A stretch of 64,000 nucleotides of DNA from Peribacillus frigoritolerans (GTDB lineage: Bacteria; Bacillota; Bacilli; Bacillales; DSM-1321): contig JAUPFL010000001.1 of the NCBI GenBank assembly GCA_030562215.1, forward strand, positions 2,530,501 through 2,594,500. Reading direction: 5' to 3'. The notes under the pieces were generated by a model. The model had not been told where the DNA came from and searched no databases. It was given only the letters and a program-made list of their open reading frames with translations. A program made the position numbers and the translations under genes. Position 1 is the stretch's first letter. Every line of letters begins with the position of its first letter. Below are positions 1 through 64,000 of this stretch, in pieces.

Positions 1-111
1 TTATAGTTATTTATATGAAAATGAAGCACTATTATAAAAAACGATTCATGAATATTATCGCTTTAAATGTGTAACGATAAGCAGAAATGATGCGCTTGGA
101 GGAGACATATT

Positions 112-432
112 TTGAGCACGTACATCTGGATTCTAATCATAATCGTTACAGTCATGGCGTTATATCTGCTCTTTTATACTTATTCTGTAGCAAGGGCACA
201 GAAAGTGAAAGTCAGATATGATTCGACTATCGATGATTCAGTTAAGGAACACCCTTATTTAAAGAACCCGATATTCGTTTCTCTTTTTATTGGTACGATT
301 TTGGTTGCCGGTTTTTTTTTACTATGCTTTTCGATAATTGTAAGAAGAAGATTTCAATATCATGAAATCTTCTTTTTTATTGTGAAGGATGGGCAATGGT
401 TTCAAGGTCTAACGGAGAATGTGATTTTGTAG
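112..432 (+). CDS. Small two-helix membrane protein, C-terminus probably misframed
   Basis: Unrecognised 106-residue reading frame starting at TTG behind a GGAGGAG ribosome site at 99-105. Residues 3-27 and about 55-72 are hydrophobic, with a charged loop between them (KEHPYLKNP), so two membrane segments are likely. After a run of nine T at 312-320 the frame runs through a clear terminator hairpin at 347-378. With one T fewer in that run, the protein would stop at 337 with 74 residues, just before the hairpin. I think 337 is the real end. No function can be assigned. Confidence 0.55.
   Translation: MSTYIWILIIIVTVMALYLLFYTYSVARAQKVKVRYDSTIDDSVKEHPYLKNPIFVSLFIGTILVAGFFLLCFSIIVRRRFQYHEIFFFIVKDGQWFQGLTENVIL
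347..378 (+). terminator. Rho-independent terminator
   Basis: Ten-base stem GAAGATTTCA / TGAAATCTTC with a six-base loop, followed by six T. It lies inside the apparent reading frame of the upstream gene, which suggests that gene ends before it. Confidence 0.8.
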
Positions 433-519
433 TTTGGCTTTGATTCTTGACGGGTATTGAAAGACATAGGCAAAAATCCGAATCAGTAGGAGAAATTCTA
501 TAACTAGGAGATGATTGTA

Positions 520-999
520 ATGTGTAAGTATTTAGTTGCATGTCTTGCCAGCGTCCTTTTATTTTTAAGTGGGGGGTTCACTGCTTCAGCGGAGGGCTTA
601 CATAGAGAGGAAGTACTATCTTTAGTACAAGATGCCATGGAGAATCAAGGTTCTATCAGTGAGGAAGTACGTTCTAAGGAAGCTATTGAAGGAATGTTGG
701 ATCAACATTTCACAGATGATTTCATCGAGAAGTTTGTCCAAGCGAATGTAGTGAAAGTCGATGGCGGTTATATCGCATTTGGTTCAGATTTCGCTCCTTA
801 TTATATCCCTTTTTTCAGTTACGACAAGAATACTGAAATTGTATATGGGAAAAACGGTGATGTCATTTATGTTCAGGAAGAATTCCAGGACACTGGGGAC
901 GGACCTGTATCGATGGGAAAACATGTTGAATCAGTTACTTTGAAAAAGGAAAATGGCGTTTGGAAGGTAATGGATGTAAAGTATGAAAAGGGAAAATGA
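520..999 (+). CDS. Exported protein of unknown function (DUF3993-like?)
   Basis: About 159 residues. The N-terminus is a signal peptide: MCKYLVACLASVLLFLSGG, then a likely signal peptidase site near TASAEG. The mature part is acidic, helical at first (HREEVLSLVQDAME), then beta-rich with many aromatic residues. I chose the ATG at 520 over that at 511 because the TAGGAG at 505-510 would touch the earlier one. It resembles the small secreted Bacillus proteins grouped as DUF3993, but that is from memory of the pattern, not a search. It is probably a single-gene unit ending at the bidirectional terminator at 1054. Confidence 0.6.
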   Translation: MCKYLVACLASVLLFLSGGFTASAEGLHREEVLSLVQDAMENQGSISEEVRSKEAIEGMLDQHFTDDFIEKFVQANVVKVDGGYIAFGSDFAPYYIPFFSYDKNTEIVYGKNGDVIYVQEEFQDTGDGPVSMGKHVESVTLKKENGVWKVMDVKYEKGK

Positions 1000-1053
1000 A
1001 ATGGAGATATTAAAGGAAAGTCCTTCAAAGTTAAAAAGTATTGGGCTGAAATG

Positions 1054-1093
1054 AAAAAGTCTAGAGGAGGCCACAGCCTTCTCTAGACTTTTT
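1054..1093. terminator. Bidirectional terminator
   Basis: AAAAAGTCTAGAG pairs with CTCTAGACTTTTT around a short loop. The A-run and T-run flanks let it serve the exported-protein gene on the left and the minus-strand glutaredoxin gene on the right. Confidence 0.85.
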
Positions 1094-1094
1094 A

Positions 1095-1328
1095 TTATAT
1101 ATTCAGTTCTTTTTTTATTTCTTCCAATTCAAAACCAATAATGGCTTTCCCGTCGATGACGACCGTTGGTGTGGAATAAGCCCCATATTTATTGGTTAGT
1201 TCTTTACGTGCATGCCCATCTGCTTTAATATCTTTTTCTTTGTATACTATATTATTATCATCAAAGAACATTTTCATGATTTTGCAGGGAGGGCAATCAG
1301 GTTGGGTATAAAGTGTAACGTCTTTCAT
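1095..1328 (-). CDS. Glutaredoxin-family thiol-disulfide protein (NrdH-like)
   Basis: 77 residues with a thioredoxin fold. The active site is CPPC at residues 12-15 (TLYTQPDCPPCK), followed by the cis-proline segment STPTVVIDG near residue 53 and the glycine-phenylalanine GF near the end, all typical of glutaredoxin/NrdH proteins. The start is the ATG at 1328, behind GGAGG; an upstream in-frame extension has no ribosome site. It probably reduces a disulfide in the cytoplasm; the partner cannot be told because no nrd genes are nearby. Intact. Confidence 0.85.
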   Translation of the reverse strand: MKDVTLYTQPDCPPCKIMKMFFDDNNIVYKEKDIKADGHARKELTNKYGAYSTPTVVIDGKAIIGFELEEIKKELNI

Positions 1329-1419
1329 TTCATTCCTCCATATATGCTTTAGGTAAGGTTCACTTTTCATTATAGAGAATGCCAAGACATTTGAATAGGG
1401 ATAAACCTTAAGGATCGTT

Positions 1420-2378
1420 TTACCGATCTTTCTCCTGTTTTACAAGATAGTCTATCAATCCCATGGAACAAACGTTCAGGTCCATGGCAATAATATCAAA
1501 AACAGGATGATCAGCGGTAATTCCTTTTTCGCTTAAATGAACAGCGACTTCCGTGAAAATATTTTTACTGGTTGCTGCCACTTGATCCTCGAAGCTAGCA
1601 TATTCCCTATATGCCGATTTGGCAGTCTCCACAAATATAGGCAACCAGTAATGAAGTTGTTTATATACTTCCTTAGGATTTTCCGATACCCCGTAATGGC
1701 CGAAATATATACGTTCGACGCCGATGCTTTCATACAATTCCGCTGCAGCAAGCATCGCATCGGGATTAAATTGGTTTGGCGATGTTGAAGGTAAGTAAAA
1801 TTCCAAACCTTCTTCATCGAGTTCACGATAATAGATGCCTACGGTGTCACCTGAAAACATCCCTTTGGAAACCGAATCGTAAATGCTTAAATGATGGTTC
1901 GCGTGTCCTGGCGTATCATAAAAGGTCAACGTGGAAGTTTCACTTGTTTTTAGGGATTCCCTATCTTGTTTAATCAGCATTCTTTCAAATGGAATAGGTA
2001 ATATCGGATTGAAAAGCTTATTGAATTCTTCACCATAGACTGCTTTAGCCCCAGCGATCAAACGTGTTGGATCTTCTAGATGCCGTGCGCCTTTTGGGTG
2101 GACGATCACTTTGGCATTCGGACAATGCTGTAAAAAAGTCCAGCTCCACCTGCATGGTCCAAATGAATATGGGTAAGAATGATATATGTAATATCTTCGA
2201 GGGCGATTCCCAAATGTTCGAGCCCCTTCATTAAGTGGGGGATGGAAGGGCTGGCGGAAGTTTCGACTAAGGTGATGTCTTCATCGGCAATTACATATGT
2301 CCCTGTACGATTTCTTCTATCCAAATCAAAACCATCAATCAATGAAATACGATAACCAAGCTCACTAATGTTTTGCAA
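1420..2378 (-). CDS. MBL-fold metallohydrolase (one frameshift)
   Basis: Metallo-beta-lactamase-fold hydrolase of about 319 residues once repaired. The metal-binding motif HIHLDHAGG is near residue 70; later metal ligands appear in DTPGHANHH and FSGDTVG, and a C-terminal histidine in FGHYGVSE. It resembles the glyoxalase-II-like MBL proteins common in Bacillus; the substrate is unknown. The start is a TTG at 2378 behind GGGGGT. The frame breaks near 2130, where a T-run on the coding strand is one base short; adding it gives GLFLQHCPNAKVIVHP and joins the two halves. The frameshift is probably a read error. Confidence 0.8.
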
Positions 2379-2561
2379 CAGAATCTACCCCCAGAAAATT
2401 TTTCATGTACAAAATCCATTCCTTATTTTATTCTGTTAATAGTGCCATGTAAAGAATGAAGTTTTAAATTATTCTGAATTTATTTCGGCGTGGCTACTGG
2501 ATAGAAAAGTATGGTATAGTGAAACCTATCGAAAAGGTTTTATTCAGAAAGGAGAGGGAGT

Positions 2562-2801
2562 ATGTCTCAATTACAGGGCATCCTTACCAGATTGAAAAGT
2601 CTTCAAGAGCAAGCGAAGGAATCTGAATCTGCTCAACGTTTTTTTGAAATAGATGGTGTGAAAAAGTGCCAGGTTACATATTTCAGCAAAACAGAAATGT
2701 TCGAGCTTGAAGTATACAGTGATAAAGGGAAATCATCAAAATATCAATTCGATAATATTGATATGATTACCATTGAAATCTTTGATCTTCTTCAATCTTA
2801 A
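2562..2801 (+). CDS. ykuJ: YkuJ family protein
   Basis: 79 residues, intact, starting at ATG behind AAGGAGAGGGAG. The sequence (MSQLQGILTRLKSLQEQAK, then a strand-rich half ending DLLQS) is that of the YkuJ family, which folds as a small alpha/beta dimer. No biochemical role is established that I know of. In B. subtilis it also sits just upstream of the small zinc-ribbon gene and ykuL, and that order is kept here. Confidence 0.9.
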   Translation: MSQLQGILTRLKSLQEQAKESESAQRFFEIDGVKKCQVTYFSKTEMFELEVYSDKGKSSKYQFDNIDMITIEIFDLLQS

Positions 2802-2810
2802 AAAAATCAC

Positions 2811-2844
2811 AAAAGGCCGCCTTCCATTGGAAGCGGCTTTTTTA
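2811..2844 (+). terminator. Rho-independent terminator after ykuJ
   Basis: GGCCGCCTTCC pairs with GGAAGCGGC around ATT, followed by six T. Confidence 0.8.
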
Positions 2845-2916
2845 TTGTGACCCGGTCAATTTTTACTTGAATGAAGTAGTGATTTTTACGACATCTTATT
2901 AATTGGAGGGATGTAA

Positions 2917-3063
2917 ATGAAAAATCCAATGGTAATATGCCCGGAATGCGGTGAGAAAAGGGAAATGGAAAATGTATTAACGGCACAATCCAACCAAAAT
3001 GTGATTTATCAATGCCCGGAATGCGGTTTTAAACAGGTTAACATCAAAACTAGTAAGGGCTAA
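2917..3063 (+). CDS. ykzF: Small zinc-ribbon peptide (YkzF-like)
   Basis: A 48-residue gene. It carries two CPECG knuckles, at residues 8-12 and 33-37, which together make a four-cysteine zinc ribbon. The ATG at 2917 follows a TTGGAGGG ribosome site at 2903-2910; an earlier ATG at 2911 hits a stop at once. Its position between ykuJ and cbpB matches ykzF of B. subtilis. Its function is unknown; zinc binding is inferred from the cysteines only. Confidence 0.8.
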   Translation: MKNPMVICPECGEKREMENVLTAQSNQNVIYQCPECGFKQVNIKTSKG

Positions 3064-3075
3064 AGATCTCTTGCG

Positions 3076-3098
3076 AATCCCATCGTTTGGGATTTTAT
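3076..3098 (+). terminator. Weak terminator
   Basis: AATCCCA / TGGGATT stem with a short loop and TTTATT tail, 13 bases after the zinc-ribbon gene. Confidence 0.5.
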
Positions 3099-3183
3099 TG
3101 GTCTAGGAATGAGCCTTTTCTGCTTACATATGTTAAACTATAGAAAGAGCTGTATATAAAAACATATGGTAAGGGGTTTTAAC

Positions 3184-3624
3184 ATGATCGGTACTCATGA
3201 TGGGGATTTATTGGCATCCAGCGTTAAAGACTTAATGATTTCTTCTGAACGCGTGGCCCACGTGCAGGTAACCAATAATTTAGAACATGCACTATTGGTA
3301 TTAACAAAGAGCGGTTATACGGCCATTCCTGTGTTAGATCCGATGTATAAACTGCATGGTTTAATTAGCACACCAGTCATTCTTGATTCGATCTTGGGAC
3401 TGGAACGAATTGAATTTGATAATCTTGAGCATAAAAAAGTTTCCGAAATAATGAATATAGAAATACCTCGCCTGCATATTGAAGATACATTGACCAAGGG
3501 TGTGGAATTGTTGATTGATCATCCATTTGTCTGTGTGGAGAATGACGAACATGTATTTGAAGGTATCTTAACAAGAAGGGCAATCTTGAAAAAAGTATTT
3601 AAACAATATACACCTGATAAATAA
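3184..3624 (+). CDS. cbpB: CBS-domain c-di-AMP sensor CbpB/DarB
   Basis: 146 residues, intact, made of two CBS motifs (about residues 15-70 and 80-140; note SGYTAIPVLDP and HPFVCVENDEHVFEGILTRR). This is the YkuL/DarB/CbpB family. In B. subtilis the protein binds c-di-AMP, and when ligand-free it stimulates the (p)ppGpp synthetase Rel and pyruvate carboxylase; the latter gene lies at 43.9 kb here. I prefer the ATG at 3184, seven bases after TAAGGGG, over that at 3166, which has no ribosome site. Confidence 0.9.
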   Translation: MIGTHDGDLLASSVKDLMISSERVAHVQVTNNLEHALLVLTKSGYTAIPVLDPMYKLHGLISTPVILDSILGLERIEFDNLEHKKVSEIMNIEIPRLHIEDTLTKGVELLIDHPFVCVENDEHVFEGILTRRAILKKVFKQYTPDK

Positions 3625-3654
3625 GCAATGCATAAAATGACGGTTAACCTCTAG

Positions 3655-3677
3655 ACTCGCCAGTTGGCGAGTTTTCT
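3655..3677 (+). terminator. Terminator after cbpB
   Basis: ACTCGCC AGTT GGCGAGT followed by TTTTCTTGTTTTTT. Confidence 0.8.
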
Positions 3678-3792
3678 TGTTTTTTACATATTTGATCCAG
3701 TTAGTGGTGAAGTCTATAAACAGTTAGGATCATTAGGAGAGGATGCGAAAATTGGGCCATACAGTGGATAGTGCAAAAGTACAGAATAAAAA

Positions 3793-5254
3793 TTGAAACG
3801 TCCCTTCATATTAGCTGCCATCATGTTGGCTATGTTTATGAATGCTATTGAAGGGACTATCGTTTCGACGGCAATGCCGGCCATTGTTAGTGATTTAGGT
3901 GGTTTTTCACTATACAGCTGGGTCTTTTCAGGCTATTTGTTAATGAACGCCGTAACAGTTTTGATATATGGAAAGCTATCGGATATTCTCGGGAGAAAAC
4001 CTGTCTTATTATTTGGAATCGTTGTCTTTTAATTGGCTCCCTTCTTTGCGGCTTTGCCAATTCGATGACGGAACTCATCATTTATCGCTTTGTACAAGGT
4101 TTTGGGGCGGGAGCTGTAGCTCCTGTAGCTTCGACAATTATTGGTGATATCTATAAAAATGAAGAGAGGGCACGCGTTCAAGGGTATCTCTCGAGCGTTT
4201 GGGGCATTTCAGCTATCATGGGCCCAGCTTTGGGTGGCTTGCTCGTTGAATCCCTGACTTGGAAGCTTGTCTTTTGGGTCAATATTCCTTTGGGCTTACT
4301 ATCTTTTATTGGAATTTGGTTTTTCCTTCATGAAAATATCGAAAAGAAAAAACGTGATATCGATTACCTAGGTGCAACTCTATTGACATTATCCATTTCC
4401 ACTCTAATGGTGCTGCTCGTAGAAGGAGGAGTGAAATGGTCATGGGCTTCAGCTCCGGTCATATCCTTGGCATTAGTGGCCATCATCACCTTTATCCTAT
4501 TCATTCTTCAGGAAAAGAAAGCGGCCGAACCGATGATGCCATTTGAAATCTGGCAGGAGCGTTCCATTCTGATTGCGAACCTAGTATCCTTGACGACCGG
4601 GGTGATGATGATTGGATTATCAAGTTTCCTCCCTACATTCGTTCAGGGCGTGATGGAGCGCTCGCCTACGGTAGCTGGTTTTACATTGACAGCCATGTCA
4701 ATTGGCTGGCCGATCGCATCTATGGTCTCAGGCAGGTTATTGTTGAAAATAGGATTTAAATCAACCTCCCTTCTTGGAGGGTGCTCATTGATCCTTGGGA
4801 GTTTGATCCTAGTATGGATGAAGCCGGAATCCGGGCCCGTTATTGCTGCCATGGGATCCTTCTTTGTCGGTGTAGGAATGGGCTTGACTTCTACCTCATT
4901 CATTGTCGTCATTCAAAAAAACGTCAGCTGGGAACGAAGGGGGATTGCGACAGCTTCAATATGTTCATGCGTAATTTAGGAAATACTGTAGGTGCTGCAT
5001 TACTTGGGGGAATCATGAATATGAGGCTTCACGCTTATTTGAACGAGCATGCGCCAGCCGGTTCGGGAGTGACAATAGATACGGCTAATAAACTGTTGAA
5101 CAGCCAAGAACGCACGTCGCTTCCTGAAAATGTGGTAAATGTTTTACAGGAAGGACTTACATTGTCTTTACAGACGATTTATCTCATCGTACTGGTCTTC
5201 TCTGTAATCAGCTTCCTGTTACTTACGAGACTAAGAAAGAATAAGAAGGCATAG
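3793..5254 (+). CDS. MFS drug exporter, DHA2 type (frameshifted)
   Basis: Major facilitator of the 14-helix DHA2/EmrB-QacA class, about 487 residues when repaired. It has the motif A-like GKLSDILGRKP near residue 60, motif C-like SSVWGISAIMGPALGGLL near 140, and repeated hydrophobic helices to the end. It probably exports drugs or toxic metabolites with proton antiport; the substrate is unknown. Two frame breaks are visible: near 4027 (GTCTTTTAATT lacks a T; repaired it reads VVFLIGSLLCGFA) and near 4956 (TCAATATG lacks an A; repaired TASNMFMRNLGN). A third may hide near 3790: the upstream frame from 3743 or 3752 (GHTVDSAKVQNKN) would join in after one added base, giving a better start behind AGGAG. 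Confidence 0.8.
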
Positions 5255-5294
5255 AAAAAAGGGCGGACTCATTAAATGGAGTTTGCCTTTATAT

Positions 5295-5651
5295 TTAAGG
5301 AAACGCAATTCTGATGACCAATTGAATCAATAATGCGATCGTGACCGAATGTAAAATGAATTTCAACTGTCTAGTGAAGATTTTTTGTGCCACACACAAG
5401 GCAAGCTGTGATCCGATAAGGGAACCGATCGTATAATAAATGGCAATCCCCATGCAATGTTACCGGCAATGAAATAGGTAATGAATGCAGACGTACAGCT
5501 AATGGAAGTTTGAATTCTAGTAAAGGCCAGGGTTTGAAGGTAGGTGGCACCATTTCTTAAAAAGGTATACATGAGCATGGTCGCCTGTCCCGGCCAATGT
5601 GCCGACAAAGGATGCTGCAAAACTGATCGCAAGCAATAAAATGATCGTCAA
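5295..5651 (-). pseudogene. TauE/SafE permease remnant with internal deletion
   Basis: Reading leftwards from a TTG at 5651, the first 20 residues (TIILLLAISFAASFVGTLAG) look like helix 1 of a sulfite-exporter TauE/SafE protein. They run straight into what looks like the second half (MLMYTFLRNGATYLQT, then GSLIGSQLALCVAQKIF), ending at 5295. The family is usually about 250 residues with two similar halves; only about 120 remain, in at least two frames (breaks near 5590 and 5455). Missing a whole half cannot be explained by a base-call error, so I call this a real remnant. Neighbouring genes are unaffected. Confidence 0.65.
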
Positions 5652-5764
5652 AGGATATTCACTCCATTTCTTTTCTCTTGTATTATAAGCGGACTTTGTT
5701 GATAATAAAATTTAAATAAATTAAATCATCATGATAAGAATTAATTATCAAGAGGTTGGTGTGT

Positions 5765-6648
5765 ATGTCATTTTCAGAATTTCATTTATTATCAGTGCTT
5801 GCTCAGGAAATGAATATGAGAAAAGCAGCTGAGCGGTTGTTCGTTTCCCAGCCGGCTTTATCCCAGCGTTTACAATCAATAGAAAAGGATTGGGGCTCGA
5901 AACTGTTTCTGCGTTCACAAAAGGGCTGTCACTGACGCCTGCAGGTGAAGCGGTAATTCGTTTGGCCAATGAGGTTATAGAAAAAGAAGAAAAGGTCAGG
6001 GAAAGCATTCAAGCCATGGACCATGAAGTATATGGCACTTTGAAAATAGCCTGTGCATCGATTGTCGGTCAAAATTGGCTGCCGCAAGTATTGAAAAAGT
6101 TCGTCCAAAAATACCCGTATGCAAAAATTTCCTTGATCACTGGCTGGAGCAGTGAGATTTTAAAGTCTTTGTATGAAGGGCAAGTGCATATTGGCATCAT
6201 AAGGGGAGCCCCGGATTGGAAAGGGGTTAAACAGCATTTATTCACGGATATGCTGTATTTAGTGGATACTGAAATGAAGGAACTGAATCAAGTGTTCGAA
6301 ACGGACCGGCCATTCATTCAGTTTAAAAGCGATTCGAATTATTACCAGGAAATCCAGGACTGGTGGCATCGGCAATTTAAAACGACACCAAAAAACACCA
6401 TAGTCGTTGATCAAATCGAAACATGCAAACAAATGGTATTTAATGGAATTGGTTATGCGATCCTGCCAGCCATCACTTTACATGATAAAGATACGAATGT
6501 TTTTAAAATCCCTTTACTGGATGGGCATAATCACTCAATCGAACGTGATACATGGCTTTGCGGCTATGAGTCTGCCTTCCAGTTAAAGCAAGTACAGGCA
6601 TTCACGGAAGTGGTGAAAGAGCATATTCGCGACCAAGGAATGTTATAG
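5765..6648 (+). CDS. ccpC: LysR-type regulator CcpC (one frameshift)
   Basis: LysR family regulator, 294 residues when repaired. The N-terminal helix-turn-helix is clear (MRKAAERLFVSQPALSQRLQ), followed by the conserved SQKGLSLTPAG and a substrate-binding domain with SLITGWSSEILKSLYEGQVH and the VDQIETCKQM segment. These match CcpC of B. subtilis, the citrate-responsive repressor of citZ and citB. The frame breaks near 5925 in the AAAAGGG run (one base). In B. subtilis flavodoxin genes follow ccpC; here dapH follows directly. The start ATG at 5765 lies behind GAGGTTGG. Confidence 0.85.
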
Positions 6649-6772
6649 GTTCGCCGACAAAAATGTCAATAGGGCAGAATAATATATAAGAGTGACATTC
6701 AACTTGTCTTGCCGGCAGTTGTCTGGTAAATTTAAAACGAGTAATGATACATAATTAGGAGGTTTACCCGGA

Positions 6773-7483
6773 ATGAATAAAATGGATGCAAACGAAATTA
6801 TTTCTTTTATCTCGAATAGTAAAAAATCAACACCTGTAAAGGTATATGTCAAAGGCGATTTAGAAGGCGTGGATTTTGGTGCAGCTTCTAAAACTTTCAT
6901 AACAGGAAATACAGGGGTTGTATTCGGTGAGTGGTCTGAAGTCGAAGAAGCAATCAAGGCAGCAGGAACAAAAATCGAGGATTATGTAGTTGAAAATGAT
7001 CGTCGTAACTCTGCGATTCCTTTATTGGACCTAAAAGGCATCAAAGCCCGTATCGAGCCAGGCGCAATAATCCGTGACCAAGTGTCCATTGGAGACAACG
7101 CAGTCATCATGATGGGTGCATCAATCAATATTGGTTCTGTCATCGGTGAAGGTACAATGATCGACATGAACGCAATTCTGGGCGGACGTGCAACAGTGGG
7201 CAAAAACTGTCACGTAGGTGCTGGTGCCGTTTTAGCAGGTGTCATCGAGCCGCCTTCAGCCCAGCCGGTCATTTTGGAGGATGATGTGTTAATCGGAGCC
7301 AATGCGGTCGTACTAGAAGGTGTCAAAATCGGTGAAGGTTCCGTTGTGGCAGCTGGTGCAGTTGTAACGAAAGACGTTCCTCCTTACTCCGTGGCTGCTG
7401 GTATCCCGGCGAGGGTCATTAAACAAATTGACGAAAAAACTAAATCAAAAACAGAAATCATGCAAGAACTTCGTCAACTTTAA
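6773..7483 (+). CDS. dapH: Tetrahydrodipicolinate N-acetyltransferase
   Basis: 236 residues, intact, behind TTAGGAGG. Residues 90-200 are left-handed beta-helix hexapeptide repeats ([20 protein letters not shown] and following), preceded by a helical N-terminal domain. This is the YkuQ/DapH (also called DapD) enzyme that acetylates L-2,3,4,5-tetrahydrodipicolinate with acetyl-CoA in the acetylase branch of diaminopimelate and lysine synthesis. The deacetylase gene of the same branch follows 68 bases later, separated by a strong hairpin. Confidence 0.95.
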
Positions 7484-7505
7484 TTTCTTTAGTGAATATT
7501 GCCTG

Positions 7506-7531
7506 AAGCGTGGATAAATATATCCACGCTT
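7506..7531 (+). promoter_or_regulatory. Intercistronic hairpin between dapH and ykuR
   Basis: AAGCGTGGATA and TATCCACGCTT form a perfect 11-base stem with an AATA loop, 22 bases after the dapH stop and just before the ykuR ribosome site (ATAGGAGGG). No T-run follows, so it is more likely an mRNA-stability or attenuation element than a simple terminator. Confidence 0.6.
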
Positions 7532-7551
7532 TCTGTATAGGAGGGAATAAT

Positions 7552-8681
7552 GTGGAAAAAAACCCTTTTGCCAAGATCCGGCGTGATTTGCATCAAATAC
7601 CGGAGATAGGGTTCAAAGAATTCAAGACACAGCAATACCTACTGAATTACATAATGAATTTGGCCCAGGAGCGAATGGAAATAGAAACTTGGCGGACTGG
7701 GATATTCGTGAAAGTGAAGGGAATGAACCCTCGAAAAACAATTGGCTACAGGGCTGATATTGACGGTCTGCCGATAAAAGAGGAAACCGGATTGCCGTTT
7801 TCATCCAATCACGGGGAATATATGCATGCCTGCGGTCATGATTTTCATATGAGCATAGGTTTGGGATTATTGACATATTTCACGGAAAATCCGATCGATG
7901 ATGACTTGCTATTCATCTTCCAGCCTGCAGAAGAGGGTCCTGGAGGAGCTGAACCGATGCTTAAATCGGAAACCATGAAAAAATGGAAGCCGGATATGAT
8001 TCTTGCTTTACATATTGCTCCAGAGTATCCAGTTGGGACGATTGCCGTTAAAGAAGGGCTTCTATTTGCCAATACATCTGAATTATTCATCGATTTGAAA
8101 GGGAAAGGAGGACATGCAGCCTATCCGCACGAAACAAATGACATGGTCATTGCGGCCTGCTCGCTTGTAGGGCAGCTTCAAACGATCGTTTCCAGGAATG
8201 TCAATCCACTTGATTCGGCTGTCATTACAGTTGGGAAGATTACTGGAGGCACCGTTCAAAATATTATTGCGGAGACAGCGCGGTTAGAAGGCACAATACG
8301 CACTCTTAACCCTGAATCGATGGTAAAGGTCAAGTCTAGAATAAAAGCGCTTGTGGATGGTATACAAGTGGGATATGAGTGCTTTGCTGAAATCGACTAT
8401 GGCGCGATGTATCACCAAGTGTATAATGAAGAACGGTTGACCCGGGAATTCATGGAATTCACAGAGAAGTCAACATCTGTTCATTTGCATCAATGTACTG
8501 AAGCGATGACTGGTGAAGATTTTGGTTATATGTTAAAGGAGATTCCAGGATTCATGTTCTGGCTGGGGTTTCATCGGAATACGGATTGCATCACGCTAAG
8601 TTAAGCCCGGATGAAAAAGCGATTGAACTTGCCATCGATCACTTAACGGATTATATAACGTTTAAAGGAAGCGAAGCGTAA
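7552..8681 (+). CDS. ykuR: N-acetyldiaminopimelate deacetylase (one frameshift)
   Basis: M20 family metallo-amidase, 376 residues when repaired. Metal-binding elements are [21 protein letters not shown], and [12 protein letters not shown] with the catalytic EE pair; the dimerisation domain follows ([11 protein letters not shown]). It removes the acetyl group from N-acetyl-LL-diaminopimelate, next in the pathway to DapH. The GTG at 7552 is placed by ATAGGAGGG at 7537-7545. Near 8563, CTGGGGTTTCATC lacks one G; repaired it reads [20 protein letters not shown] and runs to TAA at 8681, the normal C-terminus. Confidence 0.9.
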
Positions 8682-8742
8682 AAATGAGTTTCAGTACAGA
8701 ACATGCTCTAAAGAAAGAACGAATGACGTTGGAGGGCTTATT

Positions 8743-9404
8743 GTGAAAAAGAATTTGCGGTGATTGGACTTGGCCGTTTTGGCGGCAGCATAGTCAAGAC
8801 ATTAGCTGAAGAAGGATTAGGGGTTCTGGCTATCGATGCCGACGAAGATCGAGTGAATGAATTTGCCAGAATAGCTTCACATGCCGTAGTAGGGGATACG
8901 ACAGATGAAAATGTACTGAGAAACATAGGAATTCGTAATTTTGATCACGTCATTGTAGCGATTGGCGAGAATATTCAAGCTAGTATATTGACGACTCTCA
9001 TGCTTAAGGAATTAGGTGTCGGAAATGTTACGGTTAAAGCGCAAAATGATTATCATGAGAAGGTTCTTCGTAAAATCGGGGCCGACTTTGTTGTGCACCC
9101 CGAACGAGATATGGGGAGAAGGATTGCCCATAATATCGTCTCCAATAATATTCTCGATTATTTGGAGCTTTCTGATGAACACTCCATCGTCGAAATTGTT
9201 GCAAGCCAAAAGATGAATGGAAACTCGATATTTGACCTTGATATCCGTGCTCACTATGGGCTGAATATAGTCGCGATCAAAAGAGGGAACGAAATAAATG
9301 TCTCGCCACAGGCGAGCGATTTAATTCATAAAGGTGATATATTGATCGTCATCGGCGCGGATTCGGACATCAATCGCTTTGAAAAAAGATTGTGGAATAA
9401 GTAA
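8743..9404 (+). CDS. ktrC: Potassium uptake regulator KtrC (one frameshift)
   Basis: RCK protein of 220 residues when repaired. The Rossmann fold starts with FAVIGLGRFGGS; the nucleotide acidic end is LAIDADEDRV; the C-terminal RCK_C domain (residues 135-220, ending IVIGADSDINRFEKRL) binds c-di-AMP in relatives. KtrC gates the KtrD potassium channel at the membrane. The start is GTG at 8743 behind GGAGGG. One A is missing near 8752 (AAAAAGAATTTGCGG), which splits the first few codons from the rest. The ktrC-rnjA neighbourhood is as in B. subtilis. Confidence 0.9.
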
Positions 9405-9442
9405 ACGTCCTGCTAAAATCGAGCAGCGCTTTTATCAAAGGA

Positions 9443-9492
9443 AAACAAAAAGGTTTCGGAATGGTCTCATTCCGAAACCTTTTTGTTTTTGG
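9443..9492 (+). terminator. Strong terminator after ktrC
   Basis: CAAAAAGGTTTCGGAATG pairs perfectly with CATTCCGAAACCTTTTTG around GTCT, followed by TTTTTGG. Confidence 0.85.
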
Positions 9493-9870
9493 ATTTTAAG
9501 TAGTTATAGAGAATAGCCTGCATTGACAATTTTTTAATTCCCTTAAGTAGTCCTGGAAAACCATTCTTTTCTTTTACATCTGAGAGTACTTTCTTTGCGT
9601 TTCGCATAATAGATTTAACATCTACATAATGACAAAAATGATCTTTACTTTCTGTACACTGTGATAAAAGTGAACAAGTCGCACAAATGGGTTTGGATGA
9701 TTTGTACTCTATTTTGATTTATTTCTTCTTGAAGGAGTACTTGATAAACTCGTGTTTCCGGCACTGGCTTTCCACAGTGTGGAATCAACAAATACATGCT
9801 TCTTATCAGTTTAGTTTCGGAAGCTTTCCGATAGAACATCTATTCAAGCATCCTTATCACCTCAAGTTTT
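9467..9870 (-). pseudogene. Transposase relic, IS1182-like
   Basis: Leftward reading in two or more frames gives transposase-like pieces. One is KKHVFVDSTLWKASAGNTS, resembling the DST-H-KA-AN segment of IS1182-family DDE transposases. The next has a cysteine cluster, KPICATCSLLSQCTESKDH, resembling the CxxC...C region later in the same family, then a basic tail ending SMQAILYNYLKSKNKK. The real enzyme is over 400 residues; only about 130 codons remain, with most of the middle missing. I saw no clear terminal inverted repeats. A decayed, immobile copy. Confidence 0.55.
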
Positions 9871-9944
9871 AATACTCCTTTTTTAAAACAAAAAAAGACA
9901 GTAGTCAAAAGGAGTTCTATCTAACTGTTAAAACAAAGTTGATT

Positions 9945-10075
9945 GGAATGGGTGTTCGAGACTCCTGCGGGAGTACGCGTCCAGGGGGACCCCACATACG
10001 CTAAGGCGCCGAGGAGGCTCCCGGACAGCCCGCGAAAAGCGAGTGCCTGGAGTGTGGAATTCAACGTTCGAGATT
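9945..10075. repeat. Dispersed Bacillaceae intergenic repeat, full-size copy
   Basis: GC-rich, non-coding block in an AT-rich spacer, containing the hallmark pieces GACTCCTGCGGGAG, GACCCCACA, GGCGCCGAGGAGGCTC and AAAGCGAGTGCCTGGAG, which I recognise as a short repeat found many times in Bacillaceae genomes. It can fold into several stems (for example CTCCTGCGGGAG). A shortened copy lies at 34018-34087. Its function is unknown. Confidence 0.7.
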
Positions 10076-10086
10076 TACAAACCTAA

Positions 10087-10121
10087 ACAAAAAAGCCCAG
10101 CCGAATGATGGCTGGGCTTCT
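10087..10121 (-). terminator. Terminator of rnjA
   Basis: AGCCCAGCC / GGCTGGGCT stem with a T-run on the minus strand, five bases beyond the rnjA stop codon. Confidence 0.85.
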
Positions 10122-10125
10122 ATTA

Positions 10126-11796
10126 TTATTGGACTTCCATGATGATCGGCAGGATCATTGGACGGCGTTTAGTTTTTTCATATAGAAATGGAGATAAAGT
10201 GTCTGTAATTTCATTTTTAATTTCAGACCATTGTGTAGTTTTGCGATCCATCACTTTATTTAAATGCTTTGTGATCAAGGATTGAGCATCGCTGATAAGG
10301 TCTCCGGATTCCCTCATATAAACAAATCCGCGTGAGATGATGTCAGGACCGGATGCAATTTTGAATTCCTTCATATTGATGCTGACAACAACAACGACAA
10401 GGCCTTCCTCGGAAAGAATCCGACGATCACGGAGAACGATATTACCGATATCCCCAATGCCGCTTCCATCGATATAAACTGAACCTGAAGGGATTTTACC
10501 AGCGATTTGAGCTGTGTTTTCACTTAAGGATAGAACTTCACCATTATCCATGATAAAGCAATTTTCTTCCGGAACACCGCAATCGACTGCATGGCGGGCA
10601 TGCAGTTTTTGCATACGGTATTCACCATGGATTGGCATGAAGAATTTTGGTTTTATCAAACGAAGCATTAGCTTTTGTTCCTGCTGTCCGCCATGTCCTG
10701 ATGTATGAATGTCATTCAAAGGACCTGAAATGACGTCTGCTCCTGCACGATATAATTGATTGATCGTTCTGGAAACACTGATTGTATTACCTGGGATGGG
10801 TGAAGATGAAAATACTACCGTATCACCAGGAATGATTTGAATTTGACGGTGAGTGCCATTCGCTATGCGCGATAGGGCTGCCATTGGTTCACCTTGGCTG
10901 CCTGTACAAAGGATGGTTACTTTATTCGCAGGCATACGATTCAATTGCTGTACATCAATAAATGTATCTTTAGGCGCTACGATATAACCAAGGTCTTGTC
11001 CAATTGATATGGCTGAATCCATGCTTCGGCCAAAAACGGCTATTTTACGGCCGTTAGCCACGGCTGCTTCCACAACTTGCTGAAGGCGATGGATGTTCGA
11101 TGCAAACGTTGCAAAAATAATCCGGCCGTCAACCTTACGGAAAATGTCTTGAATGGTATCGCCGACACGGCTTTCGGACATAGTAAAGTTCTGCACTTCA
11201 CTATTGGTGCTATCCGAGAGTAAGCACAATACACCTTCTTTACCGATTTCAGCCATTTTGGTCAGGTTTGCTGGCTCGCCCACTGGTGTGAAGTCGAATT
11301 TAAAATCACCAGTATGGACAATTTGTCCAGGTGGGGTTTTAACAACGATTCCATATGAGTCAGGGATACTGTGAGTTGTTCGGAAGAAAGAGACGGACGT
11401 TTTCCGGAACTTGATCACTTCATCTTCACTGATTTCAATCATGGTTGTCTGGCGTAAAAGGCCGTGTTCTTCCAATTTATTACGAAGCAGTCCAAGTGCA
11501 AGCTTTCCGCCGTATACAGGGACATTCACTTTTCTAAGTAAATAAGGAATTCCGCCAATATGGTCTTCATGACCATGGGTAATGAAAACACCTTTAATTT
11601 TATCTACATTTTTCTCTAAATAGCTGTAATCTGGAATTACATAGTCAATACCGAGAAGTTCATCTTCAGGAAATTTAATTCCAGCATCAATGATGATGAT
11701 TTCATCTTGAAACTGAACAGCATATGTGTTCTTACCGATTTCGCCTAAACCGCCCAGGGCGAATACAGCTGTTTGATCGTTTTTTACAAATTTCAT
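10126..11796 (-). CDS. rnjA: Ribonuclease J1
   Basis: 556 residues, full length and intact, one of the few long genes here without a frame break. The metallo-beta-lactamase/beta-CASP nuclease core shows [17 protein letters not shown] (zinc ligands), HSIPDSYG, and VHTGDFKFD; beta-CASP motifs follow ([10 protein letters not shown], and SGHGGQQE near residue 368). RNase J1 has 5'-to-3' exo- and endonuclease activity and works in mRNA decay and rRNA maturation. It lies four bases downstream of rpoY, so the two are co-transcribed leftwards. In B. subtilis the SR1P-GapA complex stimulates RNase J1, and SR1 is encoded at 23.3 kb in this window. Confidence 0.97.
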
Positions 11797-11799
11797 AAA

Positions 11800-12009
11800 T
11801 TATAGCTCCAATACTTTGTAATCTTCATTTTGTTTTTCATATTCTAAATATGCTCCGGTTACGGGTAGTACGATTTCTACGTTATAAGGTTCTTTTTTTA
11901 ATTTTAAACGAACGTCACGAACGGATTCACCTTCGACAAACATTGTTTTAGTATTCTCCCTGATGGGAACCTCTGATATGGTTACTTGATAGTATACCTT
12001 AAAAACCAT
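11800..12009 (-). CDS. rpoY: RNA polymerase epsilon subunit
   Basis: 69 residues, intact; start ATG at 12009 behind GAGGAGAG on the minus strand. The sequence (MVFKVYYQVTISEVPIREN, ending EDYKVLEL) is that of RpoY/YkzG (DUF1447), a small accessory subunit found only in Firmicutes RNA polymerase. It is almost always directly upstream of rnjA, as here. Confidence 0.95.
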   Translation of the reverse strand: MVFKVYYQVTISEVPIRENTKTMFVEGESVRDVRLKLKKEPYNVEIVLPVTGAYLEYEKQNEDYKVLEL

Positions 12010-12424
12010 TTTAATCTCTCCTCACTTGTTTGCATTGCTTTTTTCATTATATATAAAAACAACAATTTTTTCATGTTTTTCAACATCATGTAAAAATAAA
12101 CCCAGCTCCGCCATAAAAACGGAAGGGGTTTGATGAATTAAATATACCAATGTCTAAAAGTATATAAAAAAATAGATGGCCGATTCTGGTATCAATCCAA
12201 TTGTAGCTTCCTCTATCTTATATCCTATCCGTTTTTGCCAAGTGTAAAACTTAAATCATGGGATCTTTTTCATAAACGATTTCTTTCTAAATTAATACAG
12301 TGCCAGTGTACAGAGTTTCATGAAAACACAATGGACTCATATATTGATTGAAATATGTATTCACCTGACCGTATAACAGCCAAGATAGAAAGAATGCTTA
12401 ACAAGAACTTTACAACAAGGAAGA
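12010..12424. other. Intergenic, upstream of rpoY-rnjA
   Basis: AT-rich non-coding stretch. I see no conserved RNA motif. It should hold the leftward rpoY-rnjA promoter, but I could not pick a convincing -35/-10 pair. Confidence 0.4.
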
Positions 12425-12450
12425 AGCCCTCCGCAAGTTTTTGAAGGGCT
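12425..12450 (-). terminator. Probable terminator of the 23-residue peptide gene
   Basis: AGCCCT / AGGGCT ends with extra pairing inside; on the minus strand it is followed by TCTTCCTTG, a weak U-tract. It lies about 55 bases past the peptide stop codon. Confidence 0.45.
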
Positions 12451-12503
12451 GTCCGAAAAAAATTCGCATATGGATGACGGCCAAGGCAGGAATGAGTGGC
12501 AAA

Positions 12504-12575
12504 TCATGCGATAGATTTTTTTCTTAAAAGATCATTCCACTGTTTAGCAAGCTTTTTACGAAGCTTTTTTAACAT
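12504..12575 (-). CDS. Basic 23-residue peptide of unknown function
   Basis: A 72-base frame: MLKKLRKKLAKQWNDLLRKK plus three residues. It is strongly basic and amphipathic. It has its own leftward promoter (TTTACA, 16 bases, TACAAT at 12627-12600), a ribosome site AAGGGAG nine bases upstream, and a hairpin downstream, so it has all the parts of a short gene. I do not recognise the family. A membrane-active or RNA-binding peptide are both possible; neither is shown. Confidence 0.5.
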   Translation of the reverse strand: MLKKLRKKLAKQWNDLLRKKSIA

Positions 12576-12599
12576 GGCGATCACGCTCCCTTAGTTATT

Positions 12600-12627
12600 A
12601 TTGTATAGGATTATTCAATAATGTAAA
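12600..12627 (-). promoter_or_regulatory. Sigma-A promoter for the 23-residue peptide
   Basis: On the minus strand: TTTACA (12627-12622), a 16-base spacer and TACAAT (12605-12600). Confidence 0.55.
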
Positions 12628-12893
12628 TACGTCTTTACAGGTCCTTGGCCCATTTTTGAAAAAAAAGGCTCTTTCAAACAAGCAACTGGGATTATTAGAG
12701 GCAAGAAGGATGGGAGAAGTGTAATCTCGAAAGCCTGAGTTGGTTTCTATTAAGAATAGTATATGCCCATTCCTGAATTAAAAACGTAACTTTGAGTTGG
12801 ATCCGGTAGAGTTACTTGACTTATCTTGATGACAATTATTAAATGGGTACATATTAAAAAGGAAAAAATGAATGAATTGGAAGTGAATCGTTA

Positions 12894-13660
12894 GTGAAAA
12901 TCGTATTCTTTGATATTGACGGAACATTGCTTGATCATGAAAAAAAATTACCTGCTTCAACAAAAGAAGCCATTAAGCAACTGCAGGAAAGCGGGGTTTT
13001 TGTAGCGATTGCCACAGGAAGGGCTCCGTTCATGTTCGAGTCTTTAAGGGAAGAGCTTGGCATCGATACATTCGTAAGTTTCAATGGACAATACGTTGTT
13101 TTTGAAGGGAAAGTCGTTTATAAAAACCCTTTGAGCATACCTGAGATAAAACGGCTCCACGAACATGCTGAAAAAATGAAATACCGATCGTTTTCATGAA
13201 TGAGGAGACGATGAAATCGAGTGTTCCACATCATAGTAGAATTGAAGAAGCATTAAGCAGCCTTAAGTTTCCCCACCCTGAACATGTGGCGGATTTTTAT
13301 GAGGACCATGATATATACCAAGCCTTATTATTCTGCTCGGAAGATGAAGAAGTGAACTTTGTTGGTGAATATGATGATTTTCACTTCATTAGATGGCATG
13401 AGTATTCGACGGATGTACTTCCATTCGGTGGTTCAAAGGCTGAAGGCATTAAAATATTAATGGAAAAAGTCGGGTTTGCTCTTGAGGATGTTTATGCCTT
13501 TGGAGATGGCTTAAACGATATAGAGATGTTAAAAGTAGCGGGATATGGCGTGGCAATGGGGAATGCCGGTCAGCTTGTGAAGCAAGAGGCCGACTTTGTA
13601 ACGAAGGATGTCGATGATGATGGCATACTTTTTGGTTTGAAGGAACTTGAACTGATATAA
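12894..13660 (+). CDS. ykrA: Cof-type HAD phosphatase YkrA (one frameshift)
   Basis: Haloacid-dehalogenase hydrolase, Cof/IIB type, 255 residues when repaired. Motif I is FFDIDGTLLD at residues 5-14, motif II is IATGRAP, and motifs III/IV are near the end (GGSKAEGI, FGDGLNDIEML). It probably dephosphorylates a small sugar- or nucleotide-phosphate in the cytoplasm. The start is GTG at 12894, with a weak ribosome site. One C is missing near 13186 (TACCGATCG; repaired EKMKYPIVFMNEE). Position between rpoY and def is as in B. subtilis. Confidence 0.85.
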
Positions 13661-13663
13661 AAA

Positions 13664-13696
13664 ATAACCCCCGTCAACAAACAGACGGGGGTTTGC
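13664..13696. terminator. Bidirectional terminator between ykrA and def
   Basis: CCCCCGTC / GACGGGGG stem with an A-rich left flank and T-rich right flank, between two convergent genes. Confidence 0.85.
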
Positions 13697-13704
13697 TTAT
13701 TACA

Positions 13705-14259
13705 TTACCTTTCCACCGCAATTGAATTTTCCGGAATGGCATAGGGGTCTTCCTGATTGATATGATCATAAAACATGATTCCATTAAGATGGTCGATTTC
13801 ATGTTGAAAGCAAATGGCTGCGATGCCTTTCAGGCGGAGTTGAACCGATTTTCCTTCGAGGTCCGTACCCACAACCGTTATTCGGGCATAACGTGGCACA
13901 TAGCCGGAAACGGGACGATTTACGGAAAGACAGCCTTCCCCGGATGTCAAGTATGCTTTTTCCACTGAATGGCTAACGAGTTTAGGGTTGAAAAGTGCAT
14001 AGCTATAAAGTTGATCATCTTTATCTTTCAAATGAACCGCAATCATCCTTTTTGAAACGTTAACCTGTGGTGCAGCCAAGCCAATTCCTGCCCTTAACCC
14101 GTATAGAGAAGCAATATCAGGCTTCTGGCTGTTTTGGACATATTCCATCAAGCTGGCTAAAAGTTGCTTATCTTCATATGATGCCGGAAGCGGAACCTCT
14201 GCTGCAACTTGCCTTAAGATTGGATCGTCTTCATTAACAAAATCATCCATGGTAAGCAT
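13705..14259 (-). CDS. def: Peptide deformylase
   Basis: 184 residues, intact. All three deformylase motifs are present: GIGLAAPQV (residues 59-67), EGCLSV (109-114) and QHEIDHLNG (about 152-160), supplying the Q, C, H, E and H that bind iron and catalyse. It removes the formyl group from nascent N-terminal methionine. This is the YkrB/DefB type. Start ATG at 14259 behind GGGGTGAAAG. The organism may have a second deformylase elsewhere, as B. subtilis does. Confidence 0.95.
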   Translation of the reverse strand: MLTMDDFVNEDDPILRQVAAEVPLPASYEDKQLLASLMEYVQNSQKPDIASLYGLRAGIGLAAPQVNVSKRMIAVHLKDKDDQLYSYALFNPKLVSHSVEKAYLTSGEGCLSVNRPVSGYVPRYARITVVGTDLEGKSVQLRLKGIAAICFQHEIDHLNGIMFYDHINQEDPYAIPENSIAVER

Positions 14260-14498
14260 AATCTTTCACCCCATAAAAATTCTAATAATATGTATAGGAT
14301 TATTTTAACAAAAAAATGCTGAAAGTTAATGGATGGTTTAATGAAAGAAAAATGGAAGGGATGGATTCAAGTAGTTGATTTCCTATCCCAGCCATTATTC
14401 TATTTGCGTGTTAGGTGTCTATTTAAAAAATAAATCATTTTTTGTGAATCAGGGTAAATAGTTAACATTTTCGGGTAAAGGTAATAGTAATTATCTGC

Positions 14499-14654
14499 TT
14501 AGCATAAGCAAGCGCCGACGATGATTAACAAAATGAACAGGACAATGATCAGGGCAAAGCCGCTTCCAAAGCCGCAGCCTCCACCATCACCATATCCATA
14601 GCTGGGTGCAACGGAAACCGGATAACAACATTCTTGGTTGAAACCTCCATACAT
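14499..14654 (-). CDS. YjcZ-family small membrane protein
   Basis: 51 residues. A glycine-rich N-terminus ([25 protein letters not shown]) precedes one C-terminal hydrophobic helix ([15 protein letters not shown]). This is the YjcZ/sporulation small-protein family, often present in several copies in Bacillus. The ATG at 14654 follows CGGAGGT; an upstream in-frame extension lacks a ribosome site. A sporulation role is inferred from the family only. Confidence 0.8.
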
Positions 14655-14860
14655 AATTTCATACCTCCGTTTTTGTATTATTAAAATGCTGACCACTCTG
14701 ATTTGAAACGGTCCCTACAGCCTATGCAGTATGGTTTAAAGGGTGTAGGCTAGCGCCCAGTAATGAAAAAACCTGTTCGGAATATGATTGTAACAAATGT
14801 CTGCGTCTTATAGGAATTGAGAAATATGAATCTTCGAAGAACTATCAGAAGGAGTTGTCT

Positions 14861-15521
14861 ATGTTGAATCGTTTTGGTCCATTTGTTATCTTACTTCTTT
14901 CTTTAGTGATCTTGACTGGTTGTTTTAATGGTTCACCGGAAGAAAGAATCCACAAAATCCTGGAGAAAACTGCAGAAAAGGAAAGTGAATTCACCGAGAA
15001 TCAAGAGCCGCTTAATGATTTGGAGAAAAAGAAAAAGAAAAATATGAGAAAATCATTAAACTTGGATTGGATGATTATGAACAGATCGTCGAGCTTTCAA
15101 ATGAAGCAACCAAGAATATCGACGAAAGGGAAAAAATAATTGAAAAGGAACAAAGCAGTATGCAATCCTCAAAAGAACAATTCAATCAGATAGATGAACA
15201 AATCGGGAAAATAGAGGATGAAAAGATAAAAAAAGAAGCGACTGAAATGAAAAAGGTCATGAGTGAACGCTATAGCACCTACGATGATTTATATGATGCC
15301 TATCAACAAAGTCTCGCTTATGATCGTGAATTATATGAGCTTTTTAAAAAAGAGGATCTGAAAATGGATGAATTACAGGTGCAAATCGAGAAAATAAATA
15401 CCGCATATACAAAAGTTTTGAAAGCGAATGAGGAATTTAATGCATTAACGGAAAAATCAAATCAAAAAAAGAAAGTTTTTATGATAGTTCCGGCATAGAA
15501 ATGGCGGATTCAACAAAATAA
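14861..15521 (+). CDS. ykyA: YkyA-like lipoprotein (two frameshifts)
   Basis: Predicted lipoprotein of about 220 residues. The signal peptide ends in the lipobox LTGC near residue 22; the rest is almost all charged coiled coil rich in E, K and Q. ykyA lies upstream of pdhA in B. subtilis too. The frame breaks near 15030 in an A-rich run (one A missing; repaired LEKKEKEKYEKIIKL), and again near 15480 (a T missing; repaired VFYDSSGIEMADSTK, stop at 15521). Without the second repair the end is 15498. ATG at 14861 follows AGAAGGAG. Function unknown; the cell surface is the expected location. Confidence 0.75.
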
Positions 15522-15531
15522 TATAAATAAT

Positions 15532-15561
15532 GATGGGCTGTGATCCTCACTCACAGCCCAT
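15532..15561 (+). terminator. Terminator after ykyA
   Basis: ATGGGCTGTGA / TCACAGCCCAT stem, eleven pairs, then ATTTTG. Confidence 0.8.
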
Positions 15562-15694
15562 ATTTTGTTCAATGCAGTTCTTTTTTGGGCTGAAAAATTC
15601 TAGAATGGCTCTTTTTTGTGCAACCAGCTTGATGTGAAATTTTCATACCTGTACTAAAAAAAAACGATAATCAAAAATCAAACAGCAGACTAAA

Positions 15695-15710
15695 ATGAAA
15701 GCGTTTGAAT
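15695..15710 (+). promoter_or_regulatory. Possible CcpA cre site upstream of pdhA
   Basis: ATGAAAGCGTTTGAAT fits the cre consensus WTGNAARCGNWWWCAW at 14 of 16 positions. It lies about 280 bases upstream of the predicted pdhA promoter, far for direct control. Confidence 0.35.
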
Positions 15711-15730
15711 ATTTTTTCGGAATATTATTT

Positions 15731-15750
15731 TAAAGGCTCAAACGCCTTTA
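15731..15750. repeat. Inverted repeat upstream of pdhA
   Basis: TAAAGGC TCAAAC GCCTTTA, a perfect seven-base inverted repeat in an otherwise featureless 480-base spacer between the ykyA terminator and the pdhA leader. Could be an operator. Confidence 0.4.
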
Positions 15751-15990
15751 GTTAAAGCGGTTTTGGAATCGATGGGATATGCTGGGGAATTGAAATGTTA
15801 TCCTTCGCCATCCTTAAATTCATAATTACGGAAAATTTAATAGTACAGTTGTAAATCGAAAACTAATACAGAGAAGAAGTATGGGTATTGGAAATTCTAT
15901 TAAATCAAAATTATAAGGAACTCCAAGTGATTGACTTGATGTTAATTCATCTTGTAAACTTAATCTATAAAAATTCTTGTATCATTTTCC

Positions 15991-16019
15991 TTGATTTTTT
16001 TTATGGTACAGAATAAGAT
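15991..16019 (+). promoter_or_regulatory. Sigma-A promoter of the pdh operon
   Basis: TTGATT at 15991-15996, a 17-base spacer, TAAGAT at 16014-16019. The leader to pdhA is about 140 bases and includes a small inverted repeat (AAAGCAAA / TTTGCTTT) at 16098-16118. Confidence 0.65.
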
Positions 16020-16072
16020 TGAGACATATTAAGCATATCCACGTTTGAGGATTGGTCTTAAGGGAAAAATAA

Positions 16073-17282
<1,210 letters not shown>

Positions 17283-17285
17283 GCC

Positions 17286-18261
17286 ATGGCTCAATTGACG
17301 ATGATTCAAGCAATTACAGAAGCATTACGTACAGAACTTAAAAATGACGAGAATGTACTCGTTTTTGGGGAAGATGTAGGTCTTAATGGAGGAGTTTTCC
17401 GTGCAACGGAAAATCTTCAAAAAGAATTCGGTGAAGATCGTGTATTCGATACACCTCTTGCTGAATCTGGAATCGGTGGATTAGCGGTCGGTCTTTCTTT
17501 ACAAGGTTTCCGTCCTGTTCCTGAAATTCAATTCTTTGGGTTTGTATATGAAGTGATGGATTCTGTAAGCGGTCAGCTTGCTCGTATGCGCTACCGTTCA
17601 GGCGGACGTTACAGTGCACCGGTTACCATTCGCTCACCTTTTGGGGGCGGAGTGCATACTCGGAAATGCACGCTGATAGCTTAGAAGGTTTAATGGCTCA
17701 GCAACCAGGGTTAAAGGTAGTTATCCCTTCCACTCCTTACGATGCAAAAGGCTTATTGATTTCAGCGATTCGTGATAATGACCCTGTCATTTTCCTTGAG
17801 CACATGAAATTATACCGTTCTTTCCGTCAGGAAGTTCCTGAAGAAGAATACACAATTCCATTAGGAAAAGCGGATGTGAAAAGAGAAGGAACGGATTTAT
17901 CCATTATTACGTATGGTGCGATGGTGCAGGAATCCATTAAGGCAGCTGAGGAATTGGCTAAGGATGGTCATTCCGTCGAAGTGGTCGACTTACGGACTGT
18001 ATCTCCATTGGACATCGATACAATCATTGCTTCTGTAGAAAAAACAGGACGCGCTATCGTTGTTCAAGAAGCACAAAAGCAAGCTGGTATAGCAGCGAAT
18101 GTCGTAGCGGAAATTAACGAACGTGCCATTTTGAGCTTGGATGCTCCAGTACTGCGCGTGGCGGCAGCTGATACGGTATTCCCGTTTTCACAAGCTGAAA
18201 CAGTATGGCTCCTAATTATAAAGACATTATTGAAACGGCGACTAAAGTCTTGAAGTTTTAA
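17286..18261 (+). CDS. pdhB: Pyruvate dehydrogenase E1 beta (two frameshifts)
   Basis: E1 beta subunit, 325 residues when repaired. Conserved parts include [38 protein letters not shown] and [15 protein letters not shown]. It starts three bases after pdhA. One C is missing near 17661 (ACTCGG; repaired GVHTPEMHADS) and one near 18208 (CTCCTAAT; repaired [18 protein letters not shown]), taking the end to TAA at 18261. Both are single losses from short C runs in an essential-type gene, so errors are likelier than mutation. Confidence 0.95.
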
Positions 18262-18305
18262 CAATCTTAAGTAATGGAATGAATGTCCTGCTTGGGAAAG
18301 TGATT

Positions 18306-18325
18306 TTGCATTAACGGTAATGCAA
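18306..18325 (+). promoter_or_regulatory. Hairpin in the pdhB-pdhC spacer
   Basis: TTGCATTA ACGG TAATGCAA, a perfect eight-base stem in the 120-base gap before pdhC. No T-run, so possibly a processing or stability element. Confidence 0.45.
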
Positions 18326-18381
18326 GATAAAGGACTTTATTCAAAGCACTAAGTATGATTTAATATAGGAGGTTGAACTCA

Positions 18382-19740
18382 GTGGCATTCCAATTTAGAC
18401 TCCCTGATATCGGAGAAGGTATACACGAAGGTGAAATAGTGAAATGGTTTGTAAAACCAGGAGATAAGATACAAGAAGATGACGTGCTTTGCGAGGTTCA
18501 AAACGATAAGGCCGTTGTGGAAATCCCATCACCGGTGGAAGGTACCGTTGAAGAAATCCTTGTTCAAGAAGGAACGGTTGCCGTTGTTGGCGATGTGCTT
18601 GTAACATTCGATGCTCCAGGTTATGAAAATCTTCAGTTTAAAGGGGATCATGGAGAAGAAGCGAAGGCAGAAGGCGAAAAGAATACGGAGGCCCAGGTTC
18701 AAGCAACTGCTGAAGCTGGACAGGAAGTCAAGAAAGAGGCTGCTCCGGTTCAAGAAAATAGCGGAGTAACGGGCGCGGGAGCACAACCACAGGTTGAGGC
18801 AGATCCTTCACGCCGTATTATCGCCATGCCTTCTGTCAGGAAATATGCACGCGAACAAGGGGTAAATATTCGTGAGATCACTGGTTCTGGGGATAACGGC
18901 CGCATCATGAAGGAAGACATTGATGCTTTCAAAAACGGCAAAACCGCTCCACAGCAACCAGCAGCTCAAAGTGAAGCTTCACAACAAAATGATACGGAAA
19001 CAACCGAAAAACAAAAAGTTTCAATTCCAGAAGGGCAATATCCTGAAACTCGTGAGAAAATGAGCGGTATGAGAAAAGCGATCGCAAAAGCAATGGTTAA
19101 ATCCAAGCAGACAGCTCCGCATGTAACATTAATGGATGAAGTCGATGTGACGCTATTGGTTGCTCACCGTAAGAAATTCAAGGAAATTGCTGCACAAAAA
19201 GGAATCAAGCTTACATTCCTACCTTATGTTGTTAAAGCGTTAACAAGTGCATTGCGTGAATTCCCTATGCTTAACACATCATTTGATGATGAAGCTAGTG
19301 AGATTATCCATAAACACTATTACAATATCGGAATTGCGGCAGACACAGAAAAAGGACTGCTCGTTCCAGTTGTAAAAGATGCAGATCGTAAATCAACTTT
19401 TGCTATTTCACAAGAAATTAACGAATTAGCAACGAAAGCCCGTGACGGCAAATTGGCTCCTAACGAAATGAAAGGTGCTTCTTGCTCCATTACGAATATC
19501 GGTTCCGCAGGCGGTCAATGGTTCACACCTGTAATCAATCATCCAGAAGTTGCCATTCTAGGGATTGGACGCATTGCCGAAAAAGCAATTGTACGCGACG
19601 GGGAAATTATCGCCGCTCCAGTTCTGGCATTATCACTGAGCTTTGATCACCGCATGATTGATGGAGCAACAGCTCAACATGCATTGAATCATATCAAAAA
19701 GTTATTGAACGACCCAGAATTATTGTTAATGGAGGCGTAA
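18382..19740 (+). CDS. pdhC: Pyruvate dehydrogenase E2, dihydrolipoamide acetyltransferase
   Basis: 452 residues, intact. One N-terminal lipoyl domain with the lysine in [12 protein letters not shown] (about residue 42), an alanine/glutamine-rich linker, the peripheral subunit-binding domain around 138-172 ([15 protein letters not shown]), a second linker, and the catalytic domain with the active-site FDHRMIDGA near the C-terminus. It transfers acetyl from lipoyl-lysine to CoA and forms the core of the complex. The GTG at 18382 is placed by AGGAGGT at 18367-18373. Confidence 0.97.
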
Positions 19741-19743
19741 ACA

Positions 19744-21156
19744 ATGGTAGTAGGAGATTTTCCAATCGAAACAGATACTTTAGTAATCGGTTCAGGACCA
19801 GGGGGATATGTTGCCGCAATCCGCGCAGCACAGCTTGGACAGAAAGTAACGGTCGTTGAAAAAGGAACAATCGGCGGAGTTTGTTTGAATGTAGGCTGTA
19901 TCCCATCGAAAGCATTAATTTCGGCTGGACACCGTTTCCATGAAGCTCAGCATTCAGAAGATATGGGTATCTTTGCAGAAAAAGTTACTGTTGATTTTTC
20001 TAAAGTACAAGCTTGGAAAGGTTCTGTTGTAAAAAAATTAACAGGCGGTGTAAGCAGCCTGTTAAAAGGCAATAATGTTGATGTTGTAACTGGCGAAGCT
20101 TATTTCGTTGATGAAAACAGCATCCGTGTTATGAATGATGACTCAGCCCAAACATATACATTTAAAAACGCAATCATCGCCACTGGTTCAACGCCAATCG
20201 AGATTCCGTCATTTAAATATACGAAACGTGTACTTAATTCCACTGGCGCTCTTGCTTTGGAAGAAGTTCCAAGTTCGATCGTGGTAATCGGCGGAGGTTA
20301 CATCGGAACGGAGCTTGGCGGAGCATTCGCAAGCTTTGGCACTAAAGTGACGATCCTTGAAGGTACGGAAGAAATCCTTTCAGCGGGCTTTGAAAAACAA
20401 ATGGCTGCACTTGTTAAGCGTAACCTTAAAAACAAGGGTGCTGAAATTGTTACTAAAGCAAATGCTAAAGGCGTGGAAGAAACTGAAACAGGTGTAACCG
20501 TTACTTATGAAGTCAAAGGCGAAGAGAAGAAAGTTGAAGCCGATTACGTTTTAGTAACAGTTGGACGTCGTCCAAATACTGCTGAAATCGGTTTGGAACA
20601 AGTCGGAATCAAAATGACTGACCGCGGTTTGATCGAAACGGATAAACAATGCCGTACAAGCGTGAAAAACATTTACGCAATCGGTGATATCGTTTCTGGA
20701 CCTCAGTTGGCTCATAAAGCTTCTTATGAAGGTAAAATTGCAGCTGAAGCCATTGCAGGACATTCATCTGAAATCGACTATCTTGCTATTCCGGCTGTTG
20801 TATTCTCTGAACCGGAACTTGCTTCTGTCGGTTATAATGAAAAAGAAGCGAAGGAAGCTGGAATCGAAGCGCTTGCTTCTAAATTCCCATTCGCTGCAAA
20901 TGGACGTGCTCTTTCCTTAAATAATACGGACGGATTTGTGAAGCTTATCACTCGCAAAGAAGACGGATTGGTTATTGGAGCACAAATTGCAGGACCAAAC
21001 GCTTCTGATATGATTGCAGAACTTGGTTTGGCTATCGAAGCAGGAATGACTGCCGAAGATATTGCGATGACAATCCATGCACATCCAACTTTAGGGGAAA
21101 TTACAATGGAAGCTGCTGAAGTTGCCCTTGGAACTCCTATTCACATCATTAAGTAA
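19744..21156 (+). CDS. pdhD: Dihydrolipoamide dehydrogenase E3
   Basis: 470 residues, intact; it follows pdhC by three bases, with GGAGG inside the pdhC end. FAD-binding [17 protein letters not shown], the redox-active disulfide [10 protein letters not shown] (residues 47-52), NAD-binding [10 protein letters not shown], and the C-terminal HAHPTLGE carrying the catalytic His-Glu pair are all present. It reoxidises lipoamide with NAD+ and probably also serves other 2-oxoacid complexes. Confidence 0.97.
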
Positions 21157-21166
21157 TTGAGTTATA

Positions 21167-21202
21167 TAAAAAGCGTACTGCATAATGCAGTACGCTTTTT
21201 TT
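21167..21202 (+). terminator. Terminator of the pdh operon
   Basis: AAAAAGCGTACTGCAT pairs with ATGCAGTACGCTTTTT, twelve bases after pdhD; the T-run is seven long. Confidence 0.9.
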
Positions 21203-21441
21203 GTGATACCAGATTCACAAAAATGAAGGATGTCTCCCCATTCATGATTTTCTTCTCGCCAGTTAAATGAAAAGGTCAAAAAGGGCATAAGCTATAAAAA
21301 GGACTTCTTACTTTTTTCCTTGAAAGGGTTTGAAAACGGTAATAGAGGATAAAAAATAAGATGAGCGATTTGTTAAAGGAATATTTTTTGCCAATAAAAA
21401 GATCATGGCTGATATATTCATATTAAAATGGGGTGGATCAC

Positions 21442-21690
21442 TTGAAAAATTATCTGGTAATCCTCTTTCAACTAATCGTTTGGAGTGGGTATACATTAGT
21501 TGAATGGCTGTCTGTTAACGATCGATTCGTTTTCAAAGTATTCATGTTTCTGGTTTTTTCTTATCTAGCCATTTACATTGGTAAAATGATTTTAAAATCC
21601 AATAGACGAACCATGCTTGTTACCGTAATAAGTCTATTATGTTACGGGATATTGCAAATCCTTTTGGAAACGCTGGTACCCGTTTATTGA
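21442..21690 (+). CDS. Small integral membrane protein, unknown
   Basis: About 82 residues with three hydrophobic helices (YLVILFQLIVWSGYT; KVFMFLVFSYLAIYIG; VTVISLLCYGILQIL). I chose the TTG at 21442, behind GGGGTGG; a GTG at 21433 is the alternative. Not recognised. It lies alone between the pdh terminator and the deacetylase gene. Confidence 0.5.
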   Translation: MKNYLVILFQLIVWSGYTLVEWLSVNDRFVFKVFMFLVFSYLAIYIGKMILKSNRRTMLVTVISLLCYGILQILLETLVPVY

Positions 21691-21732
21691 ATTTGTCGTA
21701 AGCTTCATGACACAAGAAACCACGGAGGTATC

Positions 21733-22558
21733 ATGATAAACAAAGTAGTAGCATTATTTACATTTGTATCATTTTTATTGATGGCTTGTAATGACCCGAG
21801 TTCCGGTCAAACTGAAAATGAGAATGAAAAAAGTGTGGAAACGGCGACAACGGTCCAAGATGAAAGCCAGCAAGAGAAAAATTTGAAAAAGAAACGTCAC
21901 AAACAATTGGCGAAGGGAATGTAAAGGCGGAATATCGGGTGGATAAAGAGAATTGGTCATTTAAACCGATTGGGGATGCAAATCCGAAAGTTGTGCTGCT
22001 AACATTTGATGATGCACCTGATAAATATTCCCTTGCAATCGCCCAAACCCTGAAGCGACTTGAAGTACCTGCGATATTTTTCGTGAACGGTCACTTTCTT
22101 GAAAATGATGAAAATAAAGCGGTGCTGAAAGAAATTCATGAAATGGGTTTTCCTATCGGCAATCATACGTATTCCCATGTTAATTTAAAAGAGTTGAACG
22201 AAAAGGAACAAGAACGGGAAATCGTAAAATTGAACAATTTGGTTGAGGGAATAATAGGGGTACGCCCTAAGTACTTCAGGGCGCCATTTGGATCGAATAC
22301 CGAGCATTCAAAAAAGTCGCTGAGAAAGAAAAAATGTTGGTCATGAATTGGACTTACGGATATGACTGGGAAAAAGAGTATCAGGATAAAAAGGCTTTAA
22401 CGGAAATCATGTTGAACAGCCCTTATTTAGGAAATGGTGCGAACTTACTGATGCATGACCGGAAATGGACGAGTGAAGCGATAGAGGATATCGTGAAAGG
22501 TTTTCAAAAGAAAGGCTATGAGATCCTTGATCCCAAATTAATTGAAACGCCTGCATGA
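21733..22558 (+). CDS. Lipoprotein polysaccharide deacetylase (two frameshifts)
   Basis: NodB-type deacetylase, 275 residues when repaired. Signal peptide with lipobox LMAC at about residue 19, a charged linker, then the catalytic domain: LTFDDAP (motif 1), HTYSH (metal histidines), FRAPFGS (motif 3) and LMHD near the end. TFDDAP keeps both aspartates. It is likely anchored outside the membrane and deacetylates peptidoglycan or a similar polymer. Single A's are missing near 21888 (AAAAATTTG) and near 22315 (CAAAAAAGTCG; repaired SKKVAEKEKMLVMNW). The ATG at 21733 follows CGGAGG. Confidence 0.8.
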
Positions 22559-22586
22559 GCCAATTTCGGCATCTGCAGGTTTTTTA
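22550..22586 (+). terminator. Terminator after the deacetylase gene
   Basis: CCTGCA...GCC paired with GGC...TGCAGG, then seven T. Overlaps the end of the convergent gene. Confidence 0.65.
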
Positions 22587-23018
22587 TTTCCTTGGATAAT
22601 AATACATAACCCGATGATTGAAGAGATGCAGCTGCGCCCGTAATTTCTTTGCAAGGAATTTGCACAATTCATTAGCTTTTCCCTTATCACCGAAAGTTGC
22701 TGTTTCAGGGAGGGTGAATTGGATATAGGATTGAATCCGCTCTGATCCATCTTCATCCTTTACGACTTCTTGGTCAACTCCTATCAATATCATGTGATAT
22801 CGATCTTCTTTGGCTTGTAGATATATGGCCTTATCTTTCATTCTTTCCGGTTCTTTCATTTCATAAGGAAATGCTTTCTTATCATAGTCCCAATCCAGTT
22901 GCTTTCCGGTTTTCGCTGTGATCATTTGATAATAGTTCAGCAATTCTTTCACGTCTTCGATGGTTACAGTCCCTTTCACGGACTCAGGAACAAGTTTGAT
23001 ATAGGCGTTTTCAGTCAT
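22584..23018 (-). CDS. DUF1885-type conserved protein
   Basis: 144 residues, intact, start ATG behind AGGGGG on the minus strand. N-terminus MTENAYIKLVPESVKGTVT, C-terminus HLFNHRVMYYYPRK. I associate this with the DUF1885 family of Bacillaceae proteins, whose structure is known but not the function; the assignment is from memory. Soluble, with no signal or membrane segment. Confidence 0.65.
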   Translation of the reverse strand: MTENAYIKLVPESVKGTVTIEDVKELLNYYQMITAKTGKQLDWDYDKKAFPYEMKEPERMKDKAIYLQAKEDRYHMILIGVDQEVVKDEDGSERIQSYIQFTLPETATFGDKGKANELCKFLAKKLRAQLHLFNHRVMYYYPRK

Positions 23019-23272
23019 GTGGATCCCCCTTAAATCGATAAGATGTAAGAATATATTAACATTTTATGGATGTATTATATACCTATCTATATGTAAATGA
23101 AAAGGCGAAATTCCTGTTTCACCTTGCTATGCTAAAGCGAGGAGTGTGATCAATTGAGTCCAGGGCCCTTCGTTTTTAAATAAATTCCCGTGTTTTTAAA
23201 AAGAATCAGTCTAACGAACGATTGGAATCCACTTCTTTCAAGATGATCGTTCATTAAGTGAGAAAAAGTATA

Positions 23273-23283
23273 TATGTTATACT
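23273..23283 (+). promoter_or_regulatory. CcpN operator 1 of SR1
   Basis: TATGTTATACT matches the CcpN consensus as I recall it (TRTGHYATAYW) at all 11 positions. It lies just upstream of the SR1 -35 box. Confidence 0.7.
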
Positions 23284-23290
23284 TTTTAGC

Positions 23291-23319
23291 TTGAAATAAT
23301 AAATGTGTTATATTATAAT
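23291..23319 (+). promoter_or_regulatory. SR1 promoter
   Basis: TTGAAA (23291-23296), 17-base spacer, TATAAT (23314-23319): near-consensus sigma-A promoter. Confidence 0.8.
23304..23314 (+). promoter_or_regulatory. CcpN operator 2 of SR1
   Basis: TGTGTTATATT, a second full match to TRTGHYATAYW, 31 bases (about three helical turns) from the first and overlapping the -10 box. Confidence 0.7.
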
Positions 23320-23322
23320 TCA

Positions 23323-23338
23323 TTTAAAGCGGTTACAT
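23323..23338 (+). promoter_or_regulatory. CcpA cre site at the SR1 start point
   Basis: TTTAAAGCGGTTACAT fits WTGNAARCGNWWWCAW at 15 of 16 positions. It covers the expected transcription start. Confidence 0.65.
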
Positions 23339-23380
23339 TACGTCAATAATGCATACAATATAGGGGAAGGGGTTGTAAAA

Positions 23381-23506
23381 ATGGGAACTATCGTATGTCA
23401 AACTTGCAATAGCACGATTGAACATTTTGAAGATGAGAAAGTAAGTGTACTATATACACACAATCACAACTGCCAATGCTGTGATACAGCTGCCTCTGAT
23501 AAATAA
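23381..23506 (+). CDS. sr1P: GapA-binding peptide SR1P
   Basis: 41 residues, starting MGTIVCQTCNSTIEHFEDEK, with paired cysteines near both ends (CQTC; CQCC). The N-terminal 20 residues closely follow B. subtilis SR1P, which binds glyceraldehyde-3-phosphate dehydrogenase GapA, stabilises its mRNA and promotes GapA's effect on RNase J1. I chose the ATG at 23381, behind AGGGGAAGGGG; an upstream extension would run into the promoter. Confidence 0.85.
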   Translation: MGTIVCQTCNSTIEHFEDEKVSVLYTHNHNCQCCDTAASDK

Positions 23507-23539
23507 ATGAAAAAAGGATTTTAAGATTAATAGAATGTA

Positions 23540-23577
23540 AGGGTGTTTCAGGATTGTAACCTGGAGCACCCTTTTTA
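23540..23577 (+). terminator. SR1 terminator
   Basis: GGGTGTTTCAGG pairs with CCTGGAGCACCC (twelve pairs allowing G-U), then five T. Confidence 0.85.
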
Positions 23578-23608
23578 TAGAAGCCAGTGCTTAAAAAATA
23601 AAAGGTTC

Positions 23609-23641
23609 AAAAAAACCAGAGCAGTACCCTGCTCTGGTTTG
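23609..23641 (-). terminator. Terminator of speA
   Basis: AAACCAGAGCAG / CTGCTCTGGTTT stem, with a T-run on the minus strand just past the speA stop. Confidence 0.85.
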
Positions 23642-23651
23642 ATGGGATCAA

Positions 23652-25109
23652 TCAATTTTTTATGATGCGTAAATGTTTTATTTCTGGGTCCTCAGGGCCT
23701 TGAACCGGAAGGCCGGCCTCGATGTTTTTCCGGATGTAATTGATATTATCTTCAGTAATCAGTTCACCTGGAATGAAAATCGGGATTCCAGGCGGGTAAA
23801 CCATGATGAATTCAGCGCTAATTTTGCCGACGGATTCCTCAATGGGAACCACTTCGGTTTCTGCATAAAATGCCTCCCTGGGTGATAAAGCCAGCGGTGG
23901 TGTATCAGGAAGCAGGACTTCGATCTTTTCATGTTCAGCCGCCATTTCCTTAAACTCATCCGCTAAGTCTCTAAGGGCAGCGATCAGCAGGTCCGCTTCT
24001 GTTTTTGTGTCTCCAGGTGTTATCAGGCAAAGGATATTGTACAAGTCTGAAAGTTCCACTTCGATATTATGCTTTTCACGAAGCCATTTCTCAACGTCGT
24101 ATCCGGTAATATTCAATTCCTTGATGGATATGATCAATTTTGTCGGATCATAACTAAAGGCTGCCTCGCTCTCGAGAATTTCGCTGCCGACGCAGTAAAG
24201 GTAAGGAATCTCATTAACGGCCTCACGGATATACCCTGCGAGATTGATCGCTTCATCGATCATTTCCCTGCCTACCGTCGCAAGTTGTCTTCTAGCCGTA
24301 TCCAGGGAAGCTAGAAGGATATAGGAGGTTGAGGTGGTTGTGAGCATGCTCAATATGGCTTGAACACGATTTGCGGAAACCAATCCAGTCTTAACATTCA
24401 ATATGGAACTTCCCGTTAGTGAACCGCCCAGTTTATGAACACTAGTTGCAGCCATGTCTGCTCCAGCCTGCATGGCTGACATCGGCAAGTCCTCATGGAA
24501 GTGTATATGGACACCATGCGCTTCATCTACGAGTACTGGGATTTGGTGGGAATGAGCAACTTCCACTATTTTTTGCAAATCAGCCGAAATGCCGAAATAG
24601 GTGGGATTGATGACAAGCAATCCTTTTGCATCGCTATGTTCCCTTAAAGTTTTTTCAACGGCATCGACGGTGATTCCGTGTGAGATGCCCAAATCTTTGT
24701 CTATTTCAGGATTGATGAAAATGGGAACAGCTCCGGAAAATACAATGGCAGACATTACGGATTTATGTACATTCCTTGGGACGATGATTTTGTCCCCAGG
24801 TCCGCAGACTGTCATGACCATCGTCATGATTGCTCCACTTGTTCCTTGAACGGAAAAGAATGTGTGATCTGCCCCAAAAGCTTCAGCGGCAAGATCCTGA
24901 GCTTGTTTGATGATCCCCTTTGGCTGATGGAGATCATCGAGTGGAGCGATATTGATTAAATCTATCGATAATGCATTTTCTCCAATGAAATTACGGAAAT
25001 CAGCGTCCATTCCTTTTCCTTTTTTATGACCCGGAATATGAAATTGAACGGGATTTCTTTTTGCATGCTGTAATAAGGCAGTGTATAAGGGTGTTTCATT
25101 CTGTGACAA
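23652..25109 (-). CDS. speA: Arginine decarboxylase
   Basis: 485 residues, intact. PLP-dependent Orn/Lys/Arg decarboxylase of the aspartate-aminotransferase fold. It has FHIPGHKKGKGM, FSVQGTSGA, VDEAHGVH (PLP aspartate) and the lysine in TSVHKLGGSL. In B. subtilis SpeA makes agmatine for spermidine. I start it at the TTG at 25109 (LSQNETPLYT, aligned with the B. subtilis start and nine bases after AGGGGC); a frame 40 codons longer exists but has no ribosome site. Confidence 0.93.
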   Translation of the reverse strand: MSQNETPLYTALLQHAKRNPVQFHIPGHKKGKGMDADFRNFIGENALSIDLINIAPLDDLHQPKGIIKQAQDLAAEAFGADHTFFSVQGTSGAIMTMVMTVCGPGDKIIVPRNVHKSVMSAIVFSGAVPIFINPEIDKDLGISHGITVDAVEKTLREHSDAKGLLVINPTYFGISADLQKIVEVAHSHQIPVLVDEAHGVHIHFHEDLPMSAMQAGADMAATSVHKLGGSLTGSSILNVKTGLVSANRVQAILSMLTTTSTSYILLASLDTARRQLATVGREMIDEAINLAGYIREAVNEIPYLYCVGSEILESEAAFSYDPTKLIISIKELNITGYDVEKWLREKHNIEVELSDLYNILCLITPGDTKTEADLLIAALRDLADEFKEMAAEHEKIEVLLPDTPPLALSPREAFYAETEVVPIEESVGKISAEFIMVYPPGIPIFIPGELITEDNINYIRKNIEAGLPVQGPEDPEIKHLRIIKN

Positions 25110-25516
25110 TTCTTTGTGGCCCCTTTTCAGTAAAATAGGTACGAAATATGGGAGGTTATACTCCCTTTCTATTAATGATCGTATGTTTCTCCGATTCCAT
25201 TCAAATGGTTGTAAGCTGTGGATAGACATAAAACATATGAATTATAGCACGTCTTATAATAAATGCCTAGTGACTTTAATGTCCTGACTTAAACAATTTA
25301 TATATGTCTTTGTTGTTAAGGAACCCAATAAAATTATCAGCAGTTTATAAATATCCATTTTCCTAGTATTTACTGGATTTACTCAAGAATTCTTCTTTTT
25401 CTATTGTATGTGTGAGTTAAAAATTGAACGGGTAAACAATATTTGCCATAATGAAGCTAATGATTTGGAATCAGCTAAATAAACTTAACCAGAAAATGAA
25501 AAGGGAGATGAGGAGT
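25110..25516. other. Divergent spacer speA / nitronate monooxygenase
   Basis: About 400 AT-rich bases. It must hold both divergent promoters. A TATAAT reads leftwards near 25253-25258 and may serve speA. No conserved RNA was seen. Confidence 0.4.
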
Positions 25517-26474
25517 TTGAAGTGGAAAACGCGTGTGACCGATTTGTTAGGTATTCAATACCCAATCGTACAGGGGGATTGGCCCATTTGGCATATGCAG
25601 ACTTGGCTGCGGCAGTTTCGAATGCAGGGGGCTAGGGCAGGTAACGGCCATGTCCTTGAACAACCCGGAGCAACTGGTAGATGAAATTAGAAAAACCAAA
25701 TCATTGACGGATAAACCGTTTGGTGTGAACTTTGCGATCGGTCAGCATGGAAGGCCTTATGAACACATGCTGGAAGCTGCGTTGGAAGAGGGGATAGCAG
25801 CTGTTTCGGTAACCGGCGGCAACCCTGGCCCATTTCTTGATTACGTCAAAGGCACTCAAGTGAAGAAACTGGTGCTTGTTGCTGCAAGAAGGCAGGCAAT
25901 GAAGGCTGAACAGCTTGGTGCAGATGCAGTGATGGTAGTTGGCCAGGAGGGCGGAGGACATTTAGGGCGTGATGATATTGGAACTTCTGTGTTAATTCCT
26001 CAAGTTGTGGACTCCGTTAAAATTCCAGTCATCGCCTCGGGTGGTTTTGGCGATGGGCGCGGTTTGATGGCAGCATTGGCACTTGGTGCCGAAGGAATCG
26101 AGATGGGGACACGATTCATAGCAGTCAAGGAGTGTGTTCATGCACATGAATTATATAAAAATGCCTTGGTTTCCGGCACGGAAAATGATACCGTTATCAT
26201 CAAGCGGTCCATTGGTGCACCAGCAAGGGTAATTGCAAACAGCTGGACCGATAAGATCCTTGAAATAGAAAAAGAAAACGGCGGATATGAACAATTGCAG
26301 GATTACATAAGTGGCAAAGCGAACCAGCGTTATATCCATGACGGTGTCGAAGCTGAAGGCTTTGCCTGGGCTGGACAAGTGATGGGGCTGATTCATGATG
26401 TACCATCGACTGCCGAACTATTCAGTCGGATTATCGACCAGGCGGAAGCAATTCGTTCAAAATGGGCAGACTGA
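25517..26474 (+). CDS. Nitronate monooxygenase-type FMN enzyme (two frameshifts)
   Basis: TIM-barrel FMN protein of the NMO/2-nitropropane dioxygenase family, 319 residues when repaired. It has VTDLLGIQYPIVQG at the start, VGQEGGGHLGRDD (flavin region), VIASGGFGDGRGLMAALALGA (phosphate loop) and GTRFIAVKE. It may oxidise nitronates; many family members have untested substrates. The start is TTG at 25517 behind AAGGGAG. One G is missing in each of two five-G runs (near 25575 and 25630); adding them gives QGGLAHLAYADLAAAVSNAG and then GGLGQVTAMSL. Confidence 0.85.
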
Positions 26475-26531
26475 AAATAAATGATCTGCCGGACAACATG
26501 AAAAACTATCTAGAAGGAGCGTGTTTAGGGT

Positions 26532-26807
26532 ATGGATTATCAATATCCAATGGACCTTGATTGGTCTACTGACGAAATCGTGGATGTGATTAAATTCTTT
26601 GAAGCGGTAGAAAAGGCTTATGAAAATAAAATACAAAAGGAAGAATTCATGAAGGCTTACCGAAGATTCAAGGAAATAGTCCCTGGTAAGGCAGATGAAA
26701 AAAAGTATACGGATGAGTTCGAGCAAGTCAGCAGCTATTCAGCCTATCTTGTTATAAAGAAGGCAAAAGGAATCGATGACGGGGAATGGATAAAAATGAA
26801 AAATTAA
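26532..26807 (+). CDS. yktA: UPF0223 protein YktA
   Basis: 91 residues, intact, ATG behind AAGGAG. Sequence [17 protein letters not shown] and [20 protein letters not shown] are those of UPF0223/YktA, a small all-helical protein of unknown role. In B. subtilis yktB follows directly; here the whole trp operon lies in between. Confidence 0.9.
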
Positions 26808-26831
26808 AAATATAATTTTTCGAAAACTCCA

Positions 26832-26860
26832 TTGACTTACTGAAAAGATTGTTTTAACAT
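26832..26860 (+). promoter_or_regulatory. Promoter of the trp operon
   Basis: TTGACT (26832-26837), 17-base spacer, TAACAT (26855-26860), just ahead of the first T-box. Confidence 0.65.
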
Positions 26861-26869
26861 AATAATCAA

Positions 26870-27125
26870 GAAAAAGATAAAGGCAGTGACGAAGAAGAGT
26901 ACCTTAATGATGTTCTGCAGAGAGCCAGTGGTTGCTGAAAACTGGTGAACGAATTTAAGCGAATGGACTTCCGAGCCCCAAACCGAAACGGATGTACGGA
27001 GTAGGCTTTGGCGATTATCTCATCGTTAATGGAGATAGGCATGTTAATGCCGTAAAGTGAGCTAATTTAGCTAATTAAGGTGGTACCACGGGTTCCTCGT
27101 CCTTTGGATGAGGGCCCTTTTGCGT
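26870..27125 (+). ncRNA. T-box leader 1, tRNA-Trp specific
   Basis: T-box riboswitch. The AGAGAGCCAGTGG / GCTGAAAACTGG stem I apex is near 26920, the specifier region GAATGGAC holds UGG (Trp), and the T-box AAGGTGGTACCACGG is at 27077-27091. A terminator follows (GGGTTCCTCGTCC / GGATGAGGGCCC, then TTTT). Uncharged tRNA-Trp should pair and allow read-through. The specifier call is by position and pattern. Confidence 0.88.
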
Positions 27126-27129
27126 TTTT

Positions 27130-27420
27130 ATGGAAATGATAATTAAATCTATGAATGAGAGTAGTAATCTTTTTAGATGCGTCACAGAGAGCCGGAATAG
27201 GTGGAAACCGGTACGATATAAGAAGATGAATGGACTCATGAGTGGTTTCTTGAAAATAAGTAGGGAAACTCGGCTGCCACCGTTAAAGGGTAATCGCAAG
27301 AATTTTTCATTCTTGCTTGAGAGGAAAAATGATGCATTTTTCCAACTTGAGGTGGCACCGCGGTATACCGTCCTCTGCAGGCACATATTTGTGTTTGCGG
27401 GGGATTTTTTTATTGGAATT
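27130..27420 (+). ncRNA. T-box leader 2, tRNA-Trp specific
   Basis: A second full T-box directly follows the first. AGAGAGCCGG / GGTGGAAACCGG is at 27187-27214, the specifier is again in GAATGGACTCATGAG (UGG), and the T-box GAGGTGGCACCGCGG is at 27349-27363. Its terminator is GCAGGCACA / TGTGTTTGC with a GGGGGATTTTTT tail. Two T-boxes in series should give tighter control. Confidence 0.88.
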
Positions 27421-27535
27421 TCAATATATATACTTTTTAAAGAAAATATCCAGAGGAATGAAAACTCAGTCACTTGGCCAAAAGTTTTTCCCTTCGGGGG
27501 TTATAAGGGCGCATAAGAATCGGGAGGGAATTAAT

Positions 27536-28926
27536 ATGAATAATTTGGATGAAAAAAAATACTCCGTTTCAAAATGGACACAATTGAAGGGGATATCCAT
27601 ACACCCATTGCCATATTTCAGAAATTGGATGGTGACCAGAAGTTTTTATTGGAAAGTTCGAATTCGCATCATGACAACGGCCGCTACTCATATCTAGGTT
27701 CAAAACCTTATCTGGAGGTGACATCACTTGCTGACCAAGTATATGTGAAAGACACTGAAACAGGTGATCAAATCGTAAAGAACATCAATATCATCGAGTT
27801 TCTAAAAAAGAATTATTAGTGGAAATAGAAGAGGTTCCCATACATCTTCCGCCATTTAACGGTGGTGCAATCGGGTATATGGGCTATGATATCATTCGTC
27901 TTTATGAAAATATTGGTCCGGTTCCTCCTGATTCTTTACAAATGCCTGATGCTCACTTTCTTTTTATAAAGAACTGTATATATTCGATCATGTTTTGCAG
28001 AAGATCCATCTTTTGACTGCGGAAGAAGATAGTGAAAAAAGTTTATTGGGAATGAAGGAAAAAATCAATCAGGCAAGCAAGCCGTCAAAGGAGATATCGT
28101 CGGAATATTTGGAATTCAACTCGAATTTCAGTCAGGATGAATTCGAGAAAATGGTCCTTGAAGCTAAATCAGCGATCATAGCTGGTGAAGTGTTCCAAGT
28201 TGTTTTATCACAAAGGTTTAAAGCGGACTTCGATGGGGAGCCTTTCGATGCTTACCGTCGTTTGCGATTAGCCAACCCCTCTCCTTATATGTTTTATATA
28301 GAATTTGGTGACTATACAATCATTGGGTCTTCTCCAGAAAGTTTAATCAGTGTTTCATCAGGAGTGGTTCATGTTAATCCCATTGCCGGTACACGGCCGA
28401 GAGGAAAACGGATGAAGAAGATAAGGGCTTCGAAAAAAGCCTGCTGATGGATGAAAAGGAACTTGCCGAGCATAAGATGCTTGTTGATCTAGGTAGAAAT
28501 GATCTTGGCAGGGTTTGCGAAATCGGTTCAATCCACCTTACCGAGGAAATGGAAATACAAAGATATCAGCATGTCATGCATATTGCTTCGAAGGTTAGCG
28601 GAAAGCTTAGGGAAGGGTACACGAGTTTAGATGCACTGACGGTCTGCCTTCCTGCCGGAACAGTTTCAGGTGCTCCTAAAATCAGGGCAATGGAGCTGAT
28701 CAATGAACTGGAAAATTGTAAACGGGGGATGTATTCGGGCTCGATAGGCTACATAGGTTTTGGAGGGGATCTTGATATGGCTTTAGCCATTCGGACGATG
28801 ATCATTAAAGATGGCAAGGCCTATGTACAGGCAGGAGCTGGAATTGTATATGATTCAGATCCAAAAACGGAATATGAAGAAACACAAAATAAAGCACGCG
28901 CTTTAATGGAGGTTCACACTAAATGA
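27536..28926 (+). CDS. trpE: Anthranilate synthase component I (four frameshifts)
   Basis: TrpE, 464 residues when repaired. Chorismate-binding enzyme; it has [69 protein letters not shown] and [11 protein letters not shown]. The N-terminal LES-type segment (LLESSNS) that binds tryptophan for feedback inhibition is present. Bases are missing near 27560 (A-run), 27813 (T), 27970 (T-run; repaired [12 protein letters not shown]) and 28410 (A; repaired [18 protein letters not shown]). The ATG at 27536 follows CGGGAGGG. Confidence 0.93.
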
Positions 28927-29527
28927 TTTTATTAATTGATAACTATGACTCGTTCACTTACAATCTTTACCAATATTTGGGCGAAGTGGAAAAAGAAATC
29001 GTAGTAAAAAGGAATGACGAAATCACCATTGCGGAAATTGAGGAACTGAATCAATGGCAATCGTCATTTCCCCGGGACCCGGCAGGCCGGAAGATGCTGG
29101 CATCAGTATGGAAATCATCCGCAATTTTTACGAGAAGGTTCCGCTATTAGGCATTTGTTTGGGGCATCAGGCCATTGGGGCGGTTTTTGGTGCGAATGTG
29201 GTTGGAGCGAAACAAATCATGCATGGGAAAACATCGGCAATCGAACACGATGGAACAGATGTATTCGCCAAACAGGACTTACAATTCCCGGTAATGCGTT
29301 ACCATTCCCTTGTAGTTGAAAGGGCGAGTTTGCCAGAAGAACTGACTGTGACGGCAGTGGCACTGGATGATGGGGAAATCATGGCCCTTAAACATCAGGA
29401 ATTCCCTCTTTACGGTTTACAGTTCCACCCTGAATCAATAGGGACGAAAATCGGCAAGGAATTATTACATCAATTTTATGAGATTGCGAGAACCTTTCAA
29501 TCAGAGAAGGAACAATCCATTTTATAA
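28923..29527 (+). CDS. trpG: Anthranilate synthase component II (one frameshift)
   Basis: Glutamine amidotransferase, 201 residues when repaired, overlapping the trpE stop (ATGA). Class I GATase motifs: [20 protein letters not shown] (nucleophile cysteine) and [10 protein letters not shown] (His-Glu). It feeds ammonia to TrpE. One C is missing near 29052 (AATCAATGG; repaired [19 protein letters not shown]). In B. subtilis the shared trpG/pabA sits in the folate operon; here it is inside the trp operon. Confidence 0.93.
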
Positions 29528-29554
29528 AACTAAAAACGACTGGGGGAGTTAGCG

Positions 29555-30578
29555 GTGAAGGAGTATTTAGCGAAGTTAGCAGAGCGTCAATCATTGACGG
29601 AAGAAGAGATGAGCAGAGCAGCCCAATCGTTATTTTCAACAGATATCACCGAAAGCGAGATGGCAGCATTCATGATTGCCTTAAAAGCCAAAGGGGAAAC
29701 CGCAGGTGAAATAGCAAGCCTTGTCAGAGTCATGAGAAAAGAAGCAAGAAGTGTACAAACAAGCTCCCTTAATGTAATGGATAATTGCGGAACGGGAGGA
29801 GATGGGTCACAAAGCTTCAATATAAGTACAGCATCGGCCTTCGTACTTGCTGGGGCCGGTGTCAAGGTTGCCAAACATGGCAACCGTAGCATATCAAGTA
29901 AAACGGGAAGTGCGGATGTATTGGAAGCATTAGGCGTTAATTTGTACTTGGAGCCTGACATGTTAAAAGAGCTGTTGGAGGAAAATGGAATCACATTCTT
30001 ATTTGCGCCATCGGTCCACCCTAATATTGCAAGGGTAATGAAAGTGAGAAAAGAACTGAAAATTCCGACGATATTTAATCTCATCGGTCCTCTGACAAAT
30101 CCAGTCCAACTCGACACGCAATTAATGGGAATCAATCGACGCGATATGCTCGAGCTTTTTGCGGAAGTGCTACATAAATTAGGCAGGAAACGCGCTGTCG
30201 TGATAAATGGTGCCGGTTTTATGGATGAAGCGAGCCTGCAGGGTGAAAACTCACTCGTCCTTTTTGGAGCAAGGAGATATTATACCATTTACGCTGCATC
30301 CTGAAGAAGTCGATCTGCCGGTTTACGGAAATGATGCCATCCGTGGCGGTGACGCCAAACAAAATGCCGATATCATGCTTAGGCTTCTCAAAGGGGAAAA
30401 AGGGGCCTATCGTGATACCGTTTTATTGAATGCTGGATTGGGATTATACGCACATGGTACGGCAGCGACAATCAAAAAAGGAATCTCCATGGCCAAAGAA
30501 AGCCTCGATAGCGGATCGGCTCTTGCAAAGTTAGAAAATCTGATTGCTTATGGCAATAGAAATAAGGTGGTCATGTAA
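29555..30578 (+). CDS. trpD: Anthranilate phosphoribosyltransferase (one frameshift)
   Basis: 340 residues when repaired. Motifs [18 protein letters not shown] (PRPP loop) and [18 protein letters not shown] are intact. It joins anthranilate to PRPP. An extra T near 30260 (CCTTTTTGGAGC) throws the frame; removing it gives [19 protein letters not shown] and runs to TAA at 30578. GTG start at 29555 behind GGGGGAG. Confidence 0.93.
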
Positions 30579-31354
30579 TGGAAAATATCTTAACGAAAAT
30601 CATCGAACAGAAAAAGGTGGAAGTCGCAAAATTAAAAGAAAGGGGCTTACAAGATTCGGTAATGATCAACATAGTCAGACCATCTTTGGTGGAAAATTTG
30701 AAAACGGCCAAATCGATGGCTGTCATCGCGGAAATAAAACGGGCTTCCCCTTCAAAAGGGGACATTAAAATCAATGTAAATCCGATCGAGCAGGCCCTTT
30801 CATATGAAAGGGGCGGAGCGGCAGCGATATCCGTATTGACCGATGAGGTTTTCTTTAAAGGATCAATTGCAGATTTGAGAATCGTAAGCGAAACCATACG
30901 GATTCCCAGGTTGTGTAAAGATTTCATCATCGATGAAATCCAAATCGATCGGGCCCATCAAGCTGGTGCCACTATCATTCTTTTGATTGTGGCAGCACTT
31001 TCTAAAGAACGCCTTCATGAATTATATCAATATGCGAAAAAGAAAGGGCTTGAAGTATTGACGGAAGTCCATGATGAAGACGAACTGGAATGTGCTCTAG
31101 GGCTGAATGCAGAGCTCATAGGGATTAATAATCGGAATTTAAAGACCTTCAAAGTGGATTTGGCTGTAACGGAGCGACTGGGGAAGTTACTTGATCTCAA
31201 ACGCCATATCATTATCAGTGAAAGTGGGATCAAAACAAAAGAAGACGTGATGCGTGTAAAGGATGCTGGTGCAAAAGCGATTTTGGTTGGGGAGACACTG
31301 ATGACTGCATCAAATCTTTCGCACACGATGGCCGAACTGCAAATGAGTATATAA
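30578..31354 (+). CDS. trpC: Indole-3-glycerol phosphate synthase
   Basis: 258 residues, intact TIM barrel; the start overlaps the trpD stop by one base. Catalytic features: EIKRASPSKGDI (Glu and Lys), KDFIIDEIQI, LEVLTEVHDEDEL, GINNRNLKTF and SESGI. It closes the indole ring from the carboxyphenylamino-deoxyribulose phosphate. Confidence 0.96.
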   Translation: MENILTKIIEQKKVEVAKLKERGLQDSVMINIVRPSLVENLKTAKSMAVIAEIKRASPSKGDIKINVNPIEQALSYERGGAAAISVLTDEVFFKGSIADLRIVSETIRIPRLCKDFIIDEIQIDRAHQAGATIILLIVAALSKERLHELYQYAKKKGLEVLTEVHDEDELECALGLNAELIGINNRNLKTFKVDLAVTERLGKLLDLKRHIIISESGIKTKEDVMRVKDAGAKAILVGETLMTASNLSHTMAELQMSI

Positions 31355-31364
31355 GGAGATTAAT

Positions 31365-31982
31365 ATGTTAGTGAAAATCTGCGGGATAAAGACTTTGGCA
31401 GCTGCTCAGACTGCTGTTAGTTCCGGGGCGGACTTCATTGGTTTCATTTTTGCCGAGAGTAGCAGGAAGGTTGAGCCAGAGATAGTAGGAGAATTCGGAG
31501 CGAATCTAGCTGGACATATTAAAAAAGTCGGAGTGTTTGCCAATCAAACTGAGCAAGAAGTGATAAAAAGTGCTGAAATTGCGGGATTGGATTATATTCA
31601 GCTTCATGGTAACGAGCCCGCCAGCTTTGCTAGCAGAATGCCCCTACCGGTGATCAAAGCCTTTGCCGTAAATTCAGAGAAAGACCTTGAAAACCTTCAT
31701 GAATATCCAGCAGATTATCTATTGGTCGATCTTCCTAAGAGTGCATCTGGAAACGGATTGACTTTGGATTGGGATATGATTCGAAAAGCGGATCTGCCAC
31801 TGGGGAAGGTAATTCTAGCAGGTGGCCTGACTCCGGAAAATGTCGGAAAAGCGATTAATGCAGTTTCACCATTCGCAGTTGACGTAGCCAGTGGTGTTGA
31901 AACAAACGGAATAAAAGATGCTGTAAAAATAAAAGCATTTATTAATGAGGCTAAAAAACAGCCGGAAAAGAGGAATGAATAG
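31365..31982 (+). CDS. trpF: Phosphoribosylanthranilate isomerase
   Basis: 205 residues, intact, ATG behind AAGGAG. Catalytic cysteine in VKICGIKT at residue 6 and aspartate in FAVDVASGVE; other barrel motifs GADFIGFIF and QLHGNE. It performs the Amadori rearrangement between TrpD and TrpC. Confidence 0.96.
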   Translation: MLVKICGIKTLAAAQTAVSSGADFIGFIFAESSRKVEPEIVGEFGANLAGHIKKVGVFANQTEQEVIKSAEIAGLDYIQLHGNEPASFASRMPLPVIKAFAVNSEKDLENLHEYPADYLLVDLPKSASGNGLTLDWDMIRKADLPLGKVILAGGLTPENVGKAINAVSPFAVDVASGVETNGIKDAVKIKAFINEAKKQPEKRNE

Positions 31983-33187
31983 ATGAACACCTATACACAG
32001 CCTGATAAAACTGGACATTTTGGAGCATATGGAGGCCGCTTTGTTCCGGAAACTTTAATGGCGGCGATTACTGAGCTTGAAGAAGTATATGAACAATCTA
32101 AAAATGATCCTGAATTCCAAAGGCAGCTAAGTTATTACCTGAAACAATATATCGGTCGGGAAACACCTCTTTATTTTGCGGAGAACTTAACGAGACTGGC
32201 TGGTGGTGCAGATATTTACCTGAAGCGCGAAGACTTGAATCATACCGGGGCCCACAAAATAAATAATACGATCGGTCAGGCTTTGCTGACTCAGAAAATG
32301 GGCAAGAAAAAAGTGATTGCCGAAACGGGTGCAGGACAGCACGGGGTTGCAACGGCGACTGTGTGTGCTTTGCTGAAGTTGGAATGCATCATCTTTATGG
32401 GAGAAGAAGATATCAGGAGACAGAAATTGAATGTATTCAGGATGGAGCTTTTGGGAGCCAAGGTCATATCTGTATCACAAGGAAGCGGGACACTGAAGGA
32501 TGCAGTAAATGAAGCGTTACGATATTGGGTGGCGAATGTGGATGACACCCATTATATAATGGGATCAGTTCTTGGTCCGCATCCATTCCCAGTAATTGTC
32601 CGTGATTTTCAAAGCGTGATAGGGAATGAAACAAAACGTCAATATTCTGAGGCGGTTCATTCCCTGCCGGACGCAGTAGTCGCATGCATAGGCGGAGGAA
32701 GTAATGCGATGGGGATGTTTTATCCCTTCATTGAGGATGAAACGGTAAAATTATACGGAGTGGAAGCGGCAGGGCATGGACTTGAAACACCATTACATGC
32801 TTCTAGTTTGACAAAGGGGAAACCTGGGGTGCTCCACGGGGCATTCATGTATGTTTTGCAGAACGAGGACGGTCAGATCCAGGAGGCACATTCAATTTCA
32901 GCAGGGCTTGATTATCCAGGGGTAGGGCCTGAACATAGTTATTTAAAAGATACGAATCGGGTGGAATATACTTCCGTAACCGATGATGAAGCCTTGGAAG
33001 CCCTAGCGATGCTGTCAAGGGAGGAAGGGATCATCCCTGCTTTAGAAAGTTCACATGCCATTTCCTACGGTTTAAAGCTTGCTAAGGAAATGGAGAAAGG
33101 AACAGGACTGGTGATTTGCCTGTCCGGCCGTGGTGATAAGGATGTTGAAACGGTCCAATCATTGATGGGGGTAGTGAACATGAATAA
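31983..33187 (+). CDS. trpB: Tryptophan synthase beta (fused to trpA in the raw sequence)
   Basis: TrpB, PLP enzyme that joins indole and serine. The PLP lysine is in [13 protein letters not shown] (near residue 86); the phosphate cup is GGGSNAMG. As read, the frame does not stop and continues into trpA, giving a 658-residue TrpB-TrpA chimera. At 33167-33171 there are five G (ATGGGGGTAG). With one more G the end reads SLMGGSEHE and stops at 33187, giving a 401-residue protein (B. subtilis TrpB is 400), with TAA overlapping the trpA start by eight bases. I treat the fusion as a sequencing error. Confidence 0.93.
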
Positions 33188-33959
33188 ATTAACAAATGCA
33201 CTTGAAGAATGTCAAACAAAGCAGGAAAAAGCATTCATACCATATATCATGGCAGGCGATGGAGGTCTTGAACGGTTAAAGAGCCAGCTTCTTTTTCTTG
33301 AAAACAGCGGGGCGACTGCCGTTGAACTAGGTATACCTTTCTCTGACCCTGTCGCTGATGGCCCCGTTATCCAACAAGCTGGCATCCGTTCTTTGGAAAA
33401 TGGAACAACTTTAAAAGATGTCCTTAAAAAAGTAATGGAAATCAAAAATGATGTGAACATCCCAATTATTTTAATGGGATATACGAATTCAATCCTGGCA
33501 TATGGACTTAAAGAGTTTACGAATGACTGTCTGCTAGCAGGGATTTCCGGGTGCATCATCCCCGATTTACCGATTGAAGAAGAAGCCATCTTTTCATCAA
33601 TCAAAACTGCAGGGATCGTTCTTATCCGACTTGTGACACTCACGTCTCCGGAAGAGCGCATCACCGAGATTACCGCAGGGGCGGAGGGTTTCATCTACGC
33701 AGTTACAGTCAAAGGCATCACAGGTGCCCGTGACGCCTTCGGGGAAGAACTTGGAGGCTATTTAAAGAAGGTAAAAGAGATAAGTCCGGTTCCCGTTCTT
33801 GCTGGGTTCGGCATATCGACGCCAGAACATGTCCGTGATGCAATACAATACTGCGATGGAGTCATTGCCGGCAGCAAGATCATCGAATGCTTCGAGTCAG
33901 GTAAGGAAGACCAAATTAGAGACTTGATACAAGCAAGCAAAGGCTTAGTGCAAAAATAG
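33180..33959 (+). CDS. trpA: Tryptophan synthase alpha
   Basis: 259 residues from ATG 33180, preceded by GGGGGT. TIM barrel with catalytic glutamate in [16 protein letters not shown] and aspartate about 11 residues later; also YTNSILAYG and GFGIS (phosphate site). Cleaves indole-glycerol phosphate to indole, which is channelled to TrpB. Last gene of the operon. Confidence 0.95.
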
Positions 33960-34017
33960 GAATGGATAGCTCCCAGGCTGCCCTCAGTTTGTAGGCAAGT
34001 TCTAACTTAAACATAGT

Positions 34018-34087
34018 CGATGGGGGCGAGTGTTCGGGACCGCCCGCGGAAAGCGAGTGCTGGTGGCAACGGTCAAATTTTAAAACC
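34018..34087. repeat. Shortened copy of the dispersed Bacillaceae repeat
   Basis: Shares GTGTTCGGGAC, CCGCCCGCGGAAAGCGAGTG and the AAACCTAAA end with the copy at 9945-10075, but the central part (CTCCTGCGGG through GAGGAGGCTCC) is missing. It lies just after trpA. Confidence 0.6.
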
Positions 34088-34091
34088 TAAA

Positions 34092-34132
34092 AAACTGTAG
34101 GCAAACTCAATGATTGAGTTTGCCTACAGTTT
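34092..34132 (+). terminator. Long perfect hairpin after trpA
   Basis: AAACTGTAGGCAAACTC and GAGTTTGCCTACAGTTT form 17 perfect pairs with a seven-base loop. No long T-run follows; a second hairpin does. Confidence 0.65.
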
Positions 34133-34134
34133 GA

Positions 34135-34158
34135 GGAGAGCCTTAAGGCTCTCCTTTT
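34135..34158 (+). terminator. Second terminator after trpA
   Basis: GGAGAGCC TTAA GGCTCTCC then TTTT. Confidence 0.8.
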
Positions 34159-34210
34159 ATCTTAACCTTAACCAGTATTTTTGTTGGATCCGAATAGGAA
34201 TCAAATGTGT

Positions 34211-34831
34211 TTAATTTAATTGATATAAGGGTAAAAGATGTTCAAACGCATCTTGAATGGTTTGAATGAAATCATCATCTTTTAACTTTATAGCATCATC
34301 ACGTGAAATTTTTATACCGCATAGGATTTCGGCTTTCTTTACCGTTTGCAAACGGGTGAACATTGAATTCAAATCATCTACTCCAAGACCATCATGAGGG
34401 ATGACATCAGGTTTTGTATGGTCCATTGACCAAACATAATGGGAGGGAATGCTATTCACCAAGCGGTCTGCCTGTTGCTCCAGATGCTTTCCGATTTCCA
34501 TTTTATTAGGGGCTTCATAAATGACGGCATACCAGATGAACATATGCGTTTCCCATAACCCGATTTGGAAATGCGGCATCATTTTATAACCTCTGCTATT
34601 GGCAGCAAAAGCAACCCATGTATCATTGGGAGGATTCACTGTCCGTCTAGCATGCTTTGCAACGTGAGGGTGCATTTCATCGCCGGTCATAACTGACAGT
34701 TTTTGAGAAAAGTGCTCTCCTAGGGCTTGTAATTTGGGCTGGATCCGTTCTTTTAAAGCATCCATGCGCGGTTCCAATCCATCAATTTTAAAAACATCAA
34801 AATCATTTGCTGTAAAACTTTCTATATTCAT
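34211..34831 (-). CDS. yktB: UPF0637/DUF1054 protein YktB
   Basis: About 206 residues, intact. Sequence features: MNIESFTANDFDVFKIDGL, MHPHVAKHARRTVNPP, MMPHFQIGLWETHMFIW. The DUF1054 family is widespread in Firmicutes with no known reaction. Two ATGs lie six bases apart; the one at 34831 is better spaced from AGGAG than that at 34837. Confidence 0.9.
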   Translation of the reverse strand: MNIESFTANDFDVFKIDGLEPRMDALKERIQPKLQALGEHFSQKLSVMTGDEMHPHVAKHARRTVNPPNDTWVAFAANSRGYKMMPHFQIGLWETHMFIWYAVIYEAPNKMEIGKHLEQQADRLVNSIPSHYVWSMDHTKPDVIPHDGLGVDDLNSMFTRLQTVKKAEILCGIKISRDDAIKLKDDDFIQTIQDAFEHLLPLYQLN

Positions 34832-35025
34832 TTTCATCTCTCCTACCGTAATATCTGCACATATTGTAGCATAAGTAAAAGTAAAATTTAAAAAATACGA
34901 TTCGGGTTGGCGATGTAAAATTCCTTATAGGTTATAGCACAAATTAGTTGCTATTTGAGGTAGGAAGTCATATGATAAAATAAATTCAGAAAATTACGTT
35001 AATTAACGAAGGGAGAATGTTAATT

Positions 35026-35223
35026 ATGAAACAAGTCATGAACCAAGCATTAAAAGCTAAAGAAGTTGAAAGACATAGAGCTGCAGTGTTAAGAATGGAA
35101 ATGGACTATGAATTAGCAACCCTTTTTGAAGCAATCGGTGAAGAGAATGACCAAAAGAGGTCACAATGCAAGCAAAGGCTAGAACGCATCCGCTTGGAAT
35201 TGTTGAAACTGAAAGCCTTGTAA
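35026..35223 (+). CDS. ykzI: Small coiled-coil protein, YkzI-like
   Basis: 65 residues, nearly all helical and charged (KEVERHRAAVLRMEMDYELA; RLERIRLELLKLKAL). Its place between yktB and yktC matches ykzI. I prefer the ATG at 35026 to that at 35017, because GAAGGGA ends at 35014. Function unknown. Confidence 0.7.
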   Translation: MKQVMNQALKAKEVERHRAAVLRMEMDYELATLFEAIGEENDQKRSQCKQRLERIRLELLKLKAL

Positions 35224-35584
35224 ATGATGGGCTGCAGAGAACTTGAAGGAGAATGAATTAAGGAAATGAATCAATTTCAATACAAGGAATTTTATTATAG
35301 ATGAACGGGCACTTTATTTTATTAAAAATAATGTGTCCGTTTTTCATTAAATGTCCAATATATATAAGGTGGCATTTTATTTTGGTTCGCGTCCCTTTAA
35401 TAAGGAAGGGAAGCGTCGAGTAAAGGATTAATGGATGGGCAGTCAAGGAACCTTCTTTCCCCATAAGATAAAAAAATGGAAAATTTAAGATGTTAAAAGC
35501 TTGAAGGCAAGCTATATTTGCTTTAATCTTTAAAAGAGGATCATTTTAATGTAGTTTCTGATCATAAAGGACGGGGATATTATA
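35224..35584. other. Spacer ykzI-yktC
   Basis: Holds the ykzI terminator and then about 230 bases without a gene. A stretch at 35360-35415 (AAGGTGGCA, then GCGTCCCTT / AAGGGAAGCG) loosely recalls the 3' half of a T-box, but there is no stem I. No promoter was picked with confidence. Confidence 0.35.
35305..35344 (+). terminator. Terminator after ykzI
   Basis: ACGGGCACTTTATTTT pairs with AAAATAATGTGTCCGT with one mismatch and one G-U; T-run follows. Confidence 0.75.
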
Positions 35585-36385
35585 ATGGCATCGGTCAAGG
35601 AAATGGATACATATGCGAAGTTATGGATGAAAGAAGCGGGTACCAGGCTAAGGGCGTCCTTTAAAACCAAGTTGAATATTGAAATGAAAACGAATCCGAA
35701 TGATTTGGTCACTAATATGGATAAGGGGATAGAAAAGTTTTTTGCGAAAAATCGGCGAAGTTTTTCCAGAACACCGCATTTTTGGTGAAGAGGGAATGGG
35801 CAATGATATTAAAGACCTAAAAGGTACGGTGTGGATCATCGATCCTATTGATGGAACTTTGAATTTCATTCATCAACAGAGGAATTTTGCAATTTCTCTT
35901 GGGGTTTATGTGGACGGCATCGGAAAGATTGGCATGGTTTATGATGTCTTTAGTGATGAATTATATCATGCGATTAAGGGTCAAGGAGCATTTTTGAATG
36001 ATCAAAGGCTTCCCTCCCTTGAAGAAGCATCAGTAAGCAAAGCGATCATTTCCATCAATGCAAGCTGGGTAACGGAAAACCGGAGGATAGACCCGAGTCT
36101 TTTGGCACCGTTAGTTCGCGATGCAAGAGGAACACGATCTTATGGCTCGGCAGCATTGGAGCTGGCATTCGTGGCCGCTGGAAGGATTGATGCATACATA
36201 ACCATGAGACTCATGCCTTGGGACTTTGCCGGGGAGTTTTACTGGTTGAGGAAGTGGGCGGGGAAATTAGTAATATTAAAGGTGGCAAATTGGATTTTTT
36301 AGAAGGCGACTCACTTTTTGTATCTAAACCAGGGCTACACAAAGAAGTATTCGACAAATATTTGTCAGGAAACTCCAACCATTAG
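35585..36385 (+). CDS. yktC: Inositol-monophosphatase-family YktC (two frameshifts)
   Basis: 266 residues when repaired. Metal-binding motifs of the IMPase superfamily: GEEGMG (Glu), WIIDPIDGTLNFIHQ (Asp-Pro-Ile-Asp-Gly-Thr) and MPWDFAGG near 220. B. subtilis YktC dephosphorylates inositol phosphates and FMN-like substrates in vitro. An extra A near 35752 (GCGAAAAATCGG) and a missing G near 36233 (GCCGGGGAGTT; repaired GGVLLVEEVGGEISNIKGG) break the frame; the end becomes TAG at 36385. Confidence 0.88.
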
Positions 36386-36444
36386 TAAATGCGGCCATGA
36401 TAAAAGTCTTGCACGGAAGGAATTCTCATTTAGAAATAATTAAC

Positions 36445-36476
36445 AAAAAAACTCGCTGTCTGTCAGCGAGTTTTTT
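36445..36476. terminator. Bidirectional terminator yktC / ylaF
   Basis: AAAAAACTCGCTG / CAGCGAGTTTTTT stem between convergent genes. Confidence 0.85.
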
Positions 36477-36479
36477 ATA

Positions 36480-36662
36480 TTATAACTTCCCGGCTTCACG
36501 TAATTTCTTCTTCTGAGTGAAACCGAACCCCATGATTCCGCAAAGAATAACGATTGCAGCTAATATTCCAATCAAGCTTTTTTCAGCAATGAAGATGCCA
36601 ATGGAGCCAATGCTGGCTGTTGCCAATAACGCTAATATTAAGAAATTCCATTTAATGTTCAT
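36480..36662 (-). CDS. ylaF: Small membrane protein YlaF (DUF5325)
   Basis: 60 residues with two helices (FLILALLATASIGSIGIFI; LIGILAAIVILCGIMGFGF) and a basic tail QKKKLREAGKL. Matches YlaF in sequence type and in position beside typA. ATG at 36662, five bases after GGGGTGA; a GTG three codons earlier is inside the ribosome site. Function unknown. Confidence 0.8.
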   Translation of the reverse strand: MNIKWNFLILALLATASIGSIGIFIAEKSLIGILAAIVILCGIMGFGFTQKKKLREAGKL

Positions 36663-36786
36663 TAATATCACCCCTAATAAATCTATTGTACATAATTTCT
36701 GTATTTGTTTCTAGTATGTTTGTGATATAATATGTAAGTTAATACTAGTGATACGTTTTACACAAACTTTTTTAGGAGTGAATTTT

Positions 36787-38636
36787 TTGAAATTAAGAGA
36801 AAATATTCGTAATATAGCCATCATCGCTCACGTTGACCATGGTAAAACGACGTTAGTGGATCAGTTGCTAAAGCAATCTGGTACTTTCCGTGAAAATGAA
36901 CATGTGGAAGAACGTGCGATGGATTCTAATGCGATTGAAAAAGAACGCGGAATTACGATTCTTGCGAAAAATACAGCAGTTCAATACCAAGACACAAGAA
37001 TCAATATTTTGGATACACCTGGTCATGCCGACTTTGGCGGTGAAGTGGAACGGATCATGAAAATGGTTGATGGTGTTCTTCTTGTAGTTGATGCATATGA
37101 AGGCTGTATGCCGCAAACTCGCTTCGTGTTGAAAAAGCATTGGAACAAAAGATCACACCAATCGTTGTCGTGAATAAAATCGATAAAGATTCTGCACGCC
37201 CAAATGAAGTGGTAGATGAAGTAATTGACTTATTCATCGAACTAGGAGCAGAAGAAGAACAGTTAGACTTCCCAGTTGTCTTCACTTCAGGTATCGCTGG
37301 TACTGCAAGCTTGGATTCAGATCCTGCTAAACAAGAAAAAGACATGACCCCACTTTTCGAAACAATCGTCGAAACGATCCCTGCACCAATTGATAACTCA
37401 GATGAACCGCTTCAATTCCAAGTGGCTTTACTTGACTACAATGATTATGTAGGACGTATTGGTGTTGGCCGTGTATTCCGCGGTAAAATGCATGTAGGTC
37501 AACAAGTTTCATTAATGAAACTTGATGGGACGGTCAAACAATTCCGTGTAACGAAAATCTTTGGTTATATCGGCTTGAAGAAAGTTGAAATCAAGAAGCC
37601 GTTGCCGGTGATTTAATTGCCGTATCTGGTATGGAGGATATAAACGTAGGGGAAACGGTTTGTCCGACCGAGCACCCTGATGCACTACCTATCCTGCGTA
37701 TTGACGAGCCAACATTACAGATGACTTTCCTTGTAAATAACAGCCCATTTGCAGGCCGTGAAGGGAAATTCGTTACAGCTCGTAAAATTGAAGAGCGTTT
37801 GAGAAACCAATTACAGACGGATGTCAGCTTAAGAGTCGAAAATACTGATTCTCCGGATGTCTGGGTTGTTTCAGGTCGTGGAGAGCTTCACCTTTCCATC
37901 CTGATCGAAAACATGAGACGTGAAGGTTATGAACTGCAGGTTTCTAAACCGGAAGTTATCGTTCGTTTGATTGATGGTGTCCGTTGTGAACCGGTTGAAC
38001 GTGTACAAATCGACGTACCTGAAGAGCACACTGGTTCGATCATGGAATCAATGGGAGCCCGTAAAGGTGAATTGTTGGACATGATCAATAGCGGAAGCGG
38101 TCAAGTTCGTTTACTATTCACTGTTCCAGCTCGCGGACTTATTGGATATTCAACTGAGTTCTTAACGATTACACGCGGATATGGTATCATGAACCATTCA
38201 TTTGACAGCTACCAGCCAATGGCTCAAGGTCAAGTCGGCGGAAGACGTCAAGGTGTACTTGTATCCATGGAATCAGGAAAAACTACACAATATGGTATTA
38301 TGCAAGTAGAAGACCGCGGTGTTATTTTCGTTGAGCCAGGTACGGATATTTATGAAGGAATGATCGTTGGGGAACATAACCGTGATAGCGATTTGACTGT
38401 TAATATCGTGAAAGCGAAACAAATGACAAATATGCGTTCAGCGAATAAAGACCAAACTTCTTCCATGAAAAAACCGAGAATCATGTCCCTTGAAGAAGCT
38501 CTGGAATATTTGAACGATGACGAGTACTGTGAAGTAACTCCGGATTCTATCCGCCTTCGTAAAAAAAATACTTGATAAAAACGAGCGTGAAAGAGCAGCT
38601 AAAAGAAAAAAGTTGCACTTGAAGAAAAATAAATAG
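36787..38636 (+). CDS. typA: GTPase TypA/BipA (three frameshifts)
   Basis: Translation-factor GTPase, 616 residues when repaired. G1 is [14 protein letters not shown]2 ERGITI, G3 [12 protein letters not shown] and G4 NKID; the EF-G-like C-terminal domains follow. It binds ribosomes and is needed for growth at low temperature and under stress. One A is missing near 37133 (repaired [14 protein letters not shown]), one G near 37592 (repaired [15 protein letters not shown]), and there is an extra A near 38561 (eight A; repaired [17 protein letters not shown], stop at 38636). TTG start at 36787 behind TAGGAGTG. Confidence 0.95.
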
Positions 38637-38654
38637 CAAGAGGAGGAGAAAAGA

Positions 38655-38963
38655 TTGGATATCCAAGAGCGATTATCATTTTTTGCAGCATTGTACAGAG
38701 TGGATGAAAATCCTGAAGCAGGAATGTGGTATTTATATTTGACGGTCTTTGGATTATGCATCCTTGTCTATCAGTTGGGTTTTGCCAAAAAGTTACCTTT
38801 GCTAAAAAATGTGGTCATTTATGTGGTAATGGCACTTGGATGTACCCTTCTTTCTTTCTTTGCTGTGTTTCTTCCTATGGGGGAGGCATTAGTCATCGCT
38901 TCACTTGTTCTGGGGATTTATAGAATCCGTCTTAATAATTCGAGAAAAGAAGAACAGGCTTAA
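38655..38963 (+). CDS. ylaH: YlaH-like membrane protein
   Basis: 102 residues with three hydrophobic helices ([54 protein letters not shown]). YlaH family; same place after typA as in B. subtilis. TTG start behind AAGAGGAGGAG. Function unknown. Confidence 0.88.
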
Positions 38964-38964
38964 G

Positions 38965-39252
38965 ATGATGAAATCATTACAGGATGCTTTATACAATTGG
39001 TTGACGATCAAAGTTGTCTGTGATGCAAGGCCTGATGATACAGCTGCACGTGATACAGAAATGTTTTTCATGAAGATGCTGAAAGATGATCATCAGGTGA
39101 TTATCGATTCGGTTACAAAAACAGAACCTTTTTATTTCGTCGAGTATCTTTTGGGAGACGAAATGAAAAAGCAGCGTTATCCGATTGAATTGATTGATAT
39201 CATGTTAGACCAAATTCAGTTAGAGCCAGAAAAGTATAAAAATATCGAGTAA
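38965..39252 (+). CDS. Conserved hypothetical protein after ylaH
   Basis: 95 residues, acidic, soluble, intact (MMKSLQDALYNWLTIKVVC..., ending QLEPEKYKNIE). It starts one base after the ylaH stop, so the two are translationally coupled; its own ribosome site is weak. I know similar small proteins beside ylaH in other Bacillus but no function. Confidence 0.7.
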   Translation: MMKSLQDALYNWLTIKVVCDARPDDTAARDTEMFFMKMLKDDHQVIIDSVTKTEPFYFVEYLLGDEMKKQRYPIELIDIMLDQIQLEPEKYKNIE

Positions 39253-39257
39253 TGATA

Positions 39258-39293
39258 AAAAAGAACCGTGCGATAATATGCACGGTTCTTTTT
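39258..39293. terminator. Bidirectional terminator
   Basis: AAAAAAGAACCGTGC / GCACGGTTCTTTTTT, fifteen pairs, between convergent genes. Confidence 0.9.
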
Positions 39294-39712
39294 TATATTG
39301 CTTTGGAGAGGAAAATCCGTATAAAAGATGTAGGGTTGTCCATAAAAAGAAAGCTGCCAAATCAGAAGGAAGGACAACTTCTGTATTCGACAGCGCCGAT
39401 AGTGGGAAGTAAAGCATGATGGCTGGAATGATCGTGATAAAAGCAAGTACGTATTTGTTCCATTTCCTGAAAAATTTCAAAGGATGAAGAATTTAAGCGT
39501 AACCATACGTAATGGACAGTGAGACAAGAAGGTGGAAAAAGAACAATGATGCCTCACTCCAGGAAACTGCTCCAATTATGGGAAGGAAGTCCACATTCAT
39601 TAAAAGCTTATACAAGCTTATACACTTGTTTACCGGAAAACATTTCGACCCACTTCATTATCAATCCAAGCAGAATTCCATTGATCAGACCAATCAGGAT
39701 AACTTTATGCAA
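39293..39712 (-). CDS. Unknown membrane protein downstream of ylaI (several frame breaks)
   Basis: Read leftwards after ylaI, in pieces: HKVILIGLINGILLGLIMKW, then FLPIIGAVSWSEASLFFFHL, then KYVLAFITIIPAIMLYFPLS and LAAFFLWTTLHLLYG. About 135 residues with four membrane helices. One break is a 10-base tandem duplication (AGCTTATACA twice at 39605-39624 on the plus strand); others lie near 39500 and 39310. With a final repair it would stop at 39293, just before the terminator. The start is uncertain (TTG at 39712, coupled to ylaI). Not recognised. Confidence 0.5.
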
Positions 39713-39717
39713 ATGTT

Positions 39718-39917
39718 CTACCATTCATCTTCATTTTTGATCGTCCGGTAAAGGCGGAAGTTACCGGTGGCAATCCGCTCGTTCGTACGCTCTTCTATGC
39801 GTTGGTTGCATGTATTGCACATATAGGTATGTATAGGACGGTTTCGAAGTTTTTTGCTTCTGGGCTATCGTCAGGTATAGATTCAATTTGATCGCATATT
39901 ACACATTTAACCTTCAT
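39718..39917 (-). CDS. ylaI: Zinc-finger protein YlaI (one frameshift)
   Basis: DUF2197 family, 66 residues when repaired. The first half reads MKVKCVICDQIESIPDDSPE and, after adding one A in the six-A run near 39858, the second reads LRNRPIHTYMCNTCNQRIEE to NEDEW. Two CxxC knuckles (CVIC, CNTC) make a four-cysteine zinc site. Start ATG at 39917 behind GTGAGG. Function unknown; matches YlaI in sequence and neighbourhood. Confidence 0.85.
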
Positions 39918-40025
39918 ATTAGTTGAACCTCACTTCAATTTGAATATGCTTTTAAGTATACCAATATTTTTATGGTAAAACGAGGATAAAGTGAAACTAA
40001 CATTTGAACGTTAATTGTTGAGTAT

Positions 40026-40055
40026 GAAAAAGACCCGAAGATTCATTTCGGGTCG
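40026..40055 (-). terminator. Terminator of ylaJ
   Basis: GACCCGAA / TTCGGGTC stem with T-run on the minus strand. Confidence 0.8.
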
Positions 40056-40062
40056 GGAAAAT

Positions 40063-40662
40063 TCATTCTTTAAAGTGATTGGATTGATCATTTTGCTCTT
40101 TATCGAGTTCTTTTCTTTCCGTATCATCATCAAGTTTATTTTTTTCCTTTTCAATGTTCTTAGATGGCGTTGGGGTTAAAATATCACCAGGAACCTCCGG
40201 AATGACTCTACTTGTGATGTCAGCGAGTTCATTTAGTATCCCGGTTACCGGTTTGCCGTCTTTAATATCTTTGGCTACCTCCCTGATACGCTCATTTAAA
40301 TCCGGGTCAGCGACGATGATGGCATTTGCACCGTCAGGATCATGTTTTAAAGTTTCTCCGACTGAGTACTTTATCGTTCCAACCTGTGAACGCTCAATAT
40401 CTTGGTCAATATCTATTCCGACGATGGCGTATTTGCCAAGTACGACTGCGGTGGCATCGTTAACCTCAGGAATGGATTTAGCCAAACCGGTGAGTCTTTC
40501 CGCTGTTTGCTGACCTGTATTTCTGTCTGCTTCCTTAATGGTCGTATTATTGACTTTCGTTATATTGTTTTCCGCATTATTTTCAGACACTTCATTTTTA
40601 TTATCCATTGTGCAACCTGACATCAACAGAACAGCGGCGAGCGACAATATGATTTTTTGCAA
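40063..40662 (-). CDS. ylaJ: YhcN/YlaJ sporulation lipoprotein
   Basis: 199 residues, intact. Lipobox LMSGC at about residue 17, an asparagine-rich linker, the YhcN/YlaJ domain (residues 50-150, VNDATAVVLGKYAIVGIDID), then a charged tail. YhcN and YlaJ are spore-associated lipoproteins in B. subtilis that help germination. TTG start behind AAGGAGG. Confidence 0.9.
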   Translation of the reverse strand: MQKIILSLAAVLLMSGCTMDNKNEVSENNAENNITKVNNTTIKEADRNTGQQTAERLTGLAKSIPEVNDATAVVLGKYAIVGIDIDQDIERSQVGTIKYSVGETLKHDPDGANAIIVADPDLNERIREVAKDIKDGKPVTGILNELADITSRVIPEVPGDILTPTPSKNIEKEKNKLDDDTERKELDKEQNDQSNHFKE

Positions 40663-40928
40663 TGTAAAACCTCCTTAATGTTTTTCTTTGGTTCCAGCCT
40701 GTCCATCGCTACCTAGTCTGATGCATATGAGTATAAAATGCAGCTGAACATGGTGTAATCAATGGTGGGGATTGCATTCTTAGCTGGAAGTTTTCTTTAT
40801 AGTCTGTAAATGTTCTTCTATCTTTATGCAAAGGAACATATATTTTATCAACAGTCTCGTCCGCTACATAACTGCTGAGTGTAGTAAATGGTAAGACATA
40901 TTCTATAGAGCAGGCAGGAGGCGTCATA

Positions 40929-42258
40929 TTGGGGAAAAAATCTATGTTTTAGATACGAATGTCCTGTTGCAGGATCCGTATTCGATTTATTCATTCGAAG
41001 ATAATGAAGTTGTCATTCCAGCAGTCGTATTAGAAGAATTGGATTCGAAAAAAAGGTATATGGATGAAATCGGAAGGAATGCCAGGCAAGTATCGAAATT
41101 GATCGATAGCTATCGTGAAAAAGGAAAGCTTCATCAGAGCATTTCGCTCCATAATGGAGGCAGCATAAGGATTGAACTCAACCACCGTTCATTTCATAAA
41201 CTTCAGGAAATTTTTGTTGAGAAAACGAATGATAACAGGATATTGGCAGTCGCAAAAAATTTATCTTTGGAAGAAGAGACGAAGGAAGATGGAAAAACGG
41301 TCATTCTGGTTAGCAAAGATACTCTCGTCAGGGTTAAAGCTGACGCGATCGGTCTAGAGGCAGAGGACTTTTTAAATGATCGCGTCGTAGAACTGGATCA
41401 TATATACGCTGGGCACAAAGAAGTGTTTGTCTCGATTGATAATCTGAATAAGTTTTATGAAAAAAGTTTTCTGGCACTGGAAGAACTGACAAAGGATTCA
41501 TATTATCCAAATCAATTCCTGTTGATGAAGGACACGCTGGGCAGTTCAGCTTCTGCGATTGGGATAGTGGATGAGAACTGCAGGTTGGTTAAGAAATTGA
41601 TGTATGAAGGGGAGCATATTTGGGGAATTAAACCGAGAAATGTCCAGCAGACCATGGCCCTTGATTTGTTGCTTCGTTCGGATATCCAGCTTGTGACGCT
41701 TATTGGTAAGGCGGGGACAGGTAAGACTTTATTGGCATTGGCAACAGGATTGATGCAAACTGAAGATTTGTCACAATATAAGAAACTTTTGGTTGCCAGG
41801 CCCATTGTTCCGGTCGGTAAAGATATTGGTTATCTGCCAGGGGAAAAAGAAGAAAAATTAAGACCATGGATGCAGCCGATTTTTGATAATCTCCAATTTC
41901 TGTTCAATACGAAAAACCTGGGGAATTGGATGCAATTTTAGCAGGCATGAGTTCGATCGAAGTGGAAGCCCTCACCTATATCAGGGGAAGGAGCATACCG
42001 GATCAGTTCATCATCATCGATGAAGCGCAGAACTTAACGAAACATGAGGTCAAGACAATCTTGACGAGGGTCGGGGAGCGGAGCAAAATTGTCTTGATGG
42101 GAGATCCGGAGCAAATAGATCATCCTTATTTAGATGAATACAATAATGGTTTGACCTATGTTGTGGAAAAATTCAAGACCGAGCGTATTGCCGGCCATGT
42201 TAAATTGATAAAAGGGGAAAGGTCTGGATTGGCCCAACTGGCAGCTACACTTTTATAA
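40929..42258 (+). CDS. ylaK: PhoH-family PIN-ATPase YlaK (two frameshifts)
   Basis: 443 residues when repaired, the PhoH2 type: an N-terminal PIN nuclease domain (VLDTNVLLQDP; acidic residues in VILVSKDTLVRVKAD) joined to a PhoH ATPase with Walker A GKAGTGKT and Walker B FIIIDEAQN. Such proteins act as RNA-unwinding ribonucleases in actinobacteria; untested here. One A is missing near 40937 (GGGGAAAAAATC; repaired MGKKIYVLDTN), one C near 41917 (repaired NTKNPGELDAILAGMSS). TTG start behind AGGAGG. Confidence 0.9.
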
Positions 42259-42259
42259 T

Positions 42260-42291
42260 GCAATCGGCAAGGGATATCCCTTGCCGATTGC
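42260..42291 (+). terminator. Terminator after ylaK
   Basis: GCAATCGGCAAGGG ATAT CCCTTGCCGATTGC, fourteen perfect pairs, then CAAAGTTTTT. Confidence 0.75.
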
Positions 42292-42320
42292 CAAAGTTTT
42301 TGGCAAGAATGAACTAAGTC

Positions 42321-42832
42321 TTATTTAACAGTGAAAGACCGTACATTTTTTATCGGATCATTGATGTTGGAAGCGTCTCCGAAATAAATTTCCAGAGGGC
42401 CGCCCTCGGATATTTTAAGCGGCTTTCCATCCTTGGAAAAGCCCAGGAAAAATTCAAGTGCCGTTTCCAACGGGAATGTTAGCTCCTCATCATCGGTTGT
42501 AACGATGACTTCAGACACCCCATTTTCAGGTTCGGCATTTTTTAAAAAAGGTTCAAAGGGATGCCGAAAGTCCCTTCCAGCAATCTTTGCTTCTCGAACT
42601 TCCGTTCCGTTTTTATTGTGGGTGGCATTATTGCGCCTTCCTGTATTTCTTTTTGCCAATGTTTGGAGGCGGCAATCGTATATTCTTCTAATTCATTGAC
42701 TTGGACTCTTTCAGCGTGGAAATATGTATCGATTTCAACTTTACGGTCATCAAAAATCCATACTCCAGGATCTAGCGTAATTGGATATTTCACTTTTCCA
42801 TTTATAAATACGATGGGTTCCAAATATCTCAT
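42321..42832 (-). CDS. ylaL: YlaL-like protein (one frameshift)
   Basis: 170 residues when repaired: MRYLEPIVFINGKVKYPITL at the start, KTERKFEKQRLLEGTFGIPF in the middle, IYFGDASNINDPIKNVRSF at the end. One C is missing near 42558 on the coding strand (GCATCCCTTTG; repaired GIPFEPFLKNAEP). The position between ylaK and ylaN suggests YlaL; I am fairly but not fully sure of the name. The ribosome site is close to the ATG, so the start is uncertain. Function unknown. Confidence 0.65.
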
Positions 42833-43043
42833 TCCTTTCTGTTGCTCTTTAATGATTATAATCAATTATAATTGAAATGTCACATCTTCATGATGGTGAA
42901 CAAATTCCATGGCTGGGTATATTCATTTGAGAGGTGATCGTTATATCTCAATGGCAAATTGTTTGTCAATGTCCTTGCTTTTTCACAAAACTAAAGGTAG
43001 AATTTAGAGATAAGATTTAATCGCTCTGAGCGGGGGATTTAAC

Positions 43044-43325
43044 ATGGCATCTGATATGCTTGTCAATCATCGAGAAAAAGCTTATGCTTTATTAAAAGCA
43101 GATGCTGACAAGATTCTAAAACTGATAAAAGTTCAAATGGAAAATCTCACTATGCCTCAATGTCCTTTATATGAAGAGGTACTTGATACGCAAATGTTCG
43201 GCCTATCACGAGAAATTGATTTTGCCGTACGCTTAGGTTTGGTAGAGGAGACCGAGGGTAAATCCCTTTTGGAAACCCTTGAACAGGAATTGTCAGTTTT
43301 GCATGAAGCATCGTTAAAAAAATAA
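43044..43325 (+). CDS. ylaN: YlaN (UPF0358)
   Basis: 93 residues, intact, all-helical ([40 protein letters not shown]). YlaN is essential in B. subtilis under iron limitation and has been reported to bind iron and act with Fur. ATG behind GCGGGGG. In B. subtilis ftsW comes next; here it is absent and a 600-base spacer leads to pyc. Confidence 0.93.
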
Positions 43326-43338
43326 TAGATAAACATAC

Positions 43339-43376
43339 TAACTCAAACAAATCTCGATGATTGTTTGAGTTTTTTA
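43339..43376 (+). terminator. Terminator after ylaN
   Basis: AACTCAAACAAT... paired with ATTGTTTGAGTT, then TTTTTATT. Confidence 0.85.
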
Positions 43377-43870
43377 TTTATATACATAATTAGCTAATAA
43401 TGTTATACTATATTCAATAGTGACATACTAATTAATCTACAGAAGCTCAATTTGAGTTTTTTATTTTTTGAATTTTCGATCTAAAGTTCAATGGTCATCC
43501 TCCCCATTTTTAAAAATTTCTCAATCGCATTAAACATGTGGGTTTTTCCGGTCAAATGAATTTGACCAACAATGAATCGTTAGTAGGAGAGTCAGAGCTA
43601 ATTCCTTGTTTTTTTATACGAATATATGTAATTTTTTATTTTTTTATTGTATTCAGTTAATTTTAGTATTATGGTTATATTAATTGAATGTTAAATTAAA
43701 TTGATAATATATTATTATAGCTAATTTTTCATTTGCTAGTGGTGTAGGGCTCTTTTTAGTTTTTATCGGATGTGAAAAACGAAAATATAAAATATATCGA
43801 AATAATTACATCAGCGATAAAATGAGCTTAATCAGAATGGACTCCTTATTTGGGAAATGAATTCTTGAAT
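43377..43870. other. AT-rich spacer upstream of pyc
   Basis: No gene or gene fragment recognised; in particular I could not find ftsW pieces. It contains a perfect inverted repeat at 43550-43567 and very AT-rich runs. A pyc promoter must lie here, but several AT-rich hexamers compete. Confidence 0.4.
43550..43567. repeat. Perfect inverted repeat
   Basis: GGTCAAAT GA ATTTGACC, eight perfect pairs, operator-like, about 375 bases before pyc. Confidence 0.5.
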
Positions 43871-43904
43871 AAAAAGTGGTGGAAATCTTTCACGCTTTTT
43901 TTCT
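43871..43904 (+). terminator. Hairpin with T-run just upstream of pyc
   Basis: AAAAAGTGGTGGAAA and TTTCACGCTTTTT pair with small bulges, then TTTTTTT. It ends about 40 bases before the pyc start, so it may act as an attenuator or mark the end of an upstream leader. Confidence 0.5.
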
Positions 43905-43943
43905 ATATATTCAATAAAAATACATATTGATTAGGTGGTAGCA

Positions 43944-46900
43944 ATGGGGAAACGTATAGAAAAAGTACTTGCGGCAAATCGTGGAGAAATAGCGATAAGG
44001 ATTTTTCGGGCATGTACGGAATTAGACATTCACACAGTTGCAATCTATTCAAAGGAAGATTATGGTTCTTATCACCGATATAAAGCGGATGAGGCATATT
44101 TGGTTGGGGAAGGCAAAAAGCCGATTGATGCATACCTGGATATTGAAGGCATCATTGCGATTGCCAAAATGAGCGGAGTCGATGCGATTCATCCCGGTTA
44201 TGGTTTCCTTTCAGAAAATATTGAATTTGCGAAACGTTGTGAGGAAGAAGGCATAATCTTCATAGGACCAGAATCAAGACACCTAGATATGTTTGGTGAC
44301 AAAGTAAAAGCTAGAACACAAGCTGAACTGGCTGATATTCCGGTAATCCCTGGTAGCGATGGACCGGTGACCAATGTTGAAGAAGTCAAGGAATTTGGTG
44401 AACAATACGGTTTTCCAATTATTATAAAAGCCTCATTAGGAGGCGGCGGACGCGGCATGCGGATCGTCGAAAAAATCGAAGAAGTTGAAGAGGCTTATGA
44501 TCGCGCAAAATCAGAAGCTAAAGCAGCTTTTGGTAATGATGAAGTCTATGTAGAGAGATTCATACAAAATCCGAAGCATATCGAAGTTCAAATTTTGGCT
44601 GATACTCATGGGAATATCGTCCATTTATATGAACGTGACTGTTCCGTTCAGAGACGGCATCAAAAAGTTGTGGAAGTGGCACCTTCCGTTTCCCTTTCCG
44701 AAGATTTGAGGAAAGGATTTGTGAGGCAGCCGTCAAGTTGGCAAAAATATTGATTATGTAAACGCTGGTACGGTCGAGTTCCTAGTCGCAAATGGCGAAT
44801 TTTACTTTATTGAAGTCAATCCACGGGTGCAGGTTGAGCATACCATTACTGAAATGATTACGGGCATTGATATCGTTCAATCTCAAATCATGGTTGCTGA
44901 AGGGCATGAACTCCATGGCAAAAAGATTGGGATTCCCGAACAAGCAGGAATTAAAACTCATGGATATGCGATTCAATCAAGGGTGACGACCGAGGACCCA
45001 TTGAATAATTTCATGCCTGATACCGGGAAAATGATGGTTTACCGTTCCGGTGGGGGATTCGGTGTTCGTCTGGATGCAGGGAATGGGTTCCAAGGTGCGG
45101 TCATCACACCTTATTATGATTCCCTTCTCGTAAAACTCTCTACTCATGCGCTTTCATTTGAGCAGGCAGCTTCCAAAATGGTTCGTAACCTTAAAGAATT
45201 CAGGATTCGTGGTATTAAAACAAATATCCCCTTCCTTGAAAATGTTGTAAAACATGAAAAAATTCATAAATGGGGAATATGATACATCGTTCATTGATTC
45301 AACACCTGAATTATTTAGCTTCCCAATTAGAAAAGACCGTGGGACAAAAATGCTTTCCTATATCGGAAATGTGACAGTGAATGGATTCCCGGGAGTCGAG
45401 AAAAGAAAAACCTGTTTTTGATCCTGCTCCAATTCCGAATGTTGGTGGCCTGCCGCTTATCTCGGGAACAAAAAATATACTTGAAGAGCAAGGTGCAGAG
45501 GGACTTGTCAATTGGATCAAAGAGCAGGAAGAGGTATTGATCACAGATACGACTTTCCGTGATGCCCATCAATCTTTACTGGCGACGAGAATTCGGTCGA
45601 AAGATATCCTTGATATCGCTGAGCCTACAGCAAAACTGCTTCCTGATTTATTTTCAATGGAAATGTGGGGCGGGGCAACTTTCGATGTCGCATATCGCTT
45701 CTTGAAAGAAGACCCGTGGGACAGGCTGTTAAGTTTCAGGAAAAAAGCACCGAATGTCCTATTACAAATGCTTTTAAGGGCTTCAAATGCGGTTGGTTAT
45801 AAAAATTATCCTGATAATGTCATTCGTGAATTCGTAGAGAAATCAGCGGATGCAGGCATTGATGTTTTCCGTATCTTCGATAGTTTAAACTGGGTTAAAG
45901 GGATGGAATTGGCGATTGATGCAGTCCGTCAATCCGGCAAAATTGCGGAAGCTGCCATTTGTTATACAGGGATTTGAATGATCCATCACGCAGCAAGTAT
46001 AATATCGACTACTATAAAAATATGGCGGTGGAATTGGAACAAGCCGGTGCCCATATTTTAGCGATCAAGGATATGGCTGGCCTCTTGAAACCTGATGCTG
46101 CTTACCGCCTTGTCTCCGAACTGAAAGAATCGACATCCCTTCCGATCCATCTGCATACTCATGATACAAGCGGAAATGGAATTTACATGTATTCTAAAGC
46201 GATCGAAGCTGGTGTGGATATCGTTGATACGGCGATTGGTTCATTGGCTGGACTTACTTCACAGCCAAGTATACAAACACTTCATTATGCATTGGAGGGT
46301 TCAAGCAGACAGCCTAAGTTGGAAGTCGATTCACTAGAGCGTTTAGGGAATATTGGGGTGAGGTCAGGAAATACTATCATGACTTCGAAAGCGGCATGAA
46401 TGCACCTCATACCGAGGTTTACAAACACGAAATGCCGGGCGGTCAATATAGTAATCTGCAGCAGCAAGCCAAAGCGGTGGGGCTCGGAGACCGCTGGCAT
46501 GAAGTGAAAGAGATGTACCAGCGCGTCAATGTAATGTTCGGCGATATCGTTAAAGTGACTCCTTCATCCAAAGTTGTTGGGGACATGGCTTTATTCATGG
46601 TACAAAATAACTTATCGGAAGAAGATGTTTTGACAAAAGGTAAATCCATCGATTTCCCTGATTCAGTCATAGAGTTATTCGAAGGCTATCTAGGTCAGCC
46701 AGTTGGGGGATTCCCTAAAGAGCTTCAGGAAGTTATCCTGAAAGGGAAGAAACCTATAACAGTAAGACCGGGTGAATTATTGGAAGAAGTGGACTTTGCA
46801 GCGCTTAAAGAAGAATTATTCAAGGAATTGGGACGGGCAGTCACTGATTTCGATGTGCTTGCATATGCCCTATATCCAAAAGTATTCCTGGACTACAATA

Positions 46901-47376
46901 AAACGATTGAGCTGTTTGGAGATGTTTCCAACCTCGATACCGCGACTTTCTTATATGGTATGAGGCTAGGGGAGGAAATCGAAGTTGAAATTGAAAAGGG
47001 TAAAACGCTCATCGTAAAATTGGTTTCAATCGGTCAGCCATTGGCTGATGGAACACGGGTTGTGTATTTTGAGTTGAATGGTCAATCACGTGAAGTGATC
47101 ATCAAGGATGAAAACATTAAATCTTCCGTTGTATCAAAAGTTAAAGCTGACCCAAAAAATAAAGAACAGCTCGGTGCGACAATGCCAGGTACGGTTATTC
47201 GTGTAGTGGTCGAGAAAGGAGATCAGGTCAAGCAGGGTGATCACCTGATCATTACGGAAGCGATGAAAATGGAAACTACCGTGCAAGCACCATTCTCCGG
47301 GACCATCAAAGATATTTATGTAAAAGATGGAGAAGCGATCAGTACTGGAGACTTATTGATTGAAATAACTAAGTAA
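43944..47376 (+). CDS. pyc: Pyruvate carboxylase (six frameshifts)
   Basis: 1144 residues when repaired, close to B. subtilis PycA. Biotin carboxylase domain at about 1-455 (ATP-grasp loop [18 protein letters not shown]-type segment [11 protein letters not shown]), carboxyltransferase domain about 530-830 ([30 protein letters not shown]), and C-terminal biotin domain with EAMKMETT. It makes oxaloacetate from pyruvate. Breaks: missing A near 44717, missing A near 44750, extra A near 45260, extra A near 45413, missing G near 45972, missing T near 46344. Each is in a homopolymer. In B. subtilis the enzyme is stimulated by ligand-free CbpB/DarB, encoded at 3.2 kb. Confidence 0.95.
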
Positions 47377-47485
47377 TATCGCTGACTGTGACCTTGTGAA
47401 TGATTTAGGGGATATGGGGTATGCTTGAGGTTTCAAGCTGCTCTGTACCCTCTTTTTAGGCAATGTACGGTCATCTTAAGATAAA

Positions 47486-47523
47486 ACAAAAACCATCATT
47501 CCCGGAATGGTGGTTTTGTTTTA
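47486..47523. terminator. Bidirectional terminator pyc / ctaA
   Basis: ACAAAACCATCATTC / GAATGGTGGTTTTGT with one G-T pair, loop CCG, flanked by A- and T-rich runs. Confidence 0.8.
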
Positions 47524-47555
47524 TCCTATTATATTATTGATTGAACAATCAGACA

Positions 47556-48539
47556 TTAACGGGCGGGGACGGTTGGTGTTATATCCTGTTCATCCTGTCC
47601 TTTGACTGTGTGCGTGGAGTTTCTTTTTTGCTTGGCAAGTGCATTTTTTTTGCTTCTTGATGTCAATAGCAACAAATAGCTCATTACACCAAAAAAGCAG
47701 GCAATGAATAATGCATGTGTCAATGCGATATATAAGTTTTGCCTTGAGAAAATGATAAAGGCTCCAGCGGTAACCTGTAAAAATACGAGAATGAATGCAG
47801 CAATCCAACCGCCATATAATACTTTTTGATTTTTGTAATGTTTTTTGCTATATAAGCCACATATGATACCCAAATGAAAATAGCGCCTGCGATTGCACGG
47901 TGTCCCATCTGAATCCATTCATAAAGGTTAGAGGGAGTGCAATACTGTCATTTACACATAAAGGCCAATCCTTACAGATAAGACTTGATTCTGTATGCCT
48001 TACAAGAGCACCCTATATACGACTACCAGACAAAAAGTCAATACGCCAATAATATGGAATTTCATTCGTTTGTCAACTATAAGTTTTTCGGCTTCGAACT
48101 TCTTGTCTACTTCAAAAATCAACAATGTCAGTAAAAAGACGGCAGCAAAGGAAATGAGCGATATGCCAAAATGAAGGGCAAGGACGAAATCGGATTGTGA
48201 CCAAATGACGGCAGCGGCACCGATTAACCCTTGCAGTAACAGAAAACCAAAAGAAAGGACGGATAAGAAACGTGCTTCACGGATATGGCCGATTTTTTTC
48301 CAAGACAAATACGATAAAAGTAAAACCAAGAATCCTCCAGCACCTGAAACGAGACGATGGGAAAGTTCAATGACCAATTCAATCGTGATTTTGTCCGGTA
48401 TCAATTGGCCATTGCACAATGGCCAGGACCTGCCGCATCCCATGCCGGAATCCGTCTTCGTGACTAAAGCTCCGCCAAGTAAGATGAAAAGCATTACAAT
48501 CGTTGTTAAAACAGCAAACCATTTAAGAGACGATTTCAC
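47556..48539 (-). CDS. ctaA: Haem A synthase CtaA (three frameshifts)
   Basis: About 328 residues when repaired, eight membrane helices. Key parts: [19 protein letters not shown] with the regulatory cysteine pair and ELSHRLVSG with a haem histidine in the first half; [27 protein letters not shown] and a final histidine in ALTHALFI in the second. It oxidises haem O to haem A. One base is missing near 48015 (G), 47930 (A) and 47848 (A). I place the start at GTG 48539 behind AAAGGTGGGG. The C-terminal tail ([12 protein letters not shown] onward) is longer than in B. subtilis. Confidence 0.92.
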
Positions 48540-49138
48540 TAGTAGCCCCACCTTTTTCTCTGTAGCAAATTAGGATTGTTCCATAAAATTAATAATAGCA
48601 TAAGGTTTTTCATAATATTTGTCGAACTTCCTCGATATTACACAAAATAGAATGATTTTACAAGTTCAGTTAATATTATAACTATTAATTAAAATGCCTG
48701 AAATAGTTGAAAGTTACAAGAGACTTTGATAGAAATAAAGGGAGTGTAAACCTTCAAGTAGGAGCAAAATAGGGAATGAGCCTAGGGGATGATGATAATA
48801 GCATACTATTCATGTTCTTGATGAACATCTTACAAGAGCAGTAAATTATTGAGACACAAATTGGTCAAAAATATCCGAAAAATTTTCACAAAAGCTTCCA
48901 AAAATGTGTTTTAATATATTGAAGAAATGATTTTACTAAATTTTACTGTTATTAAGCATGATATTAAGAATGATAGCTCTCGATGGATTCCATTGACGAC
49001 GGTCATTGGTAAATAATTTACTTATTGCTTACGCTTCCTTGGTTACAAATATCAAAAAGTATGAAATAATGTTCTATAGCATATGTAAGTATTTTTTGCA
49101 TTTGCGTCTGTGCTGAATGATTTAAAGGAGGAAAACAA
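48540..49138. other. Divergent ctaA / ctaB spacer
   Basis: About 600 AT-rich bases without a gene. In B. subtilis ResD controls this region; I could not identify ResD sites with confidence. No hairpin with a T-run was seen. Confidence 0.4.
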
Positions 49139-50077
49139 ATGTCAGAAACAAGGGGTTTGTCAGAAGCTGTCATGGAGGACAGTAAAGCCGCCCTTCAATC
49201 GGATATACCTGAAACAACAGCTTGGAAGGATTTTCTCGCACTTATAAAAGTGGGGATCGTCAATTCAAATATAATTACAGCTTTTACCGGCGTGTGGTTA
49301 GCTCTTCATTTTTCGGGGCTTAGCTTCTTAAACAATCTAGATGTAGTGTTTTATACACTTGCAGGTTCAGCGCTCATAATGGCGGGATCTTGCAGTTTCA
49401 ATAATTATTATGACCGTGATATCGATCATTTAATGGAAAGAACGAAAAACCGTCCAACGGTAACTGGGAAAGTACAGCCTTCAAAGGTATTGGCGTTAAG
49501 TTTCGGTTTAATTGCTGCAGGGCTGATTTTACTTGCATTTACTAATATGACAACTGCCATACTAGGCGCATTCGGCGTCTTCGCCTATGTTGTTTTATAT
49601 ACTATGGTTTTCAAACGTAGATTTGTTTCGAATACGATTATAGGCAGTATCTCCGGAGCGGTGCCTCCACTTATCGGGTGGGCTGCAGTCGACCCGGGCC
49701 TTGATAAGATCGCCTGGGTCCTGTTCGCGATCATGTTCTTGTGGCAGCCCCCTCATTTTTATGCACTTGCAATGAGGCGTGTCGAAGAATATCGGGCAGC
49801 TGGAGTACCTATGCTTCCGGTCGTAAAAGGGTTCAAGGCTGCAAAAAGATCGATTATGCTATGGATCGTCTGTTTAATGTTCATTCCTTTCTTTTTAACT
49901 CCATTAGGAACTCCGTTAGTTATTCTTGCTGCATTATTAAGCACAGGTTGGCTTATTTTGGGGATTAAGGGGTATAAAAAGAAAGACGATGTTAAATGGG
50001 CAACATCCATGTTTGTATATTCTTTAAATTATATGACCATTTTATTTGTAGCGATGGTTATTGTCACACTCATCTAG
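49139..50077 (+). CDS. ctaB: Protoheme IX farnesyltransferase (haem O synthase)
   Basis: 312 residues, intact, behind AAAGGAGG. UbiA-type prenyltransferase with the first aspartate-rich motif NNYYDRDIDHLMERTKNRP (about residues 82-100) and the second region RRVEEYRAAGVPMLPVV; about nine membrane helices. It adds the farnesyl group to haem B, giving haem O, the substrate of CtaA. Confidence 0.96.
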   Translation: MSETRGLSEAVMEDSKAALQSDIPETTAWKDFLALIKVGIVNSNIITAFTGVWLALHFSGLSFLNNLDVVFYTLAGSALIMAGSCSFNNYYDRDIDHLMERTKNRPTVTGKVQPSKVLALSFGLIAAGLILLAFTNMTTAILGAFGVFAYVVLYTMVFKRRFVSNTIIGSISGAVPPLIGWAAVDPGLDKIAWVLFAIMFLWQPPHFYALAMRRVEEYRAAGVPMLPVVKGFKAAKRSIMLWIVCLMFIPFFLTPLGTPLVILAALLSTGWLILGIKGYKKKDDVKWATSMFVYSLNYMTILFVAMVIVTLI

Positions 50078-50085
50078 TTTTAAAC

Positions 50086-50118
50086 TGGCGGCCTGTTCTT
50101 TTACAGGCTCCAGCTTTC
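50086..50118 (+). terminator. Weak terminator after ctaB
   Basis: CTGG..GCCTGT / ACAGGC..CCAG with bulges, then CTTTCT. Confidence 0.5.
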
Positions 50119-50320
50119 TGATAAATAATGCACTGACCGCCATTCATACATATTAACGGAACAACCGGGTCATACATAAGAGCGGTTACATGAATCATCT
50201 TAATAATTCCTTAGATTAGGGATTCTTTCTTTTTAGAAATTGACATAGAGAGAATATTCGCAATTGCGCCCATTTTTATTTTTGTGAGAAAATTTTGACG
50301 AAAGAGGGGTTTCTGAAGCT

Positions 50321-51402
50321 ATGAAAAAAGGCTGCACAAATGGCGCCTAATTGCTCTGCTGGGTATTGTAGGACTTGTCCTTTCGGGCTGCGGCGAACCA
50401 TTTCTATCCGCGCTGAAGCCAGCTGGCGATGTTGCGCAATCTCAGTATGACTTACTGATATTGAGTACACTAATCATGGTACTGGTTATTATTGTTGTGA
50501 TTATTTTGTTCGTTGTAGTTTTACTACGCTTCCGCCGGAAGGAAGGCGACGAAACAATACCGAAACAAATTGAAGGAAGTCATAAACTCGAAATTATCTG
50601 GACTGTTATTCCTATCCTTCTTTTAATTGTTCTGGCTGTTCCAACCGTCGTCACGACTTTCGACTTAGCCGACACAAAGGCAATGGATAAGAAAGATAAG
50701 GATGGAAAAACGAAGGATGCACTTGTCGTGAATGTTAGGGCAAACCTTTATTGGTGGGAGTTTGAATATCCAGACCTTGGCGTTGTAACAAGTCAGGATT
50801 TGGTTGTGCCAACAGATCAAAAAGTGTACTTCAATCTAACAGCTTCAGATGTTAAGCACTCATTCTGGGTACCGTCTGTCGGAGGAAAGATGGATACAAA
50901 TACAGAAGGGGTCAATCAGTTTTTCTTAGAATTTGACAGTAAAAAGGCAGAAGATTCGAACAACTTGTTCTACGGAAAATGTGCTGAGCTTTGCGGTCCT
51001 TCACATGCTTTGATGGATTTTAAGGTCATACCGAAGTCTAAAAGCGATTTTGAAGCATGGACAAAAGATATGAAAGCCGCTAAGGAACCTGTCGTTGAAG
51101 GTGATCTAGCCAAACAGGGTGAAGATGTCTTTAATCAAAGTTGTATAGGCTGCCATGCGGTGACACCGAATGACAGCAGGCCTGAAGCTGCTCGTCAGGC
51201 TCCGAATCTGGCTACATTCGGTGAGCGTCAAAAAGTAGCTGGGGTATTGGATCACACGGAAGAAAATGTAAAAAAATGGATCAAGGATCCTGAGAAGTAT
51301 AAACCGGGCAACACGATGACCGGTACTTACGGTGAACTTTCGGATTCAGATATTGATGCACTGGCAGCTTATCTATTAGAGCTTAAGGTGGAAGACAAAT
51401 AG
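50321..51402 (+). CDS. ctaC: Cytochrome caa3 oxidase subunit II (one frameshift)
   Basis: 360 residues when repaired. Lipoprotein signal with lipobox LSGC (about residue 25), two membrane helices, the CuA domain (VKHSFWVPSVGGKMD; CAELCGPSHALM supplying Cys, Cys, His, Met), then a fused cytochrome c domain with CIGCH and the methionine ligand in NTMTGTYG. This makes it a caa3-type oxidase. One A is missing near 50325 (ATGAAAAAAGG), so the signal peptide (KKRLHKWRLIALLGIVG) is out of frame in the raw sequence. Confidence 0.95.
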
Positions 51403-51426
51403 AACATTGGTTAAGGAGGTTAAATC

Positions 51427-53296
51427 GTGAGTACGTACGCTAATAAAAAAGGATTTGGCGCTACGATTTGGGATTATCTGACGACGGTAGACCATAAGAA
51501 AATCGCCATTTTATATCTTATTTCTGGCGGGTTATTCTTTGTAATCGGCGGTTTGGAAGCGATGTTTATCCGTATCCAGCTTGCAATCCCAAATAATGAC
51601 TTCGTAAGTGCCGGATTTTATAATGAAATATTGACCATGCACGGTACGACTATGATATTTCTGGCAGCCATGCCATTGGTGTTTGCTGTAATGAATGCGG
51701 TTGTACCCTTACAGATAGGGGCACGTGATGTCGCGTTCCCATTTTTGAATTCGTTAGGTTTTTGGTTGTTTTTCTTTGGAGGAGTCTTTCTGAATCTTTC
51801 ATGGTTTTTAGGGGGGCTCCTGATGCAGGATGGACATCATATGCATCACTTTCCTGCACTCCGAAGGCCATGGTATTGATTTTTACGTCCTGGGATTACA
51901 GATATCGGGATTGGGAACATTAATTGCGGGGATCAATTTCCTTGTAACCATTATCAATATGCGTACGCCTGGTATGACATATATGCGTATGCCGCTGTTT
52001 ACATGGTCAACTTTCGTTGTTTCCGCATTGATATTATTCGCTTTTCCTCCGCTTACGGTAGGATTGGTGTTGATGATGTTCGACAGGATGTTCGGCTCGA
52101 ATTTCTTTGATGTAGCAGCTGGCGGGAATACGATCATTTGGGAGCATTTATTCTGGATATTCGGTCACCCGGAGGTATATATCCTAATCCTTCCTGCTTT
52201 CGGTATTTTTTCCGAAATTTTCGCTACCTTTTCAAGAAAAAGATTATTCGGATATTCATCGATGGTATTTGCAACCGTTTTAATCGGTTTCTTAGGTTTC
52301 ATGGTTTGGGCGCATCACATGTTTACCACTGGTTTAGGACCTATCGCGAATGCAATCTTTGCCGTCGCTACCATGGCTATCGCAGTACCGACAGGTATTA
52401 AGATATTCAACTGGATCTTTACGATGTGGGGAGGAAGCGTCAAGTTCACGGTGCCGATGCTTTATGCAGTTGCCTTTATTCCTTCCTTTACCATGGGTGG
52501 CGTGACAGGTATCATGAACGCATCCGCTCCTGCTGATTACCAGTTCCACGACAGCTATTTCGTTGTTGCCCATTTCCACTATGTAATCGTCGGTGGGGTT
52601 GTATTGGGATTATTGGCTGGTATCACATTCTATTGGCCGAAGATGTTTGGAACGATGTTAAGCGAGAAATTGGGGAAAGTCACATTTTGGACGTTCTTGA
52701 TCGGTTTCCATTTAACGTTCTTCATTCAACATTTCTTAGGTCTAATGGGTATGCCTCGCCGCGTATTCACGTTCTTGGACAATCAAGGACTCAATACGGG
52801 TAATATGATCAGTACAGTCGGTGCCTTCTTGATGGCTTTTGCAGTCATCGTCATGGTAATCAATATCATCATGACTTCAGCGAAAAACGAAAAAGTCGGC
52901 AATGATCCTTGGGGAGACGGCCGTACACTGGAATGGGCCATTCCATCACCGCCGCCGTTTTATAATTTTAAACAACTGCCGCTTGTCCGCGGATTAGATC
53001 CTTACTGGGTTGAGAAAATGGAAGGGAAAAAGGAAATGACTCCTGCAGAACCACTGGGGGATATCCATATGCCTAATTCATCCATTCTGCCTTTAACGAT
53101 TTCTTTCGGTTTATTCGTAGCCGCATTCGGTGCTCTATATAATATGGATGATAAGACATGGACACTGCCTATAATCATTGTCGGGCTTTTGATTACATTC
53201 GTTTCAATGTTAATCCGTTCCGTTAAAGATGATCATGGATTCCATATTCATAAAGAAGACCTTATGGACGATAAAGACAAGGGAGGTAAGGCATAA
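51427..53296 (+). CDS. ctaD: Cytochrome caa3 oxidase subunit I (two frameshifts)
   Basis: 623 residues when repaired; haem-copper oxidase core with 12 helices plus a C-terminal extension. It has TMHGTTM (haem a His), WIFGHPEVYILILPAFG (CuB His and the cross-linked Tyr), VWAHHMFTTG (CuB histidines) and AHFHYVIVGG (haem ligands). One G is missing in the G-run near 51810 and one C near 51854; adding both gives GGAPDAGWTSYASLSLHSEG. GTG start behind AAGGAGG; the stop overlaps ctaE by one base. Confidence 0.96.
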
Positions 53297-53925
53297 TGCA
53301 AGCAGATGAAAGATTCACGGATGCCACTTGGCCTGCTTCTCCCGAGAAAGCGACTTTAGAAGGTAAAAATAAGTATTTGGGATTCTGGTTGTTTCTTGGT
53401 GGAGAGACGGTATTATTCGCCTCACTTTTTGCAACTTACCTTGCATTGAAGGATAAAGTTCCAAATGGTGACGCTGCCTTAGCTAAAGATTTATTCGAAT
53501 TACCGCTGACTTTTGTAGCAACCATGCTGTTATTGACCAGTTCATTAACCAGTGTGTATGCGATGTATCATATGAAAAATAACCACTTTAAACAAATGCA
53601 AGCATGGCTTGTAATTACAGTTGCTCTTGGCTTTGCTTTTCTAGGTCTCGAGATATATGAATTTAATCACTATGTTCATGAATTCCATCATACTTTTACG
53701 AGCAGTGCATTCGGCTCCGCGTTCTATACGTTAGTTGGTTTTCACGGCGCGCACGTTGCCTTTGGTTTGGTTTGGATCATATCTCTTATGGTACGTAATG
53801 CAAGAAGGGGTTTGAATTTGTACAATGCCCCTAAATTTTATGTTGCGAGTCTATATTGGCATTTCATTGACGTAGTCTGGGTGTTTATCTTTACTGTCGT
53901 ATACTTAATGGGAATGGTGGGATAA
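53296..53925 (+). CDS. ctaE: Cytochrome caa3 oxidase subunit III
   Basis: 209 residues, intact, five membrane helices. Conserved FLGGETVLFASLFATY, GLEIYEFNHYVHEFHH, and the LVGFHGAHVAFGLVW segment near the end. Structural subunit of the oxidase; start overlaps the ctaD stop. Confidence 0.95.
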   Translation: MQADERFTDATWPASPEKATLEGKNKYLGFWLFLGGETVLFASLFATYLALKDKVPNGDAALAKDLFELPLTFVATMLLLTSSLTSVYAMYHMKNNHFKQMQAWLVITVALGFAFLGLEIYEFNHYVHEFHHTFTSSAFGSAFYTLVGFHGAHVAFGLVWIISLMVRNARRGLNLYNAPKFYVASLYWHFIDVVWVFIFTVVYLMGMVG

Positions 53926-53928
53926 CTG

Positions 53929-54264
53929 ATGGCGAATGAACAATCAAATTCAGCGAACCCGAATGTCGATTTAAAATATCGCCGTAAGAAAAATGCTGAA
54001 GAGATGAAACACCAAGTGATAACATTTACACTTATGATCTTCTTTACATTAATTGCTTTTGCTGCAGTAGGAATTGAGGGTTTTTCACATTGGTTCATTA
54101 AACCAGTCATTTTGCTGCTGGCAGTTGTACAAGTGATTTTCCAATTGTATTATTTCATGCATATGAAGCATAAAGGGCATGGAACCATTGCATTGTTTTT
54201 ATTTTCCGGCCTTGCAGTCGGCTTGATAACAGTGCTGACTTTCGTAACAATCGTCTGGATATGA
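53929..54264 (+). CDS. ctaF: Cytochrome caa3 oxidase subunit IVB
   Basis: 111 residues, intact, three helices (VITFTLMIFFTLIAFAAVG; FIKPVILLLAVVQVIFQLYY; HGTIALFLFSGLAVGLITVL). CtaF/QoxD-type small subunit. It starts three bases after ctaE. Confidence 0.92.
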   Translation: MANEQSNSANPNVDLKYRRKKNAEEMKHQVITFTLMIFFTLIAFAAVGIEGFSHWFIKPVILLLAVVQVIFQLYYFMHMKHKGHGTIALFLFSGLAVGLITVLTFVTIVWI

Positions 54265-54271
54265 ATTATGC

Positions 54272-54307
54272 AGAAAATCGGCTATTGAATGATAGCCGGT
54301 TTTCTTT
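54272..54307 (+). terminator. Terminator after ctaF
   Basis: GAAAATCGGCTAT / ATAGCCGGTTTTC stem, T-rich tail. ctaG may be read by leakage or from its own promoter. Confidence 0.75.
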
Positions 54308-54413
54308 ATGTGTTGATTGCTAGAAAAAGAATCCAAGTTTATCTATATTTGTTACCATGTTTCATTTTAGGTATAATGAAAGTAAGAAAAAGTTCATGAA
54401 CGAGGTGATTTTT

Positions 54414-55316
54414 TTGTCTATTGATATTTTCGGATTTCGCGCTTTGTGGAGTCCTTATTATTTTGCCGTCCTCGTACTAATAACCGTTGGCTATTTTTGG
54501 CTGGTGACAAAAAAAAGGGAGAAGTTTTCGGACAGTTCATCGCTTTCCGTTAAACAGGCAACTTATTTTTTGATAGCCATGTTCCTTCTATATGTGGTAA
54601 AAGGATCGCCACTGGACTTATTGAGCCATATCATGTTCAGTGCCCACATGTTTCAAATGGCACTGCTCTATCTCGTGATTCCGCCTTTATTTATCATAGC
54701 GGTTCCAGATTGGCTTATAAGAACTTTCATAAATTCAAGGGGAGTGAAGACTTTATTTCGATTTTTCACGAGACCTCTTGTCGCCCTTTTACTATTTAAT
54801 GTTCTTTTCTCGCTGTACCATATCCCATTAGTGTTCGACTTTATCAAAACTGGGATGTGGTTTCATGCCGGATACACGGTCCTTTTATTTACGACTGCCG
54901 TTTTGATGTGGTTCCCGCTTGTCAATCGACTGCCGGAACGTGAAAGTCTATCAGGTGTGAAAAAAGTAGCTTATATTTTCGGCAGTGGCATACTAATGAC
55001 CCCTGCTTGCGCTTTAATCATTTTTGCTAATGATCCGATGTATGATACATTTACGAATGCGGAATCTTGGGCGAGTGCCATGGAACTTTGCGTTCCTGCT
55101 TCAGCACTGTCGGGCTTAACGCTCAGTGGCCCGGAAATGTTCAATGGACTGCCATTGCTTGAGGATCAACAGCTTGGTGGGGTTCTGATGAAGGTGATTC
55201 AAGAAATCGTTTTAGGCTATGTATTAGGTGTCATTTTCTTTGCTTGGTTCAAAAAGGAGAATGGCGGCCAAAATGATATCGATCCGATACCTTCGGATTT
55301 TCAGACTGTAGAATAA
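54414..55316 (+). CDS. ctaG: Cytochrome caa3 assembly factor CtaG
   Basis: 300 residues, intact, about seven helices. N-terminus LSIDIFGFRALWSPYYFAVL fits CtaG, so I use the TTG at 54414 behind GAGGTGA, not an earlier ATG at 54357. The conserved helix histidines and LLSHIMFSAHMFQMALLYL are present. CtaG delivers copper to, or assembles, the caa3 oxidase. Confidence 0.93.
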   Translation: MSIDIFGFRALWSPYYFAVLVLITVGYFWLVTKKREKFSDSSSLSVKQATYFLIAMFLLYVVKGSPLDLLSHIMFSAHMFQMALLYLVIPPLFIIAVPDWLIRTFINSRGVKTLFRFFTRPLVALLLFNVLFSLYHIPLVFDFIKTGMWFHAGYTVLLFTTAVLMWFPLVNRLPERESLSGVKKVAYIFGSGILMTPACALIIFANDPMYDTFTNAESWASAMELCVPASALSGLTLSGPEMFNGLPLLEDQQLGGVLMKVIQEIVLGYVLGVIFFAWFKKENGGQNDIDPIPSDFQTVE

Positions 55317-55324
55317 TTGTACGA

Positions 55325-55360
55325 TAAAAAGACTTGTCTTGAGGCGGACAAGTCTTTTAT
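55325..55360 (+). terminator. Terminator after ctaG
   Basis: AAAAGACTTGTC / GACAAGTCTTTT stem. Confidence 0.85.
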
Positions 55361-55521
55361 CCTTTGACTGATTTTCGAATTAAAGCAAATAGCCAGTGAT
55401 TTGACTTGGCTATTCTATAAAAGTGAGCATTCTGTTAATAATCCCTGATTTTATTGAATTTTATGATTGCCTCTTATAAAATGGTAGTTGATTAATAAAT
55501 ATAGAGAGGACTACACTTCAT

Positions 55522-55982
55522 ATGTCTTTACCAATCCTTCCAACGATAAGTACAGCCTTCATTGTATTAAGTGCCATCACTGTTGCAATAGGCTGGTATC
55601 AAATTAAACAACGCAAAATCGAGACCCATAAAAAAACCATGATGGCAGCTGCGATTTTTGCGGTGATCTTTTTCACTATATATCTTTCCCGGACGGTCTT
55701 CATTGGTAGTACGTCATTTGGCGGACCCGATGACATAAAAATTTATTATACGATTTTTTTGATTTTCCATATAACTCTTGCAACAACTGGAGCTGTTTTG
55801 GGGATTATCATGCTTACCACTGGGTTTAAAGGAAAATTCGCCATCCATAAAAAATCGGGCCTGCGACAAGCATCATTTGGTTTTTCACTGGGATTACTGG
55901 AGTAGCTGTTTACATCCTGCTTTATGTGATTTATCATGGCGGCGAAACAACATCTTTAATAAAGGCGATCCTAGGATTTTAA
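55522..55982 (+). CDS. yozB: DUF420 membrane protein YozB/CtaM (one frameshift)
   Basis: 153 residues when repaired, four helices. Starts MSLPILPTISTAFIVLSAIT and has HKKTMMAAAIFAVIFFTIYL. DUF420 proteins of this kind (CtaM in Staphylococcus, YozB in Bacillus) are needed for haem-copper oxidase assembly, which fits its place after ctaG. One A is missing near 55854 (six A; repaired HKKIGPATSIIWFFTGITG), moving the end to TAA at 55982. Confidence 0.88.
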
Positions 55983-55987
55983 AATGA

Positions 55988-56024
55988 CGAAAAAGCCTGG
56001 TGCAAAAGAAGCATCAGGCTTTTG
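55988..56024 (+). terminator. Terminator after yozB
   Basis: AAAAGCCTGGTGC / GCATCAGGCTTTT stem. Confidence 0.8.
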
Positions 56025-56035
56025 TAATGGATACA

Positions 56036-56072
56036 AAAAAAGAGAGCATCACGCATGACCCTCTCTCTTTGT
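56036..56072 (-). terminator. Terminator of the YugN-like gene
   Basis: AGAGAG / CTCTCT stem with seven T on the minus strand, just past the stop at 56095. Confidence 0.65.
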
Positions 56073-56094
56073 ACCCGCTTTTCGCTGACGGCTT

Positions 56095-56457
56095 TTACAG
56101 GCCGTTGAATTGTGTAAGTTCTTCTTTGATTTGAGCGAGGATTTTTTCACATTGTTTAACTAGTGATGCAGGGAAATCCTCTCCTTCACCATATTCAACT
56201 CCGTGTGGATAATAGTGTTTTCCTAATAGAGGAACCATTAGTTTGATGATGGCCCTGTGAGCGCCAACATCGCCCTCTGTAGCATAGCCAAGTATTCTCA
56301 GGTAAAACGTGCCTTCTTTTAATTCGAACTTACGATCGTAACTGACTCTTTCGTAATCCCATTGTTCTGCTCGTATTAAACCATATTGCGGCATTAGGTC
56401 ATCTAGTCGGTTTAAGTCGGCTGTGATGTTTTCGATTCCAAAGCTTTCAAATTTCAC
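56095..56457 (-). CDS. YugN-like family protein
   Basis: 120 residues, intact (MKFESFGIENITADLNRLDD; KFELKEGTFYLRILGYATEG; ending KEELTQFNGL). This pattern, with the YYPHGVEYGE loop, is that of the YugN-like family. Function unknown. Start ATG behind GGAGGTA. Confidence 0.8.
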   Translation of the reverse strand: MKFESFGIENITADLNRLDDLMPQYGLIRAEQWDYERVSYDRKFELKEGTFYLRILGYATEGDVGAHRAIIKLMVPLLGKHYYPHGVEYGEGEDFPASLVKQCEKILAQIKEELTQFNGL

Positions 56458-56778
56458 GAGTAGTACCTCCTATGTTTACTATTGAGAATTAAAATGACAT
56501 ACCGGGAAAATATTATGTACATGAATATATTAAAAATCTCCAAGTATGTTTATAATATACCATTTTATCCTATATTTTATAATAGTACGAAATGGTGGAA
56601 GTTGCAATGAACTCAACCATGGTATTTTAATCATTCACAAAGGTTCCATTTTTTTAATAAATTTAATGAAGGGGCAGTCAATCGTAAATTAGAAAATTAT
56701 GATTGAACAGTGATATAATCAGGAAAGAAAGGTTTTTGCATTGGATACATAAATTAGATAGAGAGAGGGAGTGTTCCT
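56458..56778. other. Spacer upstream of ylbC
   Basis: About 320 AT-rich bases. A TATAAT at 56714-56719 probably belongs to the ylbC promoter; the -35 is unclear. Nothing else seen. Confidence 0.4.
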
Positions 56779-57838
56779 CTGCGCAGTTTAGGTAAGGTGT
56801 TGGTGTTAATCATTATTTTTTTCGTAATCGGTATTTATCTTAATATCGGCGATGAAGATGAAGGAAACCCTCTTATTGATGGTAACAAAGGTGTTAACCC
56901 CAATGGACATATAAATGAAAAAAGCACTTCCTCTGAAAAGGAAGGGGTTACTGAAGTGACAGAAGGTCTGGCGGTAACGATCGGGAAAAATGCAAAAGAG
57001 ATAGAAAGGCAATATGGTAAGCCGGATCGAATTGATTTGTCAGCCTACGGATATGAATGGTGGGTGTATAAAAAGGACTATAATAATTATTTCCAATTAG
57101 CCGTTGAAAATGAAAAAGTGGTATCCGCTTATGGAATAGGTGATGAGGTCAATGTCGCTCCTTTTAAAATTGGACAATCGATTGATGCCATCTATTCCAG
57201 TTTATATGTGGAACCTACCGTTGATATTGAAGTTGGTCACAGTTCCTATCGTTTTGAATTGTCGGAGGAAGATATGAACATGAGGCCGTTGATTGATTTA
57301 GGGAATATTAATGTTCAGCTTTATTTGGATAAATTCACCGGGACTGTTTCAAGCATCCGATTTTTGGATGATTCCACCCTATTGAAACAAAAGCCGTATG
57401 AGTTGACCTATCATGGTGAACTTGTGACAGTTAAGGATCTTTCTGATGAAGACATGGTTAAAGTGGAAGATGGCAATGAGCAGCAAATTTTCGATATTAC
57501 GAATATAATGCGAAGCAGGTTTGATTTGAAGCCTTTAGAATGGGATGCCGCAACTGCGGAGGTTGCTTACCTTCATAGCAGGGAAATGACGGACACACCT
57601 GAAGGGACCCATGTGTCTGAAATAAAGGGGGATTTGGAAAAGCGTCTCGATGCAGGTCATGTAAAATACAGGGCGGCAGGTGAAAATATAGCGGCCAAAT
57701 ATGTGGATGCAGCTGCAGTCATGGAAGGTTGGCTAAATAGCAAAGGGCATCGGGATGCGATGCTGGACGAGGAATTTACAGGTCTGGGCGTCGGGGTATA
57801 TATAAAAGTATTACACCCAGAATTTCATAAAGAGATAA
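56779..57838 (+). CDS. ylbC: CAP-domain secreted protein YlbC (one frameshift)
   Basis: 352 residues when repaired. N-terminal hydrophobic signal/anchor, a CAP-associated N-terminal domain with two related halves (VTIGKNAKEIERQYGKPDR; FKIGQSIDAIYSSL), then the CAP/SCP domain (NIMRSRFDLKPLEWDAATAE; AAGENIAAKY; WLNSKGHRDAML). The best-spaced start after GAGAGAGGGA is a CTG at 56779, giving MRSLGKVLVLIIIF; a downstream in-frame codon is the alternative. An extra A near 57805 (TATATAAAAG) makes the raw frame run through the terminator; repaired it ends YYTQNFIKR at 57838. Confidence 0.82.
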
Positions 57839-57871
57839 AGAAACGGATCCGATTTGGGTCCGTTTTCTTGT
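57839..57871 (+). terminator. Terminator after ylbC
   Basis: AAACGGATCC GATTT GGGTCCGTTT then TCTTG, directly after the repaired stop. Confidence 0.8.
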
Positions 57872-58097
57872 TGTGGATCATATTTTCAAAATGAAAAAGG
57901 TTTCTGTCGATATAGCTTAAAGTTCCCAATCCCCACCGTGGCCTTCCCTCGATGAGGATCTTTTGCCAATGGAGTGTTACATAAGGAACTTGGATTCCGC
58001 AGTTAGTCCAATTGCATATGAAAAGGAATGTTATGCACTTTTTATTTACCTTTAGCATATGGTGCAATAGGCGATGTCTAAGTGTGAGGTGAGAGTA

Positions 58098-58528
58098 ATG
58101 GCAAAAAGAAAGCGGCCCTCCGTGGATAAATTTCGGGAGTTTGTAAAGGAACATCCTCATTTAGTGAATGAAGTGAGAAGCAAACAAGCAACGTGGCAGG
58201 AACTTTTTGAAGAGTGGTATTTACTCGGAGAAGATCATCCACGCTGGCAGGCTGACGGCAGTGTGGGTGCGCCCAAAGAGAATATAGGATCTCCATCACC
58301 GCCGGTTGAAAAGGGAGACCAAAGCACTGAGTTGATCGGTTCGTTAATGAGTGCCGTTAAAAACATGGATATGGGGCAGATTCAACAATATATTACGAAT
58401 GCCAATCAGGCCATCGGTGCAATCAAGGAGTGCTATCTGCTTTCCAAGGGAATAAATCAGGTGATACCAGTCCTCCCCCAAAAGAAAAAGAGCAGAGAGC
58501 TAACCCTTTTTTATTCTCCAAAGATTAA
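58098..58528 (+). CDS. ylbD: Spore coat protein YlbD (one frameshift)
   Basis: 143 residues when repaired. N-terminus MAKRKRPSVDKFREFVKEHP; a WQELFEEWYLLGEDHPRW segment; then a low-complexity middle. YlbD is a putative coat protein. One base (A or G) is missing near 58427; adding it gives IKGVLSAFQGNKSGD and PPPKEKEQRANPFLFSKD, stopping at 58528, which leaves room for the ylbE ribosome site. ATG at 58098 after GAGGTGAG. Confidence 0.85.
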
Positions 58529-58540
58529 GGAGGGTTTTTC

Positions 58541-58783
58541 ATGCGTCAGAATATATATGAATTCATTCAAACAAATGAAGATATGCGAAATTACTTGAGG
58601 ATTCAGCCTGCATGGTACAAAAGGTTAATGCGTAATCCACATGAAGTGGATGTGTTTGAAACAGAAGCGAAATATTATTTTGAGAAGTCGATTCCACATC
58701 GGGTCTCTAAATTTTCGGAAAGCGTTCAGGTTGCCTCAATGATGCTTCATATGTTTCAAGCGATGAATGCTCCAGGTGAATGA
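58541..58783 (+). CDS. ylbE: YlbE-like protein
   Basis: 80 residues, intact, behind AAGGAGGG. MRQNIYEFIQTNEDMRNYLR, RIQPAWYKRLMRNP and the FEKSIPHRVSKFSESVQVAS segment match YlbE. Coupled to ylbD (13 bases). Function unknown. Confidence 0.9.
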   Translation: MRQNIYEFIQTNEDMRNYLRIQPAWYKRLMRNPHEVDVFETEAKYYFEKSIPHRVSKFSESVQVASMMLHMFQAMNAPGE

Positions 58784-58843
58784 AGAAAATAAGAGTAAAT
58801 TACTCCTTTTGGCGAACAATAAAGGCAAAAGGGGGAAGATGGA

Positions 58844-59266
58844 ATGAGAAAGTTGATATTGGCTCTAACAGTGTTGATGGCAGCGTCGGGGTGTGGGAAG
58901 AAAATACCGGAACCTGAAAATTCAGGAATAGCCATGCAAGAAGTTTCTACACTTGCTGCCAACACTGTATCGAGCATCCAAAACTCGGATGAGGACTTTC
59001 GGGTAAAAACGTTTGTAAAAGGCAACTCTGTCTATGTAGAGTGCTACTTGAAAAACTATGTTTTTTCTGAATCAAATCCTGAACAATTGGCAACTGTGTC
59101 CGTATTTATTGATAATCAAAAGAAAGTCGATATGAAAACCGCGGCATTCATCTTAAAGGATGTTCCGAATGGCATGCATAAGATTAAGCTGGAGATTTTG
59201 AATGGTGCAGGTGAAAAAACAGGTCTGCAAAAAGAGATTGAGGTACATATCACTTCCTCGATTTAA
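58844..59266 (+). CDS. Lipoprotein of unknown function in the ylb cluster
   Basis: 140 residues, intact. Lipobox AASGC at residues 13-17, then a beta-rich domain (FVKGNSVYVECYLKNYVFSE; ATVSVFIDNQKKVDMKTAAF) that may be immunoglobulin-like. Good ribosome site GGGGGAAG before ATG 58844. I know no counterpart at this place in B. subtilis. Confidence 0.7.
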   Translation: MRKLILALTVLMAASGCGKKIPEPENSGIAMQEVSTLAANTVSSIQNSDEDFRVKTFVKGNSVYVECYLKNYVFSESNPEQLATVSVFIDNQKKVDMKTAAFILKDVPNGMHKIKLEILNGAGEKTGLQKEIEVHITSSI

Positions 59267-59326
59267 TCAAACCATTAGCATCTAAAAGGGAGAAATGGTA
59301 AAATGGTTGTGGAGGTGAGCTTGTTA

Positions 59327-59776
59327 ATGCTTGCTACTATGGAAATCATCGACATTTTACATCAGGCTGATGGATTAGCTGAAATGATCCTTCATTCTGA
59401 AATAGGGGAAGAATACCTCCTTAGTTTATATAAATTACAAAACGACAAAGATGCCCAGCGGAAAATTTCCAAGTTTACTTCGCTAAAGGATCTATTTGAA
59501 GATGTTCAAAGGTTCGGTAAATATCATCCGGATTATAAACGCATCAATTTAGAAACGAGGCAAGCTAAACGAGACATGGATATGCATCCTGCCGTAGCAA
59601 GGTTCAAGCGGGCGGAGACCGAATTGCAATCCGTTCTTGATGAAATAAGCGGAAGAATTGGCCGAGCGGTTTCTGAACAGGTCAAAACGCCGGCGGGGAA
59701 TCCATTTTTTGTTTCATCCGGCGGATGTTCAACGGGAAGCTGCGGAACCGGGGGAAGTTGCGGGTGCTCTGCTTAA
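59327..59776 (+). CDS. ylbF: YlbF, Y-complex / RNase Y specificity factor
   Basis: 149 residues from ATG 59327 (MLATMEIIDILHQADGLAEM), behind GGAGGTGAG. The helical YlbF/YmcA domain contains FGKYHPDYKRINLETRQAKR; the C-terminus is GGCSTGSCGTGGSCGCSA, the cysteine cluster that in B. subtilis binds a [4Fe-4S] centre with YmcA and YaaT. The complex directs RNase Y maturation of operon mRNAs and affects sporulation and competence. Confidence 0.93.
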   Translation: MLATMEIIDILHQADGLAEMILHSEIGEEYLLSLYKLQNDKDAQRKISKFTSLKDLFEDVQRFGKYHPDYKRINLETRQAKRDMDMHPAVARFKRAETELQSVLDEISGRIGRAVSEQVKTPAGNPFFVSSGGCSTGSCGTGGSCGCSA

Positions 59777-59968
59777 GGTAATGGCCGGATTGTGAACATT
59801 AGGCCGGTATATAACATGCAGCCATCGAAATTCGACATTGCTACGAAGTTCGGTGGCTGTGTCATGTTTGGAACCTTCGTCGGGACATTCAATGAACCGA
59901 TGCATGTATAAAGGTCTTTCATTGTTCCTTGATTTTATCATTTATATTCCGGATACGTGACAAAGCGA

Positions 59969-60289
59969 TTAACTGCGAAATAAAATACAATCCGGACAAA
60001 GGTTGCCGCAGCAAAACATCTTTTGCTGCGGCACATAAAAACGATGCCGGAATACATATAAATGTTCTTCCTGCCGTACGAAAATGGTTTCACAATGAAG
60101 CTGCTTGCCACGCATTGAAAGGCTTGCGGCTTTTTTATTAAGAGAAAGCTTACCATCATCATTTTGTGCCGGATGATAATGGATATATATAAATGGTATA
60201 CCTGTGAACTTTTTTATCGAAGCTTGGGTAATATCATCATTATCTAATAGATGATCAATAAATTGATGCCAGATTTGGTTTAAATCCAT
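59969..60289 (-). CDS. Unknown cysteine-rich-tailed protein
   Basis: 106 residues from ATG 60289 (MDLNQIWHQFIDHLLDNDD), behind GAAGGGAG on the minus strand. The C-terminus has KMFCCGNLCPDCILFRS, a CCxxxCxxC pattern that could bind a metal. The DNA for the tail contains a perfect 12-base inverted repeat (GCCGCAGCAAAA / TTTTGCTGCGGC, 60003-60030). Not recognised. Confidence 0.6.
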   Translation of the reverse strand: MDLNQIWHQFIDHLLDNDDITQASIKKFTGIPFIYIHYHPAQNDDGKLSLNKKAASLSMRGKQLHCETIFVRQEEHLYVFRHRFYVPQQKMFCCGNLCPDCILFRS

Positions 60290-60426
60290 CGTTTGTTTGG
60301 CTCCCTTCACAGTATATATATTCATAATAGTGAGAGAATTTTGTTTATAATCTTTTTTCTTGGTTGAAAGTAAAGATTCTGCTATGCTACACTTAGTTAA
60401 AACCTTTATAAAAGGGAGTTATTGAT

Positions 60427-60702
60427 ATGCTTGGAGCGAGACAGGGAATCATCGTCTATTTACATACATTAAAACAAGCCAAAATGCTTAGGAAATTTGG
60501 AAATATCCATTATGTTTCAAAAAAGTTGAAATATGTTGTGCTTTATACGAATATGGATGAAGTGGAACCACTAGTGGAAAAGCTGAATAATTATTCGTTC
60601 GTTAAAAAGGTGGACCTTTCTTATAAGCCTTTTCTGAAGGTGGAGTTCGAAAACTCCAAACCGGATAAAGCGAAAGAATATGATTATAAAATGGGAATTT
60701 GA
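60427..60702 (+). CDS. ylbG: UPF0298 protein YlbG
   Basis: 91 residues, intact, behind [42 protein letters not shown] and [19 protein letters not shown] are YlbG/UPF0298. Ferredoxin-like fold; function unknown. Confidence 0.93.
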
Positions 60703-60739
60703 AAAGAGCTGACTCATGCGGAGTCAGCTCTTTTCATTT
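60701..60739. terminator. Bidirectional terminator after ylbG
   Basis: GAAAAGAGCTGACTC / GAGTCAGCTCTTTTC, fifteen perfect pairs. Confidence 0.88.
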
Positions 60740-60757
60740 TCCGGGCATCAACATCTT

Positions 60758-61147
60758 TCAACCTAATGGCGGAAGATATCTATTCATTCGCAAAATGCCG
60801 ATTAAGTGTTGGTAGTACAACTCTATTTCTGCAAAGAGCACCGAAGGTTTCACATCGATTTCAATAATTGGTCTATCCAGTTCCTCCGCCAAGTTCTCAA
60901 AAAGCTCATAGCGTTTGTTTTTGGTGGCATGTGGGTTAGGTATACCTTCACGGCAAATGTAAAGCGGCTGGAATTTCCCGGGATCTGTGGGCTCCATGAC
61001 GATAACCAATGACGTTACCTTTTTATCATTTATAGTAGTATGCATGGCCAAGAGCCTTGCAACTCGATGTTTCTGATTGCGACCTACTTCCAGCAACTCA
61101 TATATATCGGAATATCCTTGTCCAATTTCAATAAAACGTTGAATCAA
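60758..61147 (-). CDS. Conserved hypothetical protein
   Basis: 129 residues, intact; TTG start at 61147 behind AGGAGAGG. MIQRFIEIGQGYSDIYELLE, KKVTSLVIVMEPTDPGKFQP and a helical end LYYQHLIGILRMNRYLPP. Similar Bacillus proteins are sometimes labelled methylthioribose kinase, which I think is a mislabel: it is far too short and has no kinase motif. Function unknown. Confidence 0.75.
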   Translation of the reverse strand: MIQRFIEIGQGYSDIYELLEVGRNQKHRVARLLAMHTTINDKKVTSLVIVMEPTDPGKFQPLYICREGIPNPHATKNKRYELFENLAEELDRPIIEIDVKPSVLFAEIELYYQHLIGILRMNRYLPPLG

Positions 61148-61255
61148 TTAAACCTCTCCTAACTAACTTATTATTCATTACTTTATCATTATCCCTCATA
61201 AAAGAGAAGGACAACTTCATTGACGAATCATGACAAAGAAAAGTGGTTTATGAAT

Positions 61256-61287
61256 AAAAAAAAGCCCTGCAAAAATATGCAGGGTCC
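61256..61287 (-). terminator. Orphan terminator facing left
   Basis: CCCTGCA / TGCAGGG with eight T or more on the minus strand. No minus-strand gene is known to end here. Confidence 0.6.
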
Positions 61288-61346
61288 TTCTATGTCTAAC
61301 TAAGGACCAGAAGGCAAAGGGAGAGGAGAAACCGGAGGAAGAACTT

Positions 61347-61535
61347 ATGGGGAAACGTAAGCCTTCTCCGCGGTTGGCAACAACACCTAAAAAGGAATGT
61401 TGTTATTCACATTATTGCCAAAAACCACTTTATTATTCAAAATGTAAAAGATTTATAAAAAGAATGGATATCTTCTATCCATGGTACGAAATGATAAGTT
61501 CTTTTCATCTTGGAAATGAAGCCAAATGGGTTTAA
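61347..61535 (+). CDS. Possible small basic cysteine-containing protein
   Basis: 62 residues with a good ribosome site (CCGGAGGAAG) before the ATG. MGKRKPSPRLATTPKKECCY, then YCQKPLYYSKCKRFIKRM. Basic, four cysteines. No family recognised; it may be a short orphan gene or chance. Confidence 0.35.
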   Translation: MGKRKPSPRLATTPKKECCYSHYCQKPLYYSKCKRFIKRMDIFYPWYEMISSFHLGNEAKWV

Positions 61536-61608
61536 ATATTGGCTAGCTTTTTCTAATATGTTAGGATAGGAAAGTAACAGAAATTTGTCATAAAATGTGG
61601 TGAGGATA

Positions 61609-62184
61609 ATGAGGGTCGTTTCCGGAATTTGCAAAGGAAGACCACTTAAGGCTGTACCGGGTACAGGAACCCGGCCGACTACTGATAAAGTCAAGGAATC
61701 CATTTTCAACATGATTGGTCCTTATTTCGAAGGAGGGCTGGTCCTCGACTTGTTTGCGGGAAGCGGTGGACTGGGAATTGAAGCGTTAAGCAGAGGCATG
61801 GATAAAGCCATATTTGTCGACCGGGATTTTAAAGCAAATCAAACGGTTAAGGCCAATTTGGAACTATGCAAGTTTTCAGACCGTGCAGAAGTTTATAAAA
61901 ATGATTCAGAGCGTGCACTAAAGGCTTTGGTGAAAAGGGAAATGACTTTTGAATTGATTTTTCTTGATCCACCTTATAAGAAACAAAAGCTAGTCGAGAT
62001 TCTTGAAGAAATACATAAATACCGATTGCTGAACGATATGGGATACATTGTTTGTGAGCATGGCCATGATGTTACTTTGCCAGAAAAAGTTGGTGACTTT
62101 ACCGTTAAGAGAAAAGAAGTTTATGGCGTCATTGCCGTTACGATTTATCAATGGGGAAATGTACACGAACAGGGGGAACTATGA
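61609..62184 (+). CDS. rsmD: 16S rRNA (guanine966-N2)-methyltransferase RsmD
   Basis: 191 residues, intact (ylbH in B. subtilis). SAM-binding VLDLFAGSGGLGIEALSRG, catalytic FLDPPY, and N-terminal MRVVSGICKGRPLKAVPG. ATG 61609 after GGTGAGG. It overlaps coaD closely, as is usual. Confidence 0.94.
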   Translation: MRVVSGICKGRPLKAVPGTGTRPTTDKVKESIFNMIGPYFEGGLVLDLFAGSGGLGIEALSRGMDKAIFVDRDFKANQTVKANLELCKFSDRAEVYKNDSERALKALVKREMTFELIFLDPPYKKQKLVEILEEIHKYRLLNDMGYIVCEHGHDVTLPEKVGDFTVKRKEVYGVIAVTIYQWGNVHEQGEL

Positions 62185-62676
<492 letters not shown>

Positions 62677-62712
62677 AAAAAGAGCATTGCCAACGCGCAA
62701 TGCTCTTTTTCG
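62677..62712. terminator. Bidirectional terminator coaD / ylbJ
   Basis: GAAAAAGAGCATTG / CAATGCTCTTTTTC, fourteen pairs. Confidence 0.88.
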
Positions 62713-62714
62713 GT

Positions 62715-63928
62715 TTACGAAAGGCTTTTGAATAGCCTTTTGGTAAATATGATGATGTATAGGATCAAAAACACAAGTGTTAAAATGGGGCCAATATCAA
62801 GCATGCTTTGATATAGGGAATTCGCGTGTTCATCTGATCCGCTGACTGGGAATGCGTTTATCGGGTTGCCGCTGTACATTGTGCCTTTATAGAATGGTTC
62901 CCAAAGCAGGACGGTAATAATGGATGCCAGAAGGCCATGTGCTATCCTAGCCAGAAAAAGGGAGTGAAACGAATGTCCGTTGCGGCAATGATGCTGGCAA
63001 CTTGCGCTTGAATGCTGAACCCATTGAAAGCTAAGATGAAACTTGTCATCACAGTTTGCTGAAAGAGTGTCGCCTCTTCGACCGTGCTGGTTAATTTTGA
63101 ACCTAGAGTCATTTCAAACATGCCTGATATGAAGGGGAGGCTTAAGGAATCGGGGAAATTAAAAATATGTAAAATTCCTCCGACCCCAGAAGCTAGCAAT
63201 CCGGTAATGTTCATATGAAATAAAAGCTTGTTCACCACAGAAAAGAGAATGATGAACCCCCGATCATCAATAGGGTTTGGATGGATGAGAGTACCGCATC
63301 TCCAAGTAAACTGCCAAATGGTCTTGTTTCTTTTATTCTGGTTCGATGCATTTGGCTAAAGGCTTGTCTTATGGAAGGGAGCTTGGTCAGTACTTTTGTA
63401 TGGGATTTTTCTTCTTTCCAACGGTAAAAACGCATGATGATGCCTACACAAAAATTTCTAGGTAATGGGAAAGCGCAAGGATGATCCCTAAATGAGGATT
63501 GTGGAAAAAACCAACGGCAACGGCTACGAACAGGAACAATGGATTGGATGAATTAGTAAAACAAACGAGTCTTTCAGCTTCAATGCGGGTCAATTGTTCT
63601 TCCTGACGAAGCCTTACAGTGAATTTCGCCCCGGCTGGAAATCCTGATGCAAGTCCCATTGCCCAAACGAAACCACCCACTCCTGGTACACGGAATAAGG
63701 GACGCATAAATGGTTCGAGCATGACACCAATGAACCTGACAACCCCAAAACTGATTAATAACTCCGAGAAAATCAAGAAAGGTAAAAGCGAAGGGAAAAC
63801 AATTGTCCACCAAATATTCAGTCCGCTTTTGGAAGCTTCAAAGGATTCTTGGGGAAGATGATCAAGCCAACTGCCATCATCGTGACGGAGGTAGCTAACA
63901 GTACTGTTTTAGATTTTGATTTTAGCAA
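62715..63928 (-). CDS. ylbJ: Sporulation integral membrane protein YlbJ (four frameshifts)
   Basis: 405 residues when repaired, a nucleoside-recognition/gate-domain membrane protein needed for sporulation under sigma-E in B. subtilis. Pieces: PSLLPFLIFSELLISFGVVR, GLASGFPAGAKFTVRLRQEE, FTNSSNPLFLFVAVAVGFFH, TSFILAFNGFSIQAQVASII. One base is missing at each of four points on the coding strand: C near 63862, G near 63457, G near 63258 and T near 62947. TTG start at 63928 behind GAGGAGG; the stop at 62715 directly abuts the terminator. Confidence 0.9.
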
Positions 63929-64000
63929 AATTCAGCCTCCTCTTGAAGGTTACTAAATAAGGGCAGTTCGTTTCGTATATAATAAAATATGAACTTCTTT

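Follow-up and report, generated by a model that had tools for sequence, protein, structure and literature searches.

Among the dual-function RNAs of Gram-positive bacteria, SR1 has been studied in detail. Its gene, sr1, is one of the three known targets of CcpN, together with gapB and pckA, and RNase J1 is the proposed effector of SR1P-GapA in Bacillus subtilis. Published reports give SR1 a length of 205 nt and record SR1P "only in Bacillus and Geobacillus", in 139 species (PMC8501984, 2021), all of them in the order Bacillales (PMC8464778, 2021). In B. subtilis the cre site is placed some 260 bp upstream of psr1 (PMC8464778, PMC7430163), and the role of CcpA at sr1, exerted from that distant site, is described as minor (PMC8464778). 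The published SR1P model is a structure prediction checked by CD, and the section that presents it names no metal (PMC8152036).

The sr1 locus of a Peribacillus

The sr1 gene of a Peribacillus, a soil bacterium allied to Bacillus, was located by sequence analysis at positions 23273-23577 of a 64,000-nucleotide stretch of genomic DNA (the window), where promoter, peptide reading frame and terminator follow one another. The features are as follows.

23273-23283, + strand: CcpN site I, TATGTTATACT, an exact match to TRTGHYATAYW, upstream of the -35
23291-23319, + strand: sigma-A-type promoter TTGAAA-17-TATAAT, 11/12 match, with a -10 that is invariant in 21 clade sequences
23304-23314, + strand: CcpN site II, TGTGTTATATT, an exact match to TRTGHYATAYW that touches the -10 and is invariant in 21 clade sequences
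23323-23338, + strand: cre-like CcpA site, 15/16, over the expected transcription start and beginning 3 bases behind the -10
23326-23577, + strand: predicted SR1 RNA, about 252 nt, its start taken from the promoter and its end from the terminator
23381-23506, + strand: SR1P reading frame, 41 amino acids, with an SD-like GGGGAAGGGG upstream and a codon-position pattern of constraint
23539-23573, + strand: stem of the intrinsic terminator (to 23577 with the T run), 14 pairs, -22.4 kcal/mol, z -5.6
23652-25229, - strand: speA-like Orn/Lys/Arg decarboxylase gene, convergent downstream of sr1; its matches to decarboxylase models all stay under the respective cut-offs
10126-11796, - strand: RNase J1 gene (rnjA), NCBIfam RNase_J1_RnjA 977 bits against a cut-off of 820, 11.5 kb from sr1

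A preliminary description of this DNA had placed a gene for an SR1P-like peptide of 41 residues between pdhD and speA, and both the Pfam search and the gene order agree. PF13790 matches residues 1-35 of the frame at 70 bits against a cut-off of 26, and NCBIfam gave no family for it. The order of pdhD followed by sr1, convergent with speA (a name taken from gene order), is that of the SR1/SR1P locus, and a convergent speA lies downstream of the SR1P gene in 122 of the 151 SR1P loci examined, which include 82 genus representatives. The peptide is 90-98% identical to SR1P of named relatives, among them Peribacillus frigoritolerans, simplex, muralis and butanolivorans, and no second SR1P was found in the 5.4-Mb genome. 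The locus is a real, ordinary sr1 gene and a member of an already known kind, and the SR1 label is applied because locus, peptide and promoter fit, not because of the Rfam model.

With SR1/SR1P of B. subtilis the locus shares the convergence with speA, CcpN sites in the same two places, a peptide of the SR1P family and a terminator, and genes for CcpN, GapA-like and GapB-like proteins, AhrC and RNase J1 are present in the genome. Its differences are a start-site cre where the published one is far upstream, an RNA about 47 nt longer, the peptide tail THNHNCQCC and a score under the Rfam cut-off. The sequence elements of the first reading were accurate, but its account of a conserved control logic was overstated.

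We consider it very probable that this is a Peribacillus sr1 with CcpN and probable CcpA repression, an RNA of about 252 nt, an SR1P-GapA-RNase J1 action and a zinc ribbon as its product. The analysis itself shows the sequence elements, the membership in the SR1P family, the genes of the regulators, the conservation and a predicted fold; from these we infer the repression, the transcript, the binding of GapA and zinc, and any RNA-RNA pairing. In glucose, CcpN bound to its two operators, one upstream of the -35 and one touching the -10, would keep sr1 off, and CcpA on the start-site cre would probably add to the repression. On a gluconeogenic carbon source, sr1 would be transcribed as an RNA of about 252 nt ending at the 14-pair terminator and would be translated into SR1P, which, by analogy with B. 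subtilis, is expected to bind GapA and to raise RNase J1 activity. The preliminary description had pointed to RNase J1 about 12 kb away, and that position is correct (11.5 kb), but it is a matter of gene order and not evidence for the mechanism.

The window also contains two T-box leaders in tandem (26877-27107 and 27142-27378, + strand, 140 bits each) followed by a frame that seems to resemble anthranilate synthase, a ylbH leader RNA (61255-61373, + strand, 103.5 bits) and, at 2938 (+), a zinc-ribbon-like reading frame with two C-x2-C pairs. Genes resembling pdhB, a deacetylase, ctaD and pckA, names assumed mostly from gene order, are each split into two overlapping frames (window 17286-18253, 21939-22558 and 51427-53296; L104/L105 for pckA). 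The split frames look like assembly indel errors, and the completeness of the assembly is only 87%.

CcpN sites and a cre-like site at the start

The promoter proposed in the preliminary description (TTGAAA-17-TATAAT) was recovered at 11/12, and the pattern scan returned the two exact TRTGHYATAYW matches, 31 bases apart with one at the -10, that it had reported. Site I has a conservation of 0.970 in 21 clade sequences (window included), compared with 0.589 further upstream. A lone site of this type is unremarkable, because the window holds three exact matches against 1.92 expected, the third lying at 51973 inside a ctaD-like frame. The sr1 pair is the only one in the 5.4-Mb genome with a gap of 10-30 bases; since the pattern read backwards, as a control, also yields one such pair genome-wide, a pair somewhere in the genome is not rare, but this one sits on the SR1P promoter.

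The arrangement recurs across the order. When up to one mismatch per site was allowed in the 82 genus representatives, paired sites spaced 30-34 were found in 45 of the 59 from the order and in 0 of the 23 from outside it, compared with 0/82 and 1/82 in control stretches; at least one CcpN site was present in 12 of those 23. Paired sites at a fixed spacing thus appear to be kept only within the order, and the peptide and its cysteines appear to be kept widely. In one group outside the order (f68, which we guess to be Brevibacillus), the sites lie 55-56 apart in six of seven two-site loci (L089, L090, L091, L094, L097 and L145) and 77 apart in the seventh (L098). The usual spacing is about 32, and the group looks as if its upstream site had shifted by about two helical turns.

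The genome that carries these operators, upstream of the -35 and at the -10, also carries a CcpN gene (equivalog model NF053704, 349 bits against a cut-off of 260), which by sequence places the locus in the CcpN regulon. AhrC, two GAPDH and PckA, the last split in two frames, are encoded as well. The gapB-like gene is preceded by two exact CcpN matches and the pckA-like gene by one, whereas the regions ahead of ccpN, ahrC and the gapA-like gene of the same genome have none; the two GAPDH are presumed to be GapA and GapB from their likeness to the B. subtilis sequences. As sites are present at sr1 and at the gapB-like and pckA-like genes, the three known CcpN targets look kept. Across the class, 338 of 398 genomes encode a CcpN relative at E 1e-20 or better, namely 143 of the 145 that bear SR1P (all but G464 and G484) versus 195 of the 253 others, the lists being compared by eye.

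The cre-like site requires a separate reading. The preliminary description had counted a 15/16 cre over the start point as part of the control logic of B. subtilis, all of which it believed kept. The site is there, and the CcpN side of that logic, in sites and gene, stands; the placement of the cre does not, because the published site lies about 260 bp upstream. The window abounds in cre matches that deviate at no more than one position (33 against 16.2 expected), which would suit a resemblance that is accidental and an sr1 controlled by CcpN alone, and for this reason the window site gains weight only from conservation. Within the clade, 14 of its 16 columns are invariant (n=21). Among genera, 46 of 80 representatives have a cre-like site with up to two mismatches in the interval from -6 to +50 relative to the -10 end. 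Shuffles give 4.3, and the two control stretches 4 and 3, so that the site is about ten times as frequent as in the control stretches; two of the 82 representatives were dropped because they had no scored promoter, and the promoters were picked automatically, so that some are probably wrong (e.g. L107, L122, L149) and were counted as they fell.

The 46 loci hold 48 such matches, and for 35 of them the first base lies 10-15 bases behind the -10. The window site is offset from this common position, about one helical turn nearer the promoter than in most genera, which also speaks for accident. So do the minor, distant role published for CcpA (PMC8464778) and the one-mismatch cre sites further up in L065 (-339 and -153 from the start codon) and L077 (-307), which agree with the remote position given in the literature. 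These two and three other B. subtilis-like loci (L070, L071, L072) nonetheless have a start-site cre with two mismatches, and with the invariant columns and the recurrence among genera in view we regard an accidental resemblance as improbable. The comparisons point instead to a putative second CcpA site on sr1, at the start, widely conserved and apparently new; the literature searched, part of which was covered, yielded no description of a start-site cre at sr1 and none of SR1 in Peribacillus, a weak negative.

SR1P and its cysteines

The changed C-terminus noted at the outset (YTHNHNCQCC) is real, but it falls within a variable tail. The cysteines are far more constant: the first C-x2-C is present in all 129 distinct SR1P sequences (129/129), and a second pair, with 0-5 residues between its members, in 126/129. 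In the window they are Cys6-x2-Cys9 and Cys31-x2-Cys34, and the window clade is without the usual Cys28 (N at 28 in the window), which occurs in 84% of the aligned family. AlphaFold2 gave pLDDT 77.8 and pTM 0.48 for the window peptide (38 sequences) and 81.5 and 0.49 for a B. subtilis-like SR1P (51 sequences). Both models, with their low pTM, have strands at 2-6, 12-16 and 23-26, and that of the window adds a low-confidence C-terminal helix.

Against 350,542 PDB chains, Foldseek found no significant match for either model (best E 1.0 and 2.1), and Fur, PerR and Zur made up 19/43 and 23/26 of the weak matches, 16 and 18 of them recognised by title and 3 and 5 by reading of the entry. The SR1P profile placed Campylobacter Fur first among PDB entries (E 0.0031, from two half-matches that are each not significant alone), with RPB9 among the next (E 0.093, a contiguous 33 residues). 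With hhalign, the profile aligned to 28 Fur-family proteins at a probability of 94.5 and a score of 41.8, which none of 300 column permutations that kept the cysteines reached (maximum 29.7). Single sequences scored 27.0 (the RPB9 stretch) and 14.1-36.1 (Fur-family members) on the SR1P profile, in a comparison that covered Fur-family (28 of 29 matches found) and RPB9 sequences only. Weak Pfam matches are spread over several zinc ribbons, and FUR is absent from the 25 families listed of 53 for SR1P members.

The likeness to the Zn(Cys)4 site of Fur, PerR and Zur consists of an I-x-C-x2-C, a strand and a later (L-)Y-G-x-C-x2-C in the SR1P profile, the AlphaFold2 strands, the profile resemblance and the Foldseek resemblance, whose E-values are not significant. 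In the family profile the two cysteine pairs lie on matching strands, the second being C31-C34 in the window, where it is shifted. Unlike Fur, PerR and Zur, SR1P has no DNA-binding domain and has about 18 residues fewer between the halves. With RPB9-type and rubredoxin-like zinc ribbons it shares the 33-residue profile match and the weak Pfam matches, but their context is unrelated and their score lies below that of the Fur-family profile, one or two short RPB9 sequences having been compared.

A reading in which the cysteines bind no metal but form a redox pair or arose by chance, with the Fur likeness a convergence of short cysteine-rich motifs, would fit the good score of a single RPB9 ribbon within the Fur-family range, the scatter of the Pfam matches and the three SR1P without a second pair as defined. 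RPB9 and many of the weak Pfam matches are themselves metal sites, however, and neither the share of Fur, PerR and Zur among the Foldseek matches nor the failure of every permutation to reach the profile score favours it; we therefore hold it to be unlikely. With its paired cysteines, the three strands of the predicted fold and the Zn(Cys)4 resemblance, SR1P is probably a zinc ribbon. Because RPB9 scores inside the range of the Fur members, there is good support for the zinc ribbon but no proof that it derives from Fur. The most likely reading of SR1P is thus a small protein of the zinc-ribbon type held by four cysteines (C6, C9, C31 and C34 in the window). A zinc or metal-cysteine role for SR1P was not found in the literature searched, a weak negative given its partial coverage.

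The family reaches far. PF13790 was detected in 43/43 genomes of the family, in 325/397 sampled genomes and 118/135 genera of the order, and in 145/398 genomes across the class, 111 of these outside the order. The survey thereby widens the range of SR1P from the 139 published species. As the NCBI Bacillales is broader than the order used here, the published statement that confines SR1P to Bacillales may stand. Copy number varies in places. One genome of the same genus (G016) has three tandem SR1P copies (L049), and every copy has a pair of exactly matching CcpN sites of its own and, at the start site, a cre that deviates at two positions. Two others (G017 and G029) have four diverged paralogues away from the sr1 locus (L045-L048) that keep the cysteines, have no CcpN site and among them hold one 2-mismatch cre. 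A genome of another family (G352) has seven SR1P matches.

RNA and peptide functions of sr1

The RNA fits the published one less closely. The first reading had it about 45 bases longer than SR1, which holds against the published 205 nt (PMC8501984). The extra length is not special, however, because automatic estimates run long: they gave 217-270 nt in 13 genomes, B. subtilis-like ones included (227 and 218), and several of the automatic terminator picks behind the locus survey are doubtful. The terminator itself was correctly recognised but has 14 pairs where 12 had been reported, and several stem pairs vary yet stay paired in the 21 clade sequences.

The Rfam search that had been suggested as a check went against the SR1 model: the window RNA scored 21.8 bits on RF02376, under the gathering score of 45. 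In a run of 20 loci, the 19 others scored 38.4-224.1 bits, with 18/19 reaching the cut-off (L083, at 38.4, did not) and the B. subtilis-like L065, L070, L071, L072 and L077 at 187-224 bits, and the window's own copy (L001) had no match at E 0.01 or less. Thirteen further loci of the same genus were searched, and four reached the cut-off. None of the seven from the clade with the THNHN tail did so (L013 32.4 and L015 31.8 bits; L010, L018, L022, L024 and L026 without a match at E 1 or less), nor did two from outside that clade (L042 at 43.5 bits, L038 without a match). As scores are below the cut-off in the window and in all seven other THNHN-clade loci searched, the RNA of this clade has drifted.

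These scores would suit an sr1 that, in this Peribacillus clade, now serves chiefly as a short messenger for SR1P, with peptide and sugar control kept and ahrC pairing lost: window and 7/7 THNHN loci lie under the cut-off that 4/6 other same-genus loci pass, and only 12 of 32 columns between stop codon and terminator are invariant in the clade. The folding of the whole RNA was not better than that of shuffles (z -0.76). A pairing of the SD with the THNHN codons, present in the consensus fold, was rejected, as neither of the two 5' stretches folded more stably than shuffled sequence (z 0.55 and -0.14).

Pairing with ahrC was tested against shuffled RNA by whole-duplex energies and by the best ungapped helix, in 13 genomes each. 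The window RNA did no better than shuffles, ranking 88/100 and 62/150, respectively, against 6/100 and 136/150 in G392 and 13/100 and 3/150 in G151, B. subtilis-like controls that were weakly better but not in both tests; the best helix beat shuffles in G151 and in G227 (0/150). A helix between the right arm of the terminator (GGAGCACC) and the ahrC SD, the best in the window, was rejected, since shuffles equal it in 62/150. The duplex ranks agree with a loss of pairing, but the tests are weak, as the scatter of the two B. subtilis-like genomes in the helix test (136/150 and 3/150) indicates.

The codons tell against a loss of RNA function. Among SR1P codons whose amino acid is invariant, 27/35 also have an invariant third position, compared with 216/442 in pdhD (p 0.0014) and 25/94 in the speA tail (p 4.5e-7), with kinship of the genomes ignored in both p-values; no 40-codon window of pdhD matched the SR1P fraction (maximum 0.72, 431 windows). 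The test used 18 and 19 of the 21 THNHN-clade genomes, those with a 41-residue SR1P and readable neighbours, and pdhD and speA as its only controls. Synonymous sites in the frame therefore look constrained, and the RNA itself may still matter; it would appear that within the frame either the RNA or the choice of codons is under constraint. We regard the mRNA-only reading as a real contender that falls a little short of an even chance. For the window sr1, both functions are possible, and the peptide function is likely.

Four points are new: a cre at the start site, the wide distribution of the family, the drift of the RNA in this clade and the interpretation of SR1P as a zinc ribbon. In its boldest form, which is doubtful and put forward tentatively, SR1P would be a free-standing miniature of the Fur/PerR/Zur Zn(Cys)4 site through which the sugar-controlled SR1P-GapA-RNase J1 switch also reads zinc or thiol state, and CcpA, besides acting from the distant cre, would block transcription at the start and so put a second, conserved brake on sr1 across the order. 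Two points are thereby made testable, the metal need of SR1P for GapA binding and the action of CcpA at the start site, and either, if true, changes the reading of published SR1P and CcpA data. If Peribacillus dropped ahrC pairing but kept SR1P, the genus would show, as an experiment of nature, which of the two functions is maintained by selection.
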